Shown: positions 1 to 38,550, numbered from the stretch's first letter. The stretch is 38,550 nucleotides of DNA from Patescibacteria group bacterium (GCA_018813815.1 JAHJAY010000011.1:1-38550), one strand, 5' to 3'. The notes: generated from the sequence alone by a model not told the origin. Made by a program: numbers and translations.

Positions 1-664
1 AATAGAAGTTAAGGCCTTGGATGATGTATCTTTTGAGGTTAAAAAGGGTGAATTTGTGGCTATCATGGGCCCTTCTGGTTCCGGCAAATCAACTCTTATG
101 CACCTTTTGGGTGCCTTAGATGTGCCAACAAAGGGCCAGTATTACTTGGATGGAGAAAAAATTGCCAACCTATATGATGATGAGTTGGCTGAAATTCGAA
201 ATAGAAAGATCGGCTTTATTTTTCAAGCATATAATCTATTGCCCAGAACTACAGCCCTGAAGAACGTAATGGTGCCGATGATGTATGGTAACACCTCCAA
301 AACAAAAAGGGTGAAAAAAGCTAAGAAGTATTTAGAGATGGTTGATCTGGGTGACAGACTTTATCATGTTCCCAATCAGCTATCGGGAGGACAACAACAG
401 AGAGTAGCCATTGCTCGAGCGCTTGCCATGAACCCGAGTATTATTCTGGCTGACGAACCAACAGGCAATATTGACACTAAACAGGCAATAGAAATTATGG
501 AAGTTCTCGAAGATTTAAATAAGAAAGGCCACACTATTTTAATGATTACTCACGAACAGGAAATCGCTGAATTCGCCAAACGGATTATTTATCTTCGAGA
601 CGGAAAGCTTGTCAAAGATAAAATAAACAAACACCGTCGAGAATTATCAAAAATTAAAAAATAA
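1..664 (+). CDS. ABC transporter ATP-binding protein, MacB/LolD type (5' end outside window)
   Basis: Walker A GPSGSGKST, signature LSGGQQQR, Walker B ILADEPTG. The frame stays open upstream of the listed TTG start (IEVKALDDVSF), so the true start lies before the window. Confidence 0.93.
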   Translation, partial: IEVKALDDVSFEVKKGEFVAIMGPSGSGKSTLMHLLGALDVPTKGQYYLDGEKIANLYDDELAEIRNRKIGFIFQAYNLLPRTTALKNVMVPMMYGNTSKTKRVKKAKKYLEMVDLGDRLYHVPNQLSGGQQQRVAIARALAMNPSIILADEPTGNIDTKQAIEIMEVLEDLNKKGHTILMITHEQEIAEFAKRIIYLRDGKLVKDKINKHRRELSKIKK

Positions 665-666
665 TC

Positions 667-1890
667 ATGGATTACAAAGAGCTGGTTTTAGAAAGTTTTA
701 GCACTCTTACCTTGAATAAAGTCAGAACCGGCCTGGCCATGCTCGGAGTGGTAATCGGCATTGGCAGCGTAATCGCCTTGGTTTCTTTGGGCCAAGCAAG
801 CCAGCGTTCAATTGAAGAACAGATAAGAACTTTGGGTTCAAATTTATTGACAGTATCTCCAGGGTCACAAAGAAGCGGCGGGGTTCGTGGCGCGGCAGGC
901 GGGGGTCAAACTTTAATTTATAACGATGCCAAAGCAATCATGAATTCTCCTCAAGTTACCACTGTTACAAAAGTTTCACCTGAATATTCCGGCCGGGAAC
1001 AAATAGTGGCTGGGCGCAACAATACTAACACTCAAGTAGTGGGTGTAACTCCAGAATATACAGAGGTGAGAAACGTAGATGTGTCGTCAGGTTTTTTTAT
1101 TAGCCAGCAAAATCTAAATAGTATGTCTAAGGTAGCTGTCTTGGGACCTCAAACTGCGGTGGATTTGTTTGGAGAAGGAGTTGACCCTGTTGGCAAAAAC
1201 ATAAGAATAAAAGGGTTGACTTTTAGAGTTGTGGGCATAACAACCAGCAAAGGTGGAGGCGGTTTTATGAATCAAGACGACAGAATATATGTGCCTTTAA
1301 CAACAGCTCAAAAACAATTGTTTGGCGTTGATTATTTAAGCTCGATTTCTATTGAAGTTATGAATCAGGATGTTATGGTTGAAGCTCAAAATCAAGTGGG
1401 CTACTTATTACTTGACAGGCATAAATTGAATGACCCGGCACAGGCAGATTTTTCGATTATGTCCCAAGCAGATATTATAGGAACTGCCACTGAAGTGACC
1501 GGCACTTTTACCACTCTTCTATCGGGAATTGCGGCCATTTCACTGATCGTTGGCGGCATTGGCATTATGAATATTATGTTAGTAACTGTAACGGAAAGAA
1601 CCAGGGAAATTGGTTTGAGAAAGGCTTTAGGGGCCAAGAAAAAAGTTATTAATGCTCAATTTTTACTGGAAGCGGTAATGGTGACTTTTGTTGGCGGATT
1701 AATTGGAATAGTTTTAGGAGTGGGTGTAGCTTATGCGCTTTCACGCTCCATGAGTTTACCGTTTGCGCTTTCAATCCCCTCTATCCTTTTGGCTTTTGGA
1801 GTATCAGCGGCTATTGGAGTCTTATTCGGCTGGTATCCGGCACAAAAAGCGGCTAACCTACAGCCAATTGAGGCATTACGTTATGAGTAG
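667..1890 (+). CDS. ABC transporter permease, MacB/FtsX-like
   Basis: N-terminal TM, periplasmic MacB_PCD-like region, C-terminal FtsX-like TMs with TERTREIGLRKALGAKKK motif. Starts 3 bp after the ATPase. Confidence 0.92.
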   Translation: MDYKELVLESFSTLTLNKVRTGLAMLGVVIGIGSVIALVSLGQASQRSIEEQIRTLGSNLLTVSPGSQRSGGVRGAAGGGQTLIYNDAKAIMNSPQVTTVTKVSPEYSGREQIVAGRNNTNTQVVGVTPEYTEVRNVDVSSGFFISQQNLNSMSKVAVLGPQTAVDLFGEGVDPVGKNIRIKGLTFRVVGITTSKGGGGFMNQDDRIYVPLTTAQKQLFGVDYLSSISIEVMNQDVMVEAQNQVGYLLLDRHKLNDPAQADFSIMSQADIIGTATEVTGTFTTLLSGIAAISLIVGGIGIMNIMLVTVTERTREIGLRKALGAKKKVINAQFLLEAVMVTFVGGLIGIVLGVGVAYALSRSMSLPFALSIPSILLAFGVSAAIGVLFGWYPAQKAANLQPIEALRYE

Positions 1891-1897
1891 AGCAAAA

Positions 1898-1927
1898 ACC
1901 CTGAGCGAGTGCAGCAAGCCGAAGGGT
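1898..1927. repeat. REP-like imperfect palindrome, copy 1
   Basis: ACCCTgagcgagtgcagcaagccgaAGGGT. Confidence 0.6.
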
Positions 1928-1975
1928 CGAAGCGTTAAGGTATAAATGAATATAAATTACAAGGAGGTAAACAAG

Positions 1976-2410
1976 ATGAAAAATAACATAGTTATTCTGT
2001 TAATTATAGCAGTCCTTTTAGCGGGGGGAGCTGGGTTTTTTGGCGGCATGAAATATCAACAAAGCAAACAACCTTCAAGGGCCGATTTTCAATCTCTTGG
2101 CCAATCCAGAGGAGGCCTGAGACAACCAGGCATGCCAGGCATGCAGCAAAGGGAAAGTTCTGGAATGATTAGGGGAGAAATAATTAACCAAGATGAAGAA
2201 ACTATTACTGTTAAATTACCAGACGATAGCAGCAAGATTATATTGATTTCGGAAAATACAACGATAAATAAGACAACTGCAGGCTCGGTGGATGATTTAG
2301 AAACTGGCAAACAAGTGATGGTGTTTGGTCAAGAGAATTCGGACAAAAGTATCTCAGCCAGCAATATCCAACTAGACTTTGGACTTGGGGAAGGCATACA
2401 GGAACATTAA
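1976..2410 (+). CDS. membrane-anchored/secreted protein, DUF5666-like beta domain
   Basis: ATG at 1976 has an AAGGAGGT Shine-Dalgarno at 1961-1968, so this start is preferred over 1946. N-terminal TM, then GEIINQDEETITVKLPDDSSKIILISENTTI. Confidence 0.7.
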   Translation: MKNNIVILLIIAVLLAGGAGFFGGMKYQQSKQPSRADFQSLGQSRGGLRQPGMPGMQQRESSGMIRGEIINQDEETITVKLPDDSSKIILISENTTINKTTAGSVDDLETGKQVMVFGQENSDKSISASNIQLDFGLGEGIQEH

Positions 2411-2448
2411 TCAGAATCAAGTACCTAACCTTATTCTGTGAATTTTTT

Positions 2449-2769
2449 TCAGGCTATTTTCTTAATTATTTTTACACCTTTTATTCCAAGAATCAAAAGA
2501 CAAAAAATTAATACTTTTAAAATAAAATGACCATGTATATCTATAAAATTTCTGGTCATGGGAGTTATTTTACCAACGAGTAAATGAACAAGAATTCCAA
2601 TTGGTAAAGTTAGAAATAACCAATTTTGTTTTGGTACATCAAGCCTGAGTTTTAGAAAGATTTTAGATAATAATGGAGAGAGTAAATGCATTCCTAGAAA
2701 TGCTGCCGAAAAATCAAAAATTGCGTATCCTCCAAGTCGAAATTGTCTAAGAAATTCTATTGTGGTCAT
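2449..2769 (-). CDS. small hypothetical membrane protein (cassette-like position)
   Basis: 106-aa ORF with about 3 hydrophobic segments. Starts 8 bp after an attC-like right end. Confidence 0.65.
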   Translation of the reverse strand: MTTIEFLRQFRLGGYAIFDFSAAFLGMHLLSPLLSKIFLKLRLDVPKQNWLFLTLPIGILVHLLVGKITPMTRNFIDIHGHFILKVLIFCLLILGIKGVKIIKKIA

Positions 2770-2777
2770 CTAATTTT

Positions 2778-2864
2778 ATTTAACGTTTTGGTATATCCAA
2801 AAATCGCTGGATTTATAATTAATGCATTTTAAGAAAGTTTCCAGTTTTCGGGTTTATATTATAG
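2778..2864 (-). repeat. attC-like element a (between GNAT and small membrane protein genes)
   Basis: Minus strand ends in ...AATTATAAATCCAGCGATTTTTGGATATACCAAAACGTTAAAT; GTTAAAT fits GTTRRRY. Shares AATTATAAATCCAGC and GGATAT with element b. Confidence 0.6.
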
Positions 2865-3356
2865 TGCCTTGGCATATAAATAACGATCTTCCATTTTCCC
2901 ACTTCTTCCCTGTATCGTTTTTCTGAGCAACCCCTCTTTAAGATATTTGTTTTTGATAGCAACCTTTTTGCTTGCTTTGTTTTTTGGATGCACAATTATC
3001 TGAATTCTTTTCAAGTTTAACTGTTTAAAACAAATATTTTCAGCCAACTTTACTGCCTTTGTGGCAATTCCCTTTCCCCAAAATTTATCATCAACAAAAT
3101 AACCAATCTCTCCGATATAGTTCCTATGATAGTCTATCTTTATTCCAATTGCTCCAACTATTTCATCATCAAAAAGGATTGTGTAGTTCCACTCTGTATT
3201 GTTTTTCCTGCGTTTTGAATTTTGCTTAAGCCAATTTTTTTCATCTTCAATTGATTTTGGCTTAACATTAAAATAGGTAAAATTAGGGCTATTCAGAATT
3301 TCGAAAAAGCGTTTTGCATCGCTAACTCTTTGCAGTCTTAATTTAATTTTTGGCAT
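2859..3356 (-). CDS. GNAT family N-acetyltransferase (RimJ/RimL-like)
   Basis: LRLQRVSDAKRFFEILNSP ... IGEIGYFVDDKFWGKGIATKAVKLAENICF ... NLKRIQIIVHPKNKASKKV. Confidence 0.9.
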   Translation of the reverse strand: MPKIKLRLQRVSDAKRFFEILNSPNFTYFNVKPKSIEDEKNWLKQNSKRRKNNTEWNYTILFDDEIVGAIGIKIDYHRNYIGEIGYFVDDKFWGKGIATKAVKLAENICFKQLNLKRIQIIVHPKNKASKKVAIKNKYLKEGLLRKTIQGRSGKMEDRYLYAKAL

Positions 3357-3441
3357 AACTTTTTGATTTCTATTTTACTACAAAATTACCCAATATTGAT
3401 GAATGAATGGACTTGCATGAGCCTCATATACCGCGTTATGT
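3353..3441 (-). repeat. attC-like element d (between glyoxalase and GNAT genes)
   Basis: Minus strand ACATAACGCGGTATATGAGG ... AAAAAGTTATGC. The left end matches element c (TAACGCGGTATATG.GG). The right end overlaps the GNAT start codon. Confidence 0.55.
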
Positions 3442-3460
3442 GATTTTAAATTTGTACTGT

Positions 3461-3892
3461 TTAATTATACTCAGCTAACTCAAGAATTATTTTATCTGGT
3501 CCACTAAAATAACACAATCTTTTTTTGCCGTGAATTTGTACATTTGAAAAAAAATGTACTCCTAAATTTTTTAACCTCTGATATTCTTTGTCAATATTTT
3601 TTACTTCAAGGGCCACATGTCTAAAGCCTATTCGATTTACTTGGTCGATTTTAGGATCTTTATCCCCAAGTGGATTATAATACTGAATAAGTTCTATATT
3701 GATTCTAGCGTTGGGAAAAACTAATTTTGCATATTTTGCCTTGGCGCGTGATAAACCAACTATTTTATCCATCCATTTTCCTTTAAGTATTTCCTCTTTT
3801 TCAAGCCTAAAGCCAAGCAAATCAATAAAAATTTTTTTTGATTCTTCTAAATCAGTTACTGATATATTAATATGATCAATTTTTTTAATCAT
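3461..3892 (-). CDS. VOC/glyoxalase family protein
   Basis: KIDHINISVTDLEESKKIFIDLLGF ... GFRHVALEVKNIDKEYQRLKNLGV ... DKIILELAEY. Confidence 0.88.
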   Translation of the reverse strand: MIKKIDHINISVTDLEESKKIFIDLLGFRLEKEEILKGKWMDKIVGLSRAKAKYAKLVFPNARINIELIQYYNPLGDKDPKIDQVNRIGFRHVALEVKNIDKEYQRLKNLGVHFFSNVQIHGKKRLCYFSGPDKIILELAEYN

Positions 3893-3924
3893 TAAAATAA
3901 TATAAATTTTATTTCTTTTCCATC

Positions 3925-4683
3925 TTACTCCCCAAACTTGATCACGTCACCAGTTCCATATTTCTTGGTTTTAAATTCATTGTGAAAACGTACTAATGTG
4001 GGAAAATCAACGCAGTGCATTGGGTAAAGTCTTTCGATCTTTTCTGCTTTAAAATATTCAATAGTACCATCTACTGCTTTTTGATCTTCTTCTTCAAATA
4101 AATGGAATCCTCCAATAACAGAATATAGCTTTTGACCGGTAACTTCTTTTGCATACTCGCATATATTGCAAATGCCAGAATGCGAACACCCGGTTAAAAC
4201 TACAACCCCACTTTTAGTCTTAATAGCTAAAGCGGAATCGTCAAGCATTTTGTCGTTCTCGAACATTCCTTTTTCAAAGTCTGTTTTTCTCGGAATTTCA
4301 CCTAAATAGAAAATACCTGGACTAAATTCGAATGGCTTCTTCGAACGAATAATTTCAAAATCGTTCTTAACTTTTTTACATTCGGATGGAGGTAATTTTT
4401 CAAGGATTTGAGGATGAATAATCATCTTCTTTTTTGTTTTGAAATTATGGTATCGAAGCCCACCAGTATGATCCAAATGAAAATGGGATAAAACGACAAA
4501 ATGCGTATCTTCAAGGTTAATTTTGAGTTTTTTAGCATTACGCCAATAAATATCAGTGCTGCCTGTGTCAAAAAGAATATTAACCCCATTGCTTTGAATA
4601 AAAGCAGAAAATCCCCATTCCGATACACATTTATCCCAACCCGCCTCAGATGTTTCGTTTTCACATAATAATGTTATTTTCAT
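3925..4683 (-). CDS. MBL-fold metallohydrolase (7,8-dihydropterin-6-methyl-4-(beta-D-ribofuranosyl)-aminobenzene 5'-phosphate synthase-like)
   Basis: LSHFHLDHTGG metal-binding motif, GCSHSGICN, IGGFHLF, MHCVDF. Confidence 0.88.
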   Translation of the reverse strand: MKITLLCENETSEAGWDKCVSEWGFSAFIQSNGVNILFDTGSTDIYWRNAKKLKINLEDTHFVVLSHFHLDHTGGLRYHNFKTKKKMIIHPQILEKLPPSECKKVKNDFEIIRSKKPFEFSPGIFYLGEIPRKTDFEKGMFENDKMLDDSALAIKTKSGVVVLTGCSHSGICNICEYAKEVTGQKLYSVIGGFHLFEEEDQKAVDGTIEYFKAEKIERLYPMHCVDFPTLVRFHNEFKTKKYGTGDVIKFGE

Positions 4684-4691
4684 ACGTCTTC

Positions 4692-4815
4692 GCTTAATGT
4701 TATTGTATATGCGAAATTGCGTTATTTTATAATTATTGTACCAAAATTGCGCAAGTTGGGTGACCCTGAGCGAATGAAATGAATTGAATGGGAAACCGCA
4801 TATACCGCGTTAGGC
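4692..4815 (-). repeat. attC-like element c (between NUDIX and MBL genes)
   Basis: Minus strand begins GCCTAACGCGGTATATGCGG (GCCTAAC fits RYYYAAC) and ends CGCATATACAATAACATTAAGC. The arms share a 9-bp perfect inverted repeat GTATATGCG/CGCATATAC. Total 124 bp. Confidence 0.65.
4763..4793. repeat. REP-like imperfect palindrome, copy 2 (inside attC-like element c)
   Basis: ACCCTgagcgaatgaaatgaattgaATGGG; closely resembles copy 1 on its 5' side. Confidence 0.45.
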
Positions 4816-4824
4816 GATGTAAGT

Positions 4825-5274
4825 TTAATTTGCTTTTCCTAAAATCCGTAAAGCTTCAAGAGAAAGTTCTTTTACATTTACAGGCATTTTTACTTTTTCA
4901 AGTTCATCTTCCGTGAACCACTTTAAATCGCTAACCTCACCATCCTCTGGATTTAGCCTAAATGTATTTGCGTTTGCATAATATATAAAATCAATATGTT
5001 GGTGGAACTCATTTATGTCCTCTAAAATAATATGCACTGGGCGCATAAGCTGCTTTGCATTGCCAAAGTCTATTTTTTTGTCAGCAGAATATAGTTCAAC
5101 ATCAAGACCAGCCTCTTCCTTGATTTCTCTTAAGGCAGCTTCCTGTGGCAACTCATCGCGATCAATGTGTCCACCAACCGGAAGCCAAATACCTAACTTT
5201 TTATGCAAATGCAAAAGAACTTTATTTTTATAAATAATTACCGTTGTAGCTGTAAAATGGCGGGTTATTTCCAT
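4825..5274 (-). CDS. NUDIX hydrolase
   Basis: Nudix box GGHIDRDELPQEAALREIKEEAGL. Confidence 0.93.
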   Translation of the reverse strand: MEITRHFTATTVIIYKNKVLLHLHKKLGIWLPVGGHIDRDELPQEAALREIKEEAGLDVELYSADKKIDFGNAKQLMRPVHIILEDINEFHQHIDFIYYANANTFRLNPEDGEVSDLKWFTEDELEKVKMPVNVKELSLEALRILGKAN

Positions 5275-5294
5275 AATTAAATTAAATTTATTTC

Positions 5295-5408
5295 ATATAG
5301 CGTTTCAACATATCCGAAGATAGCTGGATTTATAATTGTATTTTACCAAATCTAGCTATTTTGAGCGAATGCCGAGCCGAGACATCAACCGAATATACTG
5401 TATTATGC
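5295..5408 (-). repeat. attC-like element b (upstream of NUDIX gene)
   Basis: Minus strand GCATAATACAGTATATTCGG ... AATTATAAATCCAGCTATCTTCGGATATGTTGAAACGCTATAT. Same architecture as elements a and c. Confidence 0.6.
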
Positions 5409-5412
5409 GCCC

Positions 5413-5433
5413 CTCCTGAGCTTGTCGAAGGAG
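5413..5433. repeat. REP-like palindrome, copy 3
   Basis: CTCCTgagcttgtcgaAGGAG. Confidence 0.6.
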
Positions 5434-5509
5434 AGCGAGAATGCAATGTGGTCAAGTACCCGAACCCAAACCCTCTAAAGTAATCAAAAGTAATGATATA
5501 ATCCGTGCC

Positions 5510-5587
5510 ATGGAAAGACAAAAAGCATTCCTTGGGTGGAAGTGTAAATTATCGCCAGATGAAGTCCAGCTAGCAAAAGAAGAGTAG
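5510..5587 (+). CDS. possible 25-aa small ORF (MERQKAFLGWKCKLSPDEVQLAKEE)
   Basis: ATG lies 8 bp after an extended -10 (TGATATAAT, 5494-5502), so a transcript could be nearly leaderless. No homology assessed. Confidence 0.3.
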   Translation: MERQKAFLGWKCKLSPDEVQLAKEE

Positions 5588-5660
5588 GTTGGCTGTTGAT
5601 TTATTGTACACTTCTATCTAAAATTTGGGTAATTAAGATTAATCAGAATTATGGTGAGCA

Positions 5661-5697
5661 GTTCGACCTGAGCTCACTGTCGAAGGTCTTTTCGAAC
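5661..5697. repeat. REP-like palindrome, copy 4
   Basis: Nested arms GTTCGACCTgagctcactgtcgaAGGTCttttcgaac. Confidence 0.6.
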
Positions 5698-5708
5698 CAT
5701 AAAGAACC

Positions 5709-6389
5709 ATGAAAATTGATGTTTTAACCATTTTTCCGGAAATGTTTGCTGGGCCGTTAGATGCAAGTTTAATTGGCAAGGCTCAAAAAAAAGGCTTAGT
5801 ACAAATTAAAATTCATGATTTGCGCCGCTGGGCTGAAAACAAATATCAAAGCGTTGATGACCGCCCTTTTGGCGGCGGACCGGGCATGGTGATGCGCCCA
5901 GATGTCATTGATCGGGCCATTAAATCCTTAAACCTTAACCGTAAATCAAAAGTAATTTTGCTTACCCCGCAAGGAACTGTTTTTAATCAAAAAAAAGCCC
6001 AAAAATTATCAAAGGAAAAACACCTTATTTTTATCTGCGGCCATTATGAAGGCGTAGATGAACGAATAAGAGAACATTTGATTGATGAAGAAATTTCGAT
6101 TGGCGACTATGTTTTAACCGGCGGCGAACTTCCGGCTATGGTGGTAATTGATACGGTTGTGCGGCTAATACCAAACGTGGTTGGTAAACCGGAATCTTTA
6201 GAACAAGAGTCGTTTACTACAAACCGCCTGGATCATCCCCAATACACCCGACCGGCTGATTATAAAGGCTGGCAAGTACCAAAAGTGTTGCTTTCCGGCG
6301 ATCATCAGCAAATCGCCGAGTGGCGTAAAAAACAAGCTTTAAAAAAAACTAAAGCCCGGCGACCGGATTTACTGCTTAATAATCGCTAA
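5709..6389 (+). CDS. trmD: tRNA (guanine-N1)-methyltransferase
   Basis: KIDVLTIFPEMFAGPLDASLIGKA, DDRPFGGGPGMVM, ICGHYEGVDERI, EISIGDYVLTGGELPAM. Confidence 0.97.
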   Translation: MKIDVLTIFPEMFAGPLDASLIGKAQKKGLVQIKIHDLRRWAENKYQSVDDRPFGGGPGMVMRPDVIDRAIKSLNLNRKSKVILLTPQGTVFNQKKAQKLSKEKHLIFICGHYEGVDERIREHLIDEEISIGDYVLTGGELPAMVVIDTVVRLIPNVVGKPESLEQESFTTNRLDHPQYTRPADYKGWQVPKVLLSGDHQQIAEWRKKQALKKTKARRPDLLLNNR

Positions 6390-7238
6390 GGCTTCTCTGA
6401 AGGTGTGAAATTTAAAACCTAATTCTTTTTCCAGTTTTTTATTGTTAACCGCTAAATATTGCTGGCGCGGCCGGGGATCAGTTTTTAAATATTCCTTATA
6501 ACTGCCTTTTTTAATCCGGCTTTGATCTAAACCAAAAACTGCCGCCACCTGGGTGGCCAGTTGAAAAGCCGAAAGACTGGTTGAGCCAACACAATGAAAA
6601 ATTCCTTGAGGTTTTTTAGCTAAAGCCAAATCAAGCGCTTGGGCAATATCATCAATAAAAGTCGGGGTCACCAATACATCATCCCATTGGGGCGGCAAAG
6701 TGTTATTTTTAAGTTGAGCAATAACCTTTTTGACTAAATCGGGTTTGGCGGCAAACTTAGCCCGAAAAGGAAAAGCAAGCCGGAAAATAGCATAATTGCT
6801 GCCCAATTTTTCCACCTCTTCTTCTGCCCAGGCTTTGGTTTGACCATACCATTCAATTGGTAAACGCGGATCTTTCTCTGTATATGGCGATTTTTTCCGG
6901 CCATTAAAAACAAAGTCCGTAGAAATATGGATTAAGTATTTATTGAATTGCCGGCAAGCCTGGACAATATTGCGAGTACCCAAAACATTAACCTGATAAA
7001 CTAAGCCTTTTTTGTTATCGGTTTCCTGATGGGCTCGACTAACATTAGTAAAAGCCGCCATATGGATTAAAGACTTAGAAGAACTTTTACCAATCAAGTC
7101 AAAAACTTGACGGCGATTAGTAATATCAATACCCCGGTCAAGATCTAATAATTCAAAACTGTACTTGTGAGAAAAAAGCTCAACTAAGCGTGAGCCAACT
7201 AAACCGGAAAGGCCAGTGCCTAAAAGCGGTATTTTCAT
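6369..7238 (-). CDS. rfbD: dTDP-4-dehydrorhamnose reductase family (SDR)
   Basis: GTGLSGLVGSRLVE, HMAAFTNVSRAHQ, HISTDFVFNGRKKSPYTEKD; adjacent to rfbB. Confidence 0.88.
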   Translation of the reverse strand: MKIPLLGTGLSGLVGSRLVELFSHKYSFELLDLDRGIDITNRRQVFDLIGKSSSKSLIHMAAFTNVSRAHQETDNKKGLVYQVNVLGTRNIVQACRQFNKYLIHISTDFVFNGRKKSPYTEKDPRLPIEWYGQTKAWAEEEVEKLGSNYAIFRLAFPFRAKFAAKPDLVKKVIAQLKNNTLPPQWDDVLVTPTFIDDIAQALDLALAKKPQGIFHCVGSTSLSAFQLATQVAAVFGLDQSRIKKGSYKEYLKTDPRPRQQYLAVNNKKLEKELGFKFHTFREALAIIKQ

Positions 7239-7303
7239 AGCCTTCTTTCAGCCATACATTTAAAGCTCGTTATCATATTACACCTTGCTACCATGTTTGA
7301 ATT

Positions 7304-9334
7304 TTACATTTTTAATTTTTTTCCGTACCACTCTTTATAATATTGCTGATAATCGCCTGATTTGACCCGCTGCCACCAAGCTTGGTTCTGCTGATACCAT
7401 TCAACTGTTTTTTGTAAATAAGTATCAAAATCGTGTTCGGGCGCATAACCAAGTTCTTTTTTCGCTTTAGACCAATCAACCGCATATCGGCGATCATGGC
7501 CGGGTCGGTCTTTGATCATGACAATCATTGATTCATCTTTGTTCAAAAGCTTGATAATTTTTTTAATCACTTGTAAATTACTAATGTCTTCGGTTAAACC
7601 GCCAATACAATAAGTCTCACCCACCCGGCCTTTTTGTAAACAAAGATCAATCGCCCGGCAATGATCATCAACATACAACCAATCACGAACATTTAAACCA
7701 TCACCATAAAGCGGCATTTTTTTATTGGCTAAAAGATTGGTAATCGCCAAGGCAATTAGTTTTTCCGGAAACTGATAAGGCCCAAAATTATTTGAAGTGT
7801 TGGTAATCGTCATCGCTAAACCATAAGTTTTAAAATAGGCACGGACCAAATGGTCAGAGGCGGCCTTACTGGCGGCATAAGGACTATTGGGGGCAAATGA
7901 AGTTTGCTCATTGAATTTTTCTTTTGAATCTAAAGCTAAAGAACCAAAAACCTCATCAGTGCTAACATGATGAAAACGTTTGACTTTATTTTTTAACGCT
8001 GCCGCCAACAAAACCTGAGTGCCGACAACATTAGTGGTTATAAACTCGGCTGGCTCAAGAATTGAGCGGTCAACATGGGTGTTGTGACAAACTATATTTC
8101 CAATGCCGCAAACAAAATTGTGAGTTTTTTCTACTTCTAAATCATAGACCCAACCTTCATAATCAATTTCAGATTTTTTCTTCTGGCTCAACCCATAATG
8201 TTGACCGGACAATTGAGTTTTAAACTCCCAACTCTTTTTATAATTTCCACGCTTCGATTCAAAAACTCTAAAATCCTTCCTTAAAAGGCTCAATAAAAGG
8301 CTAAGTTGATTAGCAAGCTTGTAGGAAGTCGTTGAATATCTTCCATCTTTTGTGCCATCGCCTTCAAGTAATTTTTTCCAAAAAAACTGCCTCTTTTCTA
8401 CTGTTAAGTCAAAAATCCAATTGGGGAAATATTTCTGATCACAATATTTCCCACAATTTTTTATTAAATAGTTAAAGAATTTCTTATTGGATACTTGTAG
8501 AGCATAGACTAATTTATAGGATTGCTTTTTATGTCTAATAATACAGTAGTTAAACCCAAATTCTGCTTTTATTGCTCTACCTAAACTCTCAAGCCATTTT
8601 TTGTTTCCCTGACTAATTTCTACAATATAACCCCCATTGGCTTTATTGAAAGTTGCATTTCCTTCTGTAATATAAGCGGCTAAAATCTTCAGAAGATCTT
8701 TGCTGGTTTTTTTGTGTTTTTTCCTCACTTCATTGACTTCTCTCACAACTAATAATTCTGGGTTTGACCTAGGATTAGTTAACTCAAGGTTTGCCGAGTA
8801 AATGGAATGGTTTGGAGTTGCTTCTATAACGCCCCATTTTTGTTTTAATTTAATAATTTTACCTTTATACCAATGTCGAGTAATCGCTTTAATTGGCATC
8901 CATTGACCACCATTAAGAAAACTTAATGCCTTAGTTTGTCTTCCTTTCAAAAAAATAATTTCTCCTTTGTCGGTTTTTCGGGGTTTATTATTTTTCGATT
9001 GCTCAATCCACAATCCAGCAAAAGTAACCATTCTCGTTCCTATACGAGGAGTTGATTGAATTGGAATATAAATATTTTCAGGAATGCTTTCAGCCGCAAA
9101 ATGAATAACAATCTCAACGTCACTCATTACTTGATTAACCAGCTTGGAATCGCAAATATCACCCCTAACAAAAGAGTATTGAGGGTTATTCTCAAGCGCC
9201 TTAAGGTTCTCTAAATTACCGGCATAAGTCAATTTGTCTAAATTAATTAATTGATCCTCAGGATGATTACTTAACCAATAATGAATAAAGTTAGCGCCAA
9301 TAAAACCGGCTCCACCAGTGACTAATAACTTCAC
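7304..9334 (-). CDS. rfbB: dTDP-glucose 4,6-dehydratase precursor containing an intein (GTG start)
   Basis: N-extein MKLLVTGGAGFIGANFIHYWL...IHFAAE; C-extein THVDRSILEPAEFITTNVVGT...STDEVFG...YAASKAASDHL...NNFGPYQFPEKLI. The spliced product would be 340 aa, a normal RfbB length. Confidence 0.95.
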   Translation of the reverse strand: MKLLVTGGAGFIGANFIHYWLSNHPEDQLINLDKLTYAGNLENLKALENNPQYSFVRGDICDSKLVNQVMSDVEIVIHFAAESIPENIYIPIQSTPRIGTRMVTFAGLWIEQSKNNKPRKTDKGEIIFLKGRQTKALSFLNGGQWMPIKAITRHWYKGKIIKLKQKWGVIEATPNHSIYSANLELTNPRSNPELLVVREVNEVRKKHKKTSKDLLKILAAYITEGNATFNKANGGYIVEISQGNKKWLESLGRAIKAEFGFNYCIIRHKKQSYKLVYALQVSNKKFFNYLIKNCGKYCDQKYFPNWIFDLTVEKRQFFWKKLLEGDGTKDGRYSTTSYKLANQLSLLLSLLRKDFRVFESKRGNYKKSWEFKTQLSGQHYGLSQKKKSEIDYEGWVYDLEVEKTHNFVCGIGNIVCHNTHVDRSILEPAEFITTNVVGTQVLLAAALKNKVKRFHHVSTDEVFGSLALDSKEKFNEQTSFAPNSPYAASKAASDHLVRAYFKTYGLAMTITNTSNNFGPYQFPEKLIALAITNLLANKKMPLYGDGLNVRDWLYVDDHCRAIDLCLQKGRVGETYCIGGLTEDISNLQVIKKIIKLLNKDESMIVMIKDRPGHDRRYAVDWSKAKKELGYAPEHDFDTYLQKTVEWYQQNQAWWQRVKSGDYQQYYKEWYGKKLKM
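8081..9088 (-). mobile_element. intein with LAGLIDADG-type homing endonuclease region (336 aa) in RfbB
   Basis: Ser1 (SIPENIYIPI), block B-like ATPNHSIYS, two LAGLIDADG-like helices (LLKILAAYITEGN; FFWKKLLEGDGT), block F-like VYDLEVEKTHNFV, C-terminal GNIVCHN, then Thr+1. Removal restores FAAE-THVDRSI. Confidence 0.93.
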
Positions 9335-9415
9335 TTAATTTCTCCTTTCAAATACTGCTCATATATTTTACCAATGTTGATCCTTTTTTTAAGGGTTAAA
9401 ACTTCTTCCGCTTCT

Positions 9416-10294
9416 TTACCAACCTCCCGAAGCGCCGCCGCCGCCAGAACTACCGCCGCTAAAACCACCAAAACCACCACTACTGGTGTTACTGTGTTTG
9501 GAAGAAAATCCACCCCAACTTGATCGCCAGGAAGTTGATTTACCGGCCTTTTTAAGCTTTTTATAGTTTTGAGAAAATAACCAATCTAAAAACAAACCCG
9601 TTAAAATAAAAATAATTATCATGAAAAAACTTGAGCCGGCCATTACCCGATAAGCCAAACCTAAAAATCCTCCCACCACACCACCGGCATAAAAACTTTT
9701 ACTTCGGGACAAAAAAGCGAACACGTAAATAAACAAACAAACCAATAAAATAAATCCTGCAGGCCAAGTGGCGCCTGCTTGATACACTGAATCAAGCACT
9801 TTCCCGGAGCCAGTTTCCAAACGCGCAATTAAAGCTTCAACTGCTAAAAGTACGCCTTGTTCATAATTATCCTGTTTAAACGCCGACGCCATCTCATCTC
9901 TGATAATGCGGCCGGCAACAGCATCATTAATCACTGATTCCAGACCATAACCAACTTCAATTTTGATTTTCCGATCTTCTTTAGCAATTAAAAGCAAAAT
10001 ACCATTATCTTTATCTTTTTGACCAATACCCCACTGCTCAAAAATCTCTACGGCCGCGTTTTCAACTGTGTCTTCTTCTAAAGAAACAATCGTAGCAATG
10101 GCAATTTCTATTGAAGTTTGAGCCTTAAAATCAACTAATTTAACTTCCAGCTGTTGAATAAATTCCGGAGTAAATAACTGAGCAAAATCATTAACATGCC
10201 CCTGAGGTTGAGGCCAAACCTTAGCCTGTACCCTAAATGGAGTAATCCACAACAACAAAAAGGCTATTAATAAAGCCAGTAAAAGCTTTTTCAT
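9416..10294 (-). CDS. TPM-domain (YgcG family) membrane protein with Gly-rich C-terminus
   Basis: VNDFAQLFTPEFIQQLE, EIAIATIVSLEEDTVENAAVEIFEQWGIGQKDKDNGILLLIAKEDRKIKIEVGYGLE; C-terminus GGFGGFSGGSSGGGGASGGW. Confidence 0.93.
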   Translation of the reverse strand: MKKLLLALLIAFLLLWITPFRVQAKVWPQPQGHVNDFAQLFTPEFIQQLEVKLVDFKAQTSIEIAIATIVSLEEDTVENAAVEIFEQWGIGQKDKDNGILLLIAKEDRKIKIEVGYGLESVINDAVAGRIIRDEMASAFKQDNYEQGVLLAVEALIARLETGSGKVLDSVYQAGATWPAGFILLVCLFIYVFAFLSRSKSFYAGGVVGGFLGLAYRVMAGSSFFMIIIFILTGLFLDWLFSQNYKKLKKAGKSTSWRSSWGGFSSKHSNTSSGGFGGFSGGSSGGGGASGGW

Positions 10295-10854
10295 TAATCT
10301 CCAAAATTAACTTCAGGCGCTTGTTCAGCGGCTTCAACCGCCTCAAAATAGGCTTTGGGACTAAATCCAAAAAGCCTGGCAATTAAATTAGTGGGAAACT
10401 GTTTAATGTTGGTGTTGTAAGTCCGGACCAAATCATTAAAGCGTTTTCTTTCTACACTAACCCGGTTTTCGGTTCCGGCTAATTCGTCCATTAAACCCAT
10501 AGTTGCTTGATCAGACTTAATATCAGGATAGTTTTCAACAATAACCAAGAGTCGAGCCAAAGCCGATTCTACTTGTCCGGCTGCTTGAGCCTTGGCATCA
10601 ACTGTAGTTGCGCCGGAATAACGGGTTCGGGCTTCAGCAATATCACCAAAAACTGTTTGTTCCTGATCAAACAAACCCTTAACTGAATTAACTAAATTGG
10701 GAATTAAATCAAAGCGGCGCTGATATTGAGTTTCCACTTGAGCCCATTGAGCTTCAACCGCTTGGTTTTGCTGAACCAAATTGTTATAAGTACCGACTAA
10801 AGAAAAACCAATAAAAACGGCCACGGCTAAAATAATTAATAAGGTTTTTTTCAT
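10294..10854 (-). CDS. lemA: LemA family protein
   Basis: YNNLVQQNQAVEAQWAQVETQYQRRFDLIPNLVNSVKG, ENRVSVERKRFNDLVRTYNTNIKQFPTNLIA. Confidence 0.95.
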   Translation of the reverse strand: MKKTLLIILAVAVFIGFSLVGTYNNLVQQNQAVEAQWAQVETQYQRRFDLIPNLVNSVKGLFDQEQTVFGDIAEARTRYSGATTVDAKAQAAGQVESALARLLVIVENYPDIKSDQATMGLMDELAGTENRVSVERKRFNDLVRTYNTNIKQFPTNLIARLFGFSPKAYFEAVEAAEQAPEVNFGD

Positions 10855-10879
10855 AATCCTTCACCCCCTTTTAAAGACA

Positions 10880-11377
10880 CTAAGCATAACGATCAGCTAC
10901 GCAAGTGGCACCATAAGAGTCGGGTTTAGTTTTGGCCGTAAATCCATTGCCGGTCACCATGCCTACTACCTCTTTAATCATATCACGCGTTTCACCATGC
11001 TGGCCAACATCAATATGAATCTCCAGCTCATAGTTATTCTTACCATTAAGTCGTTTAGTCAAAAGCGGCATAAATTTTTCCGCTAAAGCTAAAGAGGCTA
11101 AAGTTTCAGCATAAATCTTATTTCGCAAGCTGGGAAAGCCATTTTGTTGTTCCTTATGCCAAAAATAACGACCGCCACAGCCTTTTTTATGAATTACAAT
11201 AGCACAAACCAAATCAGCCATTTTTTTACCTTTGAGCCGTCGGTCTTGAGAATCAGAACCAATCACCAAGCGGTAAAGCGCCTCCGGATCAGCTTCCAAA
11301 ATCTCGGCTACCTCATTGACTGTTTTTGTCAATGACAACTTACCTTTGGTTGGATTATTTAAATAATAAACTTTCAT
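10880..11377 (-). CDS. RNase H-like nuclease family (DUF458/YkuK-like)
   Basis: YRLVIGSDSQDRR ... VCAIVIHKKGCGGRYFWHKE ... LEIHIDVGQHGETRDMIKEVVGMVTGNGF. Confidence 0.8.
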   Translation of the reverse strand: MKVYYLNNPTKGKLSLTKTVNEVAEILEADPEALYRLVIGSDSQDRRLKGKKMADLVCAIVIHKKGCGGRYFWHKEQQNGFPSLRNKIYAETLASLALAEKFMPLLTKRLNGKNNYELEIHIDVGQHGETRDMIKEVVGMVTGNGFTAKTKPDSYGATCVADRYA

Positions 11378-11408
11378 AAAGATTTATTATACTACAGAAA
11401 TAAAGTCA

Positions 11409-11936
11409 TCAACCGTGCGGCTCAAAGTCACCTTGTCCAATCTTATCTATACCCAACTTAGCAAGCAAGCTAATCCCTCCAACCACGCCTACTGTCACTA
11501 TGCTTTTTGCAGGATTATCAAGTGTATTTGCAAGATTTAACATAAATAATCCGACTGATACACCAAATAAAATCTTTGAATTTTTACCAAGAAAGCGTTC
11601 CGGAAAATAACCGTGTTGAGCAGCACGGTAACTCAAAATTCCCCCTAAAACAAAAGTAAGCGTAGGAACAGGGTATTCAATTGCATGAGGAATTAAAATA
11701 GAGGCCAACAAGCCTATATCGGCCAACCTGTCAAAAGTGTGGCCCTTTTCAGAGCTGACTTCCAGCGCTCTCGCTATAGGTCCATCTATTATATCAGTTC
11801 CGGCAGCAACACCATAATAGAACATCGCCAATTCCGGATCACCATAAAACCAATTATATAAGGCAAGACCTGCCAGAACCGGACGGACACCGGTAATTAT
11901 TTGAGGGGTTAGTGTTTTAAAATATTCATTCAACAT
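11409..11936 (-). CDS. CDP-alcohol phosphatidyltransferase family protein
   Basis: Exact CAP motif DG-x2-AR-x8-G-x3-D-x3-D: DGPIARALEVSSEKGHTFDRLAD. Confidence 0.9.
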   Translation of the reverse strand: MLNEYFKTLTPQIITGVRPVLAGLALYNWFYGDPELAMFYYGVAAGTDIIDGPIARALEVSSEKGHTFDRLADIGLLASILIPHAIEYPVPTLTFVLGGILSYRAAQHGYFPERFLGKNSKILFGVSVGLFMLNLANTLDNPAKSIVTVGVVGGISLLAKLGIDKIGQGDFEPHG

Positions 11937-11982
11937 TATAGCCCTAATTATATCACTATGGGGTTATTTGTCCAAAACCAGC

Positions 11983-12546
11983 TTAAGAAGTAAAACTTTC
12001 AACCGTATAAATCAGAAGTTTAGCGTTTGCTTGTTTCCAGGCATCAGGCGGCAACCAAGCTTTGTGGCTAAGTTGGGCTAAAAACTGGGTTTTGTCAGGA
12101 AGCTGCTGCCACACCTGGGGTAAAAAAGTGGCTGACCGGCCTTGAGCGCGCAAAATCACTCCATGGACATGGGGTTTTATTTGAGCCAGTTTTTCCTCAG
12201 GAGTTTTGGCGCTAATTTCTTTTGGCGCAGAAAGCAGGGAAATTTCCAACTTTAATTGACTTAATTCCCCTTCTGTTAATGAGGGAAAACGCGGGTCTTC
12301 AAAAGCGGCTGCCTGAGCATTGTCATAAATATCCTGATAAAGCGGCTGGATTGCCCTAACATGACCAATACAGCCGCGTAACTTTTCCTGAACATATATA
12401 GTAACAAAGCTTGCGCCTTTGGTTTTAAACGAGGCAAAAGCAACTTTTTCAGGCGGAGGACAAACAGATTTCTCCTCAAACCTGTCTTTAATTGCCTGAA
12501 CGGCCAGTTTAATTAAAAAGTTTTTCTCTTGTTTATTCAAAAAAGC
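11983..12546 (-). CDS. amrA: AmmeMemoRadiSam system protein A (AMMECR1 domain)
   Basis: LRGCIGHVRAIQPLYQDIYDNAQAAAFEDPRFPSLTEGELSQLKLEISLLS. Internal Met at 12546 is preferred over 12591 because of overlap with the upstream gene. Confidence 0.92.
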   Translation of the reverse strand, partial: AFLNKQEKNFLIKLAVQAIKDRFEEKSVCPPPEKVAFASFKTKGASFVTIYVQEKLRGCIGHVRAIQPLYQDIYDNAQAAAFEDPRFPSLTEGELSQLKLEISLLSAPKEISAKTPEEKLAQIKPHVHGVILRAQGRSATFLPQVWQQLPDKTQFLAQLSHKAWLPPDAWKQANAKLLIYTVESFTS

Positions 12547-13303
12547 CATAACAACCATAACCAACAACCCGGGTTTTGTCGCCAAAGGCACCGGAATTTT
12601 TATAGTCTAAAAGTTTAGCTTGCCAACCTTTTTGCTGAGCCAATTTAATCAAGGTTAAAATTGCCCCTAAGCCACAGGCTTCAATCTTACCTGCTCGATC
12701 AAAATCAAGTTGAGGAATTACTTGATTGGCCAAACTGTCAATCGCCACTGCTTGATCATAGTTATGATAATGAGATAAATCCGAACTCACAATAATAAAT
12801 CTAATTTGATTAATTAAATTAGATAAAATATCTACTAATTGAGCATTAAAATGATTCAACAGTAGGGGAATTATTCTAAATTCTTCTAGGCTTTGTTGCA
12901 AAAATGGCAACTGGACTTCAAGCGAATGCTCATCAAGATGCGCTTGATCAAAAACATCAAATTCTGTCAGGTTTTTAGCTTTTACCTGACCTAAAGGTGT
13001 TTGCCAAGCAGTAAAACTGGCTCCAACCGGCTGGTTAAGAGAATGATGATGAGAAGAACCCAATAGCAAAATCTCAGGTTTTTTAAGCCGGGCTTTTTTA
13101 AGCAGCTTATAACCCACCGCCGCCACCGGACCAGAAAAAACATAGCCGGCATGGGGCACAATTAGCGCCCGGAGCTTACCGGATATTTTAATGCTTGGCG
13201 CCGCCTGAAGAAAAGCATTGACTTGCTCTTTAAGCCTCTCTGGTTCAGCCGGATAAAACTGACCAGCCACTGCCGGTAATCTAATTTTTGTCATTTTTTT
13301 CAC
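12533..13303 (-). CDS. amrB: AmmeMemoRadiSam system protein B (MEMO1 family)
   Basis: RLPAVAGQFYPAEPERL, ALIVPHAGYVFSGPVAAVGYKLL, LLGSSHHHSL, EHSLEVQLPFLQ, IIVSSDLSHYH. Confidence 0.94.
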   Translation of the reverse strand: MKKMTKIRLPAVAGQFYPAEPERLKEQVNAFLQAAPSIKISGKLRALIVPHAGYVFSGPVAAVGYKLLKKARLKKPEILLLGSSHHHSLNQPVGASFTAWQTPLGQVKAKNLTEFDVFDQAHLDEHSLEVQLPFLQQSLEEFRIIPLLLNHFNAQLVDILSNLINQIRFIIVSSDLSHYHNYDQAVAIDSLANQVIPQLDFDRAGKIEACGLGAILTLIKLAQQKGWQAKLLDYKNSGAFGDKTRVVGYGCYGFFE

Positions 13304-14363
13304 TTTCAGTCCAAATACCTAGAATTTTTGTCCCGCATTTTTTACACTTACTAGTTTTAGTGTCCAAATTAATAATTTTAGGCTGCCAAGCCAATCTTTT
13401 TATTAATAAAGACTTACATTGAGGACAAAAAGTATTCCCTTGAGTATAATTATCATGCGGTGCCCAAATATAAATATGTTTTAAGCCTTGTTGCCGGCCA
13501 ATTTCAGCTGTTTTTTTCAACTGTTCCACTGAAGTAAAAGGTAATTTTCGAAATTCTTGATCCGGCACCAGAAAAGGATCATATTGAGACAAATGCCAAG
13601 GAATTTGAGGATCTAATTTATCCCCAATCCACTGAGTCATTTTTTTTATCTCTTTTTCATTGTCATTAATTGTTGGAATCAAAAGCGTGGTTAACTCCAG
13701 AAAAATGCCTTTTTGATAAGCATACGCTGTGTTGGCCAAAATCTGGCCCCAAAAAGCGCCCATTTTAGCATAAGTTTTAGGGGAAAAACCTTTAAAATCA
13801 ATGTTGGCCGCGTCAATAACCGGCGCCAAACGATCAATGGTTTTTTTACTCCACGAGCCATTAGTGACAAAAACAGTCAACAAGCCGGCTTTTTTAGCTA
13901 ATTTAGCAACATTATAAACAAATTCTGACCAAATAGTTGGCTCATTGTAAGTAAAAGCAATTCCCGGCGCTTGGCTTTCTTGAACAGCGGCAATCACTTC
14001 TTCAGGCGTAACTAATTTGGCCGGATTTTTACCTTGATTTAGTTGCTCTAAAATACTGGTGGCTGGCTCACCCCAGGAACAATGAACATTTAAACACTGT
14101 TTACAGCGATAGTTACAGCCATAAGAGCCAAGAGAGAGTACTGAAACACCGGGAAAAACATGGTAAAGCGGTTTTTTCTCAATTGGATCAAGTTGATAAT
14201 GGGTAATCGCTCCATAAAGCAAATCATAGAGCTGACCGGCTTGATTTTTTTTGGACAGACAAAAACCGACTCCGCCATCGCTAATCAAACAATGACGTTG
14301 ACAAACCTGACACTGAATCTGTTTTTTGGAAAGTTTTTTAAAAAACCTAATCGCTTTCACCAA
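13281..14363 (-). CDS. amrS: AmmeMemoRadiSam system radical SAM enzyme with C-terminal zinc-ribbon-like Cys pairs
   Basis: Radical SAM CNYRCKQC, GIAFTYNEPTIWSEF, DAANIDFKGFSPKTY; C-terminal CPQC and CKKC. Confidence 0.94.
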   Translation of the reverse strand: MVKAIRFFKKLSKKQIQCQVCQRHCLISDGGVGFCLSKKNQAGQLYDLLYGAITHYQLDPIEKKPLYHVFPGVSVLSLGSYGCNYRCKQCLNVHCSWGEPATSILEQLNQGKNPAKLVTPEEVIAAVQESQAPGIAFTYNEPTIWSEFVYNVAKLAKKAGLLTVFVTNGSWSKKTIDRLAPVIDAANIDFKGFSPKTYAKMGAFWGQILANTAYAYQKGIFLELTTLLIPTINDNEKEIKKMTQWIGDKLDPQIPWHLSQYDPFLVPDQEFRKLPFTSVEQLKKTAEIGRQQGLKHIYIWAPHDNYTQGNTFCPQCKSLLIKRLAWQPKIINLDTKTSKCKKCGTKILGIWTESEKNDKN

Positions 14364-14392
14364 TTATATTGTAGCATAAATCACTCAACAAG

Positions 14393-14908
14393 CTACTTTT
14401 TCAATGCCTCGACAATCGCCTGGCCAAAAACAGTAGCTGCTGCTGGCCCAACAGCAGTGATAATCTGACCATCAACAGTTACCGGTTCGCCCGTATAAGT
14501 TATTCCCTGACTGGCAAGCTTAGCTTTTTCTGAAGCCCAAGCAGTTACTCTTTTCCCTTTAAGCAGACCGGCATTAGCCAAAATTGAAGGCGCAATACAG
14601 ATCGCGCCAACCACCTTGCCTAACCCAGACGCTTTTTGGACTAAAGCCAAAGCTTGAGGATGAGTAAAATAAATACTGCTGCCACTGCCGCCCACAAAGA
14701 TTACTGCTTGATAATCATTAAGATTAACTTCTGCAAGATCGCGGTCAACCTCTATTTCACCGCCAAGCATTCCAGTGGCTCGAACGACTTTATCTGAGGC
14801 AATTACCACTGAAATTCCGGCATCTTCTAAAACCTGTTTTGGTTCAAACAGTTCTTCATCGCGAAAGTTTTTTGGCGCCACTATCATTAAAACTTTTTTA
14901 GCCGGCAT
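14393..14908 (-). CDS. DJ-1/PfpI family protein
   Basis: KVLMIVAPKNFRDEELFEPKQVLE ... VIFVGGSGSSIYF ... VVGAICIAPSILANAGLLKGKRVTAW. Confidence 0.93.
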   Translation of the reverse strand: MPAKKVLMIVAPKNFRDEELFEPKQVLEDAGISVVIASDKVVRATGMLGGEIEVDRDLAEVNLNDYQAVIFVGGSGSSIYFTHPQALALVQKASGLGKVVGAICIAPSILANAGLLKGKRVTAWASEKAKLASQGITYTGEPVTVDGQIITAVGPAAATVFGQAIVEALKK

Positions 14909-14921
14909 TGGTTACCCTTTT

Positions 14922-15365
14922 CTAAGGTCTAATTCTGTAAGGTTTTAAAACAGTCGTGCCGTTTTTAAGAACTGAAGTAATACTCAAACGCATGTTGGTT
15001 ATATTCTGATGATAATGACAGACTCCACTCGAGCAAGTCCCAAAAAGCAGAGTTTTCGTACCGGTGTCATTAGAAATGACTGAACCGCCGGCCCCCTGGG
15101 AAATCCCATTAGCATCATAAACCAACTGATAGCTGCCGGATTCCAAATTATCAAAACCGGAAAAGTCAATTAATAATGCCCGGCGGTCAGGCCGAAAACG
15201 AACATGGGCTTTTACGCCCCGAGAAGCCCCAAAATTAACTGAACCGCCGCCGGCTTCGCTTTTCTTCCGAACGCGCTTTTTAGCTGCTTCGACCGGCGCA
15301 GCCATAATTAAAAACCCTGCAAAAACTAATAACATGATTCCGACTTTAATTCTCATTAAACTCAT
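14922..15365 (-). CDS. hypothetical secreted protein
   Basis: 147 aa, N-terminal signal-like hydrophobic segment; intact ORF. Confidence 0.6.
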   Translation of the reverse strand: MSLMRIKVGIMLLVFAGFLIMAAPVEAAKKRVRKKSEAGGGSVNFGASRGVKAHVRFRPDRRALLIDFSGFDNLESGSYQLVYDANGISQGAGGSVISNDTGTKTLLFGTCSSGVCHYHQNITNMRLSITSVLKNGTTVLKPYRIRP

Positions 15366-15381
15366 TGTATCATGTCTTTAA

Positions 15382-16023
15382 ATGATTCAAAAATATAAAA
15401 AATTTCTGCTGGCAGGCTGTTTAATTTTACTGGCAGCCGGAATCGGCTACCTGGTTTTTAAACCAGAAAAAAACCAGCTGATTAAACCAATCGGTCAGCA
15501 AGAAAAAACTGCTCCCAAAAAGTTTACCTTTGAGCTGATTGACTGGGAAGATCCGGCCGGCTTTGCTTTTTCTTATCCCCAACAATTAAAACTTGATCCC
15601 CATGAAGAAGATAAGATTAACTATTCCCATCTGGAACTTAGCAGCGATCAATACCCTGGTCGAATCATTATTATGGTTAATGATGCCAAATACCCTACAA
15701 TTGAAGACTGGCTGGCTAATGAGCCAACTGTCCAAAACGGCAATGCCCTGGACACTCAAGTGGCTGAAGTTACCGCCAAACGGATTGCTTTGCCTGAGGG
15801 TCAAGAAATTACGGCTTTTATTGATTTGGATCAGGTAATTTATCTGATTCAAAAAGAGGCGGCAGACGAAATAGAGTTTTGGGGGGCGGTTTATAAAGCA
15901 ATTCTTGATTCTTTTAAATTAACTCCTTTAGAAGGTGAAAGCGAAGCTGAATTTACCGATTGGCTCCAGGGCTTTGACACCTCTCAGGCCGATGTGGTTG
16001 AATCAGTGGAGATTATTGAGTAA
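15382..16023 (+). CDS. hypothetical membrane-anchored protein
   Basis: N-terminal TM (FLLAGCLILLAAGIGYLVF) then soluble domain; divergent from 14922-15365. Confidence 0.65.
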   Translation: MIQKYKKFLLAGCLILLAAGIGYLVFKPEKNQLIKPIGQQEKTAPKKFTFELIDWEDPAGFAFSYPQQLKLDPHEEDKINYSHLELSSDQYPGRIIIMVNDAKYPTIEDWLANEPTVQNGNALDTQVAEVTAKRIALPEGQEITAFIDLDQVIYLIQKEAADEIEFWGAVYKAILDSFKLTPLEGESEAEFTDWLQGFDTSQADVVESVEIIE

Positions 16024-16025
16024 TT

Positions 16026-16283
16026 TTAACGATATAACTGACCGTGTGTCCCAATAGCTTCAAAAATAACAATATCTTTGAACTGAAAATATAATGCTCG
16101 CCAATCGCCAGTAATATTAATGCTTCTGTAACCCTTTAGTTTCCCGCTAAGTTTATGGTTGTTGAGAACGTGATTATAGGAATCTTTAAGAAAGAGGTTG
16201 CGTCTGTTTTTAAAAGCTTGCCTTATTTTTTTAGGCGTTTTAGCATATTGTTTTTTAAACGCCTTACTGTATTTGATTTTCAT
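16026..16283 (-). CDS. type II toxin, YafQ/RelE-like mRNA interferase
   Basis: MKIKYSKAFKKQYAKTPKKI...KLSGKLKGYRSINITGDWRALYFQF...FEAIGTHGQLYR. Start overlaps the antitoxin 3' end. Confidence 0.88.
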   Translation of the reverse strand: MKIKYSKAFKKQYAKTPKKIRQAFKNRRNLFLKDSYNHVLNNHKLSGKLKGYRSINITGDWRALYFQFKDIVIFEAIGTHGQLYR

Positions 16284-16569
16284 ACTTGGCTTTTGGATTA
16301 TCCAGCCACTCATCCGCGTCTTTTGCATTGTCAAAAGCAGGAGAGACAAAACCCTTTTTAATGTCCTTCTTAGATTCCTCTAGGGTTTTAAGCAAATAAT
16401 CTGTTGGTTGTTCAGTTATGCTGAAAGATACGCTTTTGGTTCGAATTAGCTGCCTTAAGTAACCATTAATCACTGCACTTAAACTTAAACCCAGCTTTTC
16501 AGCAATTTTTTGGGCTTTATCTTTAATCGCTGCGTCAGTTCGTATATTGATAACTGCTGCGTTGGCCAT
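16264..16569 (-). CDS. type II antitoxin, RelB/DinJ family
   Basis: NAAVINIRTDAAIKDKAQKIAEKLGLSLSAVINGYLRQLIRTKSVSF. Confidence 0.9.
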   Translation of the reverse strand: MANAAVINIRTDAAIKDKAQKIAEKLGLSLSAVINGYLRQLIRTKSVSFSITEQPTDYLLKTLEESKKDIKKGFVSPAFDNAKDADEWLDNPKAKYENQIQ

Positions 16570-16580
16570 AGTATTGATAC

Positions 16581-16607
16581 TGTATATACGTTGTGGGTTG
16601 ATGTCAA
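16581..16607 (-). promoter_or_regulatory. sigma70-like promoter of the TA pair
   Basis: Minus strand TTGACA (16607-16602) and TATACA (16586-16581), immediately upstream of the antitoxin. Spacing of 15 is short; an alternative -10 is possible. Confidence 0.5.
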
Positions 16608-16621
16608 GTAGTAATAATAAT

Positions 16622-16738
16622 TTATTTATCTACGCGCTGACAGACCGGCTCGGAATAAGCACAACCAGGACAAATTAGTCTCATCTTGCATTGAACACAA
16701 GTTTTTTTATCACTGCTTTTTGTTCTTTGTAAAATAAT
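16622..16738 (-). CDS. possible Cys-rich zinc-ribbon-like frame at the rarA 3' end
   Basis: IILQRTKSSDKKTCVQCKMRLICPGCAYSEPVCQRVDK*. It has CxxC-x5-CxxC but no ATG/GTG/TTG before the first CxxC. Bounds are the open frame, not a proven start. Confidence 0.35.
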   Translation of the reverse strand: MILQRTKSSDKKTCVQCKMRLICPGCAYSEPVCQRVDK

Positions 16739-17888
16739 ACTTCTTACCTGTTATTTTATCAGGCAATAGGCTTGTTTTTGCATACATCTCATAACCCCTA
16801 CTGTAACCCAAGTCTTTCATTAGCTTGGTTGGAGCATTACGCAGATTAAGCGGGATGGGCAGGTTGCCGTATTTTTTTACATCATCTAAAGCTTTAAAAT
16901 AGGCATTATAAGCTGACCGGTCTTTGGGTGCTTTCGCTAAATAAACCGTAGCCGTAGCCAAATTAATCTGGGCTTCAGGAAAGCCAACAGTATGAACAGC
17001 TTGAAAAGTTTCATTTGCCACTACAAGCGCAGTTGGCAAAGCAATACCAATATCTTCCGAGGCAAAAATAATCATCCGACGGGCAATAAACTTAGGATCT
17101 TCACCTGCCTCAACCATCCGGGCTAAATAATAAAGGGCGGCATCAACATCAGACGCACGCAAACTTTTAATATAAGCAGAAATCGTGTCATAATGCTGAT
17201 CGCCTGCCCGATCATAAAGCAAATTCTTTTTTTGGAGCGCCCGGGTTAAAAGCTCAACCGTAATTTTTTTATTGCCTGGTTTAAAAACTTGAGCCACAAC
17301 TTCAATTGCATTTAGAGCAATTCGGGCATCACCATCACTGAATTGGGCCAGAAGATTTAAAGGTTTAACAGTCATGGTAAAACCCAGCTCTTTGAGGCCG
17401 CGTTTAATGATCTGTTTTATCTCTTCCGGAGATAATGGTTTAAGCACAAAAACCCGGCTGCGGGATAAAAGCGGTGAAATCACTTCAAATGATGGATTTT
17501 CAGTAGTAGCGCCAATAAAAACAATTGTGCCATCTTCAACATAGGGCAATAAAAAATCCTGCTGGGCTTTATTAAAACGATGAAGCTCATCTAAAAACAC
17601 AACCGCTCCCTTGGCAGCCAAACCTTTTTTTATTGGCTCAACAATCCCCCTTAAATCAGCTTTACCTGCAGAAACAGCCGACAAACCGTAAAATTGACGC
17701 TTGACTGAATCTGCAATTAACCGGGCTAAGGTAGTTTTGCCACAACCCGGCGGTCCCCAAAAAATCATAGAAAAAGGTTGTTTTTGCTTTATCGCCAACC
17801 TAATTGGAGCGCCAACACCAACTAAGTGCATCTGCCCAATAAATTCAGCTAGGTTTTTCGGTCGAATTTTATCTGCTAAAGGAATCAT
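16710..17888 (-). CDS. rarA: replication-associated recombination protein A (MgsA/WRNIP1 family AAA ATPase)
   Basis: RPKNLAEFIGQMHLVG, FWGPPGCGKTTLARLIA, VVFLDELHRFNKAQQDFLLPYVEDG, FIGATTENPSFEV. Confidence 0.96.
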   Translation of the reverse strand: MIPLADKIRPKNLAEFIGQMHLVGVGAPIRLAIKQKQPFSMIFWGPPGCGKTTLARLIADSVKRQFYGLSAVSAGKADLRGIVEPIKKGLAAKGAVVFLDELHRFNKAQQDFLLPYVEDGTIVFIGATTENPSFEVISPLLSRSRVFVLKPLSPEEIKQIIKRGLKELGFTMTVKPLNLLAQFSDGDARIALNAIEVVAQVFKPGNKKITVELLTRALQKKNLLYDRAGDQHYDTISAYIKSLRASDVDAALYYLARMVEAGEDPKFIARRMIIFASEDIGIALPTALVVANETFQAVHTVGFPEAQINLATATVYLAKAPKDRSAYNAYFKALDDVKKYGNLPIPLNLRNAPTKLMKDLGYSRGYEMYAKTSLLPDKITGKKYYFTKNKKQ

Positions 17889-17892
17889 AGGA

Positions 17893-18303
17893 TCAATTTC
17901 TAATTTTCTTATTAAATATCGATGAACTAATAAATAGAGCTAATAATGCGCCCAAGGTGTCAAAAGCAACATCACCCCACCAGGCTTCACGTCCAAAAAC
18001 AAAAGACTGATGAAATTCATCAGATATGGCATAAATAACACTAAAAAGTAAAGGCATAAACCAGTTTTTCTTCTCTCTGGCTGAGTTAATCGCCCGAAAA
18101 ATCAGCCAGCAAAGAACAGCGTATTCAACAATGTGGGCTAAGTTTTTTATCCACCAGTCCTGCCAATAAGTTTGACCAATTGAAGGTATGGGCGCTGAAG
18201 AAAGCTGAAAAATCAAGCCGCACCAAAAAATCACCGGCCCCCAAAGTAAAATAAACTGAATCAACTTTTTCATAAACATAGTATAGCAAATTGGGCTAAT
18301 CAC
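17893..18303 (-). CDS. VanZ family protein
   Basis: CGLIFQLSSAPIP, KNLAHIVEYAVLCWLIFRA, YAISDEFHQSFVFGREAWWGDVAFDTLGALLA. Confidence 0.9.
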   Translation of the reverse strand: MISPICYTMFMKKLIQFILLWGPVIFWCGLIFQLSSAPIPSIGQTYWQDWWIKNLAHIVEYAVLCWLIFRAINSAREKKNWFMPLLFSVIYAISDEFHQSFVFGREAWWGDVAFDTLGALLALFISSSIFNKKIRN

Positions 18304-18473
18304 TTCCTGGATCGGAAAAATGGCCAGGCGGCAAAGGCAATTAAACCCAAACCAACAACAGCTATTGTTATAGGTAAAACAACATTATTGGGTTTAGTTT
18401 CAGATCTGCCTGATTCAGGCGTAGGCGTGGCTTGATAAAAATCCTCTTCACCCAAAACTAATCCGGAATTTTC
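18300..18473 (-). other. in-frame continuation of the LTD protein after TAA: linker plus TM anchor
   Basis: Same frame after TAA: ENSGLVLGEEDFYQATPTPESGRSETKPNNVVLPITIAVVGLGLIAFAAWPFFRSRK, then TGA. Verified codon by codon. Confidence 0.8.
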
Positions 18474-19118
18474 TTATTCTTCGGTTTCTGTTGGCGTTGG
18501 AGTTGGGGTTTTAATGGATATTGGCGTTGCTTGCCCGCCTAACTGCGAAGCTGTTGGCGTGGGTGTCGGTGTAGGGGTCGGAATTGACGTCGCAGTTGGT
18601 ATTGGGGTAGGCATTTGAGTTGGCTCCGGCTCTTCTGTTGGTGTAGGAGTTGGAGTATTTGTTGGAGTCGGCAATACACATTGATTAGCTAAACCCGGCG
18701 TAATCTCACTGCAAACCCCCCAAGCGTCACCATCTGGAAAACGACCTAAAGAAATATCATCGCCCGGATTAGAAAAATATCCATGTTCATCAATTACTTG
18801 TTTATCACTGTTAATTAAAAACACCGTGTCTGTACTTTTGTTAAGCCGGCTGCCAACCTCAAAAACCTTAAAACCATAAGCGCTTATAGTTGCTTCATTA
18901 ATATCCAGCATATTGCTTGCAGTTTCATCATCAAGAACCCAACCATTAAGATTAACTTCCTGATCAGTCGTGTTGTATAACTCAACCCAATCTGAGCTAT
19001 CAGTTGGGTTGGGTAAATATTCATTAATCACTACTTGCGCCGAACAAGCGGGAGGAAAAATAAAAATAATTAAAAATAAAAAAGGGTTAAAAAGTTTAAC
19101 AAATTGGACAGGCACCAA
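18474..19118 (-). CDS. lamin-tail-domain (LTD) surface protein with Thr/Pro-rich linker; TTG start
   Basis: VVINEYLPNPTDSSDWVELYNTTDQEVNLNGWVLDDE ... GDDISLGRFPDGDAW; then TPTPTP linker ending ...TETEE at a TAA. Confidence 0.85.
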   Translation of the reverse strand: MVPVQFVKLFNPFLFLIIFIFPPACSAQVVINEYLPNPTDSSDWVELYNTTDQEVNLNGWVLDDETASNMLDINEATISAYGFKVFEVGSRLNKSTDTVFLINSDKQVIDEHGYFSNPGDDISLGRFPDGDAWGVCSEITPGLANQCVLPTPTNTPTPTPTEEPEPTQMPTPIPTATSIPTPTPTPTPTASQLGGQATPISIKTPTPTPTETEE

Positions 19119-19120
19119 AT

Positions 19121-20296
19121 TTACAAATAATTAATATGTAAATAATAAGTATCAATGTCAGAATCCCCATGGTCAACCTTAACATAACGCAAAGTGCCGC
19201 CACCGCAGCTGATACTGCCGCGATAAAGCACGCCGGGCTTAACTGATTTAACTTGCAAATCATCAGAAACCATATCCAAACCAGTATGGGGTCCGCCTCT
19301 ATAGGCGCCAGTTTTAGCATAACCAGTCATTCCATATCCCTGAGTTATTCTTGGTTTACCATTAATTGGCCAATTCCAGGAACCGGTAAAAGAAAAAGTG
19401 CTGTCACAATCAGGCCACCAACCGCAAAGATCCCAATCAACATCTTTTGACTGTAAATAATTAGCCGGGTTGCTACGAGTGTTATTAACCGCCACCTCAA
19501 AATGCAAATGAGTTCCACGCGAACAAGGAGAAATTCCGGAAATAATTGAGGCAATTTGTTCGCCTTCTCCAATTCCTCCCACCTCAATTTCAGTTCCTTG
19601 TCCGGCCATAATTGCCTGAATAGCTGAATACTCTGCTCGGGCCTTAGCTAATAGTTGTTGAAATTGCTGTTCATCATTTTTAGTAGTCGCCAAAAGCCCT
19701 TGTTTTGAACTCTGCTGTTGAGCCAGAGTAGCTTTTTGCCCGGCCAGTTTTTTTATTAAGGCTTCTTGCTCTGCCTGCTTAGTTTCTTTTAAATCTTTTT
19801 GCGCATCATAATTTATCCGCGCCTGCTCCATTTCCAACAACAACTGCTTATCCTGCTGTTCAGCCACATACATATACTTAAGGTGGGCAGGTGATAATTT
19901 AGAGGAAAGTAAATAATAAAACGGCTTTATTTGATAACGTTTATAGCTGGAAATTATCCGTTGTTTTAAACGCTGGGCGGTCTGATTCAAAGAAACATTA
20001 AGACCATAAATCCTAAAAGAAAGTTCGTTAACTTCATCTTTTAAAACCTCAATATCTATCTCGGTCTTAGCAATTTCAGTTTCAGTCAGTTTGATTTTGC
20101 TGTTTAAGTAAGAAATTGTTGAAGCCAGGGTTTGCGCTTGACCCTGAAGTTCATTAATCTTGCTTTGGTATTCATCAATCTTGTCCTGCCAACAACCGGA
20201 ATTATTACCGCAATCCTGAGCATGCAAGACTCGGGTATAACTACTAAAAAACACCAAACAAAAAAGCAGGTTTAGAAGAAAAAGTTTTCTTTTCAT
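19121..20296 (-). CDS. coiled-coil peptidoglycan hydrolase (PcsB/EnvC-like) with permuted M23 domain
   Basis: Signal peptide, long coiled coil, then GTHLHFEV (aa 263-267) before PHTGLDMV (aa 337-341), ending YYLHINYL. Confidence 0.88.
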   Translation of the reverse strand: MKRKLFLLNLLFCLVFFSSYTRVLHAQDCGNNSGCWQDKIDEYQSKINELQGQAQTLASTISYLNSKIKLTETEIAKTEIDIEVLKDEVNELSFRIYGLNVSLNQTAQRLKQRIISSYKRYQIKPFYYLLSSKLSPAHLKYMYVAEQQDKQLLLEMEQARINYDAQKDLKETKQAEQEALIKKLAGQKATLAQQQSSKQGLLATTKNDEQQFQQLLAKARAEYSAIQAIMAGQGTEIEVGGIGEGEQIASIISGISPCSRGTHLHFEVAVNNTRSNPANYLQSKDVDWDLCGWWPDCDSTFSFTGSWNWPINGKPRITQGYGMTGYAKTGAYRGGPHTGLDMVSDDLQVKSVKPGVLYRGSISCGGGTLRYVKVDHGDSDIDTYYLHINYL

Positions 20297-20304
20297 TTTT
20301 CCGA

Positions 20305-21183
20305 TTAAACTTTCAAAAACCGGCGAGTGGCCAGCAGTGTGGCTAAGCCGCCAACCAACGCTCCGAAAATAAGCTGGGCGGCCAAAATCCCTGCCATGAC
20401 TGTCACCGGCACAGGCAGTAAAGCCACTTCAGTCAGCCAAAGCGATAAAAACGGCGTGGCGTAAAGAAGCGCTAAATAAACTATACCCCAAGCAATAAAA
20501 GCGCTAATAGCGCCATAAAACATGCCTTCAAACACAAACGGCCAGCGAATAAACCAATTAGAAGCACCCAATAAACGCATAATTTCAATTTCAGGTTTAC
20601 GATGAAGAATTTTTAAACTGGTAACCACGCCGATAACTAAAATTGACTGCAGTGCAAGATAAGCAATCAGGCTCAAACCAAAAATACGGATGTTTCTTAC
20701 CCACCGAGACAATGATTCAATAATATCTTCATAAAAAGCAATGTCTGTAATCCCCGGCTGTCTTTCTAAAACAACTTTGAGGTTATTTAAACCATCAATA
20801 GTTTTAGCAGAAACTTCAATTGAGGGCGGCAGAATTTTATAATTAACCAACTCTAAAAGCAAAGGGTCATCTTGGTTTTTTTCCCGGTAAATTGCCTCAG
20901 CTTCGTGAGTGGAAACATATTTAAAATCAGCCAATTTGCCGGTTTGGTTAAGCTGGTTCTTTATTTCAGCAATCTCGCTTTCTTCCAAATCAATGCCACT
21001 GGCAAAAAAAGCAATTACCTGAGGAGCATTTTCAAAATGCTGGAGAATTTTAACTGATCCTAAGGAAATCAAAGTAAGGGCCGTACTGGCAATAAAAGTC
21101 AACATCAACACCATTATGGCGGCAATCGCCTGATACGGCGTTCGCCTAATTTGCTGCCAAGAACTGGTAATTCTTTTATTCAT
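20305..21183 (-). CDS. ftsX: cell division protein FtsX
   Basis: Overlaps ftsE; IVIGVVTSLKILHRKPEIEIMRLLGASNWFIRWPFVFEGMFYGAISA. Confidence 0.93.
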   Translation of the reverse strand: MNKRITSSWQQIRRTPYQAIAAIMVLMLTFIASTALTLISLGSVKILQHFENAPQVIAFFASGIDLEESEIAEIKNQLNQTGKLADFKYVSTHEAEAIYREKNQDDPLLLELVNYKILPPSIEVSAKTIDGLNNLKVVLERQPGITDIAFYEDIIESLSRWVRNIRIFGLSLIAYLALQSILVIGVVTSLKILHRKPEIEIMRLLGASNWFIRWPFVFEGMFYGAISAFIAWGIVYLALLYATPFLSLWLTEVALLPVPVTVMAGILAAQLIFGALVGGLATLLATRRFLKV

Positions 21184-21845
21184 TTTTCCGACAAACTATC
21201 AGTAACTTTACCTTTTTTTAACTCAATCACTCGTTGAGGAAAACCGGCAACAATTTCCCGGTCATGGGTGGCCATAATTACAGTTGTTCCTTGATCATTA
21301 ATTTTTTTCAAAAGTTTAACAATCTGCCAACTGATTCCTGCATCAAGGTTGCCGGTTGGTTCATCGGCAAAAACCAACTCCGGTCCAGCTACAATTGCAC
21401 GGGCAATCACTACTCTTTGCAGTTCGCCGCCGGACAATTGGGCAGGAAAAAAATTCATCCTGTTTTTTAGGCCGACTAAGGCCAATACCTTAGCTGCCTC
21501 ACTTTTAATCTTATCCCGCTCCAAACCATTGATTTCCAAAGGCAGGGCCGTATTTTCAAATACTGTCCGCTCAGTTAAAAGTTTGTAATCTTGAAACACC
21601 GAACCGATTTTCCGGCGCAACTGAGGAATTTCTTTGGCCGGTAACTGACTTAAATCTTGATCTAAAAAAGTTATTTTACCTGAATCAGGCACAATTTCTT
21701 TAAGCAATAATCTTAAAATTGTCGTTTTCCCTGCTCCGGAAGGGCCGACCAAAAAAACAAACTCGCCTTTTTTAATCGTAAAATCTGCCTGGTTAAGGGC
21801 AGTGGTCTGACCAAAATTTTTACTGACTTTATCAAATTTGATCAT
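21180..21845 (-). CDS. ftsE: cell division ATP-binding protein FtsE
   Basis: [69 protein letters not shown]. Confidence 0.94.
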
Positions 21846-21868
21846 ACTTCGATTTCACTCAGTATAAA

Positions 21869-22351
21869 TTATTCCAAAACTTCTAATTTACCGACATCCA
21901 TTAACCAGCCGGCTTTTTGGGCAGAAAAAGTTTCCCCCCAGACTTTAACTTGACGATCAAGGTATTCATTAAGGTTAATCGCCGATGAAGTGAGATACAC
22001 ACTTTTAGAGTCTCCGCCGGGCCTTTCCAAATGATGAGAACCCTCACCATCAATACCGCCGGACACCAATTTACCTTCTGCCTCATCTTTAAAAGTTTTT
22101 GCATCACTCAAACCAACTATAGTGCCCTTTTTAATCTTTTCAGTTGAACCGCCAATGCCGGCCGGCATTGTCCCTGATTGAGTTTTTTGCGAAAGCAAAT
22201 AGCCGGTTAAAATCCCCAGTCCGGCAACAAAAACGGCCATTAACAACGAAGCCATTTTAGTTTGCTTTTTTGGTTTTTCTAAAGATTTAACCAGTTTCTC
22301 TGGTTGATCAACAAGTTTAACTTGAGCCGTTTGGCTGGAATTTTCTGGCAT
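21869..22351 (-). CDS. hypothetical membrane-anchored protein
   Basis: 160-aa ORF with one N-terminal-half TM (MASLLMAVFVAGLGILTGYLLS). Confidence 0.65.
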   Translation of the reverse strand: MPENSSQTAQVKLVDQPEKLVKSLEKPKKQTKMASLLMAVFVAGLGILTGYLLSQKTQSGTMPAGIGGSTEKIKKGTIVGLSDAKTFKDEAEGKLVSGGIDGEGSHHLERPGGDSKSVYLTSSAINLNEYLDRQVKVWGETFSAQKAGWLMDVGKLEVLE

Positions 22352-22379
22352 AATTACCTCCTAATTCATCATAGCAAAA

Positions 22380-23459
22380 TTAAACCAACAAAGACAACTC
22401 AGCTTCAATAAAACCTTCCAGATTGCCATCAAGCACCGAATCGGGATTTTTTTCTTCATAATTGGTGCGTAAATCTTTAACTAATTTATAAGGATGAAGT
22501 ACATAAGAACGAATTTGTGTTCCCCAACTGGCTGAATGATGACTGCCTTTAAGCTGATTAATTTCCGCTTGTTTGGCTTGCTGACGCTGCTGCCATAATT
22601 TGGCTTTTAAAAGCTGCTCGGCAATTTTACGGTTTTGTTCCTGATATCGCTGAGTTTGACATTCAACCACTAAACCGCTGGGTTTGTGTTTTAAACGAAC
22701 TGCAGTACTGACTTTTTGAACATTTTGTCCTCCTTGCGAAGAAGAACGACAAAACTGAACCTCTAAATCTTTGGGGTCTAGCTCAACTTCTTTAACTTCG
22801 CTTAAAACCGGAAGAACTTCAACTAAAGAAAAGGAGGTTTGACGCAAGCTATCCGCATTAAAGGGTGACTGACGAACTAAACGATGAGTACCGGATTCAC
22901 GGCGGAGATAACCATAAGCAAACGGACCTTTGACTTGAAAAGTAATGCTTTTTAAACCCGCTTCTTCACCGCGCGATTCACTAATTAATATCCACTTCCA
23001 GCCGCGTTGCTCCACATAGCGGCTATACATCCGGAACAACATCTCGGTCCAGTCCATGGCTTCAGTGCCGCCTTGGCCGGCATGAAGAGAAATAATCGCT
23101 TCATTTTGGTCATGGGCTCCGTTTAAATAAGTTGCTATTTCAAGCTTTCTAAGCTCTTTTTCGATTTTCCCCTGTTCTTGGAGTAAAAACGACTGGTCTT
23201 GTTTTTCAGCGATATCAACCAATTCAAGCGCCTGCTGGAGCTGGCTTTCCAGGCGGGCGGCTTGATCAATCACATCTTTAAAGCCGCCTAATTTTTGCAA
23301 AACTTGCTGAGCGCTTTCATTATCCTGCCAAAAATCCGTCTGGCTGGTTTTGGCTTCTAATTCAATTACTTCTTTTTTCTTTTGCTCCAGGTTAAGCTTT
23401 TTGGCAATTGCCGCTAAACGCTGTTGTTGTTCATGGAATACTTCCTTAAGATCAGCCAT
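22380..23459 (-). CDS. prfB: peptide chain release factor 2
   Basis: GGQ region SSQGGQNVQKVSTAVRLKH; RF2-type SPF tripeptide in VRQSPFNADS. Confidence 0.96.
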   Translation of the reverse strand: MADLKEVFHEQQQRLAAIAKKLNLEQKKKEVIELEAKTSQTDFWQDNESAQQVLQKLGGFKDVIDQAARLESQLQQALELVDIAEKQDQSFLLQEQGKIEKELRKLEIATYLNGAHDQNEAIISLHAGQGGTEAMDWTEMLFRMYSRYVEQRGWKWILISESRGEEAGLKSITFQVKGPFAYGYLRRESGTHRLVRQSPFNADSLRQTSFSLVEVLPVLSEVKEVELDPKDLEVQFCRSSSQGGQNVQKVSTAVRLKHKPSGLVVECQTQRYQEQNRKIAEQLLKAKLWQQRQQAKQAEINQLKGSHHSASWGTQIRSYVLHPYKLVKDLRTNYEEKNPDSVLDGNLEGFIEAELSLLV

Positions 23460-23510
23460 AAATTGATTTTACCATAGAAAAAGAGGGAAGATTTTCCCTG
23501 AAAATGGAAT

Positions 23511-23882
23511 TTATTCCTGGAGCCAGTATTCACAAATTTGGTGCTGGATCTTTTTAACCTCGCGCTGGGGAAAAGAACGCAAATCATCTTGCACTGTGTC
23601 AATGATCTTTTCTACCTGAGCGCTTGAGCCTTGACTGCTTGGCTGAGCAGAATCCGACTTTTCTCCTAAAACAGCTTGCAATTGTTCGCCGGCTTTAGTG
23701 CCGAACACATTACCGACTTGAACCGCTAATTGTTTTAAAGAATCGGGAGAAAACTTTTCTTTTAAAGCGCTAAAATTAAAACCATAAGTAACATAAAGGC
23801 CCCACATGCCAAAAAGGAAAAGCGCCAAACGAAAAAGCCGCTTGGGTCGGGTGTATTTTCTTAGCAAACCAATTAAACTCAC
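23511..23882 (-). CDS. hypothetical membrane protein
   Basis: 123 aa, one TM near N-terminus. Confidence 0.6.
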   Translation of the reverse strand: MSLIGLLRKYTRPKRLFRLALFLFGMWGLYVTYGFNFSALKEKFSPDSLKQLAVQVGNVFGTKAGEQLQAVLGEKSDSAQPSSQGSSAQVEKIIDTVQDDLRSFPQREVKKIQHQICEYWLQE

Positions 23883-23935
23883 GCTAAAATCATTTTACTG
23901 GAAAATCGGATTTTATTCCATGGTATCATGGGTTT

Positions 23936-24892
23936 ATGACAGACAATGTTCTTAAAGTAACCAATCTAACCAAAATTTTTACCAGCTGGTCGCTCAAAAA
24001 GCTCAAACCCATTAAAACCAGCTTTACGGCTGTTGATCAGCTGTGTTTTGAAATCAATGAGGGTGAAATTATTGGTCTTTTGGGTCCAAATGGTGCCGGT
24101 AAAACCACTACCGCTCAAATGTTGATCGGCTGTCTAACGCCAACCAAGGGAAAAATCAGTTATTTTAATCAACCTTTTTTAAACCGCGATCCAGCCATCA
24201 TGCAAAAACTTAATTTTGCTTCAGCCTATTCAGACCTGCCGCGCCGGATGACAGTTGAAGAAAACCTGGATGTTTTTGCCCGGCTATATCAAGTACCAAA
24301 CCGGAAAAAACGCATTCAGGAATTATTAACCACGTTTGAAGTGGCTGATTTAATCAAAAAGCCCGTTGCCTCTCTTTCCTCCGGTCAAAAAACCCGGGTA
24401 ATTCTGGCTAAAGCATTTATTAATTATCCCCGTCTATTGTTGTTAGACGAACCGACTGCCAGTTTAGACCCAGAAATTGCCGTTAAAGTCAGACAATTTT
24501 TAATCAAACAGCGCGATGAATACGGCGTTGCCATGCTCTTTACTTCCCACAATATGAAAGAAGTGGAAGATATCTGCGACCGGATTATTTTCTTAAACCA
24601 TGGCCGCAAAATTGCTGAGGACACACCCACCGGCTTAGCTAAAAGAATCAAAAAAATCAAATTAAAAATTTTAGTAGTTGCGAATCAAGACAAAGCCGAA
24701 ACCTATCTTACCCATAAAAACGCCCGCTTTTATTGGAAAAAAAATCATTTGACTATTAATACCAGTGATCAACAATTGCCAAAAATTATCTATCGTCTGT
24801 CTGAACAAGGGGTGCGCTATAAAAATATTGAAGTCATTCGACCATCTTTAGAAGATTTTTTCCTTAAAATTGCTAAGGAGGCTAAACAATGA
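23936..24892 (+). CDS. ABC-2 type transporter ATP-binding protein
   Basis: GLLGPNGAGKTTTAQML, LSSGQKTRVILAKAF, LLLLDEPTASLDPE. Confidence 0.94.
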   Translation: MTDNVLKVTNLTKIFTSWSLKKLKPIKTSFTAVDQLCFEINEGEIIGLLGPNGAGKTTTAQMLIGCLTPTKGKISYFNQPFLNRDPAIMQKLNFASAYSDLPRRMTVEENLDVFARLYQVPNRKKRIQELLTTFEVADLIKKPVASLSSGQKTRVILAKAFINYPRLLLLDEPTASLDPEIAVKVRQFLIKQRDEYGVAMLFTSHNMKEVEDICDRIIFLNHGRKIAEDTPTGLAKRIKKIKLKILVVANQDKAETYLTHKNARFYWKKNHLTINTSDQQLPKIIYRLSEQGVRYKNIEVIRPSLEDFFLKIAKEAKQ

Positions 24893-25674
24893 ATTGGCAG
24901 CGCACTTGGGCAATCACCCTCCGCCATCTTTATAATTTCAAACATAGTCTTGATCGCCTGGCTGACGGCGTCTATTGGCCGGCAATTGATATTATTATCT
25001 GGGGCTTAACCAGTCAATATATTCAAAACTCCACCCAACAATTGCCCCATATTGCTCTAATACTGTTAACCGCGCTTATCTTTTGGCAAACAGTTTGGCG
25101 CACCCAACATGATGTTACCATCAGCCTCTTAGATGAACTTTGGAACAAAAACCTTTTAAATTTATTTTCTTCGCCCGTAACTCTAAAAGAATGGCTTGCC
25201 GGAATATTTTTTTTAGGTGTGGTTAAAATGATAGGCACTATTGTTTTTGCCATTTTATTAACCTGGGTGCTTTACACCATTAACATTATTAGTTTTGGCT
25301 GGACACTAATTCCTTTTTTTGCCAACCTGATAATTGTCGGCTGGTGGATTGGCTTAATTACTTCAGGTTTTATTTTTCTTCATGGCACCCGGATTCAAAC
25401 GATCGCCTGGGGAAGCACAGCCCTGTTATTGCCATTTTCAGCTGTTTATTATCCGGTTTCCTCTTTACCAAATTGGGCCCAAACAATTGCCAAAGCTTTA
25501 CCGACCAGCTATATGTTCGAAGGCATGCGGGAAATAGTGGCTCAAAACCAATTTCCTATGGCAAAATTGTTAATCAGTTTTAGTTTAAATATTGTCTACT
25601 TTATTCTGGCTTTATATTTTCTCCGTTTTTGTTTTAATAAAAGCAAAGAAAAAGGCTTTGCCCGCTTAGAATGA
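24889..25674 (+). CDS. ABC-2 type transporter permease
   Basis: Six-TM-like hydrophobic pattern, PVSSLPNWAQTIAKALPTSYMFEGMRE; overlaps the ATPase by 4 bp. Confidence 0.88.
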   Translation: MNWQRTWAITLRHLYNFKHSLDRLADGVYWPAIDIIIWGLTSQYIQNSTQQLPHIALILLTALIFWQTVWRTQHDVTISLLDELWNKNLLNLFSSPVTLKEWLAGIFFLGVVKMIGTIVFAILLTWVLYTINIISFGWTLIPFFANLIIVGWWIGLITSGFIFLHGTRIQTIAWGSTALLLPFSAVYYPVSSLPNWAQTIAKALPTSYMFEGMREIVAQNQFPMAKLLISFSLNIVYFILALYFLRFCFNKSKEKGFARLE

Positions 25675-27209
25675 AACAAGCATATTTAATTTTGCTGGTA
25701 ATTTTTTTATTCGCCCTGATTTTTCATTTACTGCCGATTTTTTATTCAGATATTTCTTTTAATTATGATACTGCTGCCAGCTGGTTGGAAGTAAGAGATA
25801 TGGTAATGCTGACAAAACCGCGGCTGGTTGGCGGCGAAGGCGGCATTAAGGGGATTTTTTTCGGCCCAACTTGGCATTATATTCTCGCCGGATTGTTTTT
25901 TGTTTTTAACGGCGATCCCCGAGCCGGCGCTTTAGCTTCAGCCCTAATTAACCTCAGCTGTATTCCGTTGGCTTGGTTAATTGGCAAACAAATTAATCAG
26001 TTGACCGGTATTTTAGCCGCGTTCTTTTTTGCTTTAGCGCCCATAATGATCGGTTCTTCTTCTTATCAATTTGTGGTTAATGCTTTTCCCTTTATTAATC
26101 TGATGGCTCTCTGGCTGCTAAACTATCAAAATAAGAAGTGGACATTAATGGCGCTGGCATTTTGGGCCAGCCTTTCATTTCACTTTGAACCGGTCGTGGC
26201 CATTGGTTTTAACTTGGCAATATTCGGGCTTATGTTTAAATCAATCAAAAAACTTGCCTGGAAAAATAAACTCAGTTTGGTTTTAATCTGGTTATTACCT
26301 TTTGGACCGCAGCTGATTTTTGATTTGAGGCATGACTGGCTGCAAACCCGGGCGATTATCAAATTTATCCAAGAACGGGGGCAGGGTTTAGGCGGCAGTC
26401 TGCCTTTTTTTACCCGGTTAATTAACCGGCCATATTTATTAATCAACCACTTTAGCGAAACTGTAACTGCTAACCATATCTGGCTCAGCACCTTATTACT
26501 GGGTTTAATGATTTTTGGGTTAAAAGCAATCTTTATTAAAGGCAGTTTAAAACAGAAACAATTAGCCAAACAAAGCCTGACACTTTTAAGCATACCTTTG
26601 TTGTATTATATTTTTATTTTTAGTCCGGGAATTAAACCATGGTATTACACCAGTTTTCCGGCGGTATATGGAATAGTTTTTGCTCTAACCCTGACTTGGT
26701 GGTTAAAACAAAAAAACCTTAAATATTTTGCCTGGCTGGCGCTTAGCGGTTTTTGTTTAACCGGCATTTGGGCGTCAGCCTATTTACCCAAATTAAAACA
26801 GGGCTTTCCCAGCACTGATCCCAGTAGTTTAAAAAACCAGCTGGCGGTGATTGACTGGATTTATCAAGATTCAGCCGGTCAGGATTTTGTAGTTTATACT
26901 TATTCGCCGGCAATTTATGATTATCCCTGGCAATATCTTTTTTGGTGGCAAGCTGAAAAAAAGCAACTCCCTCTACCTAAAGATTTCAGCTATCAACCAA
27001 AAACCTATGACTATGTTGCCAATAAATTAGCCTATGTACCGCCACCGGAAACAAGCAGCCGATTTATCACTTACCTTATTTTTGAGCCTCATGATCCGTC
27101 CCGGGAAACCAGCTATACACCCGAAGACTTTATGCAACCCTACGTTGATTTGCAATTGATTGCCAGTAAAAATTTTAACAGCAGAATCAGAGTAGAAAAA
27201 CGCCTGTGA
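25671..27209 (+). CDS. GT-C-like multi-pass membrane glycosyltransferase (PMT/ArnT-like)
   Basis: About 11 hydrophobic segments, early NYDTAASWLEVRDMV loop; overlaps the upstream gene by 4 bp. Confidence 0.7.
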   Translation: MKQAYLILLVIFLFALIFHLLPIFYSDISFNYDTAASWLEVRDMVMLTKPRLVGGEGGIKGIFFGPTWHYILAGLFFVFNGDPRAGALASALINLSCIPLAWLIGKQINQLTGILAAFFFALAPIMIGSSSYQFVVNAFPFINLMALWLLNYQNKKWTLMALAFWASLSFHFEPVVAIGFNLAIFGLMFKSIKKLAWKNKLSLVLIWLLPFGPQLIFDLRHDWLQTRAIIKFIQERGQGLGGSLPFFTRLINRPYLLINHFSETVTANHIWLSTLLLGLMIFGLKAIFIKGSLKQKQLAKQSLTLLSIPLLYYIFIFSPGIKPWYYTSFPAVYGIVFALTLTWWLKQKNLKYFAWLALSGFCLTGIWASAYLPKLKQGFPSTDPSSLKNQLAVIDWIYQDSAGQDFVVYTYSPAIYDYPWQYLFWWQAEKKQLPLPKDFSYQPKTYDYVANKLAYVPPPETSSRFITYLIFEPHDPSRETSYTPEDFMQPYVDLQLIASKNFNSRIRVEKRL

Positions 27210-27488
27210 TTACTTTTTCTCAATTCTAATTGCCTGACCCTTAATCAAAGCTTGGGCAACTTTTTTATAAGCGCTGTTTAAGATCCGGCTAAAAGTCGGT
27301 TGAGAGATTTTCATTTTTTTGGCCGCGTCAAGATGCTCAAGACCATCAACATCATGAAGTTTAAGAGCCTCAAGCTCATCAGCCTGCAGATTAACTTCTT
27401 TTAACAGCCGCGCCGGTATACCCCGGGGTTTAAAATAACACACACAGGGCCGAAAACGCAGACAGCGGCAACGTCGCGGTCTCACCAT
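27210..27488 (-). CDS. DUF134 family HTH protein
   Basis: RPRRCRCLRFRPCVCYFKPRGIP ... LQADELEALKLHDVDGLEHLDAAKKMKISQPTFSRILNSAYKKVAQALIKGQAI. Confidence 0.92.
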   Translation of the reverse strand: MVRPRRCRCLRFRPCVCYFKPRGIPARLLKEVNLQADELEALKLHDVDGLEHLDAAKKMKISQPTFSRILNSAYKKVAQALIKGQAIRIEKK

Positions 27489-27491
27489 AAT

Positions 27492-27716
27492 TTATTCCTC
27501 TTTGTTTAATTCTACCAATTCTTTTTCTACTGCTTCAAGTTCTTCTTTTAAACAAGCTTGATAATCTTTTAAATCTTGTGCTTGATTTTTTTGGCTCCAG
27601 CGGGGAAAAAAAGATCTTCTGCCATAACCACAACAACTACATGGACCACAACCGCGGCCAGTCATTGGTCCCATTCCTCGAGGACCGGTTCCATCAAATC
27701 CAGGCATATTCCTCAC
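27492..27716 (-). CDS. DUF5320 domain protein
   Basis: MPGFDGTGPRGMGPMTGRGCGPC plus C-terminal coiled coil. Confidence 0.9.
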   Translation of the reverse strand: MRNMPGFDGTGPRGMGPMTGRGCGPCSCCGYGRRSFFPRWSQKNQAQDLKDYQACLKEELEAVEKELVELNKEE

Positions 27717-27730
27717 CCCCTTTCATAATT

Positions 27731-27754
27731 TATAATGAATATATATTCATTATA
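27731..27754. promoter_or_regulatory. perfect 24-bp palindrome (putative operator) overlapping a -10 box
   Basis: TATAATGAATATATATTCATTATA is self-complementary. Confidence 0.8.
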
Positions 27755-27776
27755 GCGGCTGGTTGGTTTTTGTCAA
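27749..27776 (-). promoter_or_regulatory. promoter of the DUF5320-DUF134 operon
   Basis: Minus strand TTGACA (27776-27771), 16 bp, TATAAT (27754-27749). Confidence 0.75.
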
Positions 27777-27819
27777 GCGTATCTTGACAAACAGTTTATA
27801 AAATAGGTAAATATAGTTA

Positions 27820-28296
27820 ATGGCTAAGAAAAAGGCAAAAAAGAAACTGAGTTGGGATAAAAAACTTTTTGCCTGGGTAATTCTTCTGGTTGGCATCTTT
27901 ACTATTCTGGCAATAGTCAGCGTTATCAGCCAAAGTACTGAAATGAGAAAATATGCGGCTGAGCGTAGTCGAATGGCAGCGGTTAACAAATGTGAATATT
28001 TTCAGAACAGTTGTCGGGGCTGCATTGTTACCGGTTGCCGCTTTTGTACGGATTTGAACAGCGATAAAACCGTTTGTGCTGGTGAAGATCGAGCTTTAAT
28101 CGCCACTTATAAATGCACTACTGATGTTAACATGTGCACTGAAGCTAAACCTGAACCATATGAGATTCCGATTTCACCTATTCCGACAATTGCTGTTTCG
28201 GCTACCCCTATTCCTCGAGTTAGTACTCCAGTTAAAAAACCACTCCGATACGACCCAAGCGGCATTTGGAACTGGTTTCGATCCTGGTTAAAATAA
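27820..28296 (+). CDS. membrane-anchored Cys-rich protein (PSI-like pattern)
   Basis: TM segment, then KCEYFQNSCRGCIVTGCRFCTDLNSDKTVC, Pro-rich tail. Confidence 0.7.
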   Translation: MAKKKAKKKLSWDKKLFAWVILLVGIFTILAIVSVISQSTEMRKYAAERSRMAAVNKCEYFQNSCRGCIVTGCRFCTDLNSDKTVCAGEDRALIATYKCTTDVNMCTEAKPEPYEIPISPIPTIAVSATPIPRVSTPVKKPLRYDPSGIWNWFRSWLK

Positions 28297-28345
28297 ACGA
28301 AACTTCATTTCATGATCACTAAAGCAATTATTCCTGTATTGGGGG

Positions 28346-31123
28346 TTATTTCCGATGATGGGGGGCGACAATCAGGCCGCACTTTTTGTATTTGTAAGGC
28401 TTGCCTGTTTGAGGATTCACTGCGCCGCAAGGACAGGGATCATTACGGCCAACTTTCTTTTTACCGGAAACAATTGGTTTAACAAAGCCTTGGCCGGGCA
28501 ATGGCGCCATGGGTGCGGCCGCTTGGACGCCGACCGGCGCCTCAACTGCCGGCCGGCCGTGGCGATCAGCTTTAGGTGCTTTGCCCGGCTTTTCCGGAGC
28601 AATCTCCTCGCCTCGACCTTCTATTGCTTCCTGGGGCATGGCTGTTGGTTGAGCCGCTACTTCAACCCGAAAAATCCGCCTGATAATTTCATAATCGATT
28701 TTACCCACCAACTGTTCAAACATGGTAAAAGCCTCTGATTTATATTCCACTAAAGGATCCTGCTGGGCATAACCGCGTAAACCGATCCCCTCACGCAAGT
28801 TTTCAACTGCATCCAAATGATCAATCCATAAACGATCAATAGTGGATAGAAAAACAAAACGCTCGGCTTCACGCATCACTTCCGGAGTCAAAGTTGTTTC
28901 CCTTTGCCGGTAAGTTTGTCGAACAAGCTGTTTAAATTCAGCGGTCAATTTTTGAGCTGATTTTAATTGAACCAAACGATCAGTAAGTTTTTTTTGTGAT
29001 TGACTATTAAAGGGAATAATATGGCAGAATTCCATTACCAACTTTTCAATTTCTTTTTGAGTAAAACCTTCAGGCGCATAAAGATTAACCAAGCTGGTTA
29101 TTTCATTATCAACCAGAAGCAGTAATTTGTCTTTTAAATCAGAAACCTGAGGGTCAACATTTAAAAGCTGTTTACGGCGCTGATAAATAATTTCCCGCTG
29201 TTTATTCATCACGTCATCATATTCAACCAAGTGCTTGCGTGAATCAAAATGAAAACCTTCAACTTTAACCTGGGCTTGCTCTATCGCTTTGGAAACCATT
29301 GAATGCTCTAGGGGCACATCTTCAGGCATTTTAAAAATACCCATTAGCTTAGCCACCTGCTCGCCGCCGAATAAACGCATAATATCATCGTCAAGGGCCA
29401 CATAAAAACGTGATGAGCCGGGATCGCCTTGACGACCGGACCGTCCGCGCAGCTGATTATCAATCCGGCGGGATTCATGGCGCTCAGTCCCAATCACATG
29501 AAGGCCACCCAGCTTGATTACCCGGTCATGTTCTTTTTGCCAGTCTTTTTTGTCGCGGCCGGCCGAATCACCACCCAAAATAATATCAACGCCGCGACCG
29601 GCCATGTTGGTTGCCACGGTAATTCCGCCCACTTTTCCTGCCTGAGCAATAATCTGTGCTTCTTTTAAGTGGTTCTTGGCATTTAAAACATTGTGGGGAA
29701 TTTTTTTTCGTTTTAAAAAATTAGCTATTATTTGATTTTTACTAATTGAAGTCGTACCAATTAAAACCGGCTGGCCTTTTTTATTTAACTGCGCAACTTC
29801 CTCAACAATCGCCGCATATTTAGCCCGAGTGGTTTTGTAAACCGCATCAGTATGGTCCGCTCTAATCACCGGTTCATGCGTAGGCACTACAACTGTGTTT
29901 AATTCATAAATCCGCCTGAATTCTTCGGCTTCAGTTGCGGCTGTACCGGTCATACCGGCCAACTTCTCATACAGCCGGAAATAATTCTGAAAAGAAATTG
30001 TGGCTAAAGTTTTAGACTCTTGTTGAATTCCTACCCCTTCTTTGGCCTCAACCGATTGGTGTAAACCATCACTCCAGCGGCGCCCATGCATTAACCGGCC
30101 GGTAAATTCATCAACAATAATTACCTGCCCTTCTTTAACTACATAATCGCGGTCTTTAGAATATAAAGTTTTAGCCTTGAGAGCATTTTCAATGTGATGA
30201 ATGGTATCAAAATCTTTTTCATAAAGGTTTTCAATACCGAGTTTTTTCTCAGTTTTTCTTAGACCATGCTCTGTCAGGGTGGCAGTTTTCAACTTTTCGT
30301 CAATTTCATAGTCAGTATCCGGACTTAAAGTACCAATCAGCTGGGCAAATTGATAATATTTCTGAGTTGGTTCAACATCCGGAGCAGAAATAATTAAAGG
30401 TGTCCGGGCTTCATCAATTAAAATTGAGTCCACTTCATCAACAATGGCAAAATTATGCCCACGCTGAACCTGCTGTTCAAGCGCCTGAACCATGTTATCT
30501 CGCAAATAATCAAAACCAAATTCATTATTAGTGCCGTAAGTAATATCCGCCGCATAAGCCTGACGGCGCTCAACCGGACGAAGATGAGCTAAGCGCTCGT
30601 CTTGAGCTGATTTATCCGCGTGTTTGTAATCATATAAAAAAGCCTGGTCATGTATAATGCAGCCAACCGACAAACCAAGCAGGCTAAAAATCGGTCCATT
30701 CCAACCGGTATCACGGCGAGCCAAATAATCATTAACCGTAACTAAATGACAACCCTTACTCTTTAAAGCATTGAGATAAAGTGCCGGAACAGCAGACAAA
30801 GTTTTACCTTCGCCGGTTTTTTGCTCCGCAATCATCCCCTTATGAAAACAAATTGCCGCCAACAACTGTTCATCATAAAGACGCAAACCAATTGTTCTGT
30901 GAGCGGCTTCACGCGCTAAAGCAAAAGCATCAACTAAAACATCATCAGGTGCATCACCGCGTTCCAACCGAAGTTTAAATTCTTCAGTTTTGGCTTTAAA
31001 CTCGGATTTTTTCAATTTTTTAGTTTTGGGCTCAAGCTGGTTAATAGCCACAACCATAGGCTCGAATTTTTTTAACTGGCGAATATTGGTATCTAAAAAC
31101 CTGCTTAAAAATTTTAAAACCAT
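28346..31123 (-). CDS. secA: preprotein translocase subunit SecA
   Basis: MIAEQKTGEGKTLSA, IVDEVDSILIDEARTPLIIS, TNMAGRGVDIILGG, QLRGRSGRQGDPGSSRFY; C-terminal NDPCPCG. Confidence 0.98.
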   Translation of the reverse strand: MVLKFLSRFLDTNIRQLKKFEPMVVAINQLEPKTKKLKKSEFKAKTEEFKLRLERGDAPDDVLVDAFALAREAAHRTIGLRLYDEQLLAAICFHKGMIAEQKTGEGKTLSAVPALYLNALKSKGCHLVTVNDYLARRDTGWNGPIFSLLGLSVGCIIHDQAFLYDYKHADKSAQDERLAHLRPVERRQAYAADITYGTNNEFGFDYLRDNMVQALEQQVQRGHNFAIVDEVDSILIDEARTPLIISAPDVEPTQKYYQFAQLIGTLSPDTDYEIDEKLKTATLTEHGLRKTEKKLGIENLYEKDFDTIHHIENALKAKTLYSKDRDYVVKEGQVIIVDEFTGRLMHGRRWSDGLHQSVEAKEGVGIQQESKTLATISFQNYFRLYEKLAGMTGTAATEAEEFRRIYELNTVVVPTHEPVIRADHTDAVYKTTRAKYAAIVEEVAQLNKKGQPVLIGTTSISKNQIIANFLKRKKIPHNVLNAKNHLKEAQIIAQAGKVGGITVATNMAGRGVDIILGGDSAGRDKKDWQKEHDRVIKLGGLHVIGTERHESRRIDNQLRGRSGRQGDPGSSRFYVALDDDIMRLFGGEQVAKLMGIFKMPEDVPLEHSMVSKAIEQAQVKVEGFHFDSRKHLVEYDDVMNKQREIIYQRRKQLLNVDPQVSDLKDKLLLLVDNEITSLVNLYAPEGFTQKEIEKLVMEFCHIIPFNSQSQKKLTDRLVQLKSAQKLTAEFKQLVRQTYRQRETTLTPEVMREAERFVFLSTIDRLWIDHLDAVENLREGIGLRGYAQQDPLVEYKSEAFTMFEQLVGKIDYEIIRRIFRVEVAAQPTAMPQEAIEGRGEEIAPEKPGKAPKADRHGRPAVEAPVGVQAAAPMAPLPGQGFVKPIVSGKKKVGRNDPCPCGAVNPQTGKPYKYKKCGLIVAPHHRK

Positions 31124-31124
31124 A

Positions 31125-31406
31125 TTAGACTTCCAAACTCATCGCATAGTTTTGTAGAAGAGTACTATACATTAAACTTTCTTCTGCTTTTAATAAAGAA
31201 TTATTTGCTTTCAACAAATCATTTTCTAAATTATTAAGAATTTGCCGTACATAGGGTTTTTGCTTGGTCTTACTTAGTTGTTTTAACCACTGACTGGCTT
31301 CTTGGGAAAACCGGTCGGCCGTTGCATAAGAACCCCTTTGGATACTATTGGTTATTCTATTAAGGTCGCTAGCTAAAGAAAACAGAATCAATTTGCTATT
31401 TTTCAT
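31125..31406 (-). CDS. hypothetical helical protein
   Basis: 93 aa, predicted helical; overlaps the upstream gene by 4 bp (ATGA). Confidence 0.6.
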   Translation of the reverse strand: MKNSKLILFSLASDLNRITNSIQRGSYATADRFSQEASQWLKQLSKTKQKPYVRQILNNLENDLLKANNSLLKAEESLMYSTLLQNYAMSLEV

Positions 31407-31741
31407 AAAATTTCTTTAAAAAAATGTTTTGTCAATTTCTCATATTCTACTTGAATCTTTGGATCCTGAATAACATTAGTTCGATTATTGTCTCGAGGGC
31501 GAATATTAATTATCGCATTAAAATCAATTGTCTTTGTTTGCAAATCAACCCCACCGCCCCAGATATTAATTTGATCCGACTCTTGACTAATTAAAATTTG
31601 CTCACCTTCAAAATGAAGCTTCATGCCCGCTGAACAAATTTTTTTCTTTATATCAATAACTGTTTTGATATAAAGACCAAATTCTTCTTTGAGTTTTTTG
31701 ATTTCCTCTAAAGAGTAGGGTTTTATGGTAGTAATAATCAT
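31403..31741 (-). CDS. DUF5674-like protein
   Basis: AGMKLHFEGEQILISQESDQINIWGGGVDLQTKTIDFNAIINIRPRDNNRTNVIQDPKIQ. Confidence 0.75.
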   Translation of the reverse strand: MIITTIKPYSLEEIKKLKEEFGLYIKTVIDIKKKICSAGMKLHFEGEQILISQESDQINIWGGGVDLQTKTIDFNAIINIRPRDNNRTNVIQDPKIQVEYEKLTKHFFKEIL

Positions 31742-31795
31742 ATTTCTAATTGTAACTTTTTAGGAAGAAAACTGCTAGAGGCGGCAGAAAACAAA

Positions 31796-32089
31796 CTAAA
31801 GCGCTGGCTTGAATCTAATTTCCAGTCTTTTACCTAAAGCCTGAGCAAAACGGTTAAGAAAAGTAAGCGAGGGGGTAATCTTTCCACTTTCAACGCGTGA
31901 AATATTAGATTGTTTTGTTTTGAGCTTGTTGGCTAATTCCTTTTGAGTCAAACCACTCTCTAGTCGAGCCTTAATCATAGCGCTAATCGCTTCGTACTTA
32001 GGCCGAAGTTTCTCATATTCTCTTTTGAATTCAGGGTTAGAAAGAAATTCTGCTTTAACTTCTTTCCATTCTCTAAATTTTCTTCTCAT
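31796..32089 (-). CDS. XRE-family HTH antitoxin-like protein (HigA type)
   Basis: ARLESGLTQKELANKLKTKQSNISRVESGKITPSLTFLNRFAQALGKRLEI. Confidence 0.9.
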   Translation of the reverse strand: MRRKFREWKEVKAEFLSNPEFKREYEKLRPKYEAISAMIKARLESGLTQKELANKLKTKQSNISRVESGKITPSLTFLNRFAQALGKRLEIRFKPAL

Positions 32090-32098
32090 GCTCTCCTC

Positions 32099-32206
32099 CT
32101 ATTTTAAAAAACTTAGATATTCTTTCAATCGTTTTTGTACCAACTTAATTTCTTTTTTGGGTGTCTTTTGTATTGTTCTGTAAAAAATAACTGTAAATTT
32201 GGGCAT
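32099..32206 (-). pseudogene. 35-aa RelE/HigB-like N-terminal fragment
   Basis: MPKFTVIFYRTIQKTPKKEIKLVQKRLKEYLSFLK*, immediately upstream of the XRE gene. Confidence 0.45.
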
Positions 32207-32219
32207 TTGTGCAATTTCT

Positions 32220-32245
32220 ACAATATATCACTTTTGATATATTGT
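32220..32245. promoter_or_regulatory. inverted repeat (putative TA operator) overlapping a promoter
   Basis: ACAATATATCA-cttt-TGATATATTGT: 11-bp perfect arms. Minus-strand TTGACA at 32248-32243. Confidence 0.7.
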
Positions 32246-32904
32246 CAAGGGCGGCAGTGAATCATCAAATTGCTGAAGACACGCTGGAGAGTAATCCGGG
32301 GAAACACTTTTTCCAACCGGCGAATAAATTCCTCAGCCTCTTTTTTCTTAGAACCGTAAAAAAGGTGGTTAAAGATAACCAAGCCGTTTTTGTCAATCGC
32401 GCGTTTAATGGCAGTGAGAAATTTTCTACTTTTAACGTCAGTTGGTATCTGATCACCGAGGTAGAGGTCAACAATAATTAGGTTGTAGAGTGTAGGTTGT
32501 AGGGCGTAGTCCTTTACGAATTTAATAGCGTCGCTAGTAATAATTTTAAGGTTAGAGATTTGGCCCAAATCAAAATATTTTTTAGCCAACTTAACCATGA
32601 GCGGGTCGATTTCTATGCCTGTGATTTTAACTTGCGGCCATTTTTGTAAAATTAATTTAACTACAGTTCCCCCTCCCAACCCCAGAATTAAAACATTTTG
32701 AGCTTTGTCTGCCTTCGGGAGATCTACCGTAGGTAGAGGTATTTGAACATTTTTCAACCCTTTTTTCCAAATCTGAGTTAGTACTCCGCCTGACTGCAAT
32801 AAGCCGCCAACTTCAATCCTCACTGAACCAAGCTGGTGAACTACCTGAATCCGGCCATTAATCGGTGAAACAATTTCCTCAAGTAATTGTTTCTTTATCC
32901 ACAT
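32245..32904 (-). CDS. spermidine synthase-like methyltransferase
   Basis: NVLILGLGGGTVVKLILQKWPQVKITGIEIDPLMVKLAKKYF ... LIIVDLYLGDQIP. Internal Met start preferred over 32970. Confidence 0.85.
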   Translation of the reverse strand: MWIKKQLLEEIVSPINGRIQVVHQLGSVRIEVGGLLQSGGVLTQIWKKGLKNVQIPLPTVDLPKADKAQNVLILGLGGGTVVKLILQKWPQVKITGIEIDPLMVKLAKKYFDLGQISNLKIITSDAIKFVKDYALQPTLYNLIIVDLYLGDQIPTDVKSRKFLTAIKRAIDKNGLVIFNHLFYGSKKKEAEEFIRRLEKVFPRITLQRVFSNLMIHCRP

Positions 32905-34129
32905 AGGCCTGCAAGATTTTGGGAACCTGAATTGAACCATCTGCTTGTTGATAATTTTCCAGAATGGCAATCAATAAACGCTCGGCAAAATAAGTGCCGT
33001 TTAAAGTATGAACAAAATCAGTAGCATTATTTTTCTGGCGGTATTTTATATTCAAGCGCCGAGCCTGAAAATCAGTACAACTACTGGCTGAGTGGGTTTC
33101 GCGATATTTGTTTTGCGAAGGCAGCCAACATTCAATATCATACTTACGCGCCGCCGGTAAACCTAAATCACCGGAGCACATTTTAATTACTTGATAGGGT
33201 AAATTGAGAGATTGAACCAGCTTTTCTTCTAAAGCTAAAAGCCACTCGTGCTCTTGGTCAGAATTTTGCGGTCGGATAAAAACAAACATTTCCATTTTAT
33301 TGAATTGGTGAACCCGTAAGAGTCCGCGGGTATCTTTGCCATAACTGCCGGCTTCCCGACGAAAACAAGTAGAAAAAGCTATATACCTTTTGGGTAAATC
33401 ATTTTCATTAAACAACTCATCGCCGTGCATCGGACCAATTGATTGCTCTGAAGTGCCGACAAGGTATAAATCATCTGCTTCTAAAAAATAGCTTTCCGCT
33501 TGGCCGCCGTGTTCCAAATAACCCATGGCCTGCATAGCCTTGCTTTTAATCATCACCGGCGGAATAACCGGTACAAAGCCTTGTTTTAATAAATTAGTAA
33601 AACCCAGTTGGATCAAAGCCATTTCCAAAAGCACAGCTTCATTTTTCCAATAACCAAAACGCGTTCCGGAAACTTTAGCGGCTCGCTTGACATCAATCAA
33701 ATCCAAAGCCTCACCTAACTCCAAATGGTCTTTAGGTTTAAATTTAAAATTGGGTTTTTCCCCCCAAGTTTTAATTACTTGATTGGCTGACTCATCTTTA
33801 GCAATGGCAACATCCTCAGCCGGCGGATTGGGAATTTGTTGAAGCAATTCAATAAAATCTTTTTCGTCTTTAGCTAATCGGGGCTCAAGCGCTTTAAGCT
33901 CATCTTTAAGGGTTGTCGCTTGGCTAATTAAACTTTTATCCTGATTAGTCTTAAGTTTAGCGGTGATTTCATTGTGCTGGGCGCGAAGCTGTTCAACTTT
34001 TCCTAACAGTTCCCGCCGCTCTTTATCTGACTGAAGCAGTTGATCAACCAATTTTGGCTCAACATTTTTGGCCTGACAAGCTGTTTTAAACTTTTCCGGA
34101 TCTTGGCGAAGCTGATTAATATCAATCAT
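32879..34129 (-). CDS. serS: seryl-tRNA synthetase
   Basis: MIDINQLRQDPEKFK, long coiled coil, YLVGTSEQSIGPMHGDELF, CFRREAGSYGKDTRGLLRVHQFNKMEMF, class II motif 3 region. Confidence 0.97.
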   Translation of the reverse strand: MIDINQLRQDPEKFKTACQAKNVEPKLVDQLLQSDKERRELLGKVEQLRAQHNEITAKLKTNQDKSLISQATTLKDELKALEPRLAKDEKDFIELLQQIPNPPAEDVAIAKDESANQVIKTWGEKPNFKFKPKDHLELGEALDLIDVKRAAKVSGTRFGYWKNEAVLLEMALIQLGFTNLLKQGFVPVIPPVMIKSKAMQAMGYLEHGGQAESYFLEADDLYLVGTSEQSIGPMHGDELFNENDLPKRYIAFSTCFRREAGSYGKDTRGLLRVHQFNKMEMFVFIRPQNSDQEHEWLLALEEKLVQSLNLPYQVIKMCSGDLGLPAARKYDIECWLPSQNKYRETHSASSCTDFQARRLNIKYRQKNNATDFVHTLNGTYFAERLLIAILENYQQADGSIQVPKILQAYVDKETIT

Positions 34130-34149
34130 GGTTTAATTTTAACACACTT

Positions 34150-34713
34150 TTAGAGCCCTAATTCATCACTAATCGCCTGCATTGCCTGAAGACTCAGCTC
34201 AACAAAATCCCGCAAAGGAATACCAAGCTTTTCTTCACACATAGCAATATGCTCCCTTCGGGTTCCCCGAGCAAAAGCGTTGTCTTTAAATTTTTTCATT
34301 ACTGACTTAACCTTCATTGAAGCCAGATTTTTATCCGGCCGGACTAAGGCTGTGGCAACAATTAAGCCAGTTAAAGTATCACTGCAAAACAATGACCAAT
34401 CCATTTTACTCTCAGGCTTAAATTGGCTCTCGTAATTATGAGATGCCATGCAATGCTTAACCGACTCGGGAATTTCATAGCCTTTTTCTTCTAAAAGCTG
34501 ACTAACAATAATTCCCTGCTCTTCAGCTGAAACCTCCGAGGTATAGTCAGCATCATGCAGTAAACCGGCCAAGGCCCATTCTTCTTCCTTTTCCGGATCA
34601 AAACGCTTAGCCAGAATTCGCATAACTGCTTCAGTCGCATACATATGTTTTCTAATATTCTCATTAGCAATCTGCTGATGCATAAAAACTAATGCCTCAT
34701 CTCGGCTAATCAT
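34150..34713 (-). CDS. HD domain phosphohydrolase family protein
   Basis: HMYATEAVMRILAKRF, WALAGLLHDADYTS, AHNYE-like MASHNYESQF. Confidence 0.88.
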   Translation of the reverse strand: MISRDEALVFMHQQIANENIRKHMYATEAVMRILAKRFDPEKEEEWALAGLLHDADYTSEVSAEEQGIIVSQLLEEKGYEIPESVKHCMASHNYESQFKPESKMDWSLFCSDTLTGLIVATALVRPDKNLASMKVKSVMKKFKDNAFARGTRREHIAMCEEKLGIPLRDFVELSLQAMQAISDELGL

Positions 34714-34722
34714 GTTGTCTCC

Positions 34723-35295
34723 TTATAAAATAAGTTTATATTTTTGCAGAATCGGTATCAACTGCTCTAGGGGTAAACCAAAAGCCAAGCCGGTAAAAGA
34801 ACCTTCAGTTTTCTTAATAAATTTAGCAGTTTTGGAGTTAATCGGTGAATAAGCCGCTGCCCAAGTCAAAACCGGCTCAGTAACCACACAATCTTTAATT
34901 TCTCCCCGGCTTAACTTACGAAACCACACTCGGGTTAGAGCTGAATTTTTAAACACTTCTTTGCTTTGAGTATTAATAACACATAAAGCCGTCACATTAT
35001 AAACCGCTTTACCCGAAAGCCAGCGAAGCATCTTGGCCGCTTCTTTCAAAGATTGAGGTTTTTCCAGAATTTTGCGGCGGCGGAAAGTAAAAGTATCAGC
35101 CGCCACAATCAAGCCTTGATTGTTCTCAGCTACTTTTTGGGCTTTTAAAAAAGCTATTTGCTCTGCCCGTTTAACCGGATTGGCTTCTTTAACTAAAGAT
35201 TCGTCAACCTGACTGGGAATAATCTCAAAATCAATGCCAACCATTTTTAAAACGGCTTGACGGTTTTTTGATTCGGATGCCAAAATAATATTCAT
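34723..35295 (-). CDS. maf: Maf/nucleotide pyrophosphatase family protein
   Basis: IILASESKNRQAVLKMVGIDFEIIPSQVDES, VAADTFTFRRRKILEKPQSLKEAAKMLRWLSGK. Confidence 0.9.
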   Translation of the reverse strand: MNIILASESKNRQAVLKMVGIDFEIIPSQVDESLVKEANPVKRAEQIAFLKAQKVAENNQGLIVAADTFTFRRRKILEKPQSLKEAAKMLRWLSGKAVYNVTALCVINTQSKEVFKNSALTRVWFRKLSRGEIKDCVVTEPVLTWAAAYSPINSKTAKFIKKTEGSFTGLAFGLPLEQLIPILQKYKLIL

Positions 35296-35307
35296 ATTTC
35301 TATATTT

Positions 35308-36084
35308 CTAAAGCACATTCGGCACATCAATAAATTCAACTTCCAGCTTATCTTTAAAATACTGCTTAATAACTTTACCTAATTCCTGAACGCCAAAAAC
35401 TTCAGTGGCATAATGGCCGCCGGAAAAATAGTTAATGCCGATTTCTTGAAACACGGCCGGCCGGGATTCCCGAACTTCCCCGGTGATATATAACTCAACG
35501 CCTTTGGCTAAAAACTCCTGTATTGGTTTTTCATAGGGCACGCCGCCGCCGGATACCACGGCCAAGCGCTTGACTTTAGCCGGACCGCCAAAAACAGCAA
35601 AAACATCATTATTAAAAATCTGAGAGCACTTCCGGCTCAAAACTTTAACATCTTGCGGCTCGGGCAGTTCGGCCAACCAGCCAAAATCACCAAAGATCGG
35701 CTCAATTAACCGACCGCCGAGTTTTTGTATAATCACAGCGTTATTGCCAATTTTAGAATGATTATCAAGCACAAAATGATAGCCGGCTAAAGTTAAATCA
35801 TTTTCCAGTAAAATTTTCAGCCGCTTTTTCCAGGAATTATTTAAATAAACCACATCCGTAAACTTCAACCCATGATGGACAATAATAAAATCAGCGCCGG
35901 CTTTAAACGCTTCATTAAGAAAATCAACACTCAGGCTGACACCTAAAATTAATTTATTAACTTTATCTTTACCCTGAAGTTGAATACCATTAGCCATGGT
36001 CGGATCAATCCGCTCGGCTTTTCCCAATAAAATCGAACCAAAATATTGGTTTAAGAATTTTGTGATTTCATCGCGTTTAACCAT
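35308..36084 (-). CDS. Nif3-like dinuclear metal center protein
   Basis: ADFIIVHHGLKF, NDLTLAGYHFVLDNHSKIGNNA, VSGGGVPYEKPIQEFLAKGVELYITGEVRE, GGHYATEVFGVQEL. Confidence 0.93.
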   Translation of the reverse strand: MVKRDEITKFLNQYFGSILLGKAERIDPTMANGIQLQGKDKVNKLILGVSLSVDFLNEAFKAGADFIIVHHGLKFTDVVYLNNSWKKRLKILLENDLTLAGYHFVLDNHSKIGNNAVIIQKLGGRLIEPIFGDFGWLAELPEPQDVKVLSRKCSQIFNNDVFAVFGGPAKVKRLAVVSGGGVPYEKPIQEFLAKGVELYITGEVRESRPAVFQEIGINYFSGGHYATEVFGVQELGKVIKQYFKDKLEVEFIDVPNVL

Positions 36085-36086
36085 AA

Positions 36087-37763
36087 TTAAATTTCCTTTC
36101 TTACTTCCCTAAGTGCTTTAACAGAATCAAAGTTGGGATTAAGACGGCTAAGTTCTTTTCGCAGCGCCCGTGTTTCGGCAAGGACATCAAACTTCTTTCC
36201 GCCTGCAACTTTTTTGAGGCGCTGGATCATTGCCTTCCTGTCCTGATCCAACAACAACCAAGCGGCTTTAGGACCGTGGGTTTTACCAAGCAAGACTATA
36301 TAAATCGCCGTAAAAGCTTTTTGGGCAGGAAGATCAAGGCTTTTACTCGCATCATAAAGCGCCTGTTGAAATTCCTCTGGTTTGGACCAGTCTTTGGCCA
36401 AAAGCTGAGCCACTTTTAACAAATAATCTTTTTGCTTCTGGTTTAACTCGGCCACGGCTTGAGATAAAGTTTGGCTAACACTAAAAACCTCTTCTTTAGG
36501 CGCATGATCCCGCAGCCAAATCTCGGCATAATGAACTCGCTCTGCGAGAATTTTCTTCTCAGTAATAGTTAGACTTTTGCCTTTTTCAGTTTCAAAGTGT
36601 TGAGTTAAATTAACTTTAGGCATTTGTAAATACTGAGCCACTTCCCGAAAACGAGGGTAAAATGTTTTTTTAGGTGGAGGTTTTTTAACCTGGGACAACT
36701 CAAAAATCCGCCCCAAATCCGATTTTCGACCATAACGATAAAACTCAACCGCACAATGGTCATAAGTATCAAAAAGATCAGGAATGGTGTAGCTCCCCGG
36801 GTCAAAATCAATGGCTCGATTGTAACGCGGCCGAACCAGTAAAAACCGCAAAATTGCCGGCGGTAAAAGATTATACATTTCCCGGGCGCTGCTGCCTAAA
36901 CCCCTAGATGAACTCATTTTCCGGCCGCCAATTAATAAAAATTCATGGGAAAAATGAAACGGTACCGGATAATTAATTACTTGCCGGCAAATTGCTGAGG
37001 CAATATCATGAGAACCACCTTCAGTCATGTGATCTTTACCTGCACCCTCAATAGTAATGCCCACTGCCTGCCACTTGAGCGCCCACTCAATTTTCCAAGG
37101 AACTTTACCATTACCGTTAAAAGGTGAAATCTTACCCTCGTGACCACAACCCTGAGCCCACTTAACCAACGCGGGTAAACATTTAAAACTGACTTTCTCA
37201 CCATCCCAACCAGTTACTTTAGTAGTACCGATCTTGCCGCATTTAGGACAAATCACTTGAAGCGGATACCAATCAGCCGGCTTGGCACTGCCGGAGATTT
37301 TTTTGTAAAGCTGTCTGATTTTCGAAGCCGCGTCCAATACCTGCTTGATTCCCTGATTCATCTTGCCGGAGCGATAAAGATCCAAACCATAAATTATTTT
37401 TGGTTTGGCACCTAAAGCATTAACAATCTCAATAAAATCCTGAGCAAAATAATCAGCGTAAGATTTATAACCTGATTTAGGCGAAGGAATTGACCATAAA
37501 GGTTGCCCCATGTACTGTTGATACTTTTTTTTGTCCAAATAAATCGGCAAACCATCCATCGGATCCTGATTTTCAATTACATAAGATAAAGTAGCTGATT
37601 TGCCGGCATCTAAAAGGGCTTTGTAAATCAAATCATGGCTAATGATGCCGCGCAATGAGCCAACATGAATCCGGCCCGAAGGGGTTTTCATATCATCAGC
37701 CCAATAGGGTTGGTGTTTACCCGATTTAATTATTTGCTGTGCAAAATCGTCGGCCCAGTACAT
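36087..37763 (-). CDS. lysS: class I lysyl-tRNA synthetase
   Basis: YWADDMKTPSGRIHVGSLRGIISHDLIYKAL (HIGH-like HVGS), GGRKMSSSRG (KMSKS-like), EWALKWQAVGITIEGAGKDHMTEGGSHD. Confidence 0.95.
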   Translation of the reverse strand: MYWADDFAQQIIKSGKHQPYWADDMKTPSGRIHVGSLRGIISHDLIYKALLDAGKSATLSYVIENQDPMDGLPIYLDKKKYQQYMGQPLWSIPSPKSGYKSYADYFAQDFIEIVNALGAKPKIIYGLDLYRSGKMNQGIKQVLDAASKIRQLYKKISGSAKPADWYPLQVICPKCGKIGTTKVTGWDGEKVSFKCLPALVKWAQGCGHEGKISPFNGNGKVPWKIEWALKWQAVGITIEGAGKDHMTEGGSHDIASAICRQVINYPVPFHFSHEFLLIGGRKMSSSRGLGSSAREMYNLLPPAILRFLLVRPRYNRAIDFDPGSYTIPDLFDTYDHCAVEFYRYGRKSDLGRIFELSQVKKPPPKKTFYPRFREVAQYLQMPKVNLTQHFETEKGKSLTITEKKILAERVHYAEIWLRDHAPKEEVFSVSQTLSQAVAELNQKQKDYLLKVAQLLAKDWSKPEEFQQALYDASKSLDLPAQKAFTAIYIVLLGKTHGPKAAWLLLDQDRKAMIQRLKKVAGGKKFDVLAETRALRKELSRLNPNFDSVKALREVRKEI

Positions 37764-37782
37764 AATCTCTATTCTAACAAAA

Positions 37783-37810
37783 AACCCAGCCCTTCGCGAA
37801 GGGCTGGGTT
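37783..37810 (-). terminator. Rho-independent terminator after greA
   Basis: Perfect palindrome AACCCAGCCCTTCGCGAAGGGCTGGGTT, followed on the minus strand by a T-tract. Confidence 0.9.
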
Positions 37811-37831
37811 GGTTTAGTGTTCTTCCTGTTT

Positions 37832-38305
37832 TTAATTAACTTTTTGTATTATATATTTTGTCTTCCCACCCGGCGCTTCGACTTCAACTTGATCACCCTT
37901 CTTCTTGCCTAATAAAGCCTTGCCCATTGGAGAAGAAACAGAAATTTTAGCCTTCATTGGATCAGCTTCTAATTCGCCGACTAACGTATAAGTTTTGGCT
38001 GTGCCGTTAACTTTAACCACTATCTGATCTCCTAAAGCAACCTGGCCATTATTACTTTTCTTGTTGTTTTGAATTACCACTGCTTGATTAAGAGTGTTTT
38101 TAAGTTCAGTAATCCGATCTTCTGTAAAAGCTAATTCATCCCGGGCGCTAGCATATTCTGAATTCTCCGATAAATCCCCGAAATCCCGGGCTCGAGCCAC
38201 TCGCTTAATCAAAGCGGGCCGTTTTTCCTCCATTAGCTGAGCCAACTCTTTTTTCAGAGTCTCTAAACCTTCTTTAGTAATTTGCACTTTATTAATTTTA
38301 ATCAT
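37832..38305 (-). CDS. greA: transcription elongation factor GreA
   Basis: ITKEGLETLKKELAQLMEEKRPALIKRVARARDFGDLSENSEYASARDELAFTEDRI ... KISVSSPMGKALLGKKKGDQVEVEAPGG. Confidence 0.97.
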   Translation of the reverse strand: MIKINKVQITKEGLETLKKELAQLMEEKRPALIKRVARARDFGDLSENSEYASARDELAFTEDRITELKNTLNQAVVIQNNKKSNNGQVALGDQIVVKVNGTAKTYTLVGELEADPMKAKISVSSPMGKALLGKKKGDQVEVEAPGGKTKYIIQKVN

Positions 38306-38409
38306 AGAATTCCCCCAATAAACCTGTCTTGGAAATTTGCCTGGTTTCTTTTACTTTTAATAACCCTAACCGGGAGTGAAGTCAAAAAGAAAACTTAAGC
38401 AATAGGAGA

Positions 38410-38437
38410 ATTTTATCAAATCTCCTTAGATTGTCAA
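38410..38437 (-). promoter_or_regulatory. sigma70-like promoter of greA
   Basis: Minus strand TTGACA (38437-38432), 16 bp, TAAAAT (38415-38410). Confidence 0.65.
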
Positions 38438-38459
38438 GAACTGTTTCCTGGGGTAAAAT
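38431..38459 (+). promoter_or_regulatory. sigma70-like promoter of tRNA-Glu
   Basis: TTGTCA (38431-38436), 17 bp, TAAAAT (38454-38459), 18 bp before the tRNA. Confidence 0.5.
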
Positions 38460-38477
38460 TCAGCTGTAAATCTCTTT

Positions 38478-38549
38478 GGCCCCATCGTCTAGCGGCTAGG
38501 ACAGTAGGTTCTCAACCTACAGACCAGGGTTCGATTCCCTGTGGGGTCA
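38478..38549 (+). tRNA. tRNA-Glu (anticodon CTC)
   Basis: Acceptor GGCCCCA/TGGGGTC, anticodon stem-loop GTAGG-TTCTCAA-CCTAC, T-arm CAGGG-TTCGATT-CCCTG. Confidence 0.96.
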
Positions 38550-38550
38550 C

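Follow-up and report, generated by a model that had tools for sequence, protein, structure and literature searches.

In a stretch of 38,550 nucleotides (hereafter, the window) from a Patescibacterium assembly of 845 kb in 49 contigs, which is 94% complete, five small genes are interleaved with related elements on the minus strand, between positions 2449 and 5408. The question raised by this locus is whether the row is a cassette array left behind by an integron and, if so, by which kind of integron. The original prediction described it as CALIN-like, that is, as an integrase-less cassette array with four related attC-like elements. Our analysis supports that reading and leads us to a more specific one: what remains in the window is a decaying Patescibacterial chromosomal integron without its integrase, a reading to which we assign a probability of about 0.88.

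The order of elements and genes on the minus strand (b, NUDIX, c, MBL plus glyoxalase, d, GNAT, a, membrane protein) and the tight packing of the genes against the elements are present as claimed. The parts of the locus are the following.

2449..2769, minus strand: small membrane protein of 106 aa, the last cassette gene, with a 48%-identical relative found by tblastn in locus L088
2778..2820, minus strand: element a, only the 3' half, with a perfect R' GTTAAAT (2778-2784)
2859..3356, minus strand: GNAT acetyltransferase, cassette gene (PF13302, E 3e-25)
3353..3441, minus strand: element d, degraded, with R'' ACATAAC and L'' GCGGTATATGAGG retained and L' gone
3461..3892, minus strand: glyoxalase-family protein (PF00903, E 4e-13)
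3925..4683, minus strand: metallo-beta-lactamase-fold (MBL) hydrolase (PF00753, E 1.6e-11)
4692..4815, minus strand: element c, attC-like, with R'' GCCTAAC, L stem TATATGCG/CGCATATA and degenerate R' ATTAAGC
4825..5274, minus strand: NUDIX hydrolase, cassette gene flanked by b and c (PF00293, E 1.5e-16)
5295..5408, minus strand: element b, attC-like, with R'' GCATAAT (5402-5408), L'' AGTATATTCGG, L' CGGATAT, two inner hairpins and degenerate R' GCTATAT (5295-5301)
5409..5708, no strand: 300-bp gap between b and trmD, the place of attI and integrase in relatives, with neither recognisable
5709..6389, plus strand: trmD, the anchor gene adjoining the array (PF01746, E 6e-70; synteny in L079, L080 and L090)

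The R' of element d (GTTATGC) overlaps the start codon of the GNAT gene. No element lies at the MBL/glyoxalase junction, as had been proposed, and these two genes, with MBL as the first, probably form one two-gene cassette. The 106-aa membrane protein has no match in a Pfam search. To the left, the array is bordered by a MacB-type ABC transporter and a DUF5666-like protein, and to the right by trmD, rmlD and rmlB. The rmlB frame of the window (7304-9334, minus strand) is interrupted between HFAAES and THVDRS by about 330 aa resembling an intein, which end in ...VCGIGNIVCHN|T, while rmlB is unbroken in relatives such as L090 (144-1157).

The relatedness of the four elements is visible in shared blocks, one of 48 nt common to a, b and c (65-79% identity, with a and b 79% identical) and another of 23 nt common to c and d (87% identity). 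A loose R''/R' pattern scan gave about 85 matches in the window and is worthless as evidence, an Rfam search of the array region gave zero matches, single-sequence DNA folding of the elements was uninformative (z from -1.6 to +1.1), and none of the 10 matches of the ATAACGCGGTATAT pattern in viral contigs resembles an element. The ACCTAAC at 2423-2429, put forward as a further core site, consists of seven nucleotides that lack arms, and we do not retain it.

A pattern derived from elements c and d matched twice within 514 bp in a genome of the same order (G409), whose contig L041 carries four elements in a single orientation, one of them of textbook form, GCCTAAC-ACGGTATATGCGG...CATCGCATATTCTGGAAC-GTTAGAT. 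Since MAFFT misaligned these four elements when given them alone, b and c of the window served as guides, and our first covariance model, R1, consists of three L041 elements plus b and c. The R1 scores of b (102 bits) and c (94 bits), both training sequences, are therefore not independent, and for this reason a second model, R2, draws on 42 elements from genomes other than this one and contains no window sequence. Scanned over the 38.5-kb window, R2 matches b (68 bits, E 6e-16) and c (59 bits, E 2e-13) only, the E-values of both home-made models being rough; the test is not fully independent, because the R2 elements were found through R1, which was trained on b and c. Element d, which was held out of R1, scores 25 bits with that model (E 0.005), and element a, whose left end is unrecognisable, is not matched by R2 in the window. 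Elements b and c are beyond chance and are full-length attC-like sites, so that the claim of four related attC-like elements stands for these two, with d degraded and a reduced to a 3' half. In the whole genome there are four R1 matches at E <= 0.05, three of them inside the array; the elements are not genome-wide repeats.

The genome of the window is the sole member of its family in our comparison set, and the same locus was compared across its order, in which R1 elements occur in at least 13 of 88 genomes. In G392, five elements in a row on one strand are followed by a divergent tyrosine recombinase and then by trmD; in G448, the elements are followed by a recombinase that overlaps trmD by 4 bp, and then by rmlD and rmlB; in G385, the elements adjoin trmD and such a recombinase is absent from the 12 kb examined. 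The gene order of the window is that of G392 (array, integrase, trmD) and of G448 (array, integrase, trmD, rmlD, rmlB) minus the integrase. The contig L088, from another family of the order, bears R1 elements together with the relative of the membrane protein. Gene content is variable, with relatives carrying other genes at the same trmD-side place. Because arrays with different genes lie at the same place in four families of one order, we favour reading the array of the window as what is left of a chromosomal integron inherited at trmD. In the gap at 5409-5708, a six-frame search with 58 recombinases and a scan for the attI motif found no trace of either, and an A11-type recombinase at E <= 1e-70 was not found in the 94% complete genome of the window, in agreement with the predicted absence of an integrase from the window. 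The integrase of G392 is itself frameshifted near its 3' end (L079, 12102-12915), which may mean that the loss of the integrase is under way in this array, unless it is an assembly error.

The covariance scan that had been recommended for recombinase-linked copies found them in many Patescibacteria. When the recombinase family was searched in named genomes, the best 80 loci (L098-L177) came mostly from many groups of this phylum, among them Magasanikbacteria, Uhrbacteria, Kuenenbacteria, Nomurabacteria, Moranbacteria, Peregrinibacteria, Gracilibacteria, Roizmanbacteria and others; a few, some of them short contigs, are labelled Margulisiibacteriota, Deltaproteobacteria or Micrarchaeota. All 65 R1 matches at E<0.05 near these recombinases lie upstream and on the opposite strand, although 584 kb (70%) of the scanned flanks were downstream vs 251 kb upstream. 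An element is present in 29 of the 45 loci having at least 600 bp upstream of the recombinase; in the other 35 of the 80 the array-side end of the contig is less than 600 bp from the recombinase, a hint that assemblies break at the repeated elements. Among 380 Patescibacteria, 48 have the recombinase (E <= 1e-70), 68 have R2 elements (E <= 0.001) and 40 have both (Fisher p 8e-28). Most of these loci come from metagenome bins, and binning is not the cause of the co-occurrence, because recombinase and array stand on one contig in G317 and G128, both single-contig genomes, and in L123 (contig of 867 kb). One genome (G012) has, among the matches listed, nine elements over 25 kb, ending 3.6 kb from the recombinase.

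The anatomy of the elements was analyzed in 42 aligned members. They have inverted R''/L''...L'/R' arms with a GTT core (R'' RYNYAAC, R' GTTRKRY) and a 10-bp L stem that is 96% paired, and they fold into three strongly covarying stems, namely the L stem and two inner hairpins, the latter carrying conserved CCCAWATT and AACWTC motifs. Compensatory changes are found in 19 of the 22 predicted pairs; with the R box added, double changes are found in 21 of 27 pairs, and the covariation is 0.52 vs 0.15 for shuffled and about 0.10 or less for slid alignments. The L stem is contiguous, with no extrahelical base, in 41 of the 42 elements, and its G.T pairs are as rare as A.C pairs (4 and 6 of 420 cells), which fits pairing at the level of DNA rather than RNA and disfavours reading the elements as transcript structures. 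An extended -10-like sequence, TGnTAnAAT, lies in the tip hairpin of some elements (L120, L133, L131, and b and c of the window); among 65 elements, 9 contain it in the forward and 10 in the reverse direction, vs 0.8 in shuffles, and because it occurs in both directions we make no claim of an embedded promoter. Upstream of the recombinase there is an attI-like single site, TTCGTATA-N-AAAC-S-A|GTTRNNY, read away from the gene and often with a second half site further upstream, whose motif is found in 43 of 66 upstream regions and in 0 control stretches.

The array-linked recombinase has about 270 aa, with PF00589, a SAM-like N-domain and conserved catalytic residues. Against NF040815 XerA_Arch (cut-off 220), full-length members score 203-229 bits; against the integron-integrase profile TIGR02249 (cut-off 265) they score 207-224 bits, in two segments between which the IntI-specific part is passed over. 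They are about 43 residues short at the place of the IntI-specific I2: from KGxKDR to LRHSF there are 71 residues (78 in one), compared with 113-114 in IntI and 72-82 in Xer. The predicted structure (pLDDT 88.7) has only a loop at the I2 position, and its closest Protein Data Bank match is IntI4 (2a3v). In a quick maximum-likelihood tree, in which the IntI rows are few and mostly Vibrio-like, IntI forms one clade (100) and the Patescibacterial enzymes form a group, supported at 88 when G142 and G331 are set aside; both, together with IS91-associated recombinases, lie on a branch (96) apart from XerC, XerD and XerA, with no resolved sisterhood to IntI. The recombinases of G142 and G331 are ruled out as IntI, as neither has I2. 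The related recombinase of G142 (L014) has a different insertion (about 32 residues) in the interval from KGxKDR to LRHSF, its reading frame contains a TGA, and this genome also has R2 elements. Separately, the viral contigs L178-L184 contain Vibrio-type IntI genes with a C-terminus altered directly after TTQIYT or TTQL, a change such as phage integration at the 3' end of the gene might leave.

A cassette that travels in circular form must have an R' at its beginning that agrees with the R'' at its end. An exact match is found in 17 of 43 cassettes, where random pairing would give 3.0 on average and gave at most 10 in 2000 draws; within the same element, R' and R'' match in 8 of 59 cases. Homologous cassettes in different hosts run from GTT to R'' in the pairs L041/L079 and L154/L171, both copies of the latter starting at the attI-like core, and stop instead at R' in L132/L142. 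Three shared cassettes (L041/L079, L154/L171 and L111/L152) have the same sequence up to R'' and a different attC body, for which simple cassette transfer does not account; the attC bodies may be exchanged or replaced independently of the gene. Two further hairpin motifs recur near cassettes within the arrays, AGAGGGG..AAGGTGTTTTCTCCGCT..GCTCCGAAAACGATTTA on the 5' side of the units and CTTGGC..GGCATTCACCCC..CCCCTCTGCCC..GCCAAG on the 3' side, the largest unit having a restriction-modification operon. They lie in L041 (1-110 and ~4965-5095) and L079 (~8240-8290), and also in L101, L108, L111, L112, L122, L123, L132, L133, L142 and L152, and might represent either another mobile unit or a leader with a regulatory role.

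These shared cassettes, bounded by R' and R'' with differing bodies between, look as if half sites recombine, and they give some weight to an exchange of Xer/dif modules, in which the half elements would be duplex dif-like sites used on double-stranded DNA by an Xer-type recombinase, folding being irrelevant. The size of the enzyme is indeed that of Xer proteins, and its scores reach or approach the XerA_Arch cut-off. We nevertheless consider this explanation unlikely: the inner hairpins, needless for a duplex site, covary strongly, and the matching R' and R'' of cassettes and the single attI-like site beside the gene fit cassette insertion. Far less probable is the horizontal acquisition of a classical IntI integron that has kept nothing but its attC sites, IntI being merely absent from the assembly. 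The appeal of this view is that the R box consensus RYNYAAC/GTTRKRY is almost classical and that CALINs are common (PMC9024848, PMC9668308), but searches of the window's own genome, of 88 genomes from its order and of 380 from the phylum gave no recombinase above the TIGR02249 cut-off, the array-side recombinases have no IntI insertion, and R2 matched none of the classical attC sites (Vibrio, class 1 and class 2 integrons). Hardly credible, finally, are ordinary interspersed palindromic repeats (MITE- or REP-like) placed between genes by chance, since the elements, palindromic, intergenic and present in several genomes as they are, and with an unrelated short repeat nearby (5415-5430), are few and clustered in their own genome, match between cassette ends and not within an element, and by their one-strand, one-side orientation and their co-occurrence with one recombinase family largely refute that view.

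Under the reading of a Patescibacterial chromosomal integron, the intact layout seen in relatives comprises the recombinase gene and, 5' of it on the opposite strand, the attI-like site followed by a row of small genes, each accessory gene ending in an attC-like element. The recombinase would most likely act at the G/TT of GTTRNNY, inserting cassettes there as circles in attI, and excising or shuffling them at the same G/TT in the attC-like elements. Each element folds as a stem with two inner hairpins, as covariation shows, and the folded single strand, not duplex DNA, would be the substrate; activity, catalysis and the circular intermediate are proposed here from sequence comparison. The lineage of the window would have lost the recombinase and attI beside trmD and kept the captured genes while the outer elements decayed. 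The remnant is probably inactive, because the R' sites of b and c are degenerate, as had been pointed out, its cassettes have an R' and R'' that differ from each other, and a and d are fragments.

I2 and single-strand recombination have been described as exclusive to integron integrases, with intermediates lacking (eLife 2020, PMC7790495), and the origin of I2 and attC as a chicken-and-egg paradox (PMC4792948). We give about even odds to the broader proposal that Patescibacteria of many classes carry I2-less integrons with folded attC-like sites that have no extrahelical bases, and that cassette capture thus exists without, and perhaps before, the acquisition of I2. If true, such a widespread system would be the missing comparison for the origin of integrons and could help explain their evolution, I2 being the part thought to have made integrons possible, and the reduced Patescibacteria would gain a gene-capture system. 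The study of archaeal integrons defined IntI by an IntI-specific profile, and as standard detection needs that domain, I2-less integrons would be missed or filed as CALINs (PMC9668308). In the open-licence full-text literature, preprints excluded, we found no description of integrons in Patescibacteria, which does not prove priority.

Compared with known systems, the Patescibacterial enzyme shares with Xer/dif the form of an I2-less tyrosine recombinase of about 270 aa with affinity to NF040815 XerA_Arch; it differs in grouping with IntI and IS91-associated recombinases and in being tied to arrays, not to a single dif, and the half elements resemble an Xer/dif module (unequal 11-bp arms, a 6-8 bp centre, XerCD) by eye only. 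Like the archaeal integrons and CALINs (PMC9668308), the system belongs to uncultured lineages and is seen in metagenome bins, the archaeal cases being mostly CALINs; archaeal IntIs are reported to keep the IntI-specific domain, which the Patescibacterial enzymes do not have. Like a CALIN, the window carries two or more attC-like sites inside 4 kb in a genome from which an integrase is absent, the two full sites, b and c, lying 0.5 kb apart; CALINs are defined by classical attC models, whereas the sites of the window are defined by R1 and R2, and two of the four are decayed. With chromosomal (sedentary) integrons, the loci of relatives share the divergent integrase, the attI-like site, small cassettes in one orientation, the RYNYAAC/GTTRKRY cores, inverted L boxes, matching cassette ends across loci and accessory cargo; in the window, attI and integrase are absent and the decayed cassettes have no matching cores. 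The integron of the original prediction therefore holds as a cassette array but not as a member of the classical IntI family, its elements being a separate structural family. The differences are an integrase with no I2 (71 vs 113-114 residues), an L stem with no extrahelical base and two conserved inner hairpins in the attC body, and the first two belong together, because I2 reads those bases (PMC4792948). The system departs from classical integrons in I2 and the extrahelical bases, and is integron-like in every other tested feature.
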